Assembly (NCBI RefSeq): GCF_020662265.1 | Contig: NZ_VEWM01000075.1 | Span: 186,001 to 250,000, forward strand | Length of the DNA stretch: 64,000 bases | Origin: Psychrobacter sp. I-STPA6b | GTDB lineage: Bacteria; Pseudomonadota; Gammaproteobacteria; Pseudomonadales; Moraxellaceae | Direction: 5' to 3' | Shown here: piece after piece, positions 1-64,000 of the stretch | Layout of the letters: each line of letters opens with the position of its first letter | How positions within the stretch are numbered: position 1 is the first letter of the stretch | Made by a program: the position numbers and the translations under genes | Notes under the pieces: model-generated | What the model was told of the DNA's origin: nothing | The model's input: the letters and a program-made list of their open reading frames with translations, nothing else | Database searches by the model: none

Positions 1-2789
1 GTATCAAAACCCGCAGGCAAACCGAGCTAGTATGGATAGTGGGAAATAAACGCAAATTTAATGAAGTGGGGATTGTACCTGTTAATTGGACAACTAAGGA
101 ATTATTTATGGATATAGTATCAAATAAGACATCACATATCTTAGCAAATACAAATAAGCAACCTTTATATCAACATTTATTTGCAGTAGGTTACCTTGCC
201 TATCATTTAATTGAACATATGAATATTAATAGTAAATCTCTAAAACTATCAGCTTTTATAGCTGGAATATTACATGATATCGGGAAAGTCGATCCACTCT
301 TTCAAATATGGGTAAATAAAAAGATTAACAAAATACAAGATGAACCAGTGCCAGAAGATGGACAACATATCGATAAAACAGTTACTGGTATGACTAAGTT
401 TACCTTTGATAAGCATCCACGACACCATGAGTTATCTTGGTTGTTTGCTAGCTCTATGCTACGAGATAATAGTACCTTAAATAAATTACAACAATCACAA
501 ATTATGCATGGTATTTATTGGCATCATACTAAACCTTATCGAAAAAAAAACAATGAATACTTTAATAAAGCCAAAGGTATTTATAAGAAATTTACAGAGT
601 CTTTAGAGAAGACTACGAGCAATTTAAATAATGTTATTGTTGATATAAATAGTGTCATACAAGAAGTCATTAAGCTGGCAAAGCACTATAACAAAGCTGA
701 TATGATTCCCCCCCTGTTAAATGACTTTTCATTAACAACTGATGATTTACCTAAGTATAAAAACTATAGTGATATTAATGATCAAATGTCTGAATATATA
801 AGCGAAGTAAGAGAAAATGCTTTAAACAATCTAATTCGAACAGCTGTGATTAGTGCAGATAGGCTGGTTTCTCAATTAGATGCAGAAGACTTAGCAAGCT
901 ACTTGCAAGAAGCAACTTTACTAGATTTACTTGATTCAATTACATTAGAAGATAATGATTTAACTCAAAATATCCAAAATTGTATTAATGGATTTGATAA
1001 CAACAGTAGTGAAATAGAACGAACACAAGCACAAAAAGCAACGGCTGTTAAACTAGCTAACTTACAAAAAATAGCCAAAAGCAATGAATCTGACAATGTA
1101 GTAGTACTTCAAGGGCCTGCTGGTTGCGGTAAAACCAAAATTGTCTTGGAATGGGCATTAAATACACAAGCTAAAAAAATTATATGGGTATGTCCTAGAG
1201 TACAAGTTTGTTTAGGTATCATTAATGATTTGACCCAACCTGAATATCTTCCTCAAAGCCGAATTGAGATATTTACTGGTGAATATAAAAAAATATTAAC
1301 TCATGGATTAAGCTTAGAAGATACTCCAAATACAGAGATTGAAGATTATTTTAGTGGTGATATTGTCATCACTACAATTGATCAAGTTTTAAGTGCCATT
1401 ATTACTCATAATAAGGTAGACACACTAATACCCTTCATGCAATCCCATGTGATATTCGATGAATTTCATGAACTAATACTTATGCCTGCATTTAACTTAT
1501 TATTTGCTGAATTAATTAATGCAAAAAAAATGCAAGGTCATGTTGCTAATACTTTATTAGTTTCTGCAACACCAAACTATTACTTTACCAAGCAATTTTT
1601 AAAGATAAAAGCAGAAGACCATATAAGTATTGAAAGCTTCAACAACTCTGACTATCAAATAGAAATACAAACTTATGACAGTGAAAATGAACCAAATCCT
1701 TTAATCTCACATTGTCATACTGATGATATTTCTACTTTCATTATTACTAATACTGCTATTTCTTCTCAGCTTAGCTTTATTAAACATCATCAAAGTGAAA
1801 ATAGCATTTTACTTCATTCAAAATACAACAAGCGAGATAAATCTTATTGGTTTGATAAAGTATTTGATACTTTTAAAAGAAATGGAACTCAAGAATATAA
1901 TGTATTAAGAAGTGGTCCAATCGTTCAAGCCTCACTAAACATAAGTTGCGACCGAATGTATACCGAGCTGACCAATGCAGAAAACTGGCTTCAACGTTTA
2001 GGACGACTGGATCGCTTTGGTAAAAATGTCGACAGCAATATTTATACAACCGTGATGGCAAATAATGCAATTACAGGTAAGCAGACTAACCAAACTGCTA
2101 AATTCTTAAATAAATTATATTCTTGGTATAGCACAGTAGCATGGATAAATTTTTTACAAGAAAGGATTTTAGAACAACCCACATTCAAACTTAATGAGCT
2201 ATATTCTATTTATCGTGACTTTTATCAAGATCCAACCTGCCTTGCTAAAATTGAAGAGGATTTTTTAAGGTCTCTTAAGCAATCATCTACTGTAATTAAT
2301 AGTAAGATTTTAGACCCTATCTATATTCCATTTAAATCGCCGAAGAATACTGACACAGTCAAGACAGCTAAGACATCATTACGAGGTGACAGTCGATTTG
2401 TACAAATGGCAACCTGCTATATTGATACTAACCAGCAGGTCAACTTTTCCAATGATTACCTCTACGATGAACTCAACCCTACGGAAAATACTATCTTCAC
2501 CGAATCTGTGCTAAAAATTCAGGGGTATGGTGACAGCTCAAAGAATTTAGTCATCTTTATGCACGCTAAGCACCACAATATTAAAGAAGGCTATAAAAAG
2601 GCTTATAAAGATTTTGAGTTACTAAATGAAGCCCGTACCTCTACTAACCCAATTTATCTTAGCTATACTCCTATTGATCTTAAAAAGATTAATAGTGCAA
2701 CTCATCCTTACAGCATCTATTATGTATTTACTAATAAACAACCTGTAGGAAGCATGCGTTTGGATAAGTTAGTGGGGAGTAATAGATAA
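1..2789 (+). CDS. cas2-3: Cas2-Cas3 fusion nuclease-helicase, type I-F2, 5' end outside window
   Basis: This is the target-degrading subunit of a type I-F CRISPR system. The frame is open from the first bases of the window, so the GTG at 39 is not the true start and the Cas2 domain plus linker lie upstream. The stretch WIVGNKRKFN just before and after that GTG resembles the Cas2-Cas3 linker of type I-F proteins. Counting from the GTG, an HD nuclease motif (H79-D80) is followed by a Walker A motif GPAGCGKT near 359, a DEFH box near 474, SATPN, and the helicase motif QRLGRLDRFG near 652. A C-terminal domain follows. Cas3 is recruited by the crRNA-bound effector and shreds DNA; in type I-F the Cas2 part also joins Cas1. 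cas1 would be expected upstream but is not in view. The family call is firm. Confidence 0.93.
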   Translation, partial: IKTRRQTELVWIVGNKRKFNEVGIVPVNWTTKELFMDIVSNKTSHILANTNKQPLYQHLFAVGYLAYHLIEHMNINSKSLKLSAFIAGILHDIGKVDPLFQIWVNKKINKIQDEPVPEDGQHIDKTVTGMTKFTFDKHPRHHELSWLFASSMLRDNSTLNKLQQSQIMHGIYWHHTKPYRKKNNEYFNKAKGIYKKFTESLEKTTSNLNNVIVDINSVIQEVIKLAKHYNKADMIPPLLNDFSLTTDDLPKYKNYSDINDQMSEYISEVRENALNNLIRTAVISADRLVSQLDAEDLASYLQEATLLDLLDSITLEDNDLTQNIQNCINGFDNNSSEIERTQAQKATAVKLANLQKIAKSNESDNVVVLQGPAGCGKTKIVLEWALNTQAKKIIWVCPRVQVCLGIINDLTQPEYLPQSRIEIFTGEYKKILTHGLSLEDTPNTEIEDYFSGDIVITTIDQVLSAIITHNKVDTLIPFMQSHVIFDEFHELILMPAFNLLFAELINAKKMQGHVANTLLVSATPNYYFTKQFLKIKAEDHISIESFNNSDYQIEIQTYDSENEPNPLISHCHTDDISTFIITNTAISSQLSFIKHHQSENSILLHSKYNKRDKSYWFDKVFDTFKRNGTQEYNVLRSGPIVQASLNISCDRMYTELTNAENWLQRLGRLDRFGKNVDSNIYTTVMANNAITGKQTNQTAKFLNKLYSWYSTVAWINFLQERILEQPTFKLNELYSIYRDFYQDPTCLAKIEEDFLRSLKQSSTVINSKILDPIYIPFKSPKNTDTVKTAKTSLRGDSRFVQMATCYIDTNQQVNFSNDYLYDELNPTENTIFTESVLKIQGYGDSSKNLVIFMHAKHHNIKEGYKKAYKDFELLNEARTSTNPIYLSYTPIDLKKINSATHPYSIYYVFTNKQPVGSMRLDKLVGSNR

Positions 2790-2810
2790 ACCACCTATGT
2801 GGTGGAAAAA
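2783..2810 (-). repeat. Degenerate CRISPR repeat B overlapping the cas2-3 stop
   Basis: On the minus strand this matches the array repeat at 19 of 28 positions. The stem is CCACC/GGTGG around the unchanged loop ACATA. Two stem pairs are changed on both sides (6/20 and 9/17), so pairing is fully preserved. The TTTA after the stem is conserved but the GAAA end is lost. The last bases overlap the cas2-3 stop codon. The hairpin followed by TTTATCT could also act as a weak terminator. Confidence 0.75.
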
Positions 2811-2822
2811 AATGAGTACTAC

Positions 2823-2850
2823 TTTCAAAGCCACCTATGTGGTGAAAAAG
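2823..2850 (-). repeat. Degenerate CRISPR repeat A, solo, inverted relative to the array
   Basis: Read on the minus strand, this 28-mer matches the array repeat at 22 of 28 positions. Differences fall at repeat positions 4, 9, 17, 20, 21 and 24. Positions 9 and 17 change together, replacing a T-A pair with C-G, so the hairpin is kept. The loop ACATA and the 3' end GAAA are identical to the leader-proximal array repeats. Position 20 is G, the usual base at the Cas6f cleavage site. Confidence 0.85.
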
Positions 2851-2860
2851 CAATCATAAC

Positions 2861-2866
2861 ATTATA
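2861..2866 (-). promoter_or_regulatory. -10 element of the putative mini-crRNA promoter
   Basis: The minus strand reads TATAAT here, a perfect -10 hexamer. It would start transcription about 3-4 nt before degenerate repeat A. No good -35 is seen; the best-spaced hexamer is TATATT at complement 2884-2889. That places the upstream part of this promoter beside the protospacer-like site, so binding there could also feed back on the RNA itself. Confidence 0.5.
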
Positions 2867-2888
2867 AATATTAAATTCAACTCAATAT

Positions 2889-2901
2889 ATGAGTACTACG
2901 G
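2889..2901 (-). promoter_or_regulatory. Protospacer-like target of the mini-crRNA with CC PAM
   Basis: The minus strand reads CC (2901-2900) followed by GTAGTACTCAT (2899-2889). The 11 bases are identical to the first 11 bases after degenerate repeat A. The CC sits exactly where a type I-F PAM lies, 5' of the protospacer on the non-target strand. The site abuts the putative -35 box of the cas7fv promoter. The match ends at base 12 of the guide. Confidence 0.7.
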
Positions 2902-2930
2902 TTGAAATTCAACAAAAGCTAGCGTAGCAT
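2902..2930 (+). promoter_or_regulatory. Putative cas7fv-cas5fv-cas6f promoter
   Basis: TTGAAA at 2902-2907 and TAGCAT at 2925-2930 are separated by 17 bp, giving a predicted start about 54 nt before the cas7fv ATG. A small inverted repeat, GTTGAA/TTCAAC with one base between, overlaps the -35 (2901-2913). The protospacer-like site lies immediately upstream. Confidence 0.5.
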
Positions 2931-2990
2931 TCATAATCAAGTTGGTAAACAACTTAATTACTTAAAAAATAGTCACCAAAGGAGCAAAAA

Positions 2991-3953
2991 ATGAGCAAGA
3001 TAACTGGTATTAAAAGTGTTGATTTCAAAGTAACAGCCTGTGGTTATGGTGTGGTAAATTGGAATGGTCCAACATCACTTAGTAATGAAGGCAAAACGGT
3101 GGACAATCACACACTACCCAAATTAAGAGGTTTTACCAATCTAACTGGTAAAATTAAAGAAGAGACAGGCTATAAATATAAAAAAGAAGCAACTGATATA
3201 GATTTCAAAGAAACACCTTTATACATTAGTCAGAATTGTATTCGTCATCATTTGTTTAAAGCTCAAGCCTTTGATTTACACTATGCAGATAAAAATAATG
3301 TAGAACAAGTTCTTATTTCACTTACAGGATTAATTCGGGGTTATGTTATCCCTGCTAGCCAATATAAACGCACTAGTCCCCTACTTATTGAGGACTTTGT
3401 AGATCAATTAGGAAATGGTAACTTTGAACAATTCGGTCAAGCTGGTGAGCGTGATAGTTCATCTTTTTTTTCTAAGACAACTTTTGGGGATACTCAATAC
3501 AAAGCCTACGGATCTATCAATATTGAGCAACTACAATTTATCTCACTAGATAATAAATTTGATAGAGCATCAATGACGATTGAAGATACGCAAGGCGAAG
3601 AGCTAGCCCAAAAGATTACCGATTTTATTAAAACACTTGATCCCAGCAAAGAACCTAATGCTACTTTTCATGAAAATTATGTCCGCCAAGGCACAATACT
3701 TGAAATTGGTGAGGCTGGAATTTTACTAGATGATACAGCAATCGACATTCTAGTAAATACGACTATTCAGATGCTCCAAGACTTAGCTATTAAACAAGCT
3801 AAAGGCTATATGTATGTCGAAAGTATTGAAGTGGATTATAATGATAGCAATAAAATGATGCGTATCAAACGTTCACCTGAAGAAGCTAACCCCACTAAAG
3901 ATAATCAAAACTATGCGATCTATTTCAAAGCTAAAGATACTGATGCTATCTAG
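2991..3953 (+). CDS. cas7fv: Type I-F2 (I-Fv) Cas7fv crRNA-backbone protein
   Basis: Cas7fv forms the helical filament along the crRNA spacer in the minimal I-Fv effector, which has no Cas8f large subunit. This 320-residue protein begins [14 protein letters not shown] and has the glycine-rich, RRM-like character of Cas7 proteins. It is followed directly by a Cas5fv and a Cas6f homologue, the gene order of the Shewanella putrefaciens I-Fv locus. A strong ribosome site (AAAGGAG) lies 6 nt before the ATG. The 201-bp gap to cas2-3 holds the candidate mini-crRNA and a promoter, so the three effector genes probably form their own transcript. The assignment rests on sequence character and gene order. 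Confidence 0.85.
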
Positions 3954-3962
3954 GAGAACTGT

Positions 3963-4988
3963 ATGAGAATCACTATTGAATATGAATCATCATGGAGAAA
4001 CTCATTTTTAGATGGCTCTAACGATGAAGCCTTGCCTAAGAAAGGACGTAATTTTGTTGCATCAATGACAGAACTCAAAAAACCACATAACTATCATTCT
4101 AGAGAAGTCACTCAAAACACAGTAATGGGAATCTTAAATCGGCTCATTGGCGATCAGCGTAAACTTTACCAAGCAAGAAAAAAACTAGAAGATGATTCTT
4201 ATTACTTTGAAAATTTAGAGTCTAAAATCTCGTTTGAAGATAAACCGACCACTATTAATACTGAAATAGCATATATCCGCAATATTAAAGGTAGCACCGA
4301 CCAAAACTCATTTACAGGTATGCTAAAAGTCAATGATCCAATTTTCACCTCTAACTACTCTAAAGAGTTTTGGCACATTCTAGCTTTAGATATTGAGGAG
4401 CTTTGTGACTTTATTCTTGATAACAAATCGACTAAAAAATCTATCGAACTCAGTCCGTTTGGTGTTTTAAATCGATTAGAAGAGATAAAAAAACTAAAGC
4501 CAGTATTACCTGAAGGAAGAATAAAAGAGGCCTCCGATAAGCTTGCTAATATATTCGAAAAATATAATCCGTTGAATAAGAAAAAAGAACAGTTACTTTT
4601 ACCCATGTACTGCTCTGCTTTATACCTACAAATGCAAAGGCTAGAAGCGGATTATGATATGAGTCTTGCGAAAACTAAAATGGGCGGTATTAGTGGTATT
4701 TCTAATAATAGCTTTACCCCCAAAGACTTTTTAAACAAATATACTACTGGTGATAAAAAGCTCATCTATGGCAATCCATATATAAGAGAAGAGTTTGTTA
4801 AAGGTGAAGGGAAAATAAAACAAACTTTGACTAAAGCAAATGGCATATTAGAAATTAACTTAGATATAAATATAGATAAAGCCATTGAGCTTAAACAATT
4901 GATTGACTATGCAGGAGTATCCTCTTTTTACTTAGGTAAGAAAGGACTCGCATATGTTACTGATATAGATATCAGGGAGATGAAATGA
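3963..4988 (+). CDS. cas5fv: Type I-F2 (I-Fv) Cas5fv, crRNA 5'-end capping and PAM-sensing subunit
   Basis: In I-Fv complexes Cas5fv caps the 5' handle of the crRNA. An inserted alpha-helical domain takes over PAM recognition from the missing Cas8f. The protein has 341 residues, larger than a plain Cas5, as expected for that insertion; its middle part (about 140-230) is helix-rich and lysine-rich. The start has a good ribosome site (TAGGAGA) 9 bp after cas7fv ends. The stop overlaps the cas6f start by 4 bp, which suggests translational coupling. The assignment rests on order, size and N-terminal character. Confidence 0.83.
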   Translation: MRITIEYESSWRNSFLDGSNDEALPKKGRNFVASMTELKKPHNYHSREVTQNTVMGILNRLIGDQRKLYQARKKLEDDSYYFENLESKISFEDKPTTINTEIAYIRNIKGSTDQNSFTGMLKVNDPIFTSNYSKEFWHILALDIEELCDFILDNKSTKKSIELSPFGVLNRLEEIKKLKPVLPEGRIKEASDKLANIFEKYNPLNKKKEQLLLPMYCSALYLQMQRLEADYDMSLAKTKMGGISGISNNSFTPKDFLNKYTTGDKKLIYGNPYIREEFVKGEGKIKQTLTKANGILEINLDINIDKAIELKQLIDYAGVSSFYLGKKGLAYVTDIDIREMK

Positions 4989-5602
4989 CTCATTACCAAG
5001 AACTAACACTGATAGACTCTGCTGAAAAATCTCTATATGAAATTTGGAGTCACATTTATACTCAGCTACACATTGCCTTAGCAGATATAAAAAATAAGCA
5101 TGGCATCAAAACTATTGGTGTGAGCTTCCCTAATTATCGATATGAAGAAAAATGTAATAAGACTTTCGCTCTACTAGGTAATAAACTTCGAGTTTTTGCC
5201 CCTAGTCAAGCTGATTTAGAAAAGCTTGATTTAAACCGTTGGCTTTCTCGTCTTACTGACTATGTACATATCAAAAGTATTAAAGAAGTACCAAAAACGG
5301 CTGACCAGTATTTATTGGTCAGGCGTTATCGCTTTACACCACTGGACAAACGGGTGCAAAGCTTGGCAACACACCATAATGTCAGCTTTGATGACGCAAT
5401 GGCACAATATACCAGTCGAGAAAAACGAGCAGTAGAAAAGCATTATCCTTACATTAGCCTAAAAAGTGAAAGTAATGATAAACGCCCCTACCCTTTGCGT
5501 ATCTGGCAACAGTCTGCTGAAAAGCCACAGCAAGGTCAATTTAATGCTTATGGTATGAACAATATGACATCGACTGTCACAGTACCACATTGGCAAGACT
5601 GA
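4985..5602 (+). CDS. cas6f: Cas6f (Csy4) CRISPR RNA endoribonuclease
   Basis: Cas6f cuts the precursor crRNA at the base of each repeat hairpin and stays bound to the 3' hairpin. The catalytic histidine is at position 29 (QLHIAL), exactly as in Csy4, followed by IGVSFPNY. The C-terminal signature FNAYGMNNMTSTVTVPHW matches the Csy4 pattern of YG followed by a short gap and TVP-W. The 205-residue length is near the usual ~187. It overlaps cas5fv by 4 bp, and the array leader begins right after the stop. The array repeat here has an unusual A at position 20, so recognition may have co-adapted. Confidence 0.93.
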   Translation: MTHYQELTLIDSAEKSLYEIWSHIYTQLHIALADIKNKHGIKTIGVSFPNYRYEEKCNKTFALLGNKLRVFAPSQADLEKLDLNRWLSRLTDYVHIKSIKEVPKTADQYLLVRRYRFTPLDKRVQSLATHHNVSFDDAMAQYTSREKRAVEKHYPYISLKSESNDKRPYPLRIWQQSAEKPQQGQFNAYGMNNMTSTVTVPHWQD

Positions 5603-5784
5603 TGTATTTTCACATATAGGTAATGATGAATTACCCAAAATTTGGGCATAAAAACCCTTTTTTTGAGCTATTTAAAAACTTATATAAAAATCAATCAGTT
5701 ATAGCATGGTAAAAAATGGAGGGTAAAATAAGGGTTTTTGCCTTCCAAGCCATGCTATAACTGACTTTTTTGTGTTACAATTCT
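5603..5784 (+). promoter_or_regulatory. CRISPR leader
   Basis: This AT-rich, gene-free stretch between cas6f and the first repeat is the expected leader, carrying the array promoter and spacer-integration signals. A 13-bp near-palindrome, CCCAAAATTTGGG, lies at 5636-5648. A 10-bp inverted pair, AAAAACCCTT (5650-5659) and AAGGGTTTTT (5730-5739), brackets half of the longer leader repeat. The TTACAAT just before the first repeat could be part of a -10, but no clear -35 is seen. Confidence 0.75.
5695..5764. repeat. 15-bp perfect inverted repeat in the leader, 21 bp from repeat 1
   Basis: The left arm TCAGTTATAGCATGG (5695-5709) and the right arm CCATGCTATAACTGA (5750-5764) are perfect reverse complements around a 40-bp centre. 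Few leaders have such a long exact pair. It could be a binding site for a dimeric factor or the adaptation complex, or form a stem in a leader transcript. The right arm lies 21 bp before the first repeat. Confidence 0.85.
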
Positions 5785-8700
5785 CTTATTCATCACATAG
5801 ATGATTTAGAAAGTTTAAATACGCCTCGATTAGCTGTTGTGGGTCTTATTCATCACATAGATGATTTAGAAACACTATCCTTTTCAGGCATGCCAAACTT
5901 GTCACTTATTCATCACATAGATGATTTAGAAAATTATAATGATAGTAAAACAAACTATTACCCACTTATTCATCACATAGATGATTTAGAAATAAGCAAT
6001 GGGTTGATGACTACGGAGCAGCAACTTATTCATCACATAGATGATTTAGAAATGTATTTGAAGCTGTCGGTAATGAATATAGAGCTTATTCATCACATAG
6101 ATGATTTAGAAATGTTAAATCATATATTTCTGCTTTTGTACCACCTTATTCATCACATAGATGATTTAGAAAATCGCCAAAACTCTTGCTTGCGGAGTCA
6201 AAAACTTATTCATCACATAGATGATTTAGAAAGAAATACAAGCATTGATTGCACGATTAAAAAACTTATTCATCACATAGATGATTTAGAAAAATGCAAG
6301 TTATTTTTGCTTAGATGATGCAATCTTATTCATCACATAGATGATTTAGAAAAAACCAACTTTAATATCATATATGGGCTGAATCTTATTCATCACATAG
6401 ATGATTTAGAAAAAAAAATCATATCTTTTAAAATATTGGCTTCACTTATTCATCACATAGATGATTTAGAAATCTCGGCTCTTTCCTGCCGTCTTTGTTC
6501 CAGTCTTATTCATCACATAGATGATTTAGAAACAACGGCAAAAAGCACTTTACACACATGCTGACTTATTCATCACATAGATGATTTAGAAATCACACAC
6601 CCTCGCACCCGACACTATTGAGCTCTTATTCATCACATAGATGATTTAGAAAGTTTATTATTGTCTGATTTATTATTTCGTGGCCTTATTCATCACATAG
6701 ATGATTTAGAAATTTGAATATGCAAGCATTGATTATTTCTGCTTCTTATTCATCACATAGATGATTTAGAAAACTTATGAGATATCACGGAGCAAAATGG
6801 AAGCCTTATTCATCACATAGATGATTTAGAAATTTAGAACCTGACCATCCTGACTATTATCCGCCTTATTCATCACATAGATGATTTAGAAATTTGTATG
6901 TTGCCGACTGCTTACCTGCAAATACTTATTCATCACATAGATGATTTAGAAATATAGTGGTATGGGGTAATGAATTTAATGAAACTTATTCATCACATAG
7001 ATGATTTAGAAATCCTTATGCCACTGCATTTTTAAACAGATAGCCTTATTCATCACATAGATGATTTAGAAAGTGCCATTTATGACTATCATCACAGTGT
7101 CATTCTTATTCATCACATAGATGATTTAGAAATCGATAAGCATAAGCAGGTGCGCTTGGGTGGCCTTATTCATCACATAGATGATTTAGAAATTTTGCGT
7201 AGTTATCAATGTCTGTTAGATGGTCTTATTCATCACATAGATGATTTAGAAACTTGATTTTCTCTAAGCTCTCACGCTCTTTTTTCTTATTCATCACATA
7301 GATGATTTAGAAATGATTTTCAACGAGAAAATAATAAGTGGACAACTTATTCATCACATAGATGATTTAGAAATTCTGGTAGTTTTAATTCGTCAGTCAT
7401 ATCAATCTTATTCATCACATAGATGATTTAGAAATATCATGCGGGTCATCAAGCGGTATCTCGACACTTATTCATCACATAGATGATTTAGAAATGGACA
7501 AACATATTTAACTTCTACAAGAGAACCTTATTCATCACATAGATGATTTAGAAATAGAAAAAGTCGGGCTTTACGCTTCAATAACTCTTATTCATCACAT
7601 AGATGATTTAGAAAACTTGCTATCTCTTTAAATGAGCCAAAACTACCTTATTCATCACATAGATGATTTAGAAAACATGCAATATTCATCATTTAATGCT
7701 GACTCTCTTATTCATCACATAGATGATTTAGAAATACATTGAGTCGTGAACAACAAGTCGAGCGATCTTATTCATCACATAGATGATTTAGAAACTAGCA
7801 AACTAAAAGGGAAACCAAGGCACGTACTTATTCATCACATAGATGATTTAGAAAAAAAAGCGGTCAATGGTACTATCAGTTCCCACCTTATTCATCACAT
7901 AGATGATTTAGAAAGTAGTATTGATATGCGATGCTATCCCATCTGTCTTATTCATCACATAGATGATTTAGAAATTGTACAATTGTGTTGGCAATGGCAT
8001 CAACCGCTTATTCATCACATAGATGATTTAAAAAAGTATCATTCCGTGAAGTTGATATTAAATTACCTTATTCATCACACAGATGATTTAGAAAAATAAC
8101 AGACTGGTCAGCACCAATTAAATCTGCTTATTCATCACACAGATGATTTAGAAATGCAAAGTAGATGAAAACCTGCTTAACTCATTCTTATTCATCACAC
8201 AGATGATTTAGAAAAGTGTGTCGTTATCGTATGTCGCATCGCTAACCTTATTCATCACACAGATGATTTAGAAAAACAACCGCTAGGGCGTTAGCGTTCC
8301 ATGCCCCTTATTCATCACACAGATGATTTAGAAATCAGCACAGAGGAATGCGAATGCCCCGTGGGGCTTATTCATCACACAGATGATTTAGAAATAAAGT
8401 GAAAAATATCAGTTGACACAAGGAAACTTATTCATCACACAGATGATTTAGAAACATACCCGAAAAGACATCTATCATTCAAGATACTTATTCATCACAC
8501 AGATGATTTAGAAAACTATGTCGCCCACGGATATGTTGGAGACAATCTTATTCATCACACAGATGATTTAGAAACAAGCCATAGCGTTTCAGCTGGGTGG
8601 AGTCTTCTTATTCATCACACAGATGATTTAGAAACTCATCGGATAGCATCGATCTAAATTGTTTATCTTATTCATCACACAGATGATTTAGAAATCAACG

Positions 8701-9345
8701 TCCTTCCCTTCCTCCCTCCTATCGCCCTTATTCATCACACAGATGATTTAGAAATAGCGTAATAGCACTTCAACAAAGCCAGCAGACTTATTCATCACAC
8801 AGATGATTTAGAAAGCCTATGATGACCTTTTGCCCTGTTTCTAGCTCTTATTCATCACACAGATGATTTAGAAATTATTCTTTTCAAGCCCTGCACCTTA
8901 TTCATCACACAGATGATTTAGAAAAATATCTGCAATGATTCCGTTAATCTCGCTATCTTATTCATCACACAGATGATTTAGAAAAATTATGGCGATACTG
9001 GTTTGACCCAATTTTAACTTATTCATCACACAGATGATTTAGAAATCGTATATACAAGGTATATACCCATAAGTATACTTATTCATCACACAGATGATTT
9101 AGAAATGATTCATCCATTTTTGATAGCGTTGTAAGACCTTATTCATCACACAGATGATTTAGAATTTTGGCTATGCTGTCATCATTCCAAGCACGACCTT
9201 ATTCATCACACAGATGATTTAGAAATGCCTGCTTGCTGACAAGCCACACAAAGATAGCTTATTCATCACACAGATGATTTAGAAATTTGTTGTCAGTACG
9301 CACAAGACGGCTAACAACTTATTCATCACACAGATGATTTAGAAA
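5785..9345 (+). CRISPR. Type I-F CRISPR array, 60 repeats, 59 spacers
   Basis: The 28-bp repeat has a 5-bp stem TCATC/GATGA around a 5-base loop and ends TTTAGAAA. Spacers are nearly all 32 nt; three are 33 nt (from 7253, 7374 and 8985) and one is 22 nt (8875-8896). The first 38 repeats (starts 5785 to 8007) have loop ACATA. The last 22 (starts 8067 to 9318) have ACACA. Repeat 38 (8007) also has AAAA instead of GAAA at its end, and repeat 57 (9138) ends GAAT. The leader lies at the cas6f end, so the ACACA half is the older one. I found no spacer matching the window by eye. Confidence 0.99.
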
Positions 9346-9369
9346 TATTCATTAAAACATTAGCTACTA

Positions 9370-9438
9370 CTGACTAAGTCACCGTTTGTTAGAAGCAATA
9401 TCTCAATTTTTCCTATCAACATAAATATTCAACAAACC
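9370..9438 (-). mobile_element. Decayed end of the GGGTCTG MITE-like element
   Basis: Read on the minus strand this matches one end of the elements at 20470 and 34454: GGTTTGTTGAATATT, then TAGGAAAAATTGAGATA and GTGACTTAGTCA. Only this end is left and it carries many changes. It lies 25 bp beyond the last CRISPR repeat. Confidence 0.6.
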
Positions 9439-9553
9439 AATATATAAACCTTAACAATTATTTACTTTTATAACCACACAATAAGCCAACTATCATGTAT
9501 AATTCTATCCCCATCTCTTAGGGGCTTATAATCATTACCCACCTATTAATCTA

Positions 9554-9579
9554 CTGACTTAAATATATAGTTAAGTCAG
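9554..9579. promoter_or_regulatory. 9-bp inverted repeat before the ankyrin lipoprotein gene
   Basis: CTGACTTAA (9554-9562) pairs with TTAAGTCAG (9571-9579) over an 8-base loop, followed by TTTTA, 24 bp before the ATG. It could be an operator, a weak terminator or an mRNA 5' hairpin. The rest of 9346-9602 holds only the MITE relic and AT-rich sequence. Confidence 0.5.
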
Positions 9580-9602
9580 TTTTACATATTTAAGGTAGTT
9601 TT

Positions 9603-10406
9603 ATGAAAAAGATTTTTGGTAACGCTTTATCTACTGCAATGATAGCAATATTGATAGCAGGCTGTTCAAACATCAATACAGCATCAAATAACCAAGTAAA
9701 TGCTCAATCAGATAACCATGCAACAATAGCCACCGATGCACCCACACCTAAAACACAGTTCCGTTTTAGCGATGCTGAAAACTTCGATATTGCAAACCCA
9801 AATAGACTATCCCATCGTATATTTTATAACAAACCTTCTACAGGTGCGGATGCTGCATGGTTTGATGCTGTCAAACGTGGCGACTTAGATACTGTAAAAT
9901 ATATGGTAGAAAATGGACAAGATATAGAAGCCAAAGATACTGGTAGCCTAGATCAAACAGCCTTAGGATGGGCGGCATTTATTGGTTATGAAGATATGGT
10001 TGATTACTTAATCGCTCAAGGGGCAGATTTACACGCAACAGACAAAGGTGATGTTTATAATGTGATGAAGTCGGCAGTATTAGGGAAAAATACTGATATT
10101 GTCAAAAAAGTACATCAACTACTAAATGCTGAACAACCCGTTGACTTAAATGACCAAACTGTAGAAAACGATGGTGAAACATTAATCATGGTCGCTGCCA
10201 GTAACAATCGTCTAGAAACTGTGAAATACCTTTTAGAGCAAGGTGCTGATCCTAACTTAGTAGCAACCACACAAAATCAAAACCTAGGCTCTTACAATCA
10301 AAGCGCGTACTCTTATGCTTGCAGCCGTAATCTTGAAGAGATGCAACAGCTTCTAGCTGAAAATGGTGCTATCAATCATCGTACTGGTGCCGCAAGCTGT
10401 GAATAA
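9603..10406 (+). CDS. Ankyrin-repeat lipoprotein
   Basis: This is a 267-residue exported protein. Its N-terminus MKKIFGNALSTAM with the lipobox IAGC predicts lipid attachment at Cys21. After a low-complexity Asn/Thr linker, ankyrin repeats run from about residue 80 to the end (for example WFDAVKRGDLDTVKYMVENG, then TALGWAAFIGYEDMV and DYLIAQGADLHATD). These repeats bind proteins. The partner is unknown, so no specific role can be given. It sits between the CRISPR array and the trp genes and has its own terminator. Confidence 0.85.
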   Translation: MKKIFGNALSTAMIAILIAGCSNINTASNNQVNAQSDNHATIATDAPTPKTQFRFSDAENFDIANPNRLSHRIFYNKPSTGADAAWFDAVKRGDLDTVKYMVENGQDIEAKDTGSLDQTALGWAAFIGYEDMVDYLIAQGADLHATDKGDVYNVMKSAVLGKNTDIVKKVHQLLNAEQPVDLNDQTVENDGETLIMVAASNNRLETVKYLLEQGADPNLVATTQNQNLGSYNQSAYSYACSRNLEEMQQLLAENGAINHRTGAASCE

Positions 10407-10470
10407 TCGTACTGGTTTACTGCAAACACAGTCAGATTAAGCACAACTATTAAAAATCAATATCAGTGCT

Positions 10471-10515
10471 AGAGGGTATCATCAGAACATACAAAGTTCA
10501 GATACCCTCTTATTA
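10471..10515 (+). terminator. Terminator of the ankyrin lipoprotein gene
   Basis: AGAGGGTATC (10471-10480) pairs exactly with GATACCCTCT (10501-10510) and is followed by TATTAT. A short inner GAAC/GTTC pair can extend the stem. The T-run is imperfect, so efficiency is uncertain. Confidence 0.65.
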
Positions 10516-10588
10516 TAAGATATACTCTATAACCCAACTTATCCCAGCAATGATAAAATATCATAACATTCTTAATTAGGTGATACCC

Positions 10589-10618
10589 TTGCCTAATTCG
10601 TACTAATGTACTAGAATA
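10589..10618 (+). promoter_or_regulatory. trpR promoter with overlapping Trp operator
   Basis: TTGCCT (10589-10594) and TAGAAT (10612-10617) are spaced by 17 bp. Across the spacer and -10 lies an ACTA...ACTAG pair (10599-10618) that matches the E. coli trp operator CGAACTAGTTAACTAGTACG at 13 of 20 positions by my alignment. Overlap of an operator with the -10 suggests TrpR represses its own gene and probably the trpEG genes behind it. Confidence 0.6.
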
Positions 10619-10644
10619 CAATAACAAAAAGTTTTACTATTAAT

Positions 10645-10735
10645 TGATAGACAATCTAATATCCTTTCACCACAAGGTAACCAAGTGAGCATAGTACACG
10701 TAACACTGTGGTGAATTTATATTAGGCAGACTATA
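10645..10735. mobile_element. Short MITE-like element, family 2 (TATAGTC ends), copy 1
   Basis: The ~91-bp sequence has imperfect inverted ends. The right end read inward is TATAGTCTGCCTAATATAAA then TTCACCAC, and the left is TAGACAATCTAATAT then TTCACCAC. The inner part, CACAAGGTAACCAAGTGA, recurs in the copy at 44424-44531. It lies in the predicted 5' leader of trpR, downstream of the operator. Confidence 0.7.
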
Positions 10736-10772
10736 ACTCATCAATACCAATAAGTAATAGATAATTCAGACT

Positions 10773-11069
10773 ATGACCATAGCAACTACCCCTACTGACG
10801 ACGCTTATCAAAGCCTCATAACCCATCTTACTAACTGTAATGATAGCAAACAAATTGACGCAGTGCTGACTGCCCTACTCACTGATAAAGAACGACAAGA
10901 GATTGCTAACCGTATCCGTATTTTTGACCTATTAGAGCAGGGCACAACCCAGCGAGAAATTGCCGATAATTTAGGAGTAGGCATTGCCACTGTCTCTCGG
11001 GGTGCAAAAGCTCTACAAAAGCATGATATTAGCGATTTATTAGCAACACATCGGCAAACGCAAGATTAA
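10773..11069 (+). CDS. trpR: Trp operon repressor TrpR
   Basis: This 98-residue, all-helical protein has the TrpR signature: LLTDKERQEIANRIRIFDLL followed by the helix-turn-helix TQREIADNLGVGIATVSRGA. With tryptophan bound, TrpR dimers block trp promoters. It is directly followed by trpE (100 bp) and trpG. An ACTAG-type operator overlaps its own promoter, pointing to autoregulation. The length is slightly less than the 108 residues of E. coli TrpR. The identification is firm. Confidence 0.93.
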   Translation: MTIATTPTDDAYQSLITHLTNCNDSKQIDAVLTALLTDKERQEIANRIRIFDLLEQGTTQREIADNLGVGIATVSRGAKALQKHDISDLLATHRQTQD

Positions 11070-11169
11070 CTTAATACTCTGCCCTTCTATATTCCCTTCT
11101 AATCTAATGCAAAGGGCAACATACTTTTTAGAACACTATTTTCTATAACGACACTTTTTGGATAACTTT

Positions 11170-12627
11170 ATGACAACGCAAAACAGCATGCCTGCTCACA
11201 ATAAGCCAAGCCCTATCAATATTGCCAGTAAACCCACCCGTATTAAACTGACGCAAGATATTGATTTTTTTGAGTTATTTAAACGTATTGAAGCTCAATA
11301 TGACACCTGTTATCTGCTTGAGTCATTAGGGGCAGAGAGTCATATTTCTCGCCATCATGCCATTGGTTTTGACCCCATCATGACCATCACTGCCACTGAC
11401 CGTCACACTTTAGCGATTACCAATAACCAAACAGGGCAAACCGAAACCTACACAACAGACAACCCTTACCAACTACTACGTGAGATTACCCCACAACACG
11501 TCATCGCTCGTAATCAAACAGGTGGCTTGGTCGGCTATTTGGGCTATGACAGCGTCAATTTTTTTGAGCCAACCCTTAATGCCAAAGCTAGTGAGCATTT
11601 TGAGCCGTTTAAATTTGGCGTTTATTTAGACGGCTTGACCCTTGATAAAATGACTGGGGAAATCTTTTATTTTTATTATCCGAACAAACAGGCAGACTCT
11701 AACAATGGTAATAGCCATACCAGCCAAGCCAACCGTATGGCAGATATTCAAGCCTTACTAGACGCACCGATTCCCAGTTATCAGCCACCAAAAGTAGAAT
11801 TTTTGGGCGATGGGATGAGCCGTGAGCAACACGCTGAGGCAGTCAAACAAGTTAAAGAGGACATCATCGCAGGGCGTATTTTTCAATGTGAAGTCGGCTT
11901 TAAATCCAACTATCGCATTACTGGCGAACACATGCCGATTTATGAAAAACTGCGTGAGGTCAACCCTTCACCGCACATGTATTTTATGAAATTTGGCAAA
12001 CAACGTATCATCGGCGCGTCACCTGAGCTACTGTTTCGCTTACGGCAAGGCGAGATGGAAACCTATCCACTGGCAGGCACAGCAAAACGGGGGGCAAATG
12101 AAATTGAAGACCGCAAACTGGCTCGGGCATTATTAAATGATAAAAAAGAGATTGCCGAGCATAATATGCTGGTTGATTTACACCGCAATGACATCGGACG
12201 AGTAGCTCGGTTTGGGACGGTCAAAGTGCGTAGCCTAATGGACATCAAACGCTACTCGCACGTTCAGCATATCTCCTCTGAGATTGTCGGTATTTTGCAC
12301 CCTGAGCATGATATGTTTACCGCATTGGCAAGTAATTTCCCTGCAGGCACGCTATCGGGTGCACCCAAAATTGAGGCAATCAAGATTATCAATCAGCTAG
12401 AGCCAGACGGACGTGGGGCTTATGGTGGTGCGTTGGGCTCGTTTAATTTTAATGGTGACTGTATCTTTGCCATACCCATTCGCAGTTTGTTTATCAATGG
12501 CGAAACCGCCTATGCCCAAACTTGTGGTGGCAATGTGTATGACTCCAATCCAGAAGATGAATATCTGGAAATTCAGCGTAAACTATCAGCCATGAAAGTG
12601 GTATTGGATAGTTTTATGAATGAATAA
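11170..12627 (+). CDS. trpE: Anthranilate synthase component I
   Basis: TrpE converts chorismate and ammonia to anthranilate, the first step of tryptophan synthesis. The chorismate-binding domain is complete: GRIFQCEVGFKSNY, GASPELLFRL, YPLAGTAKRG, and the C-terminal block GTLSGAPKIEAIKIINQLEP ... GRGAYGGALGSF. The N-terminal regulatory domain is also present (LLESLGAESHISRHHAIGFD). I chose the ATG at 11170 (485 residues) rather than an in-frame TTG 12 bp upstream, because GGATAA lies at the right distance. The amidotransferase TrpG follows 74 bp downstream. PabB is the main alternative, but linkage to trpR favours TrpE. Confidence 0.9.
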   Translation: MTTQNSMPAHNKPSPINIASKPTRIKLTQDIDFFELFKRIEAQYDTCYLLESLGAESHISRHHAIGFDPIMTITATDRHTLAITNNQTGQTETYTTDNPYQLLREITPQHVIARNQTGGLVGYLGYDSVNFFEPTLNAKASEHFEPFKFGVYLDGLTLDKMTGEIFYFYYPNKQADSNNGNSHTSQANRMADIQALLDAPIPSYQPPKVEFLGDGMSREQHAEAVKQVKEDIIAGRIFQCEVGFKSNYRITGEHMPIYEKLREVNPSPHMYFMKFGKQRIIGASPELLFRLRQGEMETYPLAGTAKRGANEIEDRKLARALLNDKKEIAEHNMLVDLHRNDIGRVARFGTVKVRSLMDIKRYSHVQHISSEIVGILHPEHDMFTALASNFPAGTLSGAPKIEAIKIINQLEPDGRGAYGGALGSFNFNGDCIFAIPIRSLFINGETAYAQTCGGNVYDSNPEDEYLEIQRKLSAMKVVLDSFMNE

Positions 12628-12701
12628 AATGCCTAACTCAATGTAATTAACCAGCACTACCCTACTAATAACATTTAGCAAATATTATAATCAGGAAAAC
12701 C

Positions 12702-13370
12702 ATGAAAGTTTTAATCATCGACAACTACGATTCATTTACCTTTAATCTTTACCAATACGTTGGTGAGATTTTACAAGCACAAGACGGACATGCTGAAGTC
12801 ATCGTTAAACGCAATGATGAAATCAGCCTAGCAGACGTACAAGCAATGAATCCTGACCGTATCATCATCTCACCCGGCCCCGGCTCACCTGATGACCCTG
12901 CATATTTTGGCGTCTGTAGTGACGTGATTACCGAAATGGGCAAAACCACGCCATTATTGGGGGTATGCTTGGGTATGCAGGGTATCGCCCATGTGTTTGG
13001 GGCAAAAGTGGTACGGGCAGGACTGCCGATGCACGGTAAAACCTCTCCCATTTATCATGATGGTGCAGGCGTGTTTGCTGGCTTACCACAAGAGCTTGAA
13101 ATCATGCGTTATCACTCACTCATGGTGCAAGCAGATAGCATGCCTGAGTGTTTATTGGTCACTGCGGTGGTCGCTGACGAACAAAATGATAAGCAAAATA
13201 ATGCTACTTTTGACCATCAAACCCTGCAACAATTCGCCTTATCATGTCAGGAAATCATGGGCTTACGCCACAAAGACTATCCCATTCAAGGGGTACAATT
13301 TCACCCAGAATCCTTTGCTACAGAAGGTGCAAAACGCTTATTAAGCAATTTTTTATTGCAAGCCAGTTAG
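12702..13370 (+). CDS. trpG: Anthranilate synthase component II (glutamine amidotransferase)
   Basis: TrpG supplies ammonia from glutamine to TrpE. The class-I amidotransferase features are all seen: IDNYDSFTFNLYQY at the start, SPGPGSP, the catalytic Cys in LLGVCLGMQGIAHVFGA, and the His-Glu pair in GVQFHPESFAT. A ~30-residue insert rich in Asn and Gln (about 162-190) precedes the GLRHKDYPI motif. The 222-residue length is otherwise usual. The enzyme may also serve folate synthesis as PabA, as in many bacteria with one such gene. Confidence 0.92.
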   Translation: MKVLIIDNYDSFTFNLYQYVGEILQAQDGHAEVIVKRNDEISLADVQAMNPDRIIISPGPGSPDDPAYFGVCSDVITEMGKTTPLLGVCLGMQGIAHVFGAKVVRAGLPMHGKTSPIYHDGAGVFAGLPQELEIMRYHSLMVQADSMPECLLVTAVVADEQNDKQNNATFDHQTLQQFALSCQEIMGLRHKDYPIQGVQFHPESFATEGAKRLLSNFLLQAS

Positions 13371-13397
13371 TCAGTATAAATATGATGGGTTAAGTTG

Positions 13398-13823
13398 ATG
13401 ACAAAACGCATTGATTTATACTCGTTAACAGGGGCGATGCTAATTTACCCTACCCCATCAGGTATTTGGTTAAATAATCAAGTAGGTGGGCATGCTTGTT
13501 TGCAAAAACAGGTGCAAGGCATACTTATTCCCATTGAGCAACACTATAATAACCATGCACTACTGTCTGATTTAGAGCTTAAACTTTATGAGATTTTTGC
13601 AGGGTGTGTCAGTGTAACTGAGACAATGGCTGATTGCTTTGATAAGTTAATGCAGGCTGAGGTTACAACCAATTTTATATGTATCAATCGAGATAAACTG
13701 ACAGATAGCTGTGAGGCATGGGTATATGTTTGGGTTAACCAAACACCATTGGCTGATTTTCAGGGATTTGCTCAAGACAATGAGTATTTTGAGGCAATTT
13801 TGACTTGGAATAATTCTGATTAA
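13398..13823 (+). CDS. Small DUF6210-like protein
   Basis: The 141-residue soluble protein has no signal peptide. The block YPTPSGIWLNNQVGGHACL followed by a 'GILIPIE' strand resembles the DUF6210 family, whose role is not known. I take the ATG at 13398 as the start rather than the TTG one codon earlier. It lies 27 bp after trpG on the same strand and may be co-transcribed. No catalytic motif is visible. Confidence 0.6.
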   Translation: MTKRIDLYSLTGAMLIYPTPSGIWLNNQVGGHACLQKQVQGILIPIEQHYNNHALLSDLELKLYEIFAGCVSVTETMADCFDKLMQAEVTTNFICINRDKLTDSCEAWVYVWVNQTPLADFQGFAQDNEYFEAILTWNNSD

Positions 13824-13879
13824 AGCGATAGCAACAAAGTGTTAGAATACACCAGCAAAATAACCCTCTTAGGAAGTTC

Positions 13880-15370
13880 ATGATTAGTCTATTTGATATG
13901 TTTAAAATTGGTATCGGGCCTTCAAGCTCGCATACAGTTGGTCCTATGGTCGCTGCCAATACCTTTTTAATAGATTTACAAACTCAATTTTCTTTAGAAA
14001 CCGTTAAACGTATTCAAGTAGATTTATACGGGTCGCTTGCTGCCACAGGTAAAGGGCATGCAACAGATACAGCCATTATTTTAGGTCTGCTTGGACATAA
14101 AGCCAATCAAATAGACACCACTCAAGTCAGCACTTATCTTGCCCCTGTCTTCAAACAACAACAGCTCATACTTGCTGCCAGCCATCAGATAACCTTTGAC
14201 TATCATCAAGACATTATCTGGCATGTGCAAACCAACCTACCCCACCATCCCAATGGTATGTCGCTCACTGCTTATAGCGACACTGGCCAATCTTACCAGC
14301 AGACCTATTACTCCATTGGTGGTGGCTTTATTGTAAATGCTGATGAGTTTGATGATGGTACTGATATCACCGTTGACACTACGACTGATACTAACGCAGA
14401 TACAAACGATAACATCACCATAGAGAATATACCCTACCCGTTTGCTAGCGCACAAGAGTTATTAGACATCTGTCACCAGCAACAGCTAAGTATTAGTGAA
14501 GTTATGATGGCAAATGAGCTGGCGCTAAGAAGTCAAGAAGAGATAGAGCAATACCTTGATGAGATTTGGTCAGTCATGCAAAGCTGTGTCACAAATGGCT
14601 GTGCAGGAGAAGGGATTCTACCGGGTGGCTTACAAGTCAAACGTCGTGCCAAAGCCTTGCATCAACAACTAATGCAAGAAACTCAAAGCACATCTGATAC
14701 TAACGATCAGCTAATGGCAATGGACTGGATTGACCTATATGCACTGGCAGTCAATGAAGAAAATGCTAATGGCGGACGGGTCGTTACTGCACCGACTAAT
14801 GGTGCGGCTGGTATTATTCCTGCGGTACTGCACTACTACCGTGACTTTTTGCCAAACTATTCACAACAAGGCGTACGTGAATTTTTATTGACCTCTGCTG
14901 CCATCGGTACAATTATTAAGCAAAATGCCTCTATTTCAGGTGCAGAGGTTGGTTGCCAAGGGGAAGTTGGCTCTGCATGTGCCATGGCGGCGGCTGGTAT
15001 GGCGCATGTTCTTGGACTCACACCAGCACAGTGTGCCAATGCTGCCGAGATTGGTATCGAGCACAATTTAGGATTGACCTGTGATCCAATTGGTGGATTG
15101 GTGCAAATTCCTTGTATTGAGCGTAATGCCATGGCATCGGTTAAAGCCATTAATGCTGCCCGCCTTGCCAAACGTGGTGATGGCAAACATCATGTCTCAT
15201 TAGACAAAGCCATCGCAACGATGAAAGCAACCGGTGAAGACATGATGGATAAATACAAAGAAACTGCACTGGGGGGACTGGCAATTGAGCTTAGCAACCA
15301 AAACACAAAAGACAGTGATAAAAAGCGTATTCAGGTCGTTGATGTTGCGGTTAGCTATCCACAATGTTAA
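13880..15370 (+). CDS. sdaA: L-serine dehydratase (L-serine ammonia-lyase), single-chain
   Basis: The enzyme deaminates L-serine to pyruvate using a 4Fe-4S cluster. The N-terminal beta domain begins [20 protein letters not shown], the family hallmark. The alpha domain carries the cluster cysteines in [18 protein letters not shown] and [17 protein letters not shown] Thr/Asp-rich tract near residues 160-175 ([16 protein letters not shown]) is an insert in the first domain. The length (496) is somewhat above the usual ~455 because of this insert. TTAGGAAG precedes the ATG. Paralogues SdaA, SdaB and TdcG cannot be told apart here. Confidence 0.92.
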
Positions 15371-15444
15371 TCATCAAACCTATTAACCAGCAAACCTATC
15401 GACCTATCAGCAAAGAATAACTCAACAACTATAACTGACGAGTC

Positions 15445-16191
15445 CTAAGTCGTGATACGCTGTAAAAATGCCTGTGTACGTGGATGCTCAGATAGCTCAA
15501 ACAGTTGCTCTGGCGTGCCAGCTTCTACCACATAGCCACCTTCCATAAGCACGACATGGTCAGCAACATCTCGAGCAAAATTAATCTCATGTGTGACCAC
15601 CACCATTGTCCAACCTTCAGAGGCAAGCTGTTTCATGGTACTCAGAACATCTTGTACCAACTCAGGGTCTAGTGCTGATGTTGGCTCATCAAATAATAAT
15701 AACGAAGGCTCAATGGCTAATGCTCTAGCGATACCCACACGCTGTTGCTGTCCACCAGACAACTGGAAAGGATATAGATTTGCTTTGTCTGCTAGACCAA
15801 CCTTATCTAATAGTGCTAAAGCTGACTGGCGCATTTGTGCTTTATTTTTCCCCTGCACAACCACAGGTCCTAGCATTAAATTTTCTACTGCCGTTTTATG
15901 AGGAAATAAATTATACGACTGAAAAACCATGCCTGATTTGCGTTGTAATGCCAATAGTGTTTTTTTATTTGGTTTTTTAGCAAAGTCTACCTGCAATGAG
16001 CCATCATCAAAGGTTATCGTGCCTTGCTCAGGTATCTCCAAAGCATTAAGACAGCGCAAAAACGTCGTTTTTCCTGAGCCAGAAGGCCCTAAAATAACCA
16101 CGACCTCACCTTTTTTGATATGTAGGTCAATGCCTTTTAGGACCTCATTCTCACCAAATGCTTTATGAATATTGGAAACTGTAATCATCAT
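15445..16191 (-). CDS. Amino-acid (probably cystine) ABC transporter ATPase
   Basis: This 248-residue ATPase energises the importer encoded by the next two genes upstream. Motifs: Walker A GPSGSGKTT, Q-loop FQSYNLFPH, signature LSGGQQQRVGIARAL, Walker B LLLFDEPTSALD and the H-loop VVVTHE. It is of the GlnQ/TcyN polar amino-acid class. It is the last gene of a binding protein-permease-ATPase operon on the minus strand. GGAG lies just before the first ATG; a second ATG follows directly. Cystine is favoured by the binding protein's likeness to TcyJ. Confidence 0.9.
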   Translation of the reverse strand: MMITVSNIHKAFGENEVLKGIDLHIKKGEVVVILGPSGSGKTTFLRCLNALEIPEQGTITFDDGSLQVDFAKKPNKKTLLALQRKSGMVFQSYNLFPHKTAVENLMLGPVVVQGKNKAQMRQSALALLDKVGLADKANLYPFQLSGGQQQRVGIARALAIEPSLLLFDEPTSALDPELVQDVLSTMKQLASEGWTMVVVTHEINFARDVADHVVLMEGGYVVEAGTPEQLFELSEHPRTQAFLQRITT

Positions 16192-16242
16192 CGCTCCGAA
16201 TCAATGCAGGGTCAAATCACTATTTAGCTTAATCTTAGCTAT

Positions 16243-16968
16243 CTATTTGGCAATATAGCGGTCTAAACGCTTTTCTAATCGACCTTGTAGCAAACTTAAT
16301 AGGAAACAAATCACCCAATAAATAAGCGCTGCTTCTGTATATACCAGCATAAATTCATAGTTTCTAGCAGTAATGATTTGCGCCTGTCGAAACAGCTCTG
16401 CTACCAGTACCAACGAAGCCAAAGAAGTATCTTTGACCAGACTAATAAACGTATTGGACAATGGTGGTACCGACACCCGCAATGCCTGTGGCAAAATCAC
16501 ATGGCGGAAAGTCTGCAAATAGGTCATACCCACTGTCGCCCCTGCTTCCCACTGCCCTTTAGGAATCGACAATATAGAAGCACGCACTGTCTCAGACGCA
16601 TATGCACCGATATTTAAGGAAAAAGCAATGATGGCTGAGGGAAATGGGTCAAGCTTAATACCAACATTTGGCAGACCATAAAAGATAATAAACAACTGTA
16701 CCAGCATCGGTGTGCCACGAATCGCAGACACATATATACGAGCCAAACGATATAATATCTGATGGACAACAGAACTACGTGGCACAATACGTATCAATGC
16801 CACCACTAAGGCGATTATTATCCCAATTGTAAAGGATATCAACGCCAAAGGAATAGAATAATATATCCCACCTTTCAGCATCGGCCAAAACGAGTTGATG
16901 ACAATATCTGCCCGCTCTGGCGACATAAATGGCAACATTGCTAACCAATCAGCCAACCAAGTCATCAT
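16243..16968 (-). CDS. Amino-acid (probably cystine) ABC transporter permease
   Basis: An inner-membrane permease of the HisM/TcyL class with several hydrophobic spans ([46 protein letters not shown]). The cytoplasmic EAA loop is [23 protein letters not shown] place the start at the ATG at 16968, preceded by AAGGTG at good distance, rather than the GTG two codons upstream. It lies between the binding-protein and ATPase genes, with 51 bp to the ATPase. Confidence 0.88.
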
Positions 16969-17067
16969 TATCACCTTATTACCAATTATTACTAAGTTAT
17001 CTGTTATCCATCAAAAAGCCACGCATCATATCTTTATGACTTGCCATACATAATGACTACTATATGA

Positions 17068-17904
17068 CTACTGTTGCTGGCTGATGTCCTGTCCAAAAAA
17101 CTGCTCACTTAATCGAGTTAATGTGCCATCTTCTTGTAACTGTTGCATGGCATCATTGAGTTTAGTGACAACTTCATCATTACCTTTTAGCAAAATCAGA
17201 CCTGAACCGCGTTGCTCACTGGCAGGTGCGACCAGCTTAATTTCCAAACCACTTTCAGGGTGTTTTTTCAGATAGTCCAACACTGCCAAGCGGTCATTTA
17301 AGGTAAAGTCTGCACGTCCCTGTTTCACCAGCTCAATGGCTTGAGCCATACCTTCAACAGGAACGATTTCAGCCTCATACTGCTCTGCCAGCTCACCATA
17401 GTTACTGCTCAATGACTGTGCTGAGCGCAGACCTTTTAGATTGTCCCAAGCACTAAAACGGCTGTCTTCTTTTGGTGCTAACACAACCGCACCAGACCAG
17501 CTATAAGGGGTTACCTTATCATATTTAGCTTGACGCTCAGGCGTGGTTAAGCTCACTTGGTTTGCTACCATATCAAAGCGCTGTGCATCGAGTCCTGCCA
17601 GCATAGCATCCCACTGGGTTTCATTAAACTCAACTGGAACACCCAACTTATCCGCAACGGCTTTTGTCACTTCAACATCATAACCAGTCAACTTACCGTC
17701 CACATCATGATAGGTAAACGGAGGATACGTTCCTTCTGTACCAACGTGAATGGCCTCACCATTATTAATACGATTTAGTAGCTCAGAGCTACCCTCTACA
17801 GCACTATTGTCTGCACCAGCATCTTGATTTGGAGTATTTGATTGTGAGCAAGCAGCAAGTAAAACAGCACTGGCAGCAAAAGTTAATAAAGTACGACGTT
17901 TCAT
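17068..17904 (-). CDS. Cystine-type solute-binding lipoprotein (TcyJ/FliY-like)
   Basis: The 278-residue binding protein has a lipoprotein signal (MKRRTLLTFAASAVLLAACS, Cys19) and the family-3 solute-binding fold. Marks are HVGTEGTYPPFTYHDVDGKL, GYDVEVTKAVADKLGVPVEF and the WDAMLAGLDAQRFDMVANQV block. This pattern is close to TcyJ/FliY, the L-cystine binding protein of enteric bacteria. It heads the operon, with AAGGAAG before the ATG. The exact ligand is inferred from similarity. Confidence 0.85.
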   Translation of the reverse strand: MKRRTLLTFAASAVLLAACSQSNTPNQDAGADNSAVEGSSELLNRINNGEAIHVGTEGTYPPFTYHDVDGKLTGYDVEVTKAVADKLGVPVEFNETQWDAMLAGLDAQRFDMVANQVSLTTPERQAKYDKVTPYSWSGAVVLAPKEDSRFSAWDNLKGLRSAQSLSSNYGELAEQYEAEIVPVEGMAQAIELVKQGRADFTLNDRLAVLDYLKKHPESGLEIKLVAPASEQRGSGLILLKGNDEVVTKLNDAMQQLQEDGTLTRLSEQFFGQDISQQQ

Positions 17905-18123
17905 AATATACTTCCTTAAAGGGTGCAGTATGTAGATAAACTTAAAGGGCGAGTAGTATAACGAAGAATCGCTATCAAATGGATACTTTGTTGGACTATA
18001 TTTATTCTATTGAGGAATATTAAATTTTATTAATAGTGAAAAATATCATAAGAGAAATGATAGACAAAAAATACTAAAACAGATACAAGGCGACCTGAGT
18101 ATAAAGACCTATTCAATAAGCAC
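17905..18123. other. Intergenic region upstream of the ABC transporter operon
   Basis: This AT-rich region should hold the transporter promoter. On the minus strand GTTATACT (around 17957-17964) is a fair -10, but no well-placed -35 was found. No open frame or RNA structure stands out. Confidence 0.4.
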
Positions 18124-18161
18124 AAAAAACCAGATAGTGACTGATTCACTATCTGGTTTTT
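18124..18161 (-). terminator. Terminator of the DEAD-box helicase gene
   Basis: ACCAGATAGTGA (18129-18140) pairs perfectly with TCACTATCTGGT (18146-18157), loop of 5. The flanks are six A on the left and five T on the right, so it can work on both strands. It lies 86 bp downstream of the helicase stop. Confidence 0.9.
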
Positions 18162-18246
18162 GATTTATCATCACAGCTAATTAAAACTTATGAGATTCTG
18201 TTGACCATTCTAAATGGCTAAGTAGCTAAACATAAGTCATGATTAA

Positions 18247-19917
18247 CTAGCCACGGCGTGGCGCACGGTTGCCATCATTTGAGCGCGATGAGCTACGACG
18301 TTGACCAGAAGGCTTACCTGAGTAATAGCCTTTCGCATTACCATTACCTGACTCTGAAGCACTGCGACGCTCTGAGCGTGCTGGACGAGATTGACCAGAC
18401 TTGCCAGCAGGTTTGCCACGGTAGCCTGCACGCTTACTATCAGAGTGACTAGAGCGATTGTCATTACGACTGTCATTTCCACCATTACCACTGCCACGGC
18501 GTTTTTCGCCATATGCACTGCCACTGTCAGCAGCTCTGCTACCACGGTTTTCTGAACGACTGTCTGAACGACCTTCTGCACGACTATCACGCCCACCTTC
18601 TGAGCTGCGACGACCTCGATAACCGCCAGCATTATTGCCACTGCGACCACGACCGTTGCCATTACCGCCACGTCCGCGATTGCCACCGCGTCCACGCTTA
18701 CTACCACTACCGACTTTTAGGTCTTTGGTATTTTTCTTTGGCTCAAGCCCTTCTACTTCTGCAACGGTCATATGACGTTTAAGATAACGGTTGATGGCAG
18801 CCAACTGTGAGCGGTCATCAATACTACATAGGTTCAGTGCAATCCCTGTACGTCCTGCACGTCCACTACGCCCAATACGATGCACGTAATCTTCGACCTG
18901 ACGTGGCAAGTCATAGTTAAAGACATGGGTAATACCGCTAACATCAATACCACGTGCTGCCACATCAGTAGCAACAAGAATATCCACTTTGCCAGCTTTC
19001 ACATCATTGATGATGCGGGTACGTTTATTTTGTGGTAAGTCACCATGTAAAAAGCGGGCTTTATGACCCTTTTCTACCAAACTTTTAGATAAAGTTTCAC
19101 AGCTACGTTTTGTCGCAGCAAATACGATGGCTTGATTGACATCTGGGTTGTTTAATAGGCTATCTAGTAAGTCATTTTTATGATTAAAATCATCACAATA
19201 ATAAACTGTTTCTTCGATATGAGCCGTCTCTACAGCGATAGAGATACGCTCTGGGTTATTGGTAAAGCTTTCAGCAATTTTGCCAACTGGTCCGTCCCAT
19301 GTGGCAGAAGACATAATGGTTTGACGTGTTTTTGGTGCTGCTTGCATGATTTTTTCGATGTCATCGGCAAAGCCCATATCTAGCATACGGTCAGCTTCAT
19401 CCAGAATCAAAATATCCAAATCTGACAAATCAATACGCTCAGATTTCATATGGTCAATAAAGCGACCCGGTGTGGCAATAATAATCTGCACACCTTTTTT
19501 AAGCGCACGAATCTGACCACCATATGGCGCACCACCAACTAATGGCACACTAAAGATATTGCGAGTCTGGGCGCTATAGCGACGCACACTATCACTCACC
19601 TGATTGGCAAGCTCACGTGTTGGCGTCAATATCACTGTATGTACGACTTTATTACTCGCCTTTTCACGGATGATTTTATCCAAAACTGGCAAAACAAACG
19701 CGGCTGTTTTACCACTGCCTGTTTGTGCAGAAAGTAGTAAATCACGTCCTGCTAAGGCAGGTGGAATGGCTTGAGCTTGAATTGGGGTTGGTTGGTCATA
19801 GCCACTGGCGCTCAACGCATCTAATAGCTGTGTTGATAGCTCTAAATCAACAAAACTTAAATCTGCATCTGCTTTAATGCTGGCATTATCTAACTGTGTA
19901 TTCATATTATCTGTCAT
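18247..19917 (-). CDS. DEAD-box ATP-dependent RNA helicase with RGG-rich tail
   Basis: A 556-residue RNA-unwinding enzyme. Helicase motifs in order: Q motif (GYDQPTPIQAQAIP), AQTGSGKT, PTRELA, TPGR, DEAD, SAT, then ATDVAARGID and HRIGRSGRAG. After about residue 395 the tail is dominated by Arg, Gly, Ser and Asn (RGRGGNRGRGGNGNGRGRS and similar), an RNA-binding, disorder-prone region. The core suits the RhlE/DeaD/SrmB class; I cannot choose one with confidence. A ~350-nt untranslated leader suggests cold-shock-like control. An alternative Ala/Val-rich frame over the tail is a shadow of its biased codons. Confidence 0.9.
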   Translation of the reverse strand: MTDNMNTQLDNASIKADADLSFVDLELSTQLLDALSASGYDQPTPIQAQAIPPALAGRDLLLSAQTGSGKTAAFVLPVLDKIIREKASNKVVHTVILTPTRELANQVSDSVRRYSAQTRNIFSVPLVGGAPYGGQIRALKKGVQIIIATPGRFIDHMKSERIDLSDLDILILDEADRMLDMGFADDIEKIMQAAPKTRQTIMSSATWDGPVGKIAESFTNNPERISIAVETAHIEETVYYCDDFNHKNDLLDSLLNNPDVNQAIVFAATKRSCETLSKSLVEKGHKARFLHGDLPQNKRTRIINDVKAGKVDILVATDVAARGIDVSGITHVFNYDLPRQVEDYVHRIGRSGRAGRTGIALNLCSIDDRSQLAAINRYLKRHMTVAEVEGLEPKKNTKDLKVGSGSKRGRGGNRGRGGNGNGRGRSGNNAGGYRGRRSSEGGRDSRAEGRSDSRSENRGSRAADSGSAYGEKRRGSGNGGNDSRNDNRSSHSDSKRAGYRGKPAGKSGQSRPARSERRSASESGNGNAKGYYSGKPSGQRRSSSRSNDGNRAPRRG

Positions 19918-20282
19918 GTGTGTCCTTTAAGAGGTCATAAGTTGACAAAACTGCTCCGTATGCTGACACGTCAGTTATTTGTCTAATAAATATTTTGGAT
20001 AAAATATTGGGATAAAAAAGGCACAACACAGATAAACAACTGGCTATCACACATCCTGTGTTATATGGCATCGTTGTATTTTGGGGTTGTTACCGTGAAT
20101 CGCTGGCAGTCATTTGGTCTCAATATATGATGTTTCGTTTGCTATTTATATTATTGAATAAATAGCACATCATGGGTTGAGGCTGTCTCAGCTCAAAATC
20201 ATCGGCAACAATATGAATAGGTGTCTACTCCAGACGTCAATTGCAGGCGATGTTATCAATCAGCAAGGCGCGAAGTATAGCA
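19918..20282 (-). promoter_or_regulatory. Helicase promoter and ~350-nt 5' leader
   Basis: On the minus strand an extended -10, TGCTATACT (complement 20274-20282), would start transcription near 20268. That leaves about 350 untranslated nucleotides before the ATG. Long leaders are known for cold-induced helicase genes such as deaD/csdA. A small palindrome CTGACACGTCAG lies near 19964-19975. Confidence 0.5.
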
Positions 20283-20331
20283 CAGCCCTATGTGTGAAAG
20301 ATAGCGATTTTTTAATATCCACCCAAAGGCA

Positions 20332-20451
20332 CTAAAGTTTTGCCAGTGCTGTTTTTAACTGCTGATTAAGGTAGTACGGCAAGCCAGTTTGACTGTGTGC
20401 CAGTGTATAACTTCGCTGACCATACCTGACTATCAGAGCATACCTAACCAT
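20332..20451 (-). pseudogene. Short ORF, possible 3' remnant of a lost gene
   Basis: A 39-residue frame ends LPYYLNQQLKTALAKL, which looks like a genuine protein C-terminus but matches nothing I recognise. Its first part spans a near-tandem 18-nt repeat (CATACCTGACTATCAGAG / CATACCTAACCATCAGAA). It lies between the helicase promoter and the left MITE copy of the defence island, so it may be what is left of a gene cut when the island arrived. Low confidence. Confidence 0.3.
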
Positions 20452-20469
20452 CAGAAAGTATGGTAACTA

Positions 20470-20682
20470 GGGTCTGTTGAACATTCATCTTCATAGGAAA
20501 AATTGAGATACTGATTTTAATAAGCAGTGACTTAGTCAAGGCAATGAACACAGGTAATATCGGGATATTAACCAGTTCATTAACGCAGAATAAGGCAAAT
20601 TTAGCCAATTTTTACATGAAAGTAAAAAGTAGCTATATTCCTTGTAGGTATTAGCCTGACGGGGTGAAAGTTCAACAGACCC
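20470..20682 (+). mobile_element. MITE-like element, family 1 (GGGTCTG ends), left border of defence island
   Basis: The 213-bp element has inverted ends GGGTCTGTTGAAC / GTTCAACAGACCC and is flanked by TA on both sides, as expected for a target-site duplication of the IS630/Tc1-mariner type. It has no coding capacity. A second full-length copy lies inverted at 34454-34653, a deletion derivative at 35896-35951 and a decayed end at 9370-9438. Its right edge supplies the hsdR stop codon: the TAG is the duplicated TA plus the first G of the element, read on the minus strand. Confidence 0.85.
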
Positions 20683-23600
20683 TATTCTCTGCTTAATTCT
20701 TCAGCCATCATTTCGGCTTGCTCAAGTACCGTTTCGGTCGCCAGTGCCTCCATATCAGGTGGATAGCCGTATTTTTTGAGCAAGCGTTTGACAGTGGTAC
20801 GGATTTTGGCTCGTGCCGACTCACGTACTGTCCAGTCCACCGATACACTATTACGAATCGACTCGGTCAACACCACCGCAAGCTCTCTGAGCTTTTCTTT
20901 ACTCATCAGCTCTTTAGCGCTTTGGTTATCGGCGACTGCTGAATAAAACGCAAACTCAAAGTCGGTCAAATTCATCTCTTTGGCAAGCTCATCTGAGGCG
21001 TTAATGTCTTTTGCCAGTTTTATCAGCTCATCAATGACTTCAGCAGCACTGATGACTTTATTTTGATATTTATTGATGGCAGATGACAGCATGTCCATCA
21101 GCTTTTTGCCTTGAGTGACGCTTTTTTGTTCACGCACTTTAATCTCATCTGTGAGCAGTTTTTTTAATGCTTCAAGGGCAATATTTTTGTGTGGATAGTC
21201 TCGCATCTCTTCCATAAAGTCATCAGATAAGATAGAAATATCTGGCTTTTGGATACCTGCTGCGTCAAAGATATCGACCACTTCTTCACTGACTAGGGCA
21301 TTATCAATGGTCTGCTTGACTCGGGCTTCTAATGCGACATCGTCCCCATTAGTGATACTGCCTGAGAGTGCAGGGTCAAACTTTATAAGGCGGGCTTTGA
21401 TGGCTTGATAAAATGCCACTTGTGGGGCAGCTTCCATGGCGGTGGGGTGCGGGGTAGCCAAAGCAAAGGCTTGCGATAAGGCAGAGACAGCAGTCAAAAA
21501 CCGCTCTTTGCCCTGCCCTTGGTCTATTGATAGGATATGGTCTTCTGCTTCTAGGATAATGGCGAGTTTGCGGGCGGTATCAGCAGTAAAATATTCGCTA
21601 ATATCAAAGCCATACATGATACCCTCTAGCACTTCGAGCTTTTCTTGCAAGATGGCGACGGCATCTTCTTGTAACTCAGCAGGATTGCCTTTGCCGCCTG
21701 CTTCTGAGTAGAAACTCAAGGCTTCTTTGAGGTCAGCGGCGATACCCAAATAATCAACTACCAGCCCGCCTGCTTTGTCTTTATAGACCCGATTGACACG
21801 AGCGATGGCTTGCATGAGGTTATGCCCTTTCATCGGTTTATCAATGTATAGGGTATGCATACTGGGGGCGTCAAATCCTGTCAGCCACATATCACGCACG
21901 ATAACCAGCTTAAGTTTATCGTCATTGTCTTTCATACGGTTGGCAAGAGCTTGCCGTTGTGATTTGGTGGTATGATGGCGGGCAATGTCTGCCCCATCAG
22001 AGGCAGACGAGGTCATCACGACTTTTATTACCCCATCGTTTAGCTCATCACTGTGCCATTCAGGACGTAGGGCGATGATATTTTCGTACAGCCTGACGGC
22101 AATCCGCCGCGACATGGCGACAATCATACCTTTACCATTACCAGCATTGGCGGTCAGCCTTGCTTCAAAGTGCTGAACGATGTCTTTGGCGATGGCTTGC
22201 AGGCGTTGCTCACTGCCAATCAAGGCTTCTACTTTTGCCCATTTTGCCCGTTGCTTTTGGGTTTCGGTCAGTTCCTCTTCGCTAAACTCGTTATCTAAGT
22301 CTTCAATCAGCGCCCGCCCTTCTTCACTAATGGCAATTTTGGCAAGGCGGCTTTCATAGAATATACGCACCGTTGCCCCGTCTTCTACTGCTTGGGATAT
22401 GTCATAAATATCGACATAATCCCCAAACACAGCCGGCGTATTGACATCTGTTTTTTCAATGGGCGTTCCTGTAAAGCCCAAATAGGTGGCATTGGGCAGC
22501 GCATCTCGTAGATATTTTGCAAAGCCATAAACGGTGCGTTTGCCAGATACATTGCCGTCATCATCCATGACATCGACTTCTTTGGCAGCAAAGCCATATT
22601 GTGAGCGGTGGGCTTCATCGGCTATCACGACAATATTATGACGGTCAGATAGCTGTTCATAGACACTGCTGCCATTATCTGGCTGGAACTTTTGAATGGT
22701 GGTAAAGACCACACCACCTGAGCTGACTTTGAGTAGCTCTTTTAGCTCATCGCAACTGTCGGCTTGGCGGGGCGTTTGCCGTAGTAGCTGGCTGGCAGCC
22801 GCAAAGGTGCTAAATAGCTGGTCGTCTAAGTCGTTGCGGTCGGTGATGACCACGACGGTTGGGTTATCTAGTGCCAATACGATTTTGCCCGTATAAAACA
22901 CCATTGACAAAGATTTGCCCGAGCCTTGCGTATGCCAGACCACGCCTGCTTTTTTGTCGCCTTGCTGCTGCTTACTGACCAAGTCTGATAATGGGCGGTT
23001 TTGCTTATCCATGGCAACCATTGCCGAATAAGCGGGGGCTGATTGAGTAAAGGCGATATTGGTATGTTTATCTGTCCCTGCTTTTGCTTTGTCTGTTGTA
23101 TCATCCGTTGCAGCAGTATTGACGGCGGCGGCTCGTAGGGTTGAGAGAACGGCTGCATTGACCGCATAATATTGGTGATACGCCGCCATTTTTTTAATAT
23201 TGGTGATGGTGATAATGCCTTTGCTATCTTCACTTTTGCTCGCTTCAAAGACGATAAAGTGACGCACCATATCCAGCAAGGTGACAGGGTTTAGCAAGCC
23301 ATTAATTAAGACGTTAAGCTGGGGCTGGGTGGCTTTGGCAATGTGCTGTCCGTTGGCGGTTTTCCATGCCATATAACGGCTAAAGTCTGCTGATATTGTG
23401 CCTGCTTGCGCTTCTAGTCCATCGGATATGACGCTAAAGGCATTATAGGTAAATAATTGCGGAATATTGGCTTGATAGGTCTGAAGCTGTTGGTAGGCAC
23501 TGTGAATGGTGGCTTGCGGGTCGCTGGCTTTTTTTAACTCAAGCACTACCAATGGTATGCCGTTAATATACAAGATAATATCGGGGCGGTGGCTGCGCCG

Positions 23601-24059
23601 TTCGCCTTTGATGGTGATTTGGTTGACCGCCACAAAGTCATTATTGCTGGGGTTATTAAAGTCAATCAGCCACGCCAGCTCACCTTGCGTCTGTCCGTCT
23701 TGGTGGATATCAAGCGGAATGCCTTCGGTCATTAGGCGGTGAAATTGTTTGTTATTATCAATGATACTGGGCGATTGAATGTCATCAATTTGGGCAAAGG
23801 CTTGCTGGCACTGCTCGGCGCTTAGCTGTGGGTTAAGACGGGCTAAGGCATTTAAGACATGCTCTTTGAGTAGCACTTGTTTATACGCGCGTAAGACAGT
23901 TTTATTAGCAGGGCTATCAGCTTTACTGCTGTTTTTATTGCTAGGCTCGATATCTGGACCATAGATATAGTCATAGCCAAGTGCTTGTAGCTGCTCGATT
24001 GCCATTTGTTCAATGGCGGTTTCGGTGGGGTTTGGGTTGCTCGTTTTTGAGGAAGTCAT
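20682..24059 (-). CDS. hsdR: Type I restriction enzyme R subunit (endonuclease/translocase)
   Basis: HsdR translocates and cuts unmodified DNA in complex with HsdM and HsdS. The 1125 residues show an N-terminal PD-(E/D)xK nuclease (PDIILYINGIPLVVLELKK), then a superfamily-2 motor: Walker A HTQGSGKSLSM, the DEAH box IADEAHRSQYG, LGFTGTPIE, and QAIARVNRVYKDK. A long helical C-terminus follows. The gene is the last of hsdM-hsdS-hsdR, 71 bp after hsdS. The stop codon is formed by a MITE insertion, so the native C-terminus may be slightly altered, though the length is in the usual range. It appears intact. Confidence 0.93.
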   Translation of the reverse strand: MTSSKTSNPNPTETAIEQMAIEQLQALGYDYIYGPDIEPSNKNSSKADSPANKTVLRAYKQVLLKEHVLNALARLNPQLSAEQCQQAFAQIDDIQSPSIIDNNKQFHRLMTEGIPLDIHQDGQTQGELAWLIDFNNPSNNDFVAVNQITIKGERRSHRPDIILYINGIPLVVLELKKASDPQATIHSAYQQLQTYQANIPQLFTYNAFSVISDGLEAQAGTISADFSRYMAWKTANGQHIAKATQPQLNVLINGLLNPVTLLDMVRHFIVFEASKSEDSKGIITITNIKKMAAYHQYYAVNAAVLSTLRAAAVNTAATDDTTDKAKAGTDKHTNIAFTQSAPAYSAMVAMDKQNRPLSDLVSKQQQGDKKAGVVWHTQGSGKSLSMVFYTGKIVLALDNPTVVVITDRNDLDDQLFSTFAAASQLLRQTPRQADSCDELKELLKVSSGGVVFTTIQKFQPDNGSSVYEQLSDRHNIVVIADEAHRSQYGFAAKEVDVMDDDGNVSGKRTVYGFAKYLRDALPNATYLGFTGTPIEKTDVNTPAVFGDYVDIYDISQAVEDGATVRIFYESRLAKIAISEEGRALIEDLDNEFSEEELTETQKQRAKWAKVEALIGSEQRLQAIAKDIVQHFEARLTANAGNGKGMIVAMSRRIAVRLYENIIALRPEWHSDELNDGVIKVVMTSSASDGADIARHHTTKSQRQALANRMKDNDDKLKLVIVRDMWLTGFDAPSMHTLYIDKPMKGHNLMQAIARVNRVYKDKAGGLVVDYLGIAADLKEALSFYSEAGGKGNPAELQEDAVAILQEKLEVLEGIMYGFDISEYFTADTARKLAIILEAEDHILSIDQGQGKERFLTAVSALSQAFALATPHPTAMEAAPQVAFYQAIKARLIKFDPALSGSITNGDDVALEARVKQTIDNALVSEEVVDIFDAAGIQKPDISILSDDFMEEMRDYPHKNIALEALKKLLTDEIKVREQKSVTQGKKLMDMLSSAINKYQNKVISAAEVIDELIKLAKDINASDELAKEMNLTDFEFAFYSAVADNQSAKELMSKEKLRELAVVLTESIRNSVSVDWTVRESARAKIRTTVKRLLKKYGYPPDMEALATETVLEQAEMMAEELSRE

Positions 24060-24130
24060 TGGGTATTTTGCCTTTATTTTGTTTTGTCCATTTTATTTGT
24101 CTGTTATTAACTTTAATTGCGGGGGATTGA

Positions 24131-25333
24131 TTAGCATTGATAATCTACGCTTACTTCACCGCTCATTAATTTGGGTAATAAGGTGTCTCTTAAATTTTCA
24201 AGAGTTTGGATTTGATAACTATTTTTAATAATTTTATCATTCATTGGCTTTACTATTTTTTCGAAACTTTCTATTACATCGTCACTTGGTATAGTTACCT
24301 TAATATTACCAATATCATTTTTTCCAATCGACCCAAATACTGTTCCTTCATTATTAAACTTTTTTATTTCTGACATTAAAAAATTGATTTTATAATAAGT
24401 ATAAGTATACCAATCAGGATTTTTCAAACTCCTAAAAGATGCTAATCCTCGTCCAATACATATTTTTTCTTTTGCCATATTTTGAGCTCCAACAGGGGCT
24501 CTAACACTCATTAAAGTATCAAGTGGTAATGCAAAACGCTTTGGTTCTGTTGTATATACTCTATTTTTTGGAAACCTGAAACCAAAATCTGTACTTCCTT
24601 GAAACATAGGCGTTCCTACCTTATCTTCATTAAAAGATGAGCCTTTAGGTGATTGTCCCATAATAATATTAAACTCATCAGGAATTACTCCCTCCTCCCA
24701 ATCATCGTCCGCTTCTTCAATAAACCATTGTCGAAATAAAGTCTCTGCCATTTTTTCTAAAGTTTGGTTTTGCTGATGTAATAAATCAATTTTATCATCA
24801 AGCGATGTAAGCACCGAAGCAATGGCTTTTTGTTCGGGTAGTGGTGGCAATATCACTGGTAAATCCTGTTGAGCAGTTATTCCCACATATGCTCTTGTTG
24901 AACCTGCATCACCATGATTATTTAAAGTTTCTTGAAAAAATGGACTATCAAAATAGTATTTTAAATAAATATTATTTAATATATCTGGATTTATTACTCT
25001 ATAATATGTAACTTGAGGTGTTAACATAATATATGGGGTTGTAATTTTTGGAACAATTGCTGTTCTTCCCAAAGAGGCTTTATGTGTTAATAAAACATCA
25101 CCTTCTATAGAAAATCCCTTTCTTAGATTATTGGCTTGATTTTCTGTTATAAATTTACAGTTGTATAAATCAACTTTTCCATTATTTATATCAGTTGCCA
25201 TAATAAATGGAATTCCACTAGCGACAAAATCACTTCCTTTTGGGTGTGTTCCTCCATGATTCCCATCTAGTGGCTTTGCAATTACTTTATCTGCTATTAA
25301 ATCCTTAACCAAAACTTCTTTCCACTCGCTCAT
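24131..25333 (-). CDS. hsdS: Type I restriction-modification specificity subunit S
   Basis: HsdS reads the bipartite DNA target. Its 400 residues show the usual two halves: target domain 1 (about 1-165), conserved helix 1 (LPPLPEQKAIASVLTSLDDK, 166-215), target domain 2 (about 220-360) and conserved helix 2 (QIQTLENLRDTLLPKLMSGE). The gene is clearly more AT-rich than hsdM and hsdR, especially over the target domains, which is usual for swapped specificity modules. A good ribosome site (AAGGTGGGG) precedes the ATG, 24 bp after hsdM. The recognition sequence cannot be predicted from this. Confidence 0.92.
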   Translation of the reverse strand: MSEWKEVLVKDLIADKVIAKPLDGNHGGTHPKGSDFVASGIPFIMATDINNGKVDLYNCKFITENQANNLRKGFSIEGDVLLTHKASLGRTAIVPKITTPYIMLTPQVTYYRVINPDILNNIYLKYYFDSPFFQETLNNHGDAGSTRAYVGITAQQDLPVILPPLPEQKAIASVLTSLDDKIDLLHQQNQTLEKMAETLFRQWFIEEADDDWEEGVIPDEFNIIMGQSPKGSSFNEDKVGTPMFQGSTDFGFRFPKNRVYTTEPKRFALPLDTLMSVRAPVGAQNMAKEKICIGRGLASFRSLKNPDWYTYTYYKINFLMSEIKKFNNEGTVFGSIGKNDIGNIKVTIPSDDVIESFEKIVKPMNDKIIKNSYQIQTLENLRDTLLPKLMSGEVSVDYQC

Positions 25334-25357
25334 AACCCCACCTTTATTCTACTTTGA

Positions 25358-26911
25358 CTAAATACGCACTTTGGCTAAATTGGCTAGTATGTCTTGATTT
25401 AGTGCTTGCTCTTGCTCAAGCTGTTGTTGCAACTGGGCTTGTAGCTCAGTGAAACGCTCTTTAAAGTCAAAGTCGTCCTCTTCTTCAGGTAAGCCCACAT
25501 AGCGACCCGGAGTCAGTACATAATCCAGCTCTGCCACTTTGCTAATCGCCACTGACGCACATAAGCCCGCGACGTCTTGATAGTCACCGTCTTTATTACG
25601 CCAGTTATGATAAATATCACTGATTTGGCGGATATCTTCGGCAGTTAAGATACGGTTACGGCGGTTTATCATTTCACCCATATTACGGGCGTCAATAAAT
25701 AAAATCTCACCACTGCGGTCTTGATAGCGACTGCTAGAGGCTCTGTCACGACGCATAAACCATAAGGCGGCAGGGATTTGGGTATTTAAAAACAGCTTGG
25801 CAGGTAAATTGACAATACAGTCGATAACGTTGGCTTGCTCAATTAAGGCTTGGCGTATGTCACCTTCACCACTGGTCTTTGAGGTTAATGCTCCTTTTGC
25901 CAATACCACGCCTGCTTGACCTTTTGGTGATAGGTGATATAAGAAGTGCTGTAACCATGCAAAGTTGGCATTACCTGTCGGCGGTGTGCCGTATTGCCAA
26001 CGTGCGTCACCTTTGAGCATTTCACCGCTCCAGTCTGAGACGTTAAACGGTGGATTGGCAAGGATAAAGTCGGCTTTTAGGTCTTTGTGGGCATTATTTA
26101 AGAATGAGCCTTCCGAGTTCCAACGTACGTGTTCTGAGTCAATACCACGAATGGCAAGGTTCATTTTGCACAGTCGCCATGTGGTTTGGTTGCTCTCTTG
26201 CCCATAAATAGAGATGTCATCAACCCGCCCTTGATGCGCTTCGACAAACTGTTCGGATTGCACAAACATGCCCCCTGAGCCACAGCAAGGGTCAAAGACG
26301 CGCCCTTGATAGGGTTCAATCATATGCACCAATAGGCTGACGATACATTTGGGCGTATAGAACTGCCCGCCTTGCTTGCCTTCAGCTAAAGCAAACTCTC
26401 CCAAAAAGTATTCAAACACATGCCCGAGTACATCTGCTGAGCGCTCTTGGGCATCTTGCATTTCGATATTACCGATAAGGTCGATAAGCTCACCCAGACT
26501 GGTGGCGTCAAGGTTTTGGCGGGCATAGACTTTGGGCAGTACGCCTTTGAGCTGGTCGTTTTGCTCCTCAATGGCAAGCATGGCATCATCAACGATTTTG
26601 CCGATATTAGGCTGTTTGGCTTGACTAACAAGATAACTCCAACGCGCAGTTGCTGGCACAAAAAACACATTTTCGGCAAGGTATTCGTCACGGTCTTCTG
26701 GGTCGGCATATTCATATTCGCCACTGTCTGCATTGAGCTTGTTATACATATCCTCAAAGCTGATAGAAATATATTTAAGAAATATTAAGCCTAAGACGAC
26801 GTGTTTATATTCCGCAGCGTCAATATTTTTGCGGAGTTTGTCGGCGGCTTTCCATAAAGTCGCTTCAATAGAGATGGGGGCTGATTTGCTGGGGGTTTTG
26901 GTTTTTGCCAT
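25358..26911 (-). CDS. hsdM: Type I restriction-modification DNA adenine methyltransferase
   Basis: HsdM methylates adenine in the target set by HsdS and forms the M2S core. The 517 residues contain the N-terminal HsdM helical domain, the SAM-binding motif VFDPCCGSGGMFVQ and the catalytic motif ANPPF, typical of N6-adenine methylases. It is the first hsd gene, about 110 bp after jetD on the same strand. AGGTCAG precedes the ATG. The restriction and Wadjet genes may share transcription, since no clear terminator lies between them. Confidence 0.94.
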   Translation of the reverse strand: MAKTKTPSKSAPISIEATLWKAADKLRKNIDAAEYKHVVLGLIFLKYISISFEDMYNKLNADSGEYEYADPEDRDEYLAENVFFVPATARWSYLVSQAKQPNIGKIVDDAMLAIEEQNDQLKGVLPKVYARQNLDATSLGELIDLIGNIEMQDAQERSADVLGHVFEYFLGEFALAEGKQGGQFYTPKCIVSLLVHMIEPYQGRVFDPCCGSGGMFVQSEQFVEAHQGRVDDISIYGQESNQTTWRLCKMNLAIRGIDSEHVRWNSEGSFLNNAHKDLKADFILANPPFNVSDWSGEMLKGDARWQYGTPPTGNANFAWLQHFLYHLSPKGQAGVVLAKGALTSKTSGEGDIRQALIEQANVIDCIVNLPAKLFLNTQIPAALWFMRRDRASSSRYQDRSGEILFIDARNMGEMINRRNRILTAEDIRQISDIYHNWRNKDGDYQDVAGLCASVAISKVAELDYVLTPGRYVGLPEEEDDFDFKERFTELQAQLQQQLEQEQALNQDILANLAKVRI

Positions 26912-27021
26912 TTGCTGACCTGTGGTTTTATTAAATATTGAATAAAAAGGGCTATAAATAGGGTTTGTTGTCTTATATTAGGGACAGTATAAGTAATTTT
27001 GCCGATAAGGGGCAAATAATA

Positions 27022-27969
27022 TTAAACCCCAACCACCGCCCATTCTATCGTCTTATCTTGCAAGATATGCTCTTGCATTAAGGCGATGTTATGGCTGATA
27101 AGTGTTTGATAAATGGGCTGTAATGTGGGCAGAATGGCTGTAGAGGATACCTTTGCCAGTTGTAGGCTGATTTTTTCGGGCTGATTATAGGCAGGGGCTG
27201 GATTGATAGAGCAAGCGGTATTCGAGATAAGCATATTTGGTAATAGCACCGACACTTGGCAACCTGTCTTTTTTAGTTGCCTTGTATAGTCACTTATCAT
27301 CTGTAGCCCTGATAAATCCATATCAAAGCAAAGCAGTACCTCGCACTGAGATGATAAAGTGGTGAGCCATGCCAGCAGTTTGGCGATATTGTCGCCATGC
27401 CCACGATACAGCAAAACGGCATTTTGCCAGTTGGTTGGTAGGTTTTCTCGCCATTGCCACCAGTGGGTCATCAGTTGTCCATTTTCAATGATGATAAGTT
27501 TGTGCATACGGCTACCATCTAGATATTCTGGCAAGATGGTCGGCAGTACCCCAATCGGTGTGGCGGGCATGGTCAATTCAGGATTTTTTTCCGTCATTTC
27601 GGTTAAGTTTGCATTATCCATAGCACACAATGGGATATCACAACCCATACCAACGACTAGAATTTGTTGCCCAAACACTGAAACATGATTGGACTTTTCA
27701 TTCTTGTTATATTTTGCAACCTCAAGGCGGTTATCCAACTGGCTAAATTCATCAGTGGTCAGTTTGCTATTGCCAAGAAAGCTGTTGCCAATCAGTTGCT
27801 CAAAGTTGGCAAAGTCTTGGGCGGTATAATGAATGGTTTTGCCAGATAGTGTGCCATAGCCTTGCTCAGCAAAGTCGGTCAAGGTTTTATTGGCTTTGAT
27901 ACTTTTGGGACGGTTTTTTAATAAACCTTCAATGACTTTTTGCTGTTGGATAGTTAAGGTAGTTTGCAT
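27022..27969 (-). CDS. jetD: Wadjet JetD-like Toprim (DUF2220-type) nuclease subunit
   Basis: JetD is the topoisomerase VI-like nuclease of Wadjet, which cuts plasmid DNA extruded by the SMC motor. The C-terminal half shows the Toprim pattern: the acidic IIIENGQLMTHW, then LLYRGHGDN and the DxD in CFDMDLSGLQMI. It has 315 residues, shorter than typical JetD, and the N-terminal DNA-binding part is reduced. It follows jetA by 147 bp; the gap contains a G/C-rich stretch with the pair CCTCCACC/GGGGGAGGG (about 28028-28075). The assignment rests on motifs plus the SMC-gene context. Confidence 0.78.
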   Translation of the reverse strand: MQTTLTIQQQKVIEGLLKNRPKSIKANKTLTDFAEQGYGTLSGKTIHYTAQDFANFEQLIGNSFLGNSKLTTDEFSQLDNRLEVAKYNKNEKSNHVSVFGQQILVVGMGCDIPLCAMDNANLTEMTEKNPELTMPATPIGVLPTILPEYLDGSRMHKLIIIENGQLMTHWWQWRENLPTNWQNAVLLYRGHGDNIAKLLAWLTTLSSQCEVLLCFDMDLSGLQMISDYTRQLKKTGCQVSVLLPNMLISNTACSINPAPAYNQPEKISLQLAKVSSTAILPTLQPIYQTLISHNIALMQEHILQDKTIEWAVVGV

Positions 27970-28116
27970 AGGTGATACCTGTTTGGTGTTGAAACAATGA
28001 CGCTTTGGCTATTTTTAATTAACTACTGGGGGAACAGTTCCCTCCACCTTTGGGGGAGGGTTAGGGAGGGGGGAGAATAATTTATAAAACACTACCACCA
28101 ACTTTTATTTTTAGCA

Positions 28117-29466
28117 TTAAACAGCATGAGCAATAATCACATCAGTCACTTTATAATTCCCTGAATAATGGGTAACAGGATATTCCTCAAACTCAAGCTG
28201 TAAAGCAGGCTCAAAAAGGCTTTGATAGGCATAATAATGATTGACCAAGCCCAACAGCCAGTCTTCAAGGGTGATTGGCTCATCATCGACCACAAAAACG
28301 GGCTGGTCTTGAGCAAAAAGTGTCTGCCATGCCTGCACCCCTGATAGACGGCTTAACCCATCATCTAAGGTCAACGCCTCAAAAAACTGCTCTATCGCCT
28401 GATAAAATGGCGACATTTCGACCTGCTCGGTTTCTTGATGGCTGACATCATCAACAGGGGTGGTACGGTCTTTATCAGTGCTGGATTGCTCACTTTGGCT
28501 TGGCAGTGGCACTAACTGTTTGGCAAGGCTCTCACCAAAATCTGCAATCACTGCCTCATGGCTGGGGTCGTCCAAATCAGGATAGGTGGTAATGTTTAAG
28601 GCGGTGGCAAGGTTAAAACATGACTCACCATGCGTTGCCAAACTGATATCTGGTAGAAAGGTAGGATTTTTAATAAAGTGTTGATACCAGTCATCGACCA
28701 GATGGTTTAGGGCTTGCCAACGTTTATCCTGCTGTAGTTGGGTGAGGTTTTGGCGAAGTTGATGCCCTGCTTGGATAAGCTCTTTAATGGCTTGGTCAAG
28801 TTTGGATTTTAAAATCCTAAGTAATAATGGCTGTAAAAACTCATCATTTCTGGCAAGAGTGGATAGTTTCTCAACATTCAGGTGATAAAACACCGCATTT
28901 AGGCTGTCAATGGTCTTTAGTGCATTTTCATTTTCACGGATACGCACGTCCAAATCAGTGATGATGTTTAGCACATTATGCACCTGATATGAAAAGTGCA
29001 ATGTCGCTTGTGACAGCTCATCAATAATCTGTATCACCCGCTCTTGGATTTCGCTTTCAAAATAGTCCGTATCCTGACTGCCCCGCCGTTTTAGGGTGTG
29101 GTAAGTTTCGATTTTGCCCTCTAACTCATCAATCAGCCCTGCCAACGTTTCGCTAGAGGCTCGTAGGCGACTGGTCTGGGTGGTATGATGCACATAACGA
29201 AGTACTGAGCCTGCAAGCTGAAAGCCCTGCATTTCCTCAATCATAAAGCCAAGTTTGTTTTTTGCTAGCGATTCAATGGCTTTTTGATTATCAGCAATGT
29301 CCTCAATAAAGCCCCCATTTTCAATACTGGCATAGGTGGTAATATCAATATGCTTGAGCAAGGCTTTGGTGGCTTTTTTGCTGTCATTAGCAGGCAAATA
29401 GCCATTTTGGCTAGAGTGGCTGGGCTGACTAGATTGGCTATTATGCTGATTATCATTTGCCATCAT
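28117..29466 (-). CDS. jetA: Wadjet JetA-like (MksF/MukF-type kleisin) subunit
   Basis: This 449-residue, mostly helical protein fits the kleisin-like JetA that links the SMC heads. Residues 1-45 are polar and low-complexity. A winged-helix-like start (ALLKHIDITTYASIENGGFIEDI) is followed by long helices (residues 80-290), an acidic linker (about 320-355) and a C-terminal helical domain ending LEFEEYPVTHYSG. It overlaps the end of jetB by 14 bp, so the two are probably translated together. The call comes from size, fold character and place; sequence identity alone would not settle it. Confidence 0.7.
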   Translation of the reverse strand: MMANDNQHNSQSSQPSHSSQNGYLPANDSKKATKALLKHIDITTYASIENGGFIEDIADNQKAIESLAKNKLGFMIEEMQGFQLAGSVLRYVHHTTQTSRLRASSETLAGLIDELEGKIETYHTLKRRGSQDTDYFESEIQERVIQIIDELSQATLHFSYQVHNVLNIITDLDVRIRENENALKTIDSLNAVFYHLNVEKLSTLARNDEFLQPLLLRILKSKLDQAIKELIQAGHQLRQNLTQLQQDKRWQALNHLVDDWYQHFIKNPTFLPDISLATHGESCFNLATALNITTYPDLDDPSHEAVIADFGESLAKQLVPLPSQSEQSSTDKDRTTPVDDVSHQETEQVEMSPFYQAIEQFFEALTLDDGLSRLSGVQAWQTLFAQDQPVFVVDDEPITLEDWLLGLVNHYYAYQSLFEPALQLEFEEYPVTHYSGNYKVTDVIIAHAV

Positions 29467-30250
29467 CGCCCCCTTTTTCTTCTTCTATGACTTCTTTTTC
29501 TTCTCCTTCGACCTCTTCCCCTTGCTCGGTTGTCAATGGCGGTTTGTCCATTTCTGATTTCTCTGTTTCTTCTATATTTACTTCTTCTGCACCTTCTGTA
29601 TTTGTTAAGTCCAAACTGCTTTGATAGCTATTGTGGGCTTGCTCATTGATGCTGTCATCATCTTGGTTAAAGTGCTGAAACTTTGCCAGATATTCTAGCT
29701 GGTCATAAAGTAGCGACCATTTTGCGGTGGCTTTATATATCATGCCATTTGAGCCAGCAGGGTGCAGATAGCCAGTATTTTCTAGGTAATCAACAAGGCT
29801 GTATAACTGCTTTTTTGCCTCTTTGGTTTGCCGACCGATTTTGCTGATGATATCAGCAAGCTGTAACTCAAGCTGTTTTGATGACTCAATACTGGCAAGC
29901 AACTCAGATAGATGAATGTTATCACCTGCTTGTAAGGGGCGACTGCTATCAGTAGCCCCACGCACCAGACGTAGCCACAAAATCAGCGGAAATAAAGTCA
30001 GGCTAATTTGGCTAAAAGATTGACGAATGGCTTGGCTACTTTCTTTGTCATACAGCTCAATAAAGCCCAAATATGCCCCGCGTCTGTCATTGGTAAACAG
30101 CACTTGACGGTTTAGCTTTGCCAAATAGTCCTGCAAACTGGCAAAGTTGCTCTCATCATCAAGCCAACCCATCAACGCAGGCTCGGTGATGTCATCAATG
30201 ATATGCCCTTGTAATAACTTTAGGGTTAATCTGCTAAATGTCTGTGCCAT
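29453..30250 (-). CDS. jetB: Wadjet JetB-like (MksE/MukE-type KITE) subunit
   Basis: The 265-residue protein has a winged-helix core (about 1-190: FSRLTLKLLQGHIID, YLAKLNRQVLFTND, LFPLILWLRLVRG), as expected for the KITE subunit of MukBEF-like complexes. From about residue 200 the tail is very acidic (EEVNIEETEKSEMD, EEVEGEEKEVIEEE), which is unusual in length and charge. It starts 47 bp after jetC with AGAGAGGTG before the ATG. The call is from context and fold. Confidence 0.7.
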   Translation of the reverse strand: MAQTFSRLTLKLLQGHIIDDITEPALMGWLDDESNFASLQDYLAKLNRQVLFTNDRRGAYLGFIELYDKESSQAIRQSFSQISLTLFPLILWLRLVRGATDSSRPLQAGDNIHLSELLASIESSKQLELQLADIISKIGRQTKEAKKQLYSLVDYLENTGYLHPAGSNGMIYKATAKWSLLYDQLEYLAKFQHFNQDDDSINEQAHNSYQSSLDLTNTEGAEEVNIEETEKSEMDKPPLTTEQGEEVEGEEKEVIEEEKGGDDGK

Positions 30251-30296
30251 GATGCACCTCTCTGGTCGGGTTATTTTGTTATATAAAGGCTAATTG

Positions 30297-33200
30297 TTAA
30301 TTGAGGCTAGCTTTTAATAAAGGGTTGCTGGTTTGGCGAGTGGTGACTTCAAACTGACGCACCCCTTTTTTAAAGTCCAATAGGTTTTTATTAACAAAAA
30401 AGCGGTTTAAAGCAGGGCTGGCATCAGGTTGAGCACAAAATAATGTAACGTTATACTGCTCCATTAGGTTAAACAGTAGCACCGTATTTTTGCCAGAGAG
30501 TTTGCCAATTTCGTCCAATGGCCAATGAATGGTGACGCTGTCATCAGGGCAAAGATAACGAGTCATACCACAAAAGACCACAATCACCGCCAACATCGAC
30601 AGCCCTGTACTACTGGCGTGCTGTAGGTCGTTGTCGGTTTTGATGGGTACTTGGCGACCATTTTCAGTAATTTGAATCGTCATCTCGACCAAAGAGTCGA
30701 TATTTAAATCAATCTGCGTCTGAGCAAATGAAGTAGCGACCCGCTCAAAGCTATTGATAAATGCCTCATCAGGTAGCTCTTTACTGTTCAGTCGCCATTT
30801 TTCATAGTTATCATTAAATACCTGTAGCTCCTGCCAGATGGCGTATTCATGAATCTTTGAGGTCAGCTCAATGCGAATATCACTAAGAGCGGTAAATTCA
30901 TGTTGGGTATTAATGTCTTTAGCAAGGCGATTACCAATACTTTTCACCTTACTGTTAATCTTATCTAGCACATGATAATAGTTGCTTAAATCAATGCCAA
31001 TGCTATCAAATGAGCCATAAATCGACTTTTGCAGTTGTATAAAATCCTCATTCATCACCTGCTGTAATGACAACACATCGAGCAGTGATTTCACCTGCAT
31101 TGATAAGCCATAACTTGCTGTGCTTTGTTCTGTTTGTGGCTGTTGTTGTCCTGTTGCTATTTTTGTTACTGTTGTGGCTTGAGAAGATGGTATCTGGTGC
31201 ATTTGGCGATATTGGCTTTGTCTGTTTTGCCACGCTTTATATACCTTACTGCCCATATACTGACTCATGTCGCTATATAGGCTTTGAGCGGTGTGATAAA
31301 TGCTCTCTAACGCTTTCTCACACTGGCTCACCAGTGTATCAATACTGGTTAACCAAGTGACTTCTTCACTGTCCCAGTTTATATCGGTGCTTGTTAAATA
31401 AGAGCTTTGTAAATCAGCACTGTTTATTTCAGAGCGGTTAGATAAATTGGGTAGCACCGCCAACAGACTGCGATAACTGGCAGTTTTTTGTAGCTCGTAC
31501 AAATAACCGACATTCGGACGTGCTTGCTTTTGCCAGCTTTCGATACGGTCTTGTTGTGCCTGCAAATTTGCCAAGCGTTTTGCAACCTGTTTTAACTCTT
31601 GGTTTTTTTGGTGCAATGCTTGCTGTTGTTGCTGTTGTTTTTGCTCAATATCGTCATCAAGCTGAGTAATGCTATCGTTAAACTGCTCAATTTGTTGTTT
31701 TAGGTTTGGCTCTTCTATCCATTCGGTTTTTAGCCAACGCTCATATTGTCCCACCAGTTTTTCATAGCCTTTAATCAGCTCATAACGCTTGTGTAATTGC
31801 GTACATTCATTTTTAATGCTGTTTAGCGTTTGTGTATCGACACCTTTTTCTCGTAATGCTTGCTCATAGGCTTGGGTGCGTAAGGTTTGTTGTTGCTGTT
31901 TATCGGCTTTTGCCTTGCTAATGATTTGATTTTTCTCATCAATGTCATTATCTCGGCTTTGCTTAATGGCAGTGATTTTTTGATTTAATTCCGTAATAGC
32001 CTGTTGATTTTCTGCCATTTTTTGCTGTTTTTCTAGCTTATGCTTTTCGCGTAACTCATCTAGTTGCTGTTGATGTTTGGCAAGTTTTTGCGTTTGCTCA
32101 TCAAGGCGTTGTTTTTGATTGGCTTGGCACTGCTCATCAAACTGTGTTTGACGCTGTTTAATCTGCTCAATATGAGCATTATTTTTGCTGATGTTGTTCT
32201 CTAGCAAGGTTTTTTGGGTATTTTTTGTGGTTAATGCCTGCTTTAGCTCATGCAACGCTTTGCTATGCTCATTAAGCTGTTGTTTGATTTCATCATAAGC
32301 TCGCACCTGCTCATCAATACGTTGACGCAAAGCAAGGTCATCACTGGCAAAGTCAGGAATATCAATGGGGTCAAGGTTAAGGTTTAAGCCATAAAAGTTT
32401 GGCTCTTCAACTCCAGTTTCGCCAATTTGCCAAATGGGGTTTAAGTCGGTACGGTGAATCAGGCTTGGGTCGATGACTTTGGCGATGGTTTGTTGCCATG
32501 CACTATTTGCACCATTTCCATGTGTACTGTTTTTATTGCCCTTTAACACCGATAACAAACTATTATCTTCAGGGTTTAGTTGTCGCTCCAGCTCTTTGAT
32601 ACGGCTTTGGATACGTTGAGCCAGATTGTCGTCATCATCTGCTCGTTTTTGCTGACGGGCTTGTTGTTTTTCAATCTCTGTAATATCCGCTTGTAGTTGC
32701 TTAATCTCTTGATACCATTGACTATTTTTGTGATTGGCTTGCTCAAGCTCGGTGATAAGTTGTTGTTTTTGTGCCTCCTCAGTATCGCTTAATACATTGC
32801 GTTTAATCATCTCAATGGCAAGCTCAATGGGGCGGGCTTGCTGTTGTCGCTCCTGTATTTGCTGTTGCTGACGCGTATTTATCTCTTCTAGTTTATTTTG
32901 ATTAACCGCCTGCCGTTGTTCTCGCTGACTCTCAACATGGCTAATCTCTGTATCTTTACGCTTACGAATCTGCTCAATCTGTGAATTTACCCGCTCTGTG
33001 GTTTGGGCAAGTTGGCTTTCTAACTGACGTAGTTTGCTTTCATAATCCTGTGTTTGCTTGGCAAAAGATTGCTGTAAATCAGCCAGTAGCTGTTGTTTAC
33101 GCTCATATTCATGTTGATATTCGTCAAGGTTGGATAGTGCTTGGCGTTTATCATCAATTTGCTGATTATGATAATACTGCTGTTCTTTATTGAGCTCTGT

Positions 33201-34340
33201 CAGTCTGCGTTTGTGCGTATCCAGCTCAATCTTGGTCTCACTTAACTGGCGTTTTAGTTGCTCAATTTGCTGATTATGACTCTCTTTAATCTGGTTATAC
33301 TGCTCGGTTAAGTTGTCTTTAAGCTCGCTTAACTGTTGCTGATGTGTGCCAATCTTTGCCAAAGACTGCTCGCTCACCTGCATATAACTGTCAAGCTCTA
33401 CCCAGTTTTGCAATAGTGCAAGGGCTTGCCCGTTGGCTTGCTCGATACTGTGGCGGTGTTGCCCAAAGGCTCGTAGTGAGCGTAAATCATCAATCAGTTG
33501 ATGATTTTTATCATAAGTGGGGGCTTGCTGAATGCTGATTTCATTTTTTAAAAAGCAGTCCACCAGCATGGTTTTAAACTGTGCCAATAGCTTGTCATGG
33601 CGTAGTACCACCGATGTTAACGCCCCCAGATGACGCACTCGCTCTTTGGCAAGTCCATACATTCTTGGATATGCCAGCAGTCCTGAGTTTTTATTATTGC
33701 GTTTACGCAGGTTTTGATAGTCATTTTGAATGATGTCACGATAGTCAATGATGTTATCTATCTGGTTGCTGACGGTAAAATTTTGGTCTAATGACAGCTT
33801 GAGCAAAATCTCATGACTAGATAAGCCATCAGCAAATAAATGTGCCAAATCAGGGTGAAAAATGGTGTCATCAGCCCGCCCTTTGATAAAGCGGTAAGCA
33901 TATTTGCTATCGTTGCGTTTGCGGTACAGACAGACACAATAATGCTCTGGCTGGTCTTGACTGTTGCTCTGACTACTATGAACACTGCCTTGTGCACGCG
34001 TATATTCAAAGATAATAAGGCTTTGATTGGACGGCAAATAATATTCAATAAAGCTGGATTTATTGCCTGCTCGCGTGATGAGTTTGTTTGGCTCTTGCCC
34101 ATAAAAAATCGGGATAAGATTTAAAGCAGAGGTTTTGCCTGCCCCGTTATCGCCCGTATTATTGGTATGCCCATCACAAACGATACGGGTACGTTTACCG
34201 CGAAAATACGAGTCATGCAAGATGATGGCGGTTAAGCCAGTGCTGGGCTTGGGGATGGTTTGTGACGAAATTTGTGAGGAAGTTTGGGTGTCATTGTTCA
34301 TGTTATTTTGTGTGCTGTTATTATCCATCGTTGTTCTCAT
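30297..34340 (-). CDS. jetC: Wadjet JetC-like SMC ATPase (MukB/MksB type)
   Basis: JetC is the DNA-loop-extruding motor of Wadjet. The N-terminal head carries LHDSYFRGKRTRIVCDG and a Walker A GDNGAGKTSALNLIP. Two long Gln/Glu/Lys-rich coiled-coil arms (about 330-620 and 680-960 of the protein) flank a hinge region. The C-terminal head has the ABC signature STGLSMLAVIVVF and a Walker B-like HWPLDEIGKLS. I start at the ATG at 34340 (1348 residues); a TTG 69 bp upstream and an ATG 12 bp downstream are alternatives, and no strong ribosome site decides. It is first in the operon, unlike the usual jetABCD order. Confidence 0.85.
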   Translation of the reverse strand: MRTTMDNNSTQNNMNNDTQTSSQISSQTIPKPSTGLTAIILHDSYFRGKRTRIVCDGHTNNTGDNGAGKTSALNLIPIFYGQEPNKLITRAGNKSSFIEYYLPSNQSLIIFEYTRAQGSVHSSQSNSQDQPEHYCVCLYRKRNDSKYAYRFIKGRADDTIFHPDLAHLFADGLSSHEILLKLSLDQNFTVSNQIDNIIDYRDIIQNDYQNLRKRNNKNSGLLAYPRMYGLAKERVRHLGALTSVVLRHDKLLAQFKTMLVDCFLKNEISIQQAPTYDKNHQLIDDLRSLRAFGQHRHSIEQANGQALALLQNWVELDSYMQVSEQSLAKIGTHQQQLSELKDNLTEQYNQIKESHNQQIEQLKRQLSETKIELDTHKRRLTELNKEQQYYHNQQIDDKRQALSNLDEYQHEYERKQQLLADLQQSFAKQTQDYESKLRQLESQLAQTTERVNSQIEQIRKRKDTEISHVESQREQRQAVNQNKLEEINTRQQQQIQERQQQARPIELAIEMIKRNVLSDTEEAQKQQLITELEQANHKNSQWYQEIKQLQADITEIEKQQARQQKRADDDDNLAQRIQSRIKELERQLNPEDNSLLSVLKGNKNSTHGNGANSAWQQTIAKVIDPSLIHRTDLNPIWQIGETGVEEPNFYGLNLNLDPIDIPDFASDDLALRQRIDEQVRAYDEIKQQLNEHSKALHELKQALTTKNTQKTLLENNISKNNAHIEQIKQRQTQFDEQCQANQKQRLDEQTQKLAKHQQQLDELREKHKLEKQQKMAENQQAITELNQKITAIKQSRDNDIDEKNQIISKAKADKQQQQTLRTQAYEQALREKGVDTQTLNSIKNECTQLHKRYELIKGYEKLVGQYERWLKTEWIEEPNLKQQIEQFNDSITQLDDDIEQKQQQQQQALHQKNQELKQVAKRLANLQAQQDRIESWQKQARPNVGYLYELQKTASYRSLLAVLPNLSNRSEINSADLQSSYLTSTDINWDSEEVTWLTSIDTLVSQCEKALESIYHTAQSLYSDMSQYMGSKVYKAWQNRQSQYRQMHQIPSSQATTVTKIATGQQQPQTEQSTASYGLSMQVKSLLDVLSLQQVMNEDFIQLQKSIYGSFDSIGIDLSNYYHVLDKINSKVKSIGNRLAKDINTQHEFTALSDIRIELTSKIHEYAIWQELQVFNDNYEKWRLNSKELPDEAFINSFERVATSFAQTQIDLNIDSLVEMTIQITENGRQVPIKTDNDLQHASSTGLSMLAVIVVFCGMTRYLCPDDSVTIHWPLDEIGKLSGKNTVLLFNLMEQYNVTLFCAQPDASPALNRFFVNKNLLDFKKGVRQFEVTTRQTSNPLLKASLN

Positions 34341-34453
34341 ATATTGTGTTGCTATTAGATGATAGTTAAAGAAGACTAGAGTAGATATAAAGTGACCAAA
34401 TACTAACAAATAGAGCAGATAGTATGGTAAGTGAGGTTAGCTCTTTAACTATA

Positions 34454-34653
34454 GGGGCTGTTGAACTTTCACCACGTTAGGATAACACCTATAAGAGATA
34501 CCGTTATTTTGTACTTTCATGTAAAAATTGGCTAAATTTGCCTTATTCTACGTTAATGAACTTGTTAATATCTCGATATTACCTGCATTCATTGCCTTGA
34601 CTAAGACAAATTTTTCTCAATTTTTCCTATGAAGATGAATGTTCAACAGTCCC
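34454..34653 (-). mobile_element. MITE-like element, family 1, right border of defence island
   Basis: This 200-bp copy matches the reverse complement of the element at 20470 over its whole length, with many point changes. The ends are GGGGCTGTTGAAC and GTTCAACAGTCCC, again flanked by TA. Together the two inverted copies enclose exactly the hsd and jet genes. It lies about 110 bp upstream of the jetC start, so it may affect that promoter. Confidence 0.85.
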
Positions 34654-34695
34654 TAAAGACAAGGTTATTATGGCAACTTCATCGCATAAACAAAA

Positions 34696-34749
34696 GAGCT
34701 TAACATCACCTATACGACATTCAATGTCGCAAGAAAATAGATTAAGCTC
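34696..34749. repeat. Nested inverted repeats downstream of the DUF368 gene
   Basis: An outer pair GAGCTTAA (34696-34703) / TTAAGCTC (34742-34749) encloses an inner pair CGACATT (34715-34721) / AATGTCG (34723-34729). On the minus strand this is 64-117 bp past the DUF368 stop and could stabilise or end its mRNA, although there is no clean T-run. Confidence 0.4.
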
Positions 34750-34812
34750 AAAAAGAGGTTTTGTTTAATTGAGTTTGCTTATTTTACCTAGCAGATTTTA
34801 GATTTAGCGATG

Positions 34813-35838
34813 CTATTTATGTGCTTTGGTTTTTTGTCCCCACCATGACAAGACTGTAACAGCAACAGCACCAATAATAATTAATATCAGTGATACACTC
34901 CAATGTATGATTTGCCCATTTTCAGGCTGAGTCGCCATGATATTAAAGTATTGCCAAGGGGCTAAATTACCCAAAGATTCCGTTCGCCACGGCCATATTT
35001 TAACCAATGAACCAGCAATAAAACCGGTTAATAGTGCCAATGTGCCTTGATAATAACGCTGTAATAGCCACTTAAGCAGTCGAGTAAAGACCAGCAAACC
35101 TGCTACCATCCCTGACGCCACACTAAAAATGACTGAAAAATTCCAGTCATGCACTGCCTGCAATACAGCATCATACGCCCCAAGTAACAACAAAATAAAT
35201 GATCCTGAAATCCCCGGCAATATCATCGCACAAATAGCAATTGCCCCAGCAAAAAATAAATAAGGCAAGCTAGGTGTCGCCCCTGTATTTAATATCGGCG
35301 CTTGGCTAATAAATACTGCCAATACAGCACCAATCACAAACAATGATACCCGAGCCACAGTCCAGCGTTTTACTTCGGTTAATAAAATAAATACCGTTGC
35401 AATGACCAGCCCAAAAAAGAATGACCAAATTAATAAGGGCTGATTGTCCAATAAATATTTGATTGCCCCCGCTAAGCTAATAAAGCTAGTAGCAATGCCA
35501 GCAATCAAACATAGTAAAAAAGTCGCATCTACCTGTTGCCAAACTGCCTTAATACCACTAGCCAAGCCATGTTGTTGCCAATGCTGTCGCAATAATGGAA
35601 TCAGTCCAATACCAATTTGACTTAACGCATTAATCAGACGCTCATAAATACCTGTGATTAAGGCTATCGTCCCACCTGACACCCCTGGGACAATATCTGC
35701 CGACCCCATTGCCATTCCTTTTAGATACACGGCAAATAGCTGTTTTGGGCTATTGGATGGACTCTGGATAGGCTGGATGGACGGGTGGGCTATTGTATCT
35801 TTAGATGAATCTGGAAGGGTTGGCTCAGATGTTGCCAT
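34813..35838 (-). CDS. DUF368 membrane protein, undecaprenyl-phosphate transporter PopT-like
   Basis: A 341-residue inner-membrane protein. After a polar N-terminus the DUF368 signature KGMAMGSADIVPGVSGGTIA appears, repeated in part later as MILPGISGSFILLLLGAYD; these are two related re-entrant halves. About eight to ten hydrophobic spans follow. Members of this family (PopT) have been shown to recycle undecaprenyl phosphate across the membrane for envelope synthesis. AAGGATAAA precedes the ATG. The family call is firm; the function is by family. Confidence 0.88.
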   Translation of the reverse strand: MATSEPTLPDSSKDTIAHPSIQPIQSPSNSPKQLFAVYLKGMAMGSADIVPGVSGGTIALITGIYERLINALSQIGIGLIPLLRQHWQQHGLASGIKAVWQQVDATFLLCLIAGIATSFISLAGAIKYLLDNQPLLIWSFFFGLVIATVFILLTEVKRWTVARVSLFVIGAVLAVFISQAPILNTGATPSLPYLFFAGAIAICAMILPGISGSFILLLLGAYDAVLQAVHDWNFSVIFSVASGMVAGLLVFTRLLKWLLQRYYQGTLALLTGFIAGSLVKIWPWRTESLGNLAPWQYFNIMATQPENGQIIHWSVSLILIIIGAVAVTVLSWWGQKTKAHK

Positions 35839-35895
35839 ATTATTTTATCCTTTGATGGTAAAGGGTTTTTAAGCTTAAATAACTTACTGAAATTA

Positions 35896-35951
35896 GGGTC
35901 TGTTGAACATTCATCTGCATAGGAAAAGCAGGATAAAAATTCAACAGACCC
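35896..35951 (+). mobile_element. Deletion derivative of family-1 MITE (56 bp)
   Basis: Both ends, GGGTCTGTTGAACATTCATC and TTCAACAGACCC, are kept and flanked by TA, but the middle is nearly all lost. It lies just upstream of the DUF368 gene and 62 bp downstream of ppk2 on the minus strand. It could form a hairpin in transcripts of either gene. Confidence 0.85.
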
Positions 35952-36013
35952 TAAATCATAAAGCGAATTATGGCATAATTTGCTACAGATGGCATGGATA
36001 TAGTCAAAGAAAG

Positions 36014-36874
36014 CTACGTGCCTGTTTTATGTTTCTTCGCTTGCGTTTTTGCCTGATGATATTCTTGGCGGATTTTATCTAAGTCCACGCTAGGCTGTGG
36101 ATATTGTGGGTGCATGGCTTTTAATGTATCAGCAAGGATTTGTGACACCACAAGGTTGCGATACCATTTGTTATTGGCAGGGATAACATACCACGGAGCA
36201 TCTTTGGTAGAAGTTGCTGACAGTGCGTCTTCAAAGGCTTGTGTGTAATCGTCCCACAATAGACGCTCGCTATAATCCGAGTCGCTAATTTTCCAGTTTT
36301 TGGCAGGATTATCAAGACGCTCAGCAAAGCGGTTAAGCTGTTCCTCTTTGCTGATATGCAAAAAGAACTTCACCACTTTGGTATTATTATCAGTGAGCAA
36401 TGCTTCAAACTCTTTGATACGTTGATAGCGAGCTTTGCAGGTCGGCATGTCGATAATTTTATGCACTCGAGTCACTAATACATCTTCATAATGTGAGCGA
36501 TTAAACACCGCAATATCCCCATGTGCAGGTGTATGTGGGTGTATCCGCCATAAAAAGTCATGTGCTAACTCTTCAGCAGTAGGCTGTTTAAAGCCAGTCA
36601 CTTTTGCCCCTTGGGGATTTAGGGCATTGATGACGTGATTAACTGTACCATCTTTACCCCCAGCGTCCAATGCTTGCAAAACAATCAGCAACGATTGCTT
36701 TTTTTCAGCATAAAGTTTGCTTTGCCATTTTGCCAATTTTTTGCAGTAGTCTGCTGTTTTCTCTAATGCTTTTTTTTCACTATAGCCCCCTGTATCACTG
36801 GGGTCAATGTCGCTCAGTTTAAGTTTTTTACCTTGTTTTACTTGGTAATTTTGATAGTTATTATCTTTACTCAT
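36014..36874 (-). CDS. ppk2: Polyphosphate kinase 2 family nucleotide phosphotransferase
   Basis: PPK2 enzymes move phosphate between polyphosphate and nucleotides. The 286 residues show the Walker A-like VLQALDAGGKDGTVNHV, the downstream GFKQPTAEELAHDFLWRIH block, the FNRSHYEDVLVTRVH motif and KFFLHISKEEQLNRFAERLD, all standard for PPK2. It is a single-domain protein. GAAGGAATA precedes the ATG. Which nucleotide it prefers (ADP, GDP or AMP) cannot be read with certainty. It lies 64 bp after the proton ATPase gene on the same strand. Confidence 0.92.
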   Translation of the reverse strand: MSKDNNYQNYQVKQGKKLKLSDIDPSDTGGYSEKKALEKTADYCKKLAKWQSKLYAEKKQSLLIVLQALDAGGKDGTVNHVINALNPQGAKVTGFKQPTAEELAHDFLWRIHPHTPAHGDIAVFNRSHYEDVLVTRVHKIIDMPTCKARYQRIKEFEALLTDNNTKVVKFFLHISKEEQLNRFAERLDNPAKNWKISDSDYSERLLWDDYTQAFEDALSATSTKDAPWYVIPANNKWYRNLVVSQILADTLKAMHPQYPQPSVDLDKIRQEYHQAKTQAKKHKTGT

Positions 36875-36938
36875 GGTTTATATTCCTTCTATTGTTATTA
36901 CTGTTATTAATCGTTAAGTAAGCGTTAAGGTTGCCAAC

Positions 36939-39551
36939 TTAGGTTTTTGTGGTATGGCTTATACTGGCAGGGTTTAGTGATATATTCACCGTAGCGATGC
37001 TTTTTTTATGTTGCTCACTGCGATGGTTAATCATTTTATCTGATACTTGGCGAATGGCATCAATGATAAACATCCAGATAACATCGTATAAACAGACAAG
37101 GATAACCATTTCCCAAGAGATGGCTTTAATAAACCAGCCAAAACCACACATGGCAATAGCGATAACTTGGGTAATAGCGATTGCTCCAAATAAAATACCA
37201 GCAGGGTAAGGACGCTGAAAAAACCAGCCTTCAGAGCGGGTGATAAATAGCAGTAAATGCCCACCAGAAACTAACTGTAAAAACATGATGGTTTGCAGTT
37301 CTGCTTCACTAGCAACGCTAAACCATGAGTAAGTATCTGGGTGATGTAAGGCATTAAAGCCAAAGACCAGCAATACCACCGATTGAATGACCGAAAAAAA
37401 GCCGATAATGCCTGATAAAGGCAGTAATTTTTTCATTTCCCAATGGATTGGTTGTTTGCTAATTGACGTGTGGTCGTAGGCGATAGCCATAATCGGCACA
37501 TCATCAAGTAATGAAATAACCACAATCATCACAGCAGTTAAGGGTTGGAAATTAAGAAAAATAGACGAAATCACCACCAAAAACATAATCGACATGGTCA
37601 AAGCAACCCGATAAATAGTGTAACTGGTGATTCGAGCAAAAATTTGCCGCGCCTCATTGATGGCAGTATTAATCACTGATAGCCCCGGTGCGGTCAAAAT
37701 TAAGGCAGCCGCGCCACGTGCAGCATCTGTAGCCCCTGATACAGCCGTGCCACAGTTGGCTTGCTTTAATGCAGGGGCATCATTGACCCCATCACCTGTC
37801 ATGGCAACGATATGCCCGCGCTGTTGCAGTGCTTTAACGATGGCATATTTGTGTTCAGGAAACACACGAGCAAAGCCATCTGCTGCCTCGATTTGGTCAG
37901 CAATGGCTTTAGGAACATTATCAGGGTCCATGTCTTTGGGGAATACATCTGAGGCAGTAAAGATATTCGTTCCCATGCCAAGCTGGCGGGCAGTTTCAAT
38001 GGCAATGGCAGTATCATCACCCGTAATCATTTTTACCTTCACACCTTTGGCATTTGCGGATTCAATAGTGGCTTTAGAATCATCACGTGGTGGGTCAAAC
38101 ATCGGTAAAATACCCAGTAATGACCACGTTTTTCCGCCATCTTCTGAGCGTGCCACACCCAACGCCCGAGAGCCTTTGGCAGCAAGCTCACTGACCGTTT
38201 GATTGACCTTATCAATCACCTCTTGAGCAGGTTTTGCCAAATCCACCATCACTTGTGGCGCCCCTTTACTCACCATAAATTGCTTGCCTGCTGAGTCAGT
38301 GATGATCGCCTCACTGCGTTTGCCTACAGGGTCAAATGGGGTGAATTTTTGTATGGTATAGGCTTTGGTGGCATTGGTATCGCTAAGTGCATCAATCACC
38401 GCCGTATCAATGGCATCATGGTCTTCACTACGTGAGGCTAATGCCCCTGCAAGGATACAATCTTGTGCATCCTTGCCTGCAATAAGCACAGGTGTACCAA
38501 GTTTGAGCTGGTTTTTGGTCAATGTGCCTGTTTTATCAGAGCATAAAATATCTACTCCCGCCATCTCTTCAATGGCGGATAATTTTGACACAATTGCTTT
38601 TTGTTTGGATAAATCCAATGCCCCTAAGGCAAGGGTAATGGAAAAGACAGTTGGCATTGCCACAGGAATTGAAGCAACCAATAATACCAAGACAAACTGC
38701 AAAATAGAAAGCCCATCGTGCATACTCCACGTGTGAGTAACCACCATGTCATGATATAGGCGGAAGGCGACCATGATGGTTGCCAAAATCACCGCAATAA
38801 TGATTAAGAAGTTACCAATTTGAAACATCGCTTTTTGGGCATGGCTGGCAGAGCCTGCATTGGCAACAAGTTTAGCAGTACGTCCAAAAAAGGTATTTGA
38901 GCCTGTGGCAATCACCACTGCTTCCATTTCACCTTGCTTAACGATACTGCCTGAATACGCCTCATCACCCACTTTTTTATTCACAGGCAAGGACTCACCC
39001 GTTAAGGCAGCTTGGTCGATACTGGCAAAATCGCCTGATAATAAACGAATATCAGCAGGCACAATCATACCCAAACGAATTTTGACAATATCCCCCGGAA
39101 CTAAGGTCGCAGCATCAATGTTTTGCCAGTTGCCATCACGTTTGGCTATTGCTTCAGGTGCAAGTCCTTTTTTTAGCGCAGATAGTGCATTTGAGGCTTT
39201 GCGGTCTTGCCAAACTTCAATGGCAACGTTAAATAATAACAAGGTGGTAATAATGGCAAAATCTTCCCAATGCCCAATAATCGCTGAAACAATCGCTGCT
39301 GCCTCAATCATATAAGCGATAGGCCCAGTAAAGTGTTTTAGCAACTTATGAGCAAAACTTTCTTCTTTTTCGGTCAGGGCATTGACCCCGTATTTATCAA
39401 GGCGTGTTTTTGCTTCTGCTGCTGTCAACCCTTGCTCAGGATTGGTATTGAGTTTGCTGATGACAGTATCAATGGGAGCTTTTTCAAGGTCAATAGAGGT
39501 TGAAGCTCCAGTAGCATCAGGCATTTTTATTTGTTGTTTTACATCATCCAT
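36939..39551 (-). CDS. P-type proton-exporting ATPase (P3A)
   Basis: An 870-residue P-type ATPase of the plasma-membrane H+-ATPase type. Motifs in order: the actuator loop LTGESLPV, the phosphorylated Asp in DILCSDKTGTLTKNQ, the nucleotide-binding VSKGAPQV, MITGDDTAIAIETARQLGMG and TGDGVNDAPALKQA. Ten membrane spans are expected, and the last hydrophobic block MVILVCLYDVIWMFIIDAI is seen. No metal-binding domain is present at the N-terminus, which argues against a heavy-metal pump. A strong ribosome site (AAGGAGA) precedes the ATG. Likely use is pH homeostasis or membrane energising. Confidence 0.9.
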   Translation of the reverse strand: MDDVKQQIKMPDATGASTSIDLEKAPIDTVISKLNTNPEQGLTAAEAKTRLDKYGVNALTEKEESFAHKLLKHFTGPIAYMIEAAAIVSAIIGHWEDFAIITTLLLFNVAIEVWQDRKASNALSALKKGLAPEAIAKRDGNWQNIDAATLVPGDIVKIRLGMIVPADIRLLSGDFASIDQAALTGESLPVNKKVGDEAYSGSIVKQGEMEAVVIATGSNTFFGRTAKLVANAGSASHAQKAMFQIGNFLIIIAVILATIMVAFRLYHDMVVTHTWSMHDGLSILQFVLVLLVASIPVAMPTVFSITLALGALDLSKQKAIVSKLSAIEEMAGVDILCSDKTGTLTKNQLKLGTPVLIAGKDAQDCILAGALASRSEDHDAIDTAVIDALSDTNATKAYTIQKFTPFDPVGKRSEAIITDSAGKQFMVSKGAPQVMVDLAKPAQEVIDKVNQTVSELAAKGSRALGVARSEDGGKTWSLLGILPMFDPPRDDSKATIESANAKGVKVKMITGDDTAIAIETARQLGMGTNIFTASDVFPKDMDPDNVPKAIADQIEAADGFARVFPEHKYAIVKALQQRGHIVAMTGDGVNDAPALKQANCGTAVSGATDAARGAAALILTAPGLSVINTAINEARQIFARITSYTIYRVALTMSIMFLVVISSIFLNFQPLTAVMIVVISLLDDVPIMAIAYDHTSISKQPIHWEMKKLLPLSGIIGFFSVIQSVVLLVFGFNALHHPDTYSWFSVASEAELQTIMFLQLVSGGHLLLFITRSEGWFFQRPYPAGILFGAIAITQVIAIAMCGFGWFIKAISWEMVILVCLYDVIWMFIIDAIRQVSDKMINHRSEQHKKSIATVNISLNPASISHTTKT

Positions 39552-40192
39552 TATCTTCTCCTTATTATGTAAAGTATAAACACGCTACATTGTTATATTG
39601 TCATACAAAAATTATGTATTATTTATAATAAATATATTAGGTATGAGCTTGAGTATATATTTGTATCACAAAATGAGCAGACAACTGCATTAGCACTACA
39701 AAACTGATTTTATAACTCATAAAGATTTATTCTTAAAATAATAAATAGATAAACGGTTTATATTTTTTTAGCCTATTTTTAATACTACAATTTTTATATA
39801 AAACATTTCAATTTGTTGTTTTTGTTGTAGTTTTTACCAAAACCCTTATCATAAAACCACTACATATAATCCAGTTTTGTATTGAGCTGACCATATTTAT
39901 ACATGTTATATCAAGCGATATAAGCAACAACAGCTACTATATAATTTATCATATTTTAATATGACAATTGACTAGGAATATCTATTCAGTTTATTGTAGA
40001 ATTCAAAGACTGTGTTACTAGCACCAATAATATAATTAGCTTAATAAACTCAATTCACTCATATTTATAATAACGAATAGCAATCATCAATGACTATAAA
40101 AAATAGGCATTAATATAACTAATATTATTCAATCTTCCTATTTCTTTAGCAAGTCATTTTTTTAATAAGATTTAGACTTAGGATATAAAAAT
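39552..40192. other. Divergent intergenic region, 641 bp
   Basis: This very AT-rich gap separates the minus-strand proton ATPase from the plus-strand permease and must hold both promoters. Several TATAAT-like hexamers occur, too many to choose one. I see no coding frame, RNA gene or long repeat. Confidence 0.5.
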
Positions 40193-41452
40193 ATGGATGC
40201 TATTATTCATCTTGCCCCACATACTTTGCAAATGACCACATTGGTTATCTTCTGTTTGACTTATCTTGGTATTGCTATTGGGCGTATTTATGGTTTAGCA
40301 CTTGATCGGACAGGTATTATTTTGCTGGGTAGCATTGCCATGCTGGCGGTTGGCAGTATTAGCTTAAAACAAGCAGTTGATAGTATCAGTGCCCCTTCAA
40401 TGATTTTATTATTTTCTTTGATGGTGATTGCTTCACAATTACGACTGGCTGGCTTTTATCATCGAACTGCTATTTTTATTGCACAATATTTGGATAAACC
40501 TGCGGTTTTCCTTGCCATATTGATGGCTTCATCAGGATTTTTAGCCGCCTTTTTAAATAATGATGTGGTTTGCTTTGCCTTTGCACCTGTTATTGCCCAA
40601 GCCACCCTCAAAAAAGGTTATAACCCTGTACCTTTTTTGATAGCACTTGCTCTTGCCAGCAATATTGGTTGCACATTAACCACCATTGGTAATGCACAAA
40701 ATGTCTTGGTAGGGCAACTTGCACACCTTGATTTTGGAGCATATATGGCGTGGGTAGCAACACCAGTATGCTTAGCAATGGCGGCAGCTTATATTGTGGT
40801 ATATTTTTTAGGACACAAGCAATTTCATCTACCAGAAGGCAAAACACCCAGCCCTACCATCACGGATGATATGCCATTTAATACATGGCGGACAACCAAA
40901 GGGCTTGGCTCTTTAGCTATTATTGTATGCTTATTTTTTACTGACATACCACACTATCTGGCAGCTTTAACGATGGCAGGGTTATTATTATGTAGCCACC
41001 GCTTAAGTAGTAAGCAGGTATTACAAGGGGTGGACTGGCAGTTACTATTGCTTTTTACAGGACTGTTTGTGGTGGTTGGTGCATTTCATCAATCTGGATT
41101 GGCACAACAAGGGGTAGAGATACTAACTCGCCACCATATTAATTTAGATAATCCATTTACTCTTGCTATTACCAGTGGCGTATTGAGTAACTTAATTAAT
41201 AACTCAGCAGCAGTGATGCTATTGGTTAATGTTACCGACTTTAGTAACCCTGTGAATGGTTATGCACTGGCATTGTCAAACTCTTTTGCGGGTAATATGC
41301 TGTTAATTGGTAGTATGGCAAATATTGTTGTGGTGCAATATGCTGCTAACTTTGGTATCAAAATTAGTTTTGCTGAATTTGCAAAATATGGTATTCCAAC
41401 CGCATTTGCCTCATTTGCCATCTTATTAAGCTGGATGTGGATTATGCAATAA
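40193..41452 (+). CDS. SLC13/ArsB-type anion permease
   Basis: A 419-residue inner-membrane transporter with about eleven hydrophobic spans. The NND motif in FLAAFLNNDVVCFAFAPV and SNIGCTLTTIGNAQNVLVG are marks of the ion-transporter superfamily (SLC13, ArsB, NhaD). A second related half contains GVLSNLINNSAAVMLLV and SFAGNMLLIGSMANIVVV. The substrate (dicarboxylate, sulfate, arsenite or another anion) cannot be told. It stands alone, without ars genes nearby. Confidence 0.85.
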   Translation: MDAIIHLAPHTLQMTTLVIFCLTYLGIAIGRIYGLALDRTGIILLGSIAMLAVGSISLKQAVDSISAPSMILLFSLMVIASQLRLAGFYHRTAIFIAQYLDKPAVFLAILMASSGFLAAFLNNDVVCFAFAPVIAQATLKKGYNPVPFLIALALASNIGCTLTTIGNAQNVLVGQLAHLDFGAYMAWVATPVCLAMAAAYIVVYFLGHKQFHLPEGKTPSPTITDDMPFNTWRTTKGLGSLAIIVCLFFTDIPHYLAALTMAGLLLCSHRLSSKQVLQGVDWQLLLLFTGLFVVVGAFHQSGLAQQGVEILTRHHINLDNPFTLAITSGVLSNLINNSAAVMLLVNVTDFSNPVNGYALALSNSFAGNMLLIGSMANIVVVQYAANFGIKISFAEFAKYGIPTAFASFAILLSWMWIMQ

Positions 41453-41498
41453 GTCTTACCAATAGCATCCTCACTACTTAATCACTACTTAATCAATA

Positions 41499-41981
41499 TC
41501 ACTCACTCAATGGTACAATGCGGTCTTTTTGTCCCCCTACACCACTGGCAGTTATTTGGCTACCGTAGCCTTCAGGGTTATTGTGTAGATACTCTGTCAT
41601 GGCCTGTATTGCTGACACATCACCACTATCCATAATTTTTGCTTTGATGGCATCGACAGGTGGCAGGGGTAAGTTTTTTAATAACGATAAACACTGCATG
41701 ATATCACCGTTAGTAATCACTAACTCAATTAACTGCCGAGCATCAATGGGTAAATCTGCGGTGCTTTGTGCCATCAACGCCAGATGATATGCTCCTGTTG
41801 TATCTTTGTCTGTCAAAATACGCTGCTCAATGGCTTTATAAGTTGCTTCTGTCGCCCCACCTACCACACTCAGCAGATGAATACACTTTAAAGCTGACCC
41901 TGCCTGAGTATTCGCCAGCTCAATCAGTTGTTTAGAATGTTCTTGTAAGTGTTTTTTACGTTGCTCAAGCTCATGACTCAT
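41499..41981 (-). CDS. Hypothetical 160-residue helical protein
   Basis: I do not recognise this protein. It is soluble and alpha-helical, starting MSHELEQRKKHLQEHSKQL (a charged coiled-coil-like start), with HEAT- or ARM-like helical pairs (GDIMQCLSLLKNLPLPPVDA, GDVSAIQAMTEYLHNN). No signal peptide or catalytic motif is seen. It follows grxD on the same strand, but a strong terminator lies between, so it needs its own promoter. Confidence 0.7.
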   Translation of the reverse strand: MSHELEQRKKHLQEHSKQLIELANTQAGSALKCIHLLSVVGGATEATYKAIEQRILTDKDTTGAYHLALMAQSTADLPIDARQLIELVITNGDIMQCLSLLKNLPLPPVDAIKAKIMDSGDVSAIQAMTEYLHNNPEGYGSQITASGVGGQKDRIVPLSE

Positions 41982-42007
41982 TGCTTTAATCCTTATACAA
42001 ACGGCAA

Positions 42008-42046
42008 AATAAAAAACCTAAGTAATGAGTTAGCTCACTACTTAGG
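42008..42046 (-). terminator. Terminator of grxD
   Basis: On the minus strand CCTAAGTAGTGAG and CTCATTACTTAGG form a near-perfect 13-bp stem with a TTAG-type loop, followed by TTTTTTATTTT. It lies 48-86 bp after the grxD stop. Confidence 0.9.
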
Positions 42047-42093
42047 CTAAGGGTTATCTAGGGGTTATTAATCTTCCATCTTTGTAGAGAAGA

Positions 42094-42447
42094 TTATACC
42101 GCAGGGCTATGCTCTTCTACTAAAGGCTTTAACTCACCTGACTGATACATCTGTAAGATAATATCCGAGCCACCCATTAGCTCACCATTAATCCAAAGCT
42201 GTGGGAAGGTTGGCCAATTTGCAATTTTTGGCAACGTTGCACGGATTTCAGGATTTTCCAAAATATTAACAAAGGCAAAAGGACGACCAATTTGTGTTAA
42301 TACTTCAATTGCACGCGCTGAAAAGCCACATTGTGGGAATTGTGGTGTGCCTTTCATATAAAGCAACACTTTGTTTTCTTCGATTTGCTTACGGATAAGC
42401 TGTTCAATGTCGTCAGTTTGTACATTATCTTGTGGCTGTTCGCTCAT
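42094..42447 (-). CDS. grxD: Monothiol glutaredoxin Grx4 (CGFS type)
   Basis: The 117-residue protein carries the CGFS active site in KGTPQFPQCGFSARAIEVL, followed by the glutathione-binding TFPQLWINGELMGGSDII. CGFS glutaredoxins hold and deliver 2Fe-2S clusters, often with BolA proteins, rather than reduce disulfides. The length is normal. A single gene with a clear terminator; a ribosome site (AAGGAG) precedes the ATG. Confidence 0.95.
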   Translation of the reverse strand: MSEQPQDNVQTDDIEQLIRKQIEENKVLLYMKGTPQFPQCGFSARAIEVLTQIGRPFAFVNILENPEIRATLPKIANWPTFPQLWINGELMGGSDIILQMYQSGELKPLVEEHSPAV

Positions 42448-42632
42448 ATTGGCTCCTTAAATTGCAATACTTTATTGATTAAAAAAAGAGATTGAGAATA
42501 AGCACTGCCTGACAGCTTATCGCTTATCTTATATCTTCCTATTTTTCTTTTAAATGGGGTAAGTCGCACAGAATACAACCCCTACCCTACATCTATGGCG
42601 CTTTTTTATCGCACTAAAACACTGATTTCTGG
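42448..42632. other. Intergenic, no gene seen
   Basis: This AT-rich spacer lies between ispF (ending at 42633) and grxD, both on the minus strand. It presumably holds the grxD promoter. No clear terminator for ispF was found. Confidence 0.4.
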
Positions 42633-43130
42633 TTAACTGTCATCTCGTTTGACTAACAATACCACTGCACTTGCCATAATACCTTCTTGCCGACCAGTAA
42701 AACCAAGCTTTTCTGTGGTCGTGGCTTTGATGCTAATATTATCAATACTGGTTTGCAAATCTACAGCGATATTTTCACGCATTGCTAAGTTATGAGGTGC
42801 TAGTTTGGGACGCTCACACATCACCGTAATATCAGCATTGCCAATATCATAACCCAATGCTTGCACTTTACCATACACCTCACGTAGTAGTATACGTGAG
42901 TCTAAGCCTTTATGTGCCTCATCTGTATCTGGAAAATGCTGACCGATATCCCCCAATGCCAGCGCCCCTAATAACGCATCTGCCAAAGCATGCAATATCA
43001 CATCACCGTCAGAGTGCGCCAGTAATCCATGAGTATGCTCAATCGGCACACCTGCCAACATCACAAACTGATGAGCCTTACCATTATTATGAAACGCATG
43101 CACATCAATGCCTTGTCCAATTTTTATCAT
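42633..43130 (-). CDS. ispF: 2-C-methyl-D-erythritol 2,4-cyclodiphosphate synthase
   Basis: IspF makes the cyclic diphosphate in the MEP pathway to isoprenoids. Visible are the metal ligands in GQGIDVHAF, the block [26 protein letters not shown], and the C-terminal [15 protein letters not shown] choose the ATG at 43130 (165 residues) because AAAGG lies 7 bp before it; an ATG 15 bp further upstream is less likely. It is divergent from mnmA with only 75 bp between them. Confidence 0.94.
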
Positions 43131-43205
43131 ACCTGCCTTTATCATTTTTTACCTATCAGTGTTATAATTCCTCTAAATTTTACCACAGCTACAAGCCAAA
43201 TATTT

Positions 43206-44402
43206 ATGTCTGAATCACAATATTCCAACCTTTCTCCCTTAAACTTAGCCAATATCAGCAATCCTGCCGAGCATCGAGTAATCGTCGGTATGTCTGGTGG
43301 TGTGGACTCGTCTGTCTCTGCGGTGTTGTTACAACAAGCAGGGTTTCAAGTCGAAGGGCTATTTATGAAAAATTGGGAGGAAGATGACGGCACAGAATAT
43401 TGTACTGCCATGGAAGATTTGGCTGATGCTCAAGCCGTCTGTGACAAAATTGGTATCAAACTACATACAGCAAATTTTGCCATGGAATATTGGGACAGAG
43501 TATTTGAACATTTTCTAGCCGAATACCAAGCAGGACGCACCCCCAATCCAGATATTTTATGTAATAAAGAAATCAAATTTAAAGCATTTTTAGACTATGC
43601 CATGACCTTAGGTGCAGACTATATTGCCACAGGTCATTACACTCGGCGTAGTATCGCCTATCAAAATAGTGAGGGTGTAGAAGTAGCGCAACTCTTACGA
43701 GGGCTTGATAATAATAAAGACCAAAGCTATTTTTTACATGCAGTTGGTGGCGATAAAATCGCAAAAACACTGTTTCCAGTTGGTGAGCTAGAAAAACCAG
43801 AAGTGCGTCGTATCGCTGAGCAGTTTGACCTTGTTACCGCTAAGAAAAAGGACTCAACTGGTATCTGCTTTATTGGCGAACGACGTTTTAAAGACTTTTT
43901 GCAACAATACCTGCCTGCTCAACCCGGTGATATTATCACCGATGATGGCGTGACTATTGGGCGTCATGATGGACTGATGTATTACACACTGGGGCAACGT
44001 GGCGGAATTGGGATTGGTGGTGTCAAAGACCGCCCTGAAGAGCCTTGGTTTGTACTGGCAAAAGACTTGGATAATAACCGTCTGATAGTGGGTCAAGGTC
44101 ATGAACATCCAATGATGATGAGCCATAGCCTTGAAGCTTATAAACTGGACTGGGTCGAGCGTGTGCCACCTGTACAGATTTTTACAGCAGAAGGGCTGGC
44201 TTGTCACGCCAAAACGCGCTATCGCCAACCTGACCAATCTTGCCGAGTTTATGCAACCAATGACTCTGGAAGCCAAATTCGGGTTGTATTTGATGCGCCA
44301 CAACGTGCCGTTACACCCGGTCAATCAGCCGTATTTTATATGGGTGATATTTGTTTGGGTGGTGGGGTGATTAATCAAATTGATGCCCCTACCTCCATTT
44401 AA
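43206..44402 (+). CDS. mnmA: tRNA-specific 2-thiouridylase MnmA
   Basis: MnmA adds sulfur to U34 of tRNAs for Lys, Glu and Gln. The PP-loop is [18 protein letters not shown]. The first catalytic Cys is in [12 protein letters not shown] and the second in [11 protein letters not shown]. The C-terminal RNA-binding domain has [15 protein letters not shown] start at the ATG at 43206 (398 residues, normal for MnmA). The frame is open further upstream, but that part overlaps ispF on the other strand and does not belong to the family. Confidence 0.95.
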
Positions 44403-44423
44403 ATATGATTAAAGCCAAAAATA

Positions 44424-44531
44424 TATAGTCAATCTAATATAATTTCACCACAAGGCAACCGAGTGAAGATAGTACAATTAGTACATCGAATGAGGTTAAC
44501 ACCGTGGTGGATTTATATTAAGCAGACTATA
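44424..44531. mobile_element. Short MITE-like element, family 2, copy 2
   Basis: 108 bp with ends TATAGTCAATCTAATATAAT and (read inward from the right) TATAGTCTGCTTAATATAAA. The inner part TTTCACCACAAGGCAACC matches the copy at 10645. It provides the first codons of the following gene. Confidence 0.75.
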
Positions 44532-44879
44532 CAAATAGAGCATGATTTTGAAGATGAAAGCTTATATATCATCACTTTTTGGTTAGAAAATGACCCACTC
44601 CGCTATTTATGCTTGGCAAGGGACTACTCTGAAAATCCCAATCAAATTTATATTGAGTTTCTTGACCAAATCTATGGCTTTGAAACCAATAAAGCCAAGT
44701 TTCTTTTAGAAAATCAAATAATGCACCACTCATTCACCCTATATTTAGATAGAGAATTAGACTTCCTTAATTTACATTTTCTTAATAATGACAATAAAAT
44801 TACTATCCAGTTAGACACTTGTGACCTCTCCGCTATAACAAAAACTTTAGCAAAAATATTTGATGGCTTAGTTTATTAA
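44463..44879 (+). CDS. Hypothetical protein whose N-terminus is encoded by a MITE-like element
   Basis: The function is not recognised. The frame can start at GTG 44463 or ATG 44490, both inside the family-2 element; no ribosome site is clear. After the element the protein reads as a normal acidic alpha/beta protein (YIITFWLENDPLRYLCLARD, QIYIEFLDQIYGFETNKAKF, IQLDTCDLSAITKTLAKIF). Without the element there is no early start codon, so the insertion either created a new start or cut off the real N-terminus. It may be a pseudogene. Confidence 0.5.
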   Translation: MKIVQLVHRMRLTPWWIYIKQTIQIEHDFEDESLYIITFWLENDPLRYLCLARDYSENPNQIYIEFLDQIYGFETNKAKFLLENQIMHHSFTLYLDRELDFLNLHFLNNDNKITIQLDTCDLSAITKTLAKIFDGLVY

Positions 44880-45201
44880 TCCAAACTATTTTTTATAAAT
44901 CTTATATACTTAAAATTCTATAAAATAATGATACCCTTTTTTTATTTAAATAAAAATAATAAATTTTTGTAATTTTTTTATAAAAATAGCTGACTAATCT
45001 TATTAAAAGTCAACATTATTATAAATAATAACTAAACTAATTAGTTTATTATAAACCTTTGTATTTACTAAGAAAAGTTCACTTTTTAGTAACATAAATC
45101 AGTAGCCTAAATAAAATTTTTCAACGATAATAAGAGTTGCTCTTAACATATGTTAAAGCATATTAATTTTGGTATCTGCTTCAAATAAGGAGAACAAATA
45201 T
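44880..45201. promoter_or_regulatory. gdhA upstream region with a 16-bp palindrome
   Basis: This is a very AT-rich, 322-bp gap. A perfect palindrome TAAACTAATTAGTTTA lies at 45033-45048 and can be extended as an imperfect one by AT-rich flanks; it may be an operator for gdhA. No coding frame is seen. Confidence 0.5.
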
Positions 45202-46548
45202 ATGAGTATACAAGAAGTCATTCAAACAATAGAAAATCGCTATCCACACCAGCCTGAGTTTATCCAAGCAGTAAAAGAAGTTGCCAGCAGTATTGGTTCT
45301 GCCTATGACAGCAACCCTAACTATGCCAAGCTTAAAGTTTTTGAACGCCTAACTGAACCTGACCGTATTATTAATTTCCGTGTCAACTGGGAAGACGATA
45401 ATGGCAATGTACAAATCAACCGTGGTTGGCGTGTGCAATTTAGCAATGCCATTGGTCCCTACAAAGGTGGTCTTCGTTTTCACCCAACTGTCAGCGAATC
45501 TGTCTTAAAGTTTTTGGGTTTTGAACAAATTTTTAAAAATGCCCTAACTGGTCTACCAATGGGTGGCGCAAAAGGTGGCTCAGACTTTGACCCTAAAGGT
45601 AAGTCTGATAATGAAATCCGCCGTTTTTGTTATGCTTTTATTCGTGAACTACATCAATATATCGGTAAAGATATGGACGTTCCTGCTGGTGATATTGGCG
45701 TGGGTGGTCGTGAAGTTAGCTATATGTTTGCCATGTACAAAAACCTTACTCATGAATATGAAGGGGTACTAACAGGTAAAGGCGTTGGCTTTGGTGGTAG
45801 TCTTATTCGTACAGAAGCCACAGGCTATGGTGCTGTTTACTTCCTAGAAAATATGATTGCCGCTCAAAAAGACACCATGGTAGGCAAAAAAGTACTTATC
45901 TCTGGTGCAGGTAACGTCTCTTTGCACGCTGCTGAAAAAGCGACCATGCTTGGTGCAAAAGTGCTTACCGTATCAGATTCTAAAGGCACACTTTACGACC
46001 CAGAAGGACTCGACCAAACCAAAATCGACTGGTTAAAAGAACAAAAAGCACAAAGAAAGCCACTAGAAGAATATGTGCAAAAATTTGGGGGTCAATGGTT
46101 AGCAGGTGAAAAACCTTGGCAATTTGATGCTGACGTTGCTATGCCATGTGCTACTCAAAACGAAGTTGATGAAAATGATGCCAAAAAACTGGTGGAACAT
46201 GGCGTAAAATATATTGTTGAAGGTGCAAATATGCCTTTAAACATTGCTGCCATTGATTATGTACGTGAACATCAGGTGCATTATGCACCCGGTAAAGCTG
46301 CCAATGCTGGCGGTGTTGCTGTATCTGGGTTAGAGATGTCACAAAACTCTGTTCGCCAATACCGTACATTTGAAGAGCTTGACCAGCAGCTAAAAAATAT
46401 CATGAAAGACATTCATGACAATGCTGCTAGTGCTGCCAAAGAAAATGGCTATGGTGATGACTCTTATATTGACTATATGTCTGGTGCAAACATTGCTGGC
46501 TTCAAACGTGTTGCTGATGCCCTAGTCGCCTATGGTGTATTAAATTAA
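45202..46548 (+). CDS. gdhA: NADP-specific glutamate dehydrogenase
   Basis: GdhA makes glutamate from 2-oxoglutarate and ammonia. Substrate-site residues lie in GPYKGGLRFHPTVSE and LPMGGAKGGSDFDPKGKSD, and the nucleotide fold in KKVLISGAGNVSLHAAEKA. The ATG at 45202 has AAGGAGA ahead of it and gives 448 residues, the normal size of the hexameric enzyme. A TTG 33 bp upstream is in frame but unlikely. The cofactor call is from the family pattern. Confidence 0.95.
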   Translation: MSIQEVIQTIENRYPHQPEFIQAVKEVASSIGSAYDSNPNYAKLKVFERLTEPDRIINFRVNWEDDNGNVQINRGWRVQFSNAIGPYKGGLRFHPTVSESVLKFLGFEQIFKNALTGLPMGGAKGGSDFDPKGKSDNEIRRFCYAFIRELHQYIGKDMDVPAGDIGVGGREVSYMFAMYKNLTHEYEGVLTGKGVGFGGSLIRTEATGYGAVYFLENMIAAQKDTMVGKKVLISGAGNVSLHAAEKATMLGAKVLTVSDSKGTLYDPEGLDQTKIDWLKEQKAQRKPLEEYVQKFGGQWLAGEKPWQFDADVAMPCATQNEVDENDAKKLVEHGVKYIVEGANMPLNIAAIDYVREHQVHYAPGKAANAGGVAVSGLEMSQNSVRQYRTFEELDQQLKNIMKDIHDNAASAAKENGYGDDSYIDYMSGANIAGFKRVADALVAYGVLN

Positions 46549-46589
46549 TTACCCATAATGAGTAGATTGCTCAAATTAACTTTTATTTT

Positions 46590-46630
46590 TTAGTAATAAA
46601 AAAGGGTTGATTACTTATCAATCAACCCTT
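46590..46630 (-). terminator. Terminator of fadD, shared with gdhA
   Basis: AAGGGTTGATT (46602-46612) pairs perfectly with AATCAACCCTT (46620-46630). On the minus strand the stem is followed by TTTTTTATTAC, a good T-run 28 bp after the fadD stop. It may also end gdhA transcripts from the other side. Confidence 0.88.
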
Positions 46631-46657
46631 ACTACAAACATTCAATATCACTAGACT

Positions 46658-48355
46658 TTAAACAGACTGTGTACCATGATCTGCTTCGTGTTGCTCACGT
46701 AGTTTTTGACGTAAGACCTTGCCAACATTTGACTTGGGAAGCTCATCTATAAACTCAATATATCTTGGGCATTTGTAACCTGTCAGATTCTCTAAAGCAA
46801 ACTCTCGGATTTGCTCTTCTGTCACAGATTCATCTTTGCGTATGACATAAAGCTTTAATGACTCCCCTTGACGCTCATCAGGCACACCAATCAATGCACA
46901 ATCTATAACGCCTGAACACTCTGACATCACAGCTTCAACCTCATTAGGGAAGACATTAAATCCTGAAACCAATACCATATCCTTTTTACGGTCTAACAAA
47001 GTGATATAACCTTGCTCATCCATACTCACGATATCACCTGTCTTAAAATAACCATCATGCGTAAATACAGTTGAGTTGTCTTGGTTTAGATAGCCTGATG
47101 AAACATTAGGACCTTTGATACATAGCTCACCTGGCATACCAAAATCTACTTCATTTTCATCATCATCACGGATAGTGACATCCACACTAGGTAGTGGTAA
47201 ACCAATAGTACCATTATATTTTTTGTCGGTTACGATGTTCGCCGTACCAACAGCAACGCCTTCGGTCATACCCCAACCTTCAATCATAGGGCAGCCTGTT
47301 ACCTCAAGCCACTCTTTGGCTGTTTGTTCATTTGCTGCCATACCACCTGCTTGGGTTACAGTCAAATGAGAAAAATCTAACTTTTTAAAATCAGGCTGAC
47401 GCAACAATCCCTTAAATAACGTATTCACACCTGGAAAGAAATGGAATGGCTGTTTTGATAATACCTTAATCATATCCGGCATATCTCTTGGATTAGGAAT
47501 TAGAATTAAAGTATATCCTGCTCGTATGCCAAGTAGTGCTAACATAAAGGCAAAAATATGATAAATAGGCAAAGCCATCACCATATTAATATAGACATCA
47601 TTAATCTTTTGTGTGGCTGGGCGAGACCATGCTTCAGAGGACAAAGCAGCTGCAATCAAATTACGATGAGATAACATTGCTCCTTTTGATAGTCCAGTTG
47701 TCCCACCTGTATACTGATAGATAGCAATATCATCTTGAGTTGATTGGGGTGGAATAAAAGTATTAGATTTACCAACTTTTAAAACATCTGTAAATTTATA
47801 AACTTTATGCTTTGGATTATCCAAATTATACTTAGGTACTAATTTTTTGACATTACGGATAACCATATTGACCAAAAATCCCTTAATACCCATCAAATCG
47901 CCCATTTTGGAGACGATAATATGCTTTAAAGCAGTCTCATCAACGACCTGTTCTAAAGCTTGAGCAAAGTTATCAATTAAGAAAATTGTCTGAGCGCCAG
48001 AATCAATGAGCTGATGCTTTAGCTCTCGTCCTGTATAAAGCGGATTTATCGGAGTACAAATATATCCTGCTCGTAATATACCTACCATAATAGGTAAATA
48101 CTGAGGTGCATTTGGCATCATCAGAGCAACAACACTACCAACAGGTATATCTTTAAACTGTAACCAAGATGATACTGCATCAGCTAGTCTATCAACTTCT
48201 GCATAAGTGTGAGTAACTCCCATACAAGTAGTCAATGGTAAGTTACGATAACGTGCAAAGCTTGCGTTAAGCAGTTCTGTAACATTATGATAGGTATCGG
48301 TATATATGCTGTCTGGCACACCTTCTGGATAATGTGCTGTCCAAATTTTATTCAA
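46658..48355 (-). CDS. fadD: Long-chain fatty acid--CoA ligase
   Basis: A 565-residue acyl-CoA synthetase, which adenylates fatty acids and joins them to CoA. The ATP-binding P-loop is YQYTGGTTGLSKGAMLSHRN. The FACS motif region is present as DGYFKTGDIVSMDEQGYITL and DRKKDMVLVSGFNVFPNEVE, and the C-terminal lysine in LPKSNVGKVLRQKL. The length agrees with E. coli FadD (561). It starts activation of fatty acids for beta-oxidation. Confidence 0.92.
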   Translation of the reverse strand: MNKIWTAHYPEGVPDSIYTDTYHNVTELLNASFARYRNLPLTTCMGVTHTYAEVDRLADAVSSWLQFKDIPVGSVVALMMPNAPQYLPIMVGILRAGYICTPINPLYTGRELKHQLIDSGAQTIFLIDNFAQALEQVVDETALKHIIVSKMGDLMGIKGFLVNMVIRNVKKLVPKYNLDNPKHKVYKFTDVLKVGKSNTFIPPQSTQDDIAIYQYTGGTTGLSKGAMLSHRNLIAAALSSEAWSRPATQKINDVYINMVMALPIYHIFAFMLALLGIRAGYTLILIPNPRDMPDMIKVLSKQPFHFFPGVNTLFKGLLRQPDFKKLDFSHLTVTQAGGMAANEQTAKEWLEVTGCPMIEGWGMTEGVAVGTANIVTDKKYNGTIGLPLPSVDVTIRDDDENEVDFGMPGELCIKGPNVSSGYLNQDNSTVFTHDGYFKTGDIVSMDEQGYITLLDRKKDMVLVSGFNVFPNEVEAVMSECSGVIDCALIGVPDERQGESLKLYVIRKDESVTEEQIREFALENLTGYKCPRYIEFIDELPKSNVGKVLRQKLREQHEADHGTQSV

Positions 48356-50065
48356 ATTTGCCTCCCTTTTTTCAAAGCAAAAAACTATTTTGTATAAAAA
48401 TCATACACTGCAATATAAGCAAGCTTTATTCTTAAAAGATAAATATAGTAATAATACTAAATTTAAAAGTATTCTTAAATTAAATTATACCTAGCTTCTG
48501 TGCAATAATAAAGAAAATAAAAAAATAAAGTAGATAAATAATACAAGGCTTCCAAGGTATGACTCTTGATAAAACCAGAAACTGTAATGACTCACTATAT
48601 ACAGCTAAATACAGACAAAATATAGTACCTATAACCACATCATCTGTCATAAATGCTAATTAGCTATTTTATCTATCAGTATAGCACCAGTCCCCTTCAT
48701 ATCAAGGCTCGTTATGTCTTACATCAAGTATATTACTAATAAAAGATTAAAGAATTTCAATACTGAGCAATGAGTTAAGCTCAGTACTGTCATATCAATA
48801 TATATCAATGATACGTCTTTTTTATACTGCCAATCGGTTAAATAATATACTTTTGACAACTATAAAATAAAAACAATATTCACTTTATGGATATTATTTG
48901 TCATTTTTTATACTAAATTTTTATAATTACTTTGTTCTTATGATAATAGCCAATTCTATTAAAAATTATTACACTAAGATTAATCATAAATTAATAATAT
49001 TCAATGAGTATATAAACCTTATTTCATCTACCATTGGTTAACTATCACTTTGAGTGCATAGCTCTTCTATGGCTCTTTCAAAAAACACTGTTGCTCAGTA
49101 ATGGTACTACTGTCTTCTCGCTCAACTCATAAACTTAATCAACTTATCAGCACATACTGACTTAATACAACATTCTGGGTAATCATTCATCTTAATAGTT
49201 TTTTCATTATCTATATTTTGTGTATTCGTCCCTTGTTACTCTATCTGTTCTACATCCACTGACGGTAGCACAAAGTTTTGATAGGCGCTATCAAGACTTG
49301 ATTGGTTTGATTGATGAGTTATTGTTTGTGAATAGGCTTGTTGTTCATCCTACAAAAAACTATTCATTTTCTGTTTATCATCATAAGACAGGTTAATAAA
49401 TAACCAACAAGCAAAGTAACAATAACTGTAATAAAAATTAAGGTTTTTCATAATAATTATTATATAGTCAATACCCTTATGCTTATTGGTTTTTAAAACT
49501 AATCTAAAATACACAAGTAATATTAATAACTTTCATAAATGACTACGATTCATACTAACTTCGAATATCGTTAAATTCCAAAGTTAGTGTTTATATACTG
49601 CCCTTATTACCATACCATACACACCCTATAAGTTTTTGACTCACCATGGTTTATCTTACTCATAGCATATATACAGACTTTAACAGTTGCATAGACCATA
49701 TTACATCAGACTTACGCTTGAATCTCTACAGGTGTAAATGGCTCTTTTTAGGGTTAGCAGTATGTTTTATACTTGACTACTGCTTACCATCTCCACCACC
49801 TCCATATAAGATTAACAGACATGACCAATATGAACGTAGTTATTAAACCTTTTCTATAGAACACGCCCTACGCTAAATTAAAATTTAATATAAAATAAAT
49901 TTTTTATAACCTATAGTATACTATTAGTTTTGTAAATATTAACAATATAGTTTTTACAATTTCTTGATATATTTCAAAAAATACAAAATAATAAAAGTAA
50001 GGTACAATATAATATAGTAAATAACACCTCTTTCTCACTCTATCTACTGATACTCTCATTTGCCT
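48356..50065. other. 1.7-kb region with no convincing gene
   Basis: This stretch between fadD (minus) and the MFS gene (plus) is AT-rich and has stops in all frames. The longest plus-strand frame, 49646-49846 (66 codons), lacks a ribosome site but has a hydrophobic segment (WLFLGLAVCFILDYCL) and cannot be fully dismissed. Inverted repeats: TACTGAGC/GCTCAGTA (48761-48768, 48779-48786) and ACTAACTT/AAGTTAGT (49554-49561, 49581-49588). It may be a decayed gene or hold an unrecognised RNA. Confidence 0.6.
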
Positions 50066-51436
50066 ATGCTCTCTAGCACTCAAGCCAAATATTTGCCATA
50101 TATATTAGCAACTGCTTTATTTGTGCAGATATTGCATGGTGCAATTATTCATACAGCATTGCCACAGATTGCAGCCGCTTTAGGCGAGTCCACCCATCGC
50201 ATGCAGTGGGTAAATATCAGCTATGTATTAGCCATGGCAGTGTGTATTCCCATCAGTGGTTATATGGCGGATAAACATGGTACAAGGCGTATATTTTTAA
50301 TTGCGGTCTTTATTTTTTGTATTGGCTCGCTATTGTGTGCTATGTCTCATAATTTGTTTTTTTTGATTGTCTCCAGAATGGCTCAAGGTGTGGGCGGGGC
50401 GATGATGATGCCCATTGCTCGGCTTATTCTCATTAAGTCTTATCCACGAGAAAAGCTGTTATCCATTATGAATTATGCCATCTTGCCTGCCATTATTGCA
50501 CCATTTGTTGGACCTATTTTGGGAGAATATGTGGTCAAATATGTCAGCTGGCAAGCTTTATTTTTGATTAATCTGCCTCTTGGTATGTTGGGGCTTATTT
50601 TAGGTCGCTGGTTGATACCCAATTTGTATGAACCTGTACAAAAGTTTGATTGGCGTGGGTTTTATTTATTTGCAATGGCTGCCTTTCATTTTCATTTGTC
50701 TATTTATCTAATATCTCGCAATGAGCTGGTGATTTATGCCACTTTAGAAGGATTATATGCCTTTGTTTTGGTTTACCGTTATGTTAGACATGCCCGTAAA
50801 GCTGACTATCCTTTATTTCCATTAGATTTATTTGCCTTGCGTACCTTTCGTATTGGCTTAATAGGTAATTTTTTAACACGTTTAGGGGTTAGTGCTATTC
50901 CGCTATTATTGCCGTTATTGCTACAAGTTAACTTTGGCTATTCAGCCATTGAGACGGGGTGGCTATTGGTAGTGGTAGCATTGGGAGCTATTTTGATTAA
51001 GCCTTGGCTAAAAAGCATTACCAAGCGGTTAAGTTATCGTAGAATATTGGTGTTAAACACCACAACTTTGGGATTATTAATTATTATTTTGTCACATTTT
51101 CATCAAGGCATTTCGTGGCTTTGGTTTATGCCAGTTTTGCTGTTGCTTGGGGTATGCAGTGCGATACATTTTAATACCATGACGACCATTACAGTGGGCG
51201 ACTTATCTACTCAGCAAGTCGCCAGTGGTAATAGTTTGCTGTCTATTAATCAGCAATTTGCGGTCAGTTTTGGTACGCTTTTTGTGGTGATAACATTGCA
51301 TATTTTACAAGATAATAAAATCATGCATGGTCTTGCAAGTTTTCAGATGATATCTTGGATATTGGGTGTGGTCACCATTTTATCAGGTTTATACTTTTTA
51401 CGACTTCAACCTGATGATGGTAAAGGCACGTATTAA
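50066..51436 (+). CDS. MFS multidrug exporter (DHA2 type, MdtD-like)
   Basis: A 456-residue inner-membrane protein with about 13-14 spans. The MFS motif A loop is GYMADKHGTRRIFL, and motif C-like GYAILPAI-type residues follow (NYAILPAIIAPFVGPILGEY), typical of proton-driven antiporters. The ATG at 50066 is preferred to a TTG two codons earlier. The resemblance is closest to MdtD/EmrB-like drug exporters. No regulator or membrane-fusion partner is adjacent, so the substrate is unknown. Confidence 0.85.
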   Translation: MLSSTQAKYLPYILATALFVQILHGAIIHTALPQIAAALGESTHRMQWVNISYVLAMAVCIPISGYMADKHGTRRIFLIAVFIFCIGSLLCAMSHNLFFLIVSRMAQGVGGAMMMPIARLILIKSYPREKLLSIMNYAILPAIIAPFVGPILGEYVVKYVSWQALFLINLPLGMLGLILGRWLIPNLYEPVQKFDWRGFYLFAMAAFHFHLSIYLISRNELVIYATLEGLYAFVLVYRYVRHARKADYPLFPLDLFALRTFRIGLIGNFLTRLGVSAIPLLLPLLLQVNFGYSAIETGWLLVVVALGAILIKPWLKSITKRLSYRRILVLNTTTLGLLIIILSHFHQGISWLWFMPVLLLLGVCSAIHFNTMTTITVGDLSTQQVASGNSLLSINQQFAVSFGTLFVVITLHILQDNKIMHGLASFQMISWILGVVTILSGLYFLRLQPDDGKGTY

Positions 51437-51499
51437 ATACTTTTAATTTTCAATATCACCAATATCGGCTTACTTGCCAGCGTCACTATTAATAGAGTT

Positions 51500-51508
51500 T
51501 GTTATAAT
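51500..51508 (+). promoter_or_regulatory. purB promoter, extended -10
   Basis: TGTTATAAT is an extended -10 with a perfect hexamer at 51503-51508, about 85 bp before the purB ATG. No PurR-like box was recognised nearby. Confidence 0.6.
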
Positions 51509-51588
51509 GTCGCCGTTATTCAAACCCTGTCATACTTTTTGGCAAATTTTACTTTAAAATTTTAATTGCTTTATATTAATAAGGATAA

Positions 51589-52992
<1,404 letters not shown>

Positions 52993-53028
52993 GATTAGTG
53001 TAATAATCTTGTTATAGAGCAAGACCAG

Positions 53029-53073
53029 CTAGGCTTTAACCTATTGTTATTGCTATATTGGGTTAAAGCCTAG
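53029..53073 (+). terminator. 13-bp perfect hairpin after purB
   Basis: CTAGGCTTTAACC (53029-53041) and GGTTAAAGCCTAG (53061-53073) are exact complements with a 19-base loop. It lies 36 bp past the purB stop and 15 bp before the next ATG. The T-run is weak, so it may attenuate rather than fully stop transcription. Confidence 0.65.
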
Positions 53074-53088
53074 TTATTGAGATAAGCC

Positions 53089-54333
53089 ATGCCTACAATC
53101 AATAAAAAGAAAATATTATTAGGGATTATCAGCATACCAATTATTATTTTTATTGGCTGGTGTTTATCGTTGGCTTATCTACTATTTATTGAAGTCCCAT
53201 CACAAGTCCATAACAAAAATATATTAAGCACCTCTTTAAGTGCTTATGCAGAAACAACAACACTACCTGCTGAAGATATTTATCAAGTACTCAATGACTT
53301 TAAAGACACACATCATTTAAATTTACATGAATTATCCGAGTTAGTGGCACTCATTGATATTAATGGGTTGATACACCAATATCGGTTTAAAGGGGATATT
53401 TATCCTGCTGGTGAATTACAGATTTTCCCCCAACGTTTTACTTATCGTATGAGTAGTACGGGTGTTAATGATACAGATGATGAGTTAGCTTATAATAACC
53501 TAACAAATACATTGGTAATTACTGACCCATCTATGATGGATATAAATTCAATAATTACCACCTATTCTGATACAGATATTTGTCATATTTCATTGCTAAT
53601 TTTTGATAAAAAGCATGATAAAGGGCAAGCTCGCTACTTATCAACAAAAAATTCTTTTGGCACTTATTTATCAAGCGACTTTTATAATTCTCATAACCTC
53701 CATAACTTTCATGACAATCAACCAGAAAATCAAAACTCACAGGAACATCAAGAATTACAAACAACCAATAAAACTAATCAGCCCAATAACTCCAACCAAA
53801 AAAGTAAAAGTAATTGTTTTTACCAACAAGTTTTGGATACAAATAACTTTTCATTAAAGCGTGATTTGCCTGATAATATCAATGAGGCACAAATTCAACA
53901 AGCACAAATACTAGTGGATACGCTCAATACATTTAAACAAAAACATCACCTTGCTAATGGTACAGTGGCAGAAGTATTATCAAAAAGTAATTTGCCAACC
54001 GTTGAGCTAACCTATCATAACCGCTATCAAGATGGTGATATGTTAATAACTTCTGATGGATATCAATTACCAAACTCTCAATACCAGACATTAACTGTCA
54101 ATGACAATACATCAGAGCAAACAATGCTGGTGATAATAGAAAATAGCAGTGGTGAACAATATCATGTGATTAGCAAACCCATAACAGATACTCAAAATAT
54201 GAATTTACTTGTCTTTATTGATAACAAGGCTTTTATCTATCCTATAGCAAATATGAACTCTGTCATTATTCGTCAGCCAAAAGCGACAGGTTTAAAAAAT
54301 ATTTTTAATAAATTTTTAAATGTTTTTAGTTAA
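53089..54333 (+). CDS. Unrecognised membrane-anchored protein with duplicated domain
   Basis: I do not recognise a family. The 414 residues begin with one membrane span (ILLGIISIPIIIFIGWCLSL), so the rest is probably periplasmic. Two similar units are visible: residues ~64-120 (VLNDFKDTHHLNLHELSELV ... QYRFKGDIYPAGELQIF) and ~277-335 (VDTLNTFKQKHHLANGTVAE ... TYHNRYQDGDMLITSDGYQL). Between them is a low-complexity Asn/Gln/His linker (about 200-245). It follows purB by 96 bp and may be partly co-transcribed. Confidence 0.75.
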   Translation: MPTINKKKILLGIISIPIIIFIGWCLSLAYLLFIEVPSQVHNKNILSTSLSAYAETTTLPAEDIYQVLNDFKDTHHLNLHELSELVALIDINGLIHQYRFKGDIYPAGELQIFPQRFTYRMSSTGVNDTDDELAYNNLTNTLVITDPSMMDINSIITTYSDTDICHISLLIFDKKHDKGQARYLSTKNSFGTYLSSDFYNSHNLHNFHDNQPENQNSQEHQELQTTNKTNQPNNSNQKSKSNCFYQQVLDTNNFSLKRDLPDNINEAQIQQAQILVDTLNTFKQKHHLANGTVAEVLSKSNLPTVELTYHNRYQDGDMLITSDGYQLPNSQYQTLTVNDNTSEQTMLVIIENSSGEQYHVISKPITDTQNMNLLVFIDNKAFIYPIANMNSVIIRQPKATGLKNIFNKFLNVFS

Positions 54334-54372
54334 ACACTATTTAGGGATAAATTAAAAGGATAAATATAGAAA

Positions 54373-55023
54373 ATGCCCCCTAAACCTAACCCCAAACCCT
54401 TTAACTGCACCGTCTATACCAGTGTTATCATTGTTTTACTAATGATGGGATTGGCAAGTATTAATCCATTAGAATGGTCAAGTTATCTGTTGCACCAAGC
54501 AGGTACGGTGATTGTATTAATTGGGCTATTATTAGCATATCGGTATTTGGCGGTAAAAACGTCCTCATTTGTGCTGGCATGCGGGTTTTTGCTGGTGCAT
54601 ATCATTGGGGCAAGATATTTGTATTCTTATGTGCCTTATGATGATTGGTTACATGCAATTTTTGGGATTAAACTCAATGACATCATGGGTTGGCAACGCA
54701 ATATGTACGACCGTTTGGTGCATTTTTGCTATGGTTTGTTATTATTTGCAGTAATGCGAGATATTACCCGTAGTCTGTTCCCCTCGCTAAATAGCAAGCA
54801 ATGTATCGCCATTGTATTAATGGTCAATATGTCAAGCAGTATGCTTTATGAGTTATTCGAGTGGGGCATTGCCATTGGGCTATCACCTGAAGACGCAGAG
54901 CGATATAATGGGCAACAAGGCGACATGTGGGACGCCCATAAAGATATGGCGTTGGCGTTATTGGGTGGAATTGTTGGACTGTGTGTGAGTACTGTTATCA
55001 GTATGATAAAGGACAATACATGA
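54373..55023 (+). CDS. DUF2238 (YjdF-like) membrane protein
   Basis: A 216-residue inner-membrane protein with about six spans. The family marks DDWLHAIFG, YDRLVHFCYGLLLFAVMRD, YELFEWGIAIGLSPEDAERYNGQQ and GDMWDAHKDMALALLGG are all present. The function of DUF2238 proteins is not established. It starts 39 bp after the previous gene and probably shares its transcript. Confidence 0.82.
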   Translation: MPPKPNPKPFNCTVYTSVIIVLLMMGLASINPLEWSSYLLHQAGTVIVLIGLLLAYRYLAVKTSSFVLACGFLLVHIIGARYLYSYVPYDDWLHAIFGIKLNDIMGWQRNMYDRLVHFCYGLLLFAVMRDITRSLFPSLNSKQCIAIVLMVNMSSSMLYELFEWGIAIGLSPEDAERYNGQQGDMWDAHKDMALALLGGIVGLCVSTVISMIKDNT

Positions 55024-55079
55024 AATATGAGACTGCTTTGGTATTTGATATTGAGCCCAAACAGTTGGTTTTTAGCATA

Positions 55080-55330
55080 TTAACCAATCTTACCCAATAA
55101 CAAGAACTCATTTTTCAAAAGACCATTAATCCGTTCAACTAAAGCATTTTAAAGAATACCGTATGATGCTTTTTTTGTTTTCTTCATCCTTCTCATCAAT
55201 GGCTTCAATGACTTTACCTATAGTCAATTTTCAAGATAATAGTAGGGTTCGTACTTTTTCGTCTACTAGCTCTCGCTGTGCTTATTTCTTCTTTGCTATC
55301 TATTTATAAACTCCTTTGGTGTAAGCTTAT
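55080..55330 (-). pseudogene. IS3-type transposase relic
   Basis: On the minus strand the frame ALVERINGLLKNEFLLLGK followed by a stop (complement about 55083-55145) looks like the C-terminal end of an IS3-family OrfB transposase. Further upstream, to about 55300, only scattered frame pieces such as ELVDEKVRTLLLS remain, with stops and shifts. No full insertion sequence or clear ends are left. Confidence 0.5.
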
Positions 55331-55363
55331 TTTAGGACAGGACATCTCATGCTTTCTGGAAAT

Positions 55364-55393
55364 TAAAAAAGCTGGGTAACTTCTTACCCAGCT
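55364..55393 (-). terminator. Terminator of the PliG-like gene
   Basis: GCTGGGTAA (55371-55379) pairs exactly with TTACCCAGC (55384-55392), loop CTTC. On the minus strand it is followed by TTTTTTAATTT, about 40 bp after the stop of the upstream gene. Confidence 0.92.
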
Positions 55394-55431
55394 TCTCTAA
55401 AATAAGTCTTCATAAACTTATTTTTAAATAA

Positions 55432-55842
55432 TTATTTGATAGTTACAGTCAAATAAAATGGCTTTGGTGTATTACCCTGACGAGCTTGGTTACGAGGTTG
55501 TAGTACACGGATTGTATACTCACCTGTCTTAGGTAGTGTAATTGCACCTTCGCTCAAATCTTGAGAGTTTTCACCATATAGCATTGGGTATAAGTTACTG
55601 CTACCAATAATATCAGCACTTACTTTTTGACCAGCATTAGCTCGGAAAATATACTCACAGTATTTATCACCTTTGATAGCACCAGCACGATTGATATCAT
55701 AACGTCCAGATGCCATACGTAGCTCTTTTACACCACAGTCTGCTGTATAGTGCAAAGGACCTGCTTGTGCTGACATCATGCCCATACTCATTGTAGTGGC
55801 TGTCGCTAATGCTAGTGAACCGAAAAACTTTGTCATACGCAT
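55432..55842 (-). CDS. Exported PliG-like protein (putative g-type lysozyme inhibitor)
   Basis: A 136-residue protein with a signal peptide cut after SAQA (about residue 27). The mature part is a small beta domain: ADCGVKELRMASGRYDI, YCEYIFRANAGQKVSADIIG, then GEYTIRVLQPRNQARQGN and PFYLTVTIK. The order and the C-terminal YTIxVxxxRNxAR pattern resemble PliG, the periplasmic inhibitor of goose-type lysozyme. Two cysteines (mature positions near 9 and 36) could form a disulfide. The match is by pattern only. Confidence 0.6.
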   Translation of the reverse strand: MRMTKFFGSLALATATTMSMGMMSAQAGPLHYTADCGVKELRMASGRYDINRAGAIKGDKYCEYIFRANAGQKVSADIIGSSNLYPMLYGENSQDLSEGAITLPKTGEYTIRVLQPRNQARQGNTPKPFYLTVTIK

Positions 55843-55965
55843 CTTATACTCCTTAAATATTTAGTTAAGTGCTTAATAAGTGTTGAAGCACAATTATGAG
55901 ATAGTTCATAAAAAATAACCATCTAATTTCGTAAAGAAATATTAAGCAAATGTTAACTACCTATT

Positions 55966-57642
55966 TTAATATTGCTCTTTTGGTTTTAATGCAGCAGCAA
56001 TATCTGCCAATAAAGGTGGAATATCATGTTTATCAGTAATCACCTCTAAAAATACCATTTTATCTGGAGTTTCTTGCATTTGCTTTAAGGCTAATTTTAG
56101 CTCTTTGGGTGTGGTAGCACATAGCATCAAGCAATTGTCATCTGTCGCACCAAATGCTTGAGGCATTACTTGCCAGTCACAACGCGGAATATCATTATAT
56201 GGCTGGTGTTCACCATGTATGGCACGCTCTACTGTATAGCCTTCGTTATTAATCAGTATAATGGCTGGGTTTAATTTTTCACGAAGCATGGTTGCTAAGT
56301 CTTGTATGGTTAATAGCGCAGAACCATCACCAATTAACAATACACTACGTTTATTTGGTGAGGCAACTCCTGCACCTAAACAAGCTGGCAAGGTATATCC
56401 AATTGAGCCCCACATTGGCTGACCATAAAAGGTTACGCCTTCTGGTAGCCGAACGTCACTAATACCAAAATAGGCTGTGCCTTGGTCAGCAAAGACCAAA
56501 TTATGAGCCTCTAGCTTAGTAGCAATCATATGCCATAAGTCATCTTGACGAATAGGATCATCATCATTGCCTTGCTGCTGATGAATCTCTACAGACTCTA
56601 GTAGTGGTTTTGCCATTACGTCAATACCTGATGTTAAGACTTCATGTAATGCTTGCAATGAGTCTTGTAAGGCTATAGGTGCAAATATCTGCCCACCTAC
56701 ACTGGCACGTTCATAGTGCAAGTCGATCACTCGACCTTCATCAATATTTTGACTAAAACCAGCCGTTGTGGTGTCTGTGTAGTTCACTCCAATCTTAATC
56801 AAACATTCACAATTTTCTACAGCATCTTTGACCACAGGACGTGAGGCAACTCCTGCATAAGTACCCGCCCAACGCTCGCTATGCTCATCAAGCAATGACT
56901 TCCCCCAAGACAACGTGGTGTAAGGGATATCTGTATCAGCAATCAAAGCTTTTAACTGATTTTGTAGCCCCATTCGATGTACCATCAAATCAGCCATTAA
57001 TGTTGTTGTCTTTTTAGGAATAAACTGCAATAACGCAGACTTGAAATCTGCCAATGCCGCTTGGCTGGTAATGTCTTCTACACTATCTATTAGCTTGGTT
57101 GAAGGTGGATAAATAGGTAGCTTGGCAATATCAGGTGAAAGTAGCAGGTAACCAGGGCGCTGTTTTTTTAATATCAGCCGAATAACACGATCAATTTCTG
57201 AGGCAGCATTTTCTGGTGTAATTTTTGCTCGTGCTATCGTCACAGGCTCTACCATCTTAATAAAATGGTTAAAATAACCATCACCTAATGTATGGTGAAT
57301 ACGTCGTTTGGTATCTTGTAAAGTCGTCGCTGGTGCACCAACAATGTGCAATACAGGGGCATACTCTGCATATGAACCAGCGGTAGCATTGATAGCGGAT
57401 AACTCCCCTACTCCAAATGTTGTTACCATAGCTGCAAAGCCACGTTCACGTGCATAACCATCAGCAGCATAACCTGCATTTAGCTCATTGGTATTACCAA
57501 TCCAACGTAGTTTATCTGAGGCAATGATATTATCTAAAAATGGTAGGTTAAAATCTCCGGGAACACCAAAAATATCACTAGCACCTGCCTCAGCAATACG
57601 ATCAAAAAGATAGTCTGCGATGGTATAACTTGTATTTGTCAT
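55966..57642 (-). CDS. Thiamine-diphosphate 2-oxo acid decarboxylase (indolepyruvate/pyruvate decarboxylase)
   Basis: A 558-residue enzyme of the PDC/IPDC family. The catalytic Glu is in NTNELNAGYAADGYAR, and the HH motif of this family is in RRIHHTLGDG. The thiamine-diphosphate motif is LLIGDGSALLTIQDLATML ... ILINNEGYTVE. The family decarboxylates pyruvate or aromatic/branched 2-oxo acids to aldehydes. The substrate cannot be fixed here; indolepyruvate decarboxylase is the usual label for such bacterial proteins. It stands alone. Confidence 0.88.
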   Translation of the reverse strand: MTNTSYTIADYLFDRIAEAGASDIFGVPGDFNLPFLDNIIASDKLRWIGNTNELNAGYAADGYARERGFAAMVTTFGVGELSAINATAGSYAEYAPVLHIVGAPATTLQDTKRRIHHTLGDGYFNHFIKMVEPVTIARAKITPENAASEIDRVIRLILKKQRPGYLLLSPDIAKLPIYPPSTKLIDSVEDITSQAALADFKSALLQFIPKKTTTLMADLMVHRMGLQNQLKALIADTDIPYTTLSWGKSLLDEHSERWAGTYAGVASRPVVKDAVENCECLIKIGVNYTDTTTAGFSQNIDEGRVIDLHYERASVGGQIFAPIALQDSLQALHEVLTSGIDVMAKPLLESVEIHQQQGNDDDPIRQDDLWHMIATKLEAHNLVFADQGTAYFGISDVRLPEGVTFYGQPMWGSIGYTLPACLGAGVASPNKRSVLLIGDGSALLTIQDLATMLREKLNPAIILINNEGYTVERAIHGEHQPYNDIPRCDWQVMPQAFGATDDNCLMLCATTPKELKLALKQMQETPDKMVFLEVITDKHDIPPLLADIAAALKPKEQY

Positions 57643-57802
57643 TATCCTCTTCCAGTTTGTTGTTTATGAAAAGAATTATGGATGTTGTATCCATTTGATG
57701 GATAGCATCCAAGATTTAATATAATAAATATTAGTTATACCATGAGTTACTTAATTTGATAAGTATAGTTTTGCCACTGAGAAATTTTTTTGCTAAAAAA
57801 TA
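57643..57802. other. Intergenic between the decarboxylase and tRNA-Gly
   Basis: The stretch contains the decarboxylase promoter region (minus strand) and ends at the tRNA promoter. The sequence CCATTTGATGGATAGCATCC around 57690-57709 includes short repeats of ATCCA/GGATA. No gene is seen. Confidence 0.4.
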
Positions 57803-57830
57803 TTGACAGTACAATATAGTAGCGTATAAT
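57803..57830 (+). promoter_or_regulatory. tRNA-Gly promoter
   Basis: Perfect -35 TTGACA (57803-57808) and perfect -10 TATAAT (57825-57830), spaced by 16 bp. GCGCCC-like discriminator bases (ACGCCC) follow, as is common for stable RNA promoters. Confidence 0.9.
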
Positions 57831-57878
57831 ACGCCCTCACAACGATATAGATACTCACTTTATCTATATGTGCTATAT

Positions 57879-57954
57879 GCGGGAATAGCTCAGCTGGTAG
57901 AGCACAACCTTGCCAAGGTTGGGGTCGCGAGTTCGAATCTCGTTTCCCGCTCCA
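57879..57954 (+). tRNA. tRNA-Gly(GCC)
   Basis: A 76-nt cloverleaf including an encoded CCA. The acceptor stem is GCGGGAA/TTCCCGC and the D-loop is AGCTCAGCTGGTAGAGCA. The anticodon loop TTGCCAA holds GCC, and the T-arm is CGAGTTCGAATCTCG. It is preceded by a consensus promoter and followed by a terminator hairpin. tRNA-Gly genes are frequent attachment sites; no integrase or repeated 3' end is visible here. Confidence 0.98.
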
Positions 57955-57965
57955 AATTCTTAAAA

Positions 57966-58005
57966 AGCCACACACCAAATATAAAAGGTAGTGTGGTTTT
58001 TTTTT
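57966..58005 (+). terminator. Terminator after tRNA-Gly
   Basis: CCACAC (57968-57973) pairs with GTGTGG (57991-57996), followed by a run of nine T. The loop is long but the T-run is strong. Confidence 0.8.
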
Positions 58006-58113
58006 GCCTTAAAATTAAGGGTTTATAAGATTTTTCGTTAAAATAAAAAAATATAATTGATAATATATTATTAACAGTAGTTTTGGCTGAAATACCGAGC
58101 GTGACCATTTCAT

Positions 58114-58138
58114 GAATGTAGTGTATTAAACTACATTC
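58114..58138. repeat. 9-bp inverted repeat
   Basis: GAATGTAGT (58114-58122) and ACTACATTC (58130-58138) with a 7-bp centre. It is not followed by T-runs; an operator is more likely than a terminator. It lies upstream of the small genes after the tRNA. Confidence 0.5.
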
Positions 58139-58207
58139 TACCTGACAAAAACAAGTTATTCACATTTATCCATTGTTGTATTATTACTCTCTTGCTTTGA
58201 TAATCAG

Positions 58208-58333
58208 ATGGCGGTACGTGTTTGGGTGCAAAGACGGCTTGATACTCAAGATGGTTATATAGTTGATGAGATGTGCAGTCAGCTTGAATCTGAGTTGTAT
58301 GGGTTGTTGCCTCATGCTAATTATGGCTATTGA
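58208..58333 (+). pseudogene. Short ORF, possibly a lipoprotein with a lost start
   Basis: From ATG 58208 the frame codes for 41 residues (MAVRVWVQRRLDTQDG ...). Upstream codons in the same frame read SIVVLLLLSCFDNQ, which looks like a lipoprotein signal with a lipobox Cys, but no start codon precedes it. Either the gene has lost its ATG or this is chance. The next gene starts 13 bp later. Confidence 0.3.
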
Positions 58334-58346
58334 TAAGGAGGGTGTT

Positions 58347-58667
58347 ATGAGTATCAAACTTATCTTTAACCATCGGTTAACTAAGATGGCACAACAGCTA
58401 TGCAGAGATTATTGGACACTTAATAGTAAAGATGACTATATTAACCATGTGAAGCAGTTGTGTCATCAGTACGATATTAGCCCTCATGTGTTGTTTACCA
58501 CCATTGAGAAATGCTATGTTTGTCTTGATGATGTGTGCTGTGAAAACTGTGGCTGTGAATGCCCTATTGAGGTACCTGCTGATGTTGCTTATATGCGGTC
58601 TAAAACCAGTTGGTTCTGTGAGGATTGTGTGAGTTTTTCAGCAGGTCAGGTGTTAGTTGGAAAATAG
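58347..58667 (+). CDS. Small Cys-rich, probably zinc-binding protein
   Basis: The 106-residue protein has a cluster CYVCLDDVCCENCGCECP (about 60-77) and a further CEDC near 95, fitting one or two zinc sites. The N-terminal half is helical (NHRLTKMAQQLCRDYW). AAGGAGGGTG before the ATG at 58347 is a near-perfect ribosome site, so I prefer it to a start 84 bp upstream. No family is recognised. A strong terminator follows. Confidence 0.7.
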   Translation: MSIKLIFNHRLTKMAQQLCRDYWTLNSKDDYINHVKQLCHQYDISPHVLFTTIEKCYVCLDDVCCENCGCECPIEVPADVAYMRSKTSWFCEDCVSFSAGQVLVGK

Positions 58668-58693
58668 TTATTTTGATGATGTTGATGATATTT

Positions 58694-58729
58694 AAAAGGT
58701 CAGTTGATATATTCAACTGACCTTTTTTT
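58694..58729 (+). terminator. Strong terminator
   Basis: AAAAGGTCAGTTGA (58694-58707) pairs with TCAACTGACCTTTT (58713-58726) and is followed by more T. It ends the Cys-rich gene and may serve the XRE gene from the other strand. Confidence 0.92.
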
Positions 58730-58782
58730 GGTTATCTAACTTTAGTAATACAAGCGATATTATGATAGGTATGTGACTTTAA

Positions 58783-59049
58783 CTAAAGTTTATCATCATC
58801 ATTTTTACTGTCCTGAATCAACTTAATTACATCTATGGCATCTAAATCTAATGCCTTACAGTATTCAATAAACTCAATCACATCCAATCTTCTATCACCA
58901 GTCTCTACCTTACCTATAAAAGAATAAATAACACCCATACGAGTGCCTAGGGCTCTTTGACTAAGTCCCAACTCTTCCCTACGACTCTTTAAATAGTACC
59001 GCAGGAGCTCATGTTCTGCTGAATGGATTGATTTACGTAAGTTGCTCAT
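58783..59049 (-). CDS. XRE-family (Cro/CI-type) transcription regulator
   Basis: An 88-residue DNA-binding protein that is almost all helix-turn-helix: LKSRREELGLSQRALGTRMG followed by SFIGKVETGDRRLDVIEFIE. The acidic tail (DSKNDDDKL) is short. Two near-identical 17-bp palindromes lie directly before its start codon, so it very probably represses itself. Genes of this type often belong to mobile elements or toxin-antitoxin pairs, but no partner is adjacent on its strand. Confidence 0.9.
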   Translation of the reverse strand: MSNLRKSIHSAEHELLRYYLKSRREELGLSQRALGTRMGVIYSFIGKVETGDRRLDVIEFIEYCKALDLDAIDVIKLIQDSKNDDDKL

Positions 59050-59050
59050 T

Positions 59051-59094
59051 GAACCTATTTTAGGTTCATGCTAAGACGAACCTGTTTTAGGTGC
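59051..59094. promoter_or_regulatory. Two operators for the XRE regulator
   Basis: GAACCTATTTTAGGTTC (59051-59067) is a perfect 7-3-7 palindrome. GAACCTGTTTTAGGTGC (59078-59094) differs at two bases. Centres are 27 bp apart, about 2.6 helical turns. The first site ends one base before the regulator's ATG, so binding would block initiation. Confidence 0.8.
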
Positions 59095-59300
59095 ATGTAT
59101 AGCATAATTCTTATTTTTGTACTTTTAAGTTACCGCAATTTAAGATGTTTAATGTCTACCATTGCAAGCTAGGTAAATCAACGATTGATAACACATCATA
59201 TCGTAGGTTTATAGTGAGATACGGAACAGCTACCCTTTAGTTCCATAGCTCTTTAATCCCATAAACCTTTAACTCAAATCTATTTGATAAGAGCAAACTT

Positions 59301-59846
59301 ATGAAAAAATTATATTTAGTTATCGCAGTACTGATGACAGGTTGTTCTACTACGGGTACTGATTCTACGTCAAATCTAGGACAACTCATTACCTCATCTA
59401 TACAGAGTATCAGTAGTAGTTTATTAACACCATCATCAACAACGCAGATGGATAATCAAGGTTGGGTAGTTGCTTATAAAGTACCAGCAAATGCTCCAGA
59501 GTATCACATAGATATTAATAAGCCTTCTATACGAAAATCAGGCAGTAAAGTTGAATATAAAACTCGAGTGGTATACCTCACACCAGACAGGATTGAAAAT
59601 ACTATCTTAAGAAAGCTAGAGGGTACGTCTTATCAATTCAGTTCAGGTGATTATATTGCCAATGATGTCATTGTTGACTGTAGCACTAAAACTTATGCCA
59701 CACTAAACCATATCTTTTATGACAAAAATGACAACATGATAATGCACTACCCATGGAAAGATAGGTCACAAATCACCATGCAAAAGGCTAATTCAGGTAG
59801 TATTATAGAACATACCATCAATTCAGCTTGTAAAAACTATACTTAA
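59301..59846 (+). CDS. Exported lipoprotein, possibly surface-adhesin E-like
   Basis: A 181-residue lipoprotein (MKKLYLVIAVLMTGC, Cys15). A Ser/Thr-rich linker leads to a beta domain with DINKPSIRKSGSKVEYKTRV, then a pair of cysteines (VDCST and SACKN) that could form a disulfide. The 'KSGxKVxY' strand followed by a spaced 'C' recalls the surface-adhesin E domain family, but this is tentative. The next gene has the same layout and is probably a paralogue. Confidence 0.6.
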   Translation: MKKLYLVIAVLMTGCSTTGTDSTSNLGQLITSSIQSISSSLLTPSSTTQMDNQGWVVAYKVPANAPEYHIDINKPSIRKSGSKVEYKTRVVYLTPDRIENTILRKLEGTSYQFSSGDYIANDVIVDCSTKTYATLNHIFYDKNDNMIMHYPWKDRSQITMQKANSGSIIEHTINSACKNYT

Positions 59847-59930
59847 GGGAATTGATAGAATGTAGTAAATAAGCAAGATTTTTATGTTATTACTTTTATG
59901 ACAATTTTTATAAACAAACAGGATGTAATT

Positions 59931-60446
59931 ATGATGCCTAGATTTGCAAAAACAGTAAGTATTCTGGCTGTACTCATTACTGGCTGTATCAGCAGTAATG
60001 TAAATGCTGACGCCATAGAGTATGAGAACAAATACTCCGATGAAGTACCCTATATCGATATCTACTCATTTCCAGAGTATGGTAAAGCCGAAGTCCCTGA
60101 TGCTGAAATGACACCAATTTGGGAAAGCTCTCCAGAGATCAAAAATGAGGCTTACTATACAAGTCCTCATACTATTATTAAACGAAGTGGAAAAGTACAA
60201 TATGCCTTAGCCCGAGTTTATGGTTCAGGTTATGCAATTCCTGATGCGTTTGATGACTTGGTCTTGATTAACTGCCAAAATCCACGCCATTCATATATCG
60301 AGCGTGGTGATAGAGAACGTATTAGCCTAAAAGACTCTATGGCTATTGGTGGTGAATATGGACCTGGTTTGAGTGATGAAAGATGGCATGATCATATTCC
60401 ACGTGGTGCGGTTAGTGCATTGTTTAATTTTTATTGTAAAGGATAA
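59931..60446 (+). CDS. Exported protein, paralogue-like partner of the preceding lipoprotein
   Basis: The 171-residue protein has a signal sequence (MMPRFAKTVSILAVLITGC), so it may be a lipoprotein at Cys19. I choose the ATG at 59931, preceded by AGGATG, over one 33 bp upstream. The core IIKRSGKVQYALARVYGSG, followed by LINCQNPRHSYIE and a final FNFYCKG, follows the same plan as the upstream gene: KSGxKVxY strand, then two cysteines. The role is unknown. Confidence 0.6.
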   Translation: MMPRFAKTVSILAVLITGCISSNVNADAIEYENKYSDEVPYIDIYSFPEYGKAEVPDAEMTPIWESSPEIKNEAYYTSPHTIIKRSGKVQYALARVYGSGYAIPDAFDDLVLINCQNPRHSYIERGDRERISLKDSMAIGGEYGPGLSDERWHDHIPRGAVSALFNFYCKG

Positions 60447-60519
60447 AATAGCTTTATCGATAGAAGTTATAGCTAACGCATTTTAAGCTTATATTGACTT
60501 AAACTTATTTTTTATGTTT

Positions 60520-60563
60520 CTAGTCTATTAGGTCATTCCTACTAGACTAGGACCTCTTTTTTT
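60520..60563 (+). terminator. Probable terminator
   Basis: CTAGTCTA (60520-60527) pairs with TAGACTAG (60543-60550), and AGGTC/GACCT can form an alternative stem, followed by CTTTTTTTATT. It ends the two exported-protein genes. Confidence 0.7.
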
Positions 60564-60734
60564 ATTATGTAAGCATAAACTTTGAATACTATCTTTTAGT
60601 TTGGGTATCATACTGTTTACAGAGCCTGAGGATCAAAGTGATAAGGTGGTATCTGATGACAGTAATTTACAGCCATCTAATGTACAAACAAGTGTTGCTA
60701 ATGGTGAAGATGATATAGAGGTGATTGGGGCAAA

Positions 60735-60941
60735 ATGGCGTTATGTCACCAACCAACAATGTCACTAAGTATGGTAAGCGATATTATAACAGGGTTACGC
60801 CAGTTTAAGGAAAAATATAACCCTGTTTGGGAATCGCACTATATTGGTATTAGGACGGTTCTAAAAGCAGAAGTCAGTCCGATTAGAGGATTTTCTGATA
60901 CGACTTTGCTGATTTCAGGTAAGATGGATAAGTTGTACTAG
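60735..60941 (+). pseudogene. C-terminal relic of phosphatidylglycerol lysyltransferase
   Basis: The frame contains LRQFKEKYNPVWESHYIGI and later DTTLLISGKMDKLY, which resembles the end of MprF (DUF2156 domain), an enzyme that adds lysine to phosphatidylglycerol. Only about 60 of more than 800 residues remain. A different frame just before it (60618-60767, TEPEDQSDKVVSDDSN ... IGAKWRYVTNQQCH) is an unrelated or shifted piece. The relic ends 8 bp from the stop of the minus-strand HEAT gene. Confidence 0.5.
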
Positions 60942-60948
60942 TCTCAAC

Positions 60949-63900
60949 CTAATCCAACATTCCACTATGCAAGACTTTTGAGTGATTAAAATAAATATTT
61001 GACTCAAATATATTATCCCAAACATTTAAGCATTGATTTAAGATATCCTCATCTTCATCATCAACAGCTTCGTCATATATTTTTTGTAGCACAGAGATCA
61101 TAGAACTGGCGTTTGCTCGTCGGCTAAATGAATACTCATCACTTGATGTCTCCATTAGCTTGCTAAATATATCAAGCAACTGCGTTTTATATGGATAAAT
61201 ATCCTTACTATTTTTAAGGAAATAGAGAAAATTGGATACGTTTATTTTTTCATCGATAGATTGTATAAAGCAGTCAATTAACGCTTTAGTATTACGCTTT
61301 TTCCAAAAACTCTCATTCTGTATACAGCGTTGAATTTCATTGCTTACATCGCTATCTTTATCATTTAGAATAAGTTGGTAGGGCTCTAACAACTTATCGT
61401 CATGATGCGTATATTTATCCCAACTCAAAAACTGATTTAGCACATTTGCAACACCAAGACGGACATATTTATCCGTTGTTTCAGTCTTTAACAAGGTGGG
61501 AAATATATTATCGAACAAGTCATTAAAATACCATCTGGCTAATATTTGTCGACCTGCATTTTTTCTCACCTCATCATAATCTGAGACTAGCATATCTTTA
61601 ACTAATTGAATGTAGCCATCTCTAAACTGACTTTCAAATGCATTATTAAAAAAATGATAGGCTTGGCTCGCACAAGTAAAGAGTAAATCAGTATGACTAA
61701 TGTCTAAAAATTTCTGTAAGGCAAAGTTTTCATCGATATTTAAAAAAGGGGTCAACATGCTTACTGAAGTAATCTGCACCGCAGGGTGTTGGTCAGAGAT
61801 AGCATCATCTATCAATTGCTTATGATTAATGGCAAAATTTTTATCTTTCCAAAACAAACTGGCTATGCCATTGTAAGCAATGCCACGGCATGAGTTAATT
61901 GCAGTGCCCATTAACTCATGAGCTGTCGCTATGCTTGCAGAGTCGCCTTTTTTTGGATCATATATTGATAGTTTATCAGATTCTGGGTGTGGCGAAGTTT
62001 TTGCCATAGTTATCAACATAGCTAACATGGCAGGATGATTGATAACCTCTGTATCTTTAGTGAGCAACCAAGCTAAGTTGTTACTATGAGGTTTTTCACC
62101 AAAGTGGGTAATAACTTTATATCGTAATTCTAATGGGCAAGGTTGCCACTCCTCTTTATATTGCTCTTGCACCTCTTTACTAGGGTTACTCAACCCATAA
62201 AAAATACTATTAACATAATCACGTTCGATATCTTTTGGTAAGGTCAAAGCAAGCCTTGCAAACCGTTCTGGCTGATTGGTGACAGCAGTTGATAAACTTC
62301 TTGAGAAGGTATAAACCGTTGATTCTACTATCGCATCTTCTGATATCTGTTTGCCATTAAAACTTTTAAATTCATTATCTTTTTTTACTAAAATTTCTCG
62401 CCATTTTTTATCTGAAAGCTTATTTGGTGGTGGCAATGGTGACACAACAAATCCACCACCCATTCTTGAACTATTATAAAAATCCTCATCTTTAAAATGT
62501 TCAAAGCGTCTGTTCAATACTGCTGTCAATTGTTTAGACTTTTTGCTCACTCTCTTTTTATCCAGTTTAGAAAGGATAAAATATTGCAACGCTCCCCAAT
62601 AGTAATTTTTAAAATAGCCCCTTTTTTTACATTCAAAAATCCATTGTAAGTTTTCAAAATTTTTCGAAATACCTGCATAATAAATGATATCTTCTAATTT
62701 ACAGAATATTTCATCAGAGCAGTGAGGGGAAAACTTTTCAATGACACTACCTGATAATAACCATTTGGGCTCTTTTTTAAAATTTCCTGATGATAACCTT
62801 GATTTGGGATTTTCTAATATCCACTCAATAACTTGATTGGCATAAGATATATCAAGATAAAACATCATATTCAGCAAAATATGCTGTATTAATATATTGT
62901 GACTGTGTAAATAAGGTGTTATAAGTTGCCATAGCTCCGTGTCTTTAGATTCGTTAGCCAGTTGCTCGCTTGCTTGATTTATCAAGTCCAAAATACAGAT
63001 AATAAACTTCTCTCTATCTTGAGGGAATTGCGTATGATAAAACCATGCTTTAGACAATCTGTCATCATCACCATCCGGCTCATTAGCAACGATATAAATT
63101 TTAGGCAATAATAAATTAATAACGTCAACTGGTAGCTGACGTGCAATATTAAGGAGTTTTTCTGGTTTATGTGCATCAAACAATCGCAATTTATCGATAA
63201 ATGAATTTTTAAACCAATCATCGTTGGTTAACGACTCTGTATTTTCATCAAAGGTAAAATCTATCAATTGTAAGACACGCTTTGGATGTTTTTTGACAAG
63301 TTTTTCAAAATCAATAAATCTCGGAAAAATACCTAGCTTAAATAGCTGTTGACGTAATGCGAAAATATCATCAGCATCATTAGCAACAGTCCAACCTAAT
63401 GCTCGATGACAGCGCTCATTCCATTTATCAGAAAGACCAATAAAAGGCTGAATCTCTTTGACTACCAATTCTGGAACTGACTCAGATACTGTAGATAGTA
63501 ACTGTATTGCCTTATTTATCTGCTCTACATCTTTATGATTCAACCAAGAGGTAATAAACCCTAATTCAGCAAGCAAACTCACCATAGTGGAATTACCCAT
63601 ACAGCTATGTTTGATAAAATGTTTGGATAAATAGTCATCTGCTATCAACTCTCGAACCAGTTTTTTTATAGGTTGCTTTACTTCTAATACTTCTCTCAAA
63701 CTATGAAAGGCTAGGTACTTGAGATGAAAACGAATATCTTCACTAAATAAAATTGCTGAAATGCTTCTTGCATAGAGCTTCTGCTTATCTTGCAACAATA
63801 GATTTAACGCATATTTTAAATGCTCTCGTCGGGTTAATGTTTGTGCAGTCTTGTCACCAATTTGAGTCAATAATGCAGTTTCAGATTCTATCGCTTTATC

Positions 63901-64000
63901 GTATAGGCTCTTGCCTAATTGATAATCAAACAATGCTTGATGTTGAAAGCTAATTTTATCTTGTTTGTTTTTATGTAAGATACCAGCAGAAATCAAACGT
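60949..64000 (-). CDS. Large HEAT-like protein, probable STAND-NTPase C-terminus; start outside window
   Basis: At least 1016 residues are visible and the frame is open to the window edge, so the N-terminus is missing. The start of the visible part, KISFQHQALFDYQLGKSLYD, resembles the end of the NACHT/NB-ARC helical domain in STAND NTPases (FxHxxxxDYxxA). The rest is helical repeats with HEAT or ARM character (WTVANDADDIFALRQQLFKL, KKLVRELIADDYL). Many such proteins are anti-phage sensors that trigger cell death, but the effector domain is not in view, so this is inference. Confidence 0.6.
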   Translation of the reverse strand, partial: RLISAGILHKNKQDKISFQHQALFDYQLGKSLYDKAIESETALLTQIGDKTAQTLTRREHLKYALNLLLQDKQKLYARSISAILFSEDIRFHLKYLAFHSLREVLEVKQPIKKLVRELIADDYLSKHFIKHSCMGNSTMVSLLAELGFITSWLNHKDVEQINKAIQLLSTVSESVPELVVKEIQPFIGLSDKWNERCHRALGWTVANDADDIFALRQQLFKLGIFPRFIDFEKLVKKHPKRVLQLIDFTFDENTESLTNDDWFKNSFIDKLRLFDAHKPEKLLNIARQLPVDVINLLLPKIYIVANEPDGDDDRLSKAWFYHTQFPQDREKFIICILDLINQASEQLANESKDTELWQLITPYLHSHNILIQHILLNMMFYLDISYANQVIEWILENPKSRLSSGNFKKEPKWLLSGSVIEKFSPHCSDEIFCKLEDIIYYAGISKNFENLQWIFECKKRGYFKNYYWGALQYFILSKLDKKRVSKKSKQLTAVLNRRFEHFKDEDFYNSSRMGGGFVVSPLPPPNKLSDKKWREILVKKDNEFKSFNGKQISEDAIVESTVYTFSRSLSTAVTNQPERFARLALTLPKDIERDYVNSIFYGLSNPSKEVQEQYKEEWQPCPLELRYKVITHFGEKPHSNNLAWLLTKDTEVINHPAMLAMLITMAKTSPHPESDKLSIYDPKKGDSASIATAHELMGTAINSCRGIAYNGIASLFWKDKNFAINHKQLIDDAISDQHPAVQITSVSMLTPFLNIDENFALQKFLDISHTDLLFTCASQAYHFFNNAFESQFRDGYIQLVKDMLVSDYDEVRKNAGRQILARWYFNDLFDNIFPTLLKTETTDKYVRLGVANVLNQFLSWDKYTHHDDKLLEPYQLILNDKDSDVSNEIQRCIQNESFWKKRNTKALIDCFIQSIDEKINVSNFLYFLKNSKDIYPYKTQLLDIFSKLMETSSDEYSFSRRANASSMISVLQKIYDEAVDDEDEDILNQCLNVWDNIFESNIYFNHSKVLHSGMLD

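Follow-up and report, generated by a model that had tools for sequence, protein, structure and literature searches.

The window, i.e. the whole 64-kb stretch of DNA analysed here, contains at its left end a CRISPR-Cas locus of type I-F2 (I-Fv) encoded on the plus strand. cas2-3 (3..2789), which extends past the left end of the window and is complete in the genome, where it lies behind cas1f, is followed by cas7fv (2991..3953; NF040577, 468 bits, cut-off 200) with which the presumed repressed unit begins, by cas5fv (3963..4988) and by cas6f/csy4 (4985..5602; TIGR02563, 150 bits, cut-off 36) encoding the presumed processing nuclease. A search of NCBIfam gave no match for cas5fv, which is 55% identical (338 aligned columns) to the gene annotated as cas5fv on an Acinetobacter plasmid. 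The CRISPR array (5785..9345, plus strand) contains 60 copies of the 28-nt repeat CTTATTCATCACATAGATGATTTAGAAA with at least 22/28 identical positions. The presence of cas1f, cas2-3, cas7fv, cas5fv and cas6f, with no cas8 among these genes, confirms the type I-F2 assignment made in an earlier sequence-only reading of this DNA.

Between cas2-3 and cas7fv, the sequence-only reading had described two degenerate copies of the array repeat flanking a short guide on the minus strand, and we found them with the same identities. Pseudo-repeat A (psi-R1, CTTTTTCACCACATAGGTGGCTTTGAAA; 2823..2850, minus strand), which shares 22/28 positions with the array repeat and would provide the 5' handle CUUUGAAA, is followed by the 12-nt guide GTAGTACTCATT (2811..2822, minus strand) and by pseudo-repeat B (psi-R2; 2783..2810, minus strand; 19/28), which would provide the 3' hairpin. 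The location between the two genes holds except that repeat B shares its end with the last 7 bases of cas2-3, the stop codon of which ends at 2789. Pseudo-repeat A is the best 28-mer match to the repeat in the window outside the array copies, pseudo-repeat B is tied by one unrelated site, and the hairpin and tail of B also score as terminator-like. Searching positions 2600-3100 against Rfam gave no match up to E = 1. The first 11 nt of the guide exactly match a protospacer at 2889..2899 (minus strand) carrying a CC PAM on its 5' side (2900..2901, minus strand; GG on the plus strand). As had been claimed, these 11 nt occur within the window only at 2812-2822 and 2889-2899; in the 3.2-Mb genome, CC plus guide with position 6 left free gives a single exact 10/10 site, and two further sites if one mismatch is allowed.

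The target lies beside a predicted cas7fv promoter (2902..2930, plus strand), a consensus match already noted in the earlier reading and consisting of TTGAAA (2902-2907), a 17-bp spacer and TAGCAT (2925-2930); such matches are not rare, with 4 promoter-like sites in 401 bp of the window compared to 1.9 expected. For the small RNA, a start ahead of repeat A from a perfect minus-strand TATAAT had been proposed. This hexamer is present (2866-2861) and represents an alternative -10 box, but it is a TATGAT (2858-2853) carrying an extended-10 TG that shows the spacing to repeat A common to other element-bearing loci, and with TTGAAT (2880-2875) at a distance of 16 nt it forms the predicted small-RNA promoter (2853..2880, minus strand).

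We compared the window with related loci, the resulting 136 I-F2 loci being 203 loci plus the window, minus six known copies removed by name and minus 62 duplicates. These are non-identical around the cas7fv start, some coming from fragments of a single gene (L113/L121/L115) or from close relatives; the list of relatives holds the best 80 of 124, and close relatives with 84-87% identity are known as proteins, lying outside the DNA comparison. The scan, non-blind in that its handle list holds variants found in the window and L096, gave 104 guide-like matches of at least 9/11, 15 of them flanked by CC. Thirteen of these 15, including the one in the window, are minus-strand matches located ahead of cas7fv and show no mismatch or a mismatch at position 6 only; the CC matches in L037 and L136 (mismatches at positions 3,4 and 5,9; located elsewhere) were taken as chance. 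In the 13 loci, chosen as CC matches with a mismatch at most at position 6, pairing comprises 130/130 cells at positions 1-5 and 7-11, 6/13 at position 6 and 3/13 at position 12. In type I R-loops, the base at position 6 is flipped out, and mismatches confined to it are what one would expect of a guide bound by a Cascade of this type. The guides fall into two length classes: with 12-14 nt (8 loci), positions 13-17 match in 10/40 cells and pairing ends at 11, whereas with 17-20 nt (5 loci), these positions match in 24/25 cells and pairing extends to 17.

The sequence-only reading had named missing conservation of guide and target in related loci as evidence against itself; the pair is kept in 13/136 loci and changes in concert. 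Nine distinct guides from five families are present, seven loci sharing one family. Between the window and L095, the guides differ at positions 1 and 10 and the targets differ likewise, and further concerted changes of guide and target are found at position 11 (L046/L088) and position 5 (L045/L046). The hairpins behave similarly. As had been noted, comparing the array repeat with A and B shows both stem strands changing together with the ACATA loop being kept, and across 12 distinct repeat-A sequences from the 13 loci plus two array repeats, double-sided changes occur in all 5 stem pairs, which was reached by 6/500 shuffles; the pairing in all 70 stem cells is partly the result of selection because the scan required five stem pairs.

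These observations bear on the possibility that the element has no function, being either what is left of a decayed array spacer or a direct repeat that arose by chance close to a promoter; we regard this as extremely improbable. Its repeats are indeed degenerate and 123/136 loci lack the element, but the conservation of guide-target pairs, their co-variation and the double-sided stem changes contradict a relic. In 100 first-order-Markov replicates with resampled flanks, based on 553 repeat-like candidates in the 136 loci with position 6 free, the mean was 0.05 CC-flanked 10/10 matches (maximum 1) compared to 13 observed. Reversed sequences gave 97 matches, 4 with CC and none of these 4 with fewer than two mismatches, and matches lacking CC are at background level (89 in real loci versus 93 in reversed sequence). 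A relaxed-repeat scan extended to other parts of the loci gave 16 CC-flanked 10/10 matches among 20,819 candidates, compared to 2 among 20,615 in reversed sequence. The 16 are the 13 plus three in scattered places, and we rejected these three as additional mini-CRISPRs at other places of I-F2 loci such as ahead of cas1, the cas1 side being covered in part since only 64/136 loci include 4.5 kb or more of sequence upstream of cas7fv.

The target is located 79-117 nt before the cas7fv start in 11/13 loci; in L101 and L105, it is ~230-240 nt away on the upstream side, separated from cas7fv by the mini-CRISPR. Taking as the gap how far upstream the next frame of at least 100 codons lies on the same strand, irrespective of the gene, we found the element in 12/17 loci with a gap of at least 180 nt before cas7fv, additionally in L052 (gap unresolved), and in 0/116 loci with a smaller gap. 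Despite gaps of at least 180 nt, it was not found in L190, L070, L077 and L193, and L115, containing a decayed-looking element with the guide match shifted by one and AC instead of CC, was left out of the count. On a Cas7fv tree (127 rows, quick method, proteins under 290 aa removed), presence of the element needs at least 11 changes, 7 of them forced by well-supported branches, and 37/500 shuffles were as low as the observed number, a pattern compatible with gain, loss or exchange. Four I-F2 records were found among plasmids, and plasmid similarity to 2700-3100 was confined to cas7fv. Searching viral contigs with three exact patterns revealed no phage-borne copies, and cas7fv was not found in the phage collection.

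A TA...T hexamer lies 1-3 nt ahead of repeat A in 13/13 loci with a mean score of 5.1 compared to 3.3 at random places, a hint of small-RNA transcription that is suggestive only. A -35 box of at least 4/6 accompanies it in 5/13 loci (window, L045, L095, L096, L132) and one of 2-3/6 in the remaining eight, and in several loci another hexamer equals or beats the one abutting repeat A, as the perfect TATAAT 10 nt away does in the window.

CreR are RNAs that regulate cas genes in types I-B, I-E and V-A (PMC13131331; PMC12737573). Two of their features are found here: repeat-like elements surround a spacer near cas genes, and limited PAM-flanked complementarity points to a predicted cas promoter, the cas-promoter status of the target sites being defined by consensus matches only. 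Keeping of the guide-target pair across relatives is a supporting feature outside the published definition of CreR. The CC-flanked 11-nt guide match at the predicted cas7fv promoter makes it likely that the element produces a small RNA, which would turn down the genes of its own system. Our comparisons support the earlier reading as a short self-targeting crRNA, and we consider it highly probable that the minus-strand mini-CRISPR encodes an autorepressor RNA of the CreR kind that serves this I-F2 system and is aimed at the cas7fv operon.

According to this model, transcription would start inside repeat A from the -10 box abutting it, and Cas6f cleavage after both hairpins would yield a ~40-nt minus-strand, crRNA-like RNA that starts with CUUUGAAA-GUAGUACUCAU and has a 12-nt guide. 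This RNA would lead Cas7fv-Cas5fv-Cas6f to the CC-flanked site of 11 nt next to the predicted -35 box, pairing in two 5-bp stretches (1-5 and 7-11) with base 6 flipped out between them. The short R-loop would bind DNA while leaving Cas2-3 untriggered, and exclusion of RNA polymerase from the -35 region would repress the cas7fv operon. As ordinary crRNAs compete for the same complex, cas expression would rise with abundant crRNAs or upon inhibition of the complex; derepression under both conditions is reported for CreR of other subtypes. The I-F2 PAM is 5'-CC and I-F2 Cascade represses promoters, as stated in PMC11442125, and PMC7266957 gives the PAM as GG on the target strand. Limited pairing with no Cas3 action fits the I-F1 biochemistry in PMC7296934, according to which I-F1 Cascade assembles on spacers as short as 14 nt and short R-loops leave Cas2/3 untriggered. 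Against the model, the window guide with 12 nt is shorter than this shortest spacer, and pairing over 11 nt might be insufficient, because any change at nucleotides 13-17 abolished repression by I-F1 CreA (PMC10097628); in E. coli I-E, off-target Cascade binding is described as leaving local expression unaffected (PMC5904413).

Solitary-repeat RNAs from prophages inhibit I-F complexes (PMC11656645), and a dominant-negative, Racr-like repeat RNA could merely titrate Cas6f/Cas7fv, the guide match being incidental. This is exceedingly unlikely, since such an RNA needs no guide that, in 13 loci, co-varies with a CC-flanked site preceding cas7fv, and the element sits inside the cas locus. The main alternative is a CreTA module, in which the mini-CRISPR would act as antitoxin guide (creA) against a promoter from which a toxic small RNA or mini-ORF (creT) upstream of cas7fv is expressed, rendering the cell dependent on the CRISPR complex. 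A creA-like mini-CRISPR with a CC-flanked partial target is present, I-F1 Acinetobacter creTA occupies the cas3-csy1 gap with a matching divergent layout, CC PAM, 20-nt guide and unpaired sixth base (PMC10097628), some leaders form stable predicted hairpins, and particularly the distant targets in L101 and L105 leave space for a creT-like RNA. We nevertheless judge it unlikely, as the target lies 79-117 nt before the cas7fv start in the other 11 loci and the window and L052 contain no ATG or GTG between target and cas7fv. The frames of the other 11 loci include none common across guide families, and among the ATG/GTG starts listed for the 13 loci, we found no shared creT mini-ORF with a Shine-Dalgarno sequence downstream of the target, a score of at least 4/6 being reached by two GTG frames only (L088, L105). 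Both functions might also be combined, with the targeted promoter driving cas7fv and the leader being additionally toxic or sensing, so that cells losing the complex would be penalised and cas expression would be tuned at the same time. I-F1 CreTA and CreR follow one logic (PMC10097628; PMC12737573), and leaders such as those of L096 and L132 have stable predicted folds, but as judged by eye no leader sequence or mini-ORF is common to the five guide families, and we hold this combination to be very improbable.

Beyond the autorepressor model, we lean slightly towards the view that I-F2 systems repeatedly gained a dedicated small repressor complex, in which the guide would span only two (12-14 nt) or three (17-20 nt) Cas7 modules of six bases and would pair in blocks of 5 bp, each sixth base being left unpaired. 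Being too short to call Cas2-3, such a Cascade would act purely as a self-repressor and as a sensor of crRNA supply and anti-CRISPRs. If the autorepressor model holds, RNA-guided cas autoregulation would reach the smallest type I systems, which have no Cas8 and are under development as tools. The 12-nt guide presents a native design that should bind and not cut, in the mismatch pattern evolution itself has provided a readout of the six-base period of a type I R-loop, and sensing of crRNA supply or anti-CRISPRs by I-F2 becomes a question that a reporter can test directly.

Shmakov et al. 2023 reportedly described repeats standing alone in type I systems, the spacer of which partly matches cas promoters, and tested one I-F1 case. 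A CreR-type RNA for I-F2 is not named in the parts of the CreR literature covered here. Francisella Cas9 scaRNA likewise is a degenerate-repeat RNA redirecting a Cas effector by short complementarity to repress transcription, but it uses a class 2 effector and controls a lipoprotein operon instead of its own cas genes (PMC9458426). The I-F1 Acinetobacter CreTA shares with our element a location between cas3 and the first of the effector genes, the divergent guide RNA, two degenerate repeats, the CC PAM, the unpaired sixth base and, with some loci, a 20-nt guide (PMC10097628). In contrast to CreTA, the window and L052 have no ATG/GTG mini-ORF, and the short-guide class pairs over 11 nt only; the CreTA target is downstream of the start site, whereas the predicted target site here coincides with the -35 box or lies immediately upstream of it. 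With CreR, the element shares a predicted crRNA-like RNA partly complementary to a predicted cas promoter and, likewise as a prediction, the autorepression logic, being distinguished by an I-F2 effector lacking the large subunit and by guides of 12-14 or 17-20 nt with pairing blocks of 5 nt.

A type I-F2 (I-Fv) locus fills the first 9.3 kb of the window, comprising cas2-3 (3-2789; complete in the genome, behind cas1f), cas7fv (2991-3953; NF040577, 468 bits), cas5fv (3963-4988; 55% identity to annotated cas5fv), cas6f (4985-5602) and a CRISPR array with a 28-nt repeat (5785-9345). The A+T-rich stem of this repeat, TCATC/GATGA, is unusual compared to the CTGCC/GGCAG stems of most arrays compared. 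The 201-bp gap between cas2-3 and cas7fv holds a mini-CRISPR on the minus strand, in which repeat A (2850-2823; 22/28 identical to the array repeat) and repeat B (2810-2783; 19/28) enclose the 12-nt guide GTAGTACTCATT, both repeats showing the identities given by the sequence-only reading. Its claim that the first 11 guide bases recur once also holds, the sole second copy in the window being the target at 2889-2899, with CC directly 5' of it at the PAM position (2901-2900) as described. Searching the 3.2-Mb genome for CC plus 10/10 guide bases, position 6 left free, returned this target as the single exact site, and two further sites contain one mismatch. The previously noted TTGAAA-17-TAGCAT is present immediately beyond the CC (GG on the plus strand) as a possible cas7fv promoter. 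Its presumed -35 lies within a short palindrome, TTGAAATTCAA (2902-2912), which may be a protein operator; AAATTCAAC occurs a second time at 2873.

Conservation of the paired guide and target in related loci, on which the sequence-only reading had staked its proposal, was found together with joint changes in 13/136 I-F2 loci including the window. The loci were collected from the genomes of the best 80 of 124 relatives, four plasmid records, one viral contig and further genome sets, which overlap and mostly include the window's own genome (3/105 in the genus, 23/348 in the family, 13/390 in the order and 4/369 in the class; 41/311 in the order of a methanotroph locus, 2/37 in another family and 1/3 in a small order); after removal of copies 136 were left, non-identical in the sequence around the cas7fv start. 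Outside arrays, we scanned for a hairpin of 5-bp stem and 5-nt loop with an I-F-like 8-nt handle, the 11 nt after which recur at most 300 nt away at ≥9/11, and noted the dinucleotide immediately 5' of the second copy. This gave 104 guide-like matches, 15 of them with CC. Thirteen of these 15 are minus-strand matches that precede cas7fv, with no mismatch or a single one at position 6, and the remaining two are located elsewhere with two mismatches each. Reversed sequences gave 97 matches with CC in four, all with at least two mismatches, the non-CC matches being nearly equal (89 real versus 93 reversed). Resampling the flanks of 553 candidates 100 times resulted in 0.05 hits with CC and 10/10 per replicate, at most one, compared to 13 observed.

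In these loci (the window, L045, L046, L052, L088, L095, L096, L101, L105, L132, L137, L168 and L177), positions 1-5 and 7-11 match in 130/130 cells, the selection having tolerated as many as two mismatches at any position and these loci being the CC hits mismatched at position 6 or nowhere; position 6 matches in 6/13 and position 12 in 3/13. In the type I crRNA-DNA duplex every sixth base is flipped out and counts little (PMC7305327), so the pattern is as expected of guides inside a Cascade. The guides are nine distinct sequences in five families, showing that the match does not go back to a single inherited sequence, though seven of the loci have guides of the ACTAYNTTCTW family. Inside a family, a changed guide base is accompanied by the same change in the target, at positions 1 and 10 between the window and L095, at 11 between L046 and L088 and at 5 between L045 and L046. 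Guides of 12-14 nt (eight loci) match at positions 13-17 in 10/40 cells, those of 17-20 nt (five loci) in 24/25, with position 12 mismatched in three.

When 12 distinct repeat-A sequences from the 13 loci are compared along with two array repeats, each of the five stem pairs carries double-sided changes, full stem pairing being a precondition of the scan; of five stem measures, one, the number of pair types, was no higher than in its shuffles. In 13/13 loci repeat A is preceded, at a distance of 1-3 nt, by a TA...T hexamer that agrees with TATAAT at 4-6 of 6 positions and scores on average 5.1 compared to 3.3 at random places in the same gaps, with equal or better hexamers further away in several loci including the window. 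This would place the transcription start within repeat A, immediately before the hairpin. On the target side, where the stretch 10-32 bp past the PAM was examined, 13/13 loci have a -10-like hexamer at 17-24 bp, accompanied by a -35 of at least 4/6 in 5/13; in the window CATAAT at 30 bp scored above TAGCAT at 23. The element is present in 12/17 loci with at least 180 nt between cas7fv and the nearest upstream same-strand frame of ≥100 codons, in 0/116 with less, and in L052, of unresolved gap size, two more such loci being gene fragments. To explain where the element is present on a Cas7fv tree of 127 rows, at least 11 changes are required.

Several loci show further peculiarities. Between cas3 and the mini-CRISPR/cas7fv unit, L088 carries a PIN-domain (VapC-like; Pfam hit) gene with a small upstream ORF (9121-9752); L046 has a similar pair (5606-6237), and by eye L168 and L041 share the same ending before cas7fv. 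A 13-codon ORF at -38 of cas7fv in L046, L088 and L168, MNLNLTVKIGKQL or MNSNLTIKIGKQL, has a stop overlapping the cas7fv ATG and is possibly translationally coupled to it. L115 contains a decayed mini-CRISPR-like element beside 14 copies of TTTTAGTTG (-310 to -60), L113 and L115 being one genome's cas7fv in two pieces at contig ends. In L092, of the same genus (G100), cas7fv is split with ~850 bp between the pieces (958111-958362 and 959209-959922 on the contig), presumably by an insertion.

A CreR-type autorepressor, i.e. a cas-regulating RNA, is the best supported reading of the window element, for which we infer all steps of expression. The minus-strand promoter would make an RNA to be cut by Cas6f, and the short-guide complex would bind beside the cas7fv -35 and keep polymerase off the cas7fv promoter. 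The repeat-B hairpin followed by TTTATCTATT (2790-2805, minus strand) scores like an intrinsic terminator (2 found versus 0.2 expected) and, judged by sequence, might also end the small RNA. For I-F1 it is reported that Cascade assembles with spacers as short as 14 nt and that a short R-loop fails to trigger Cas2/3 (PMC7296934); for I-F2 the PAM is 5'-CC and Cascade has already been used for promoter repression (PMC11442125). Inside the mini-CRISPR the guide DNA is preceded by repeat bases instead of CC, and TT, the repeat-end motif in the array, is hardly bound by I-Fv Cascade, whose PAM is GG on the target strand (PMC7266957), so the element should be spared from targeting itself. Two points count against the CreR reading: I-F1 CreA needs nucleotides 13-17 (PMC10097628), which are unpaired in the short-guide class, and off-target binding of Cascade in E. 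coli is reported to have no effect on local expression (PMC5904413).

Among the titles and abstracts listed in our literature searches, none describes an I-F2 element of this kind, which does not establish its absence from print. In place and layout the element is the same as the toxin-antitoxin pair CreTA of I-F1 Acinetobacter (PMC10097628), consisting of the guide RNA creA and the toxin creT. L101 and L105 could be such CreTA-like toxin units: within -240 to the cas7fv start their order is target/promoter, mini-CRISPR, cas7fv, and a transcript from the targeted promoter would therefore run through the mini-CRISPR in antisense orientation. The window has no ATG/GTG mini-ORF where creT would lie, and we therefore class its element by logic with the CreRs, which one review names for I-B, I-E and V-A (PMC13131331) and another ascribes more generally to type I and V-A (PMC12737573).
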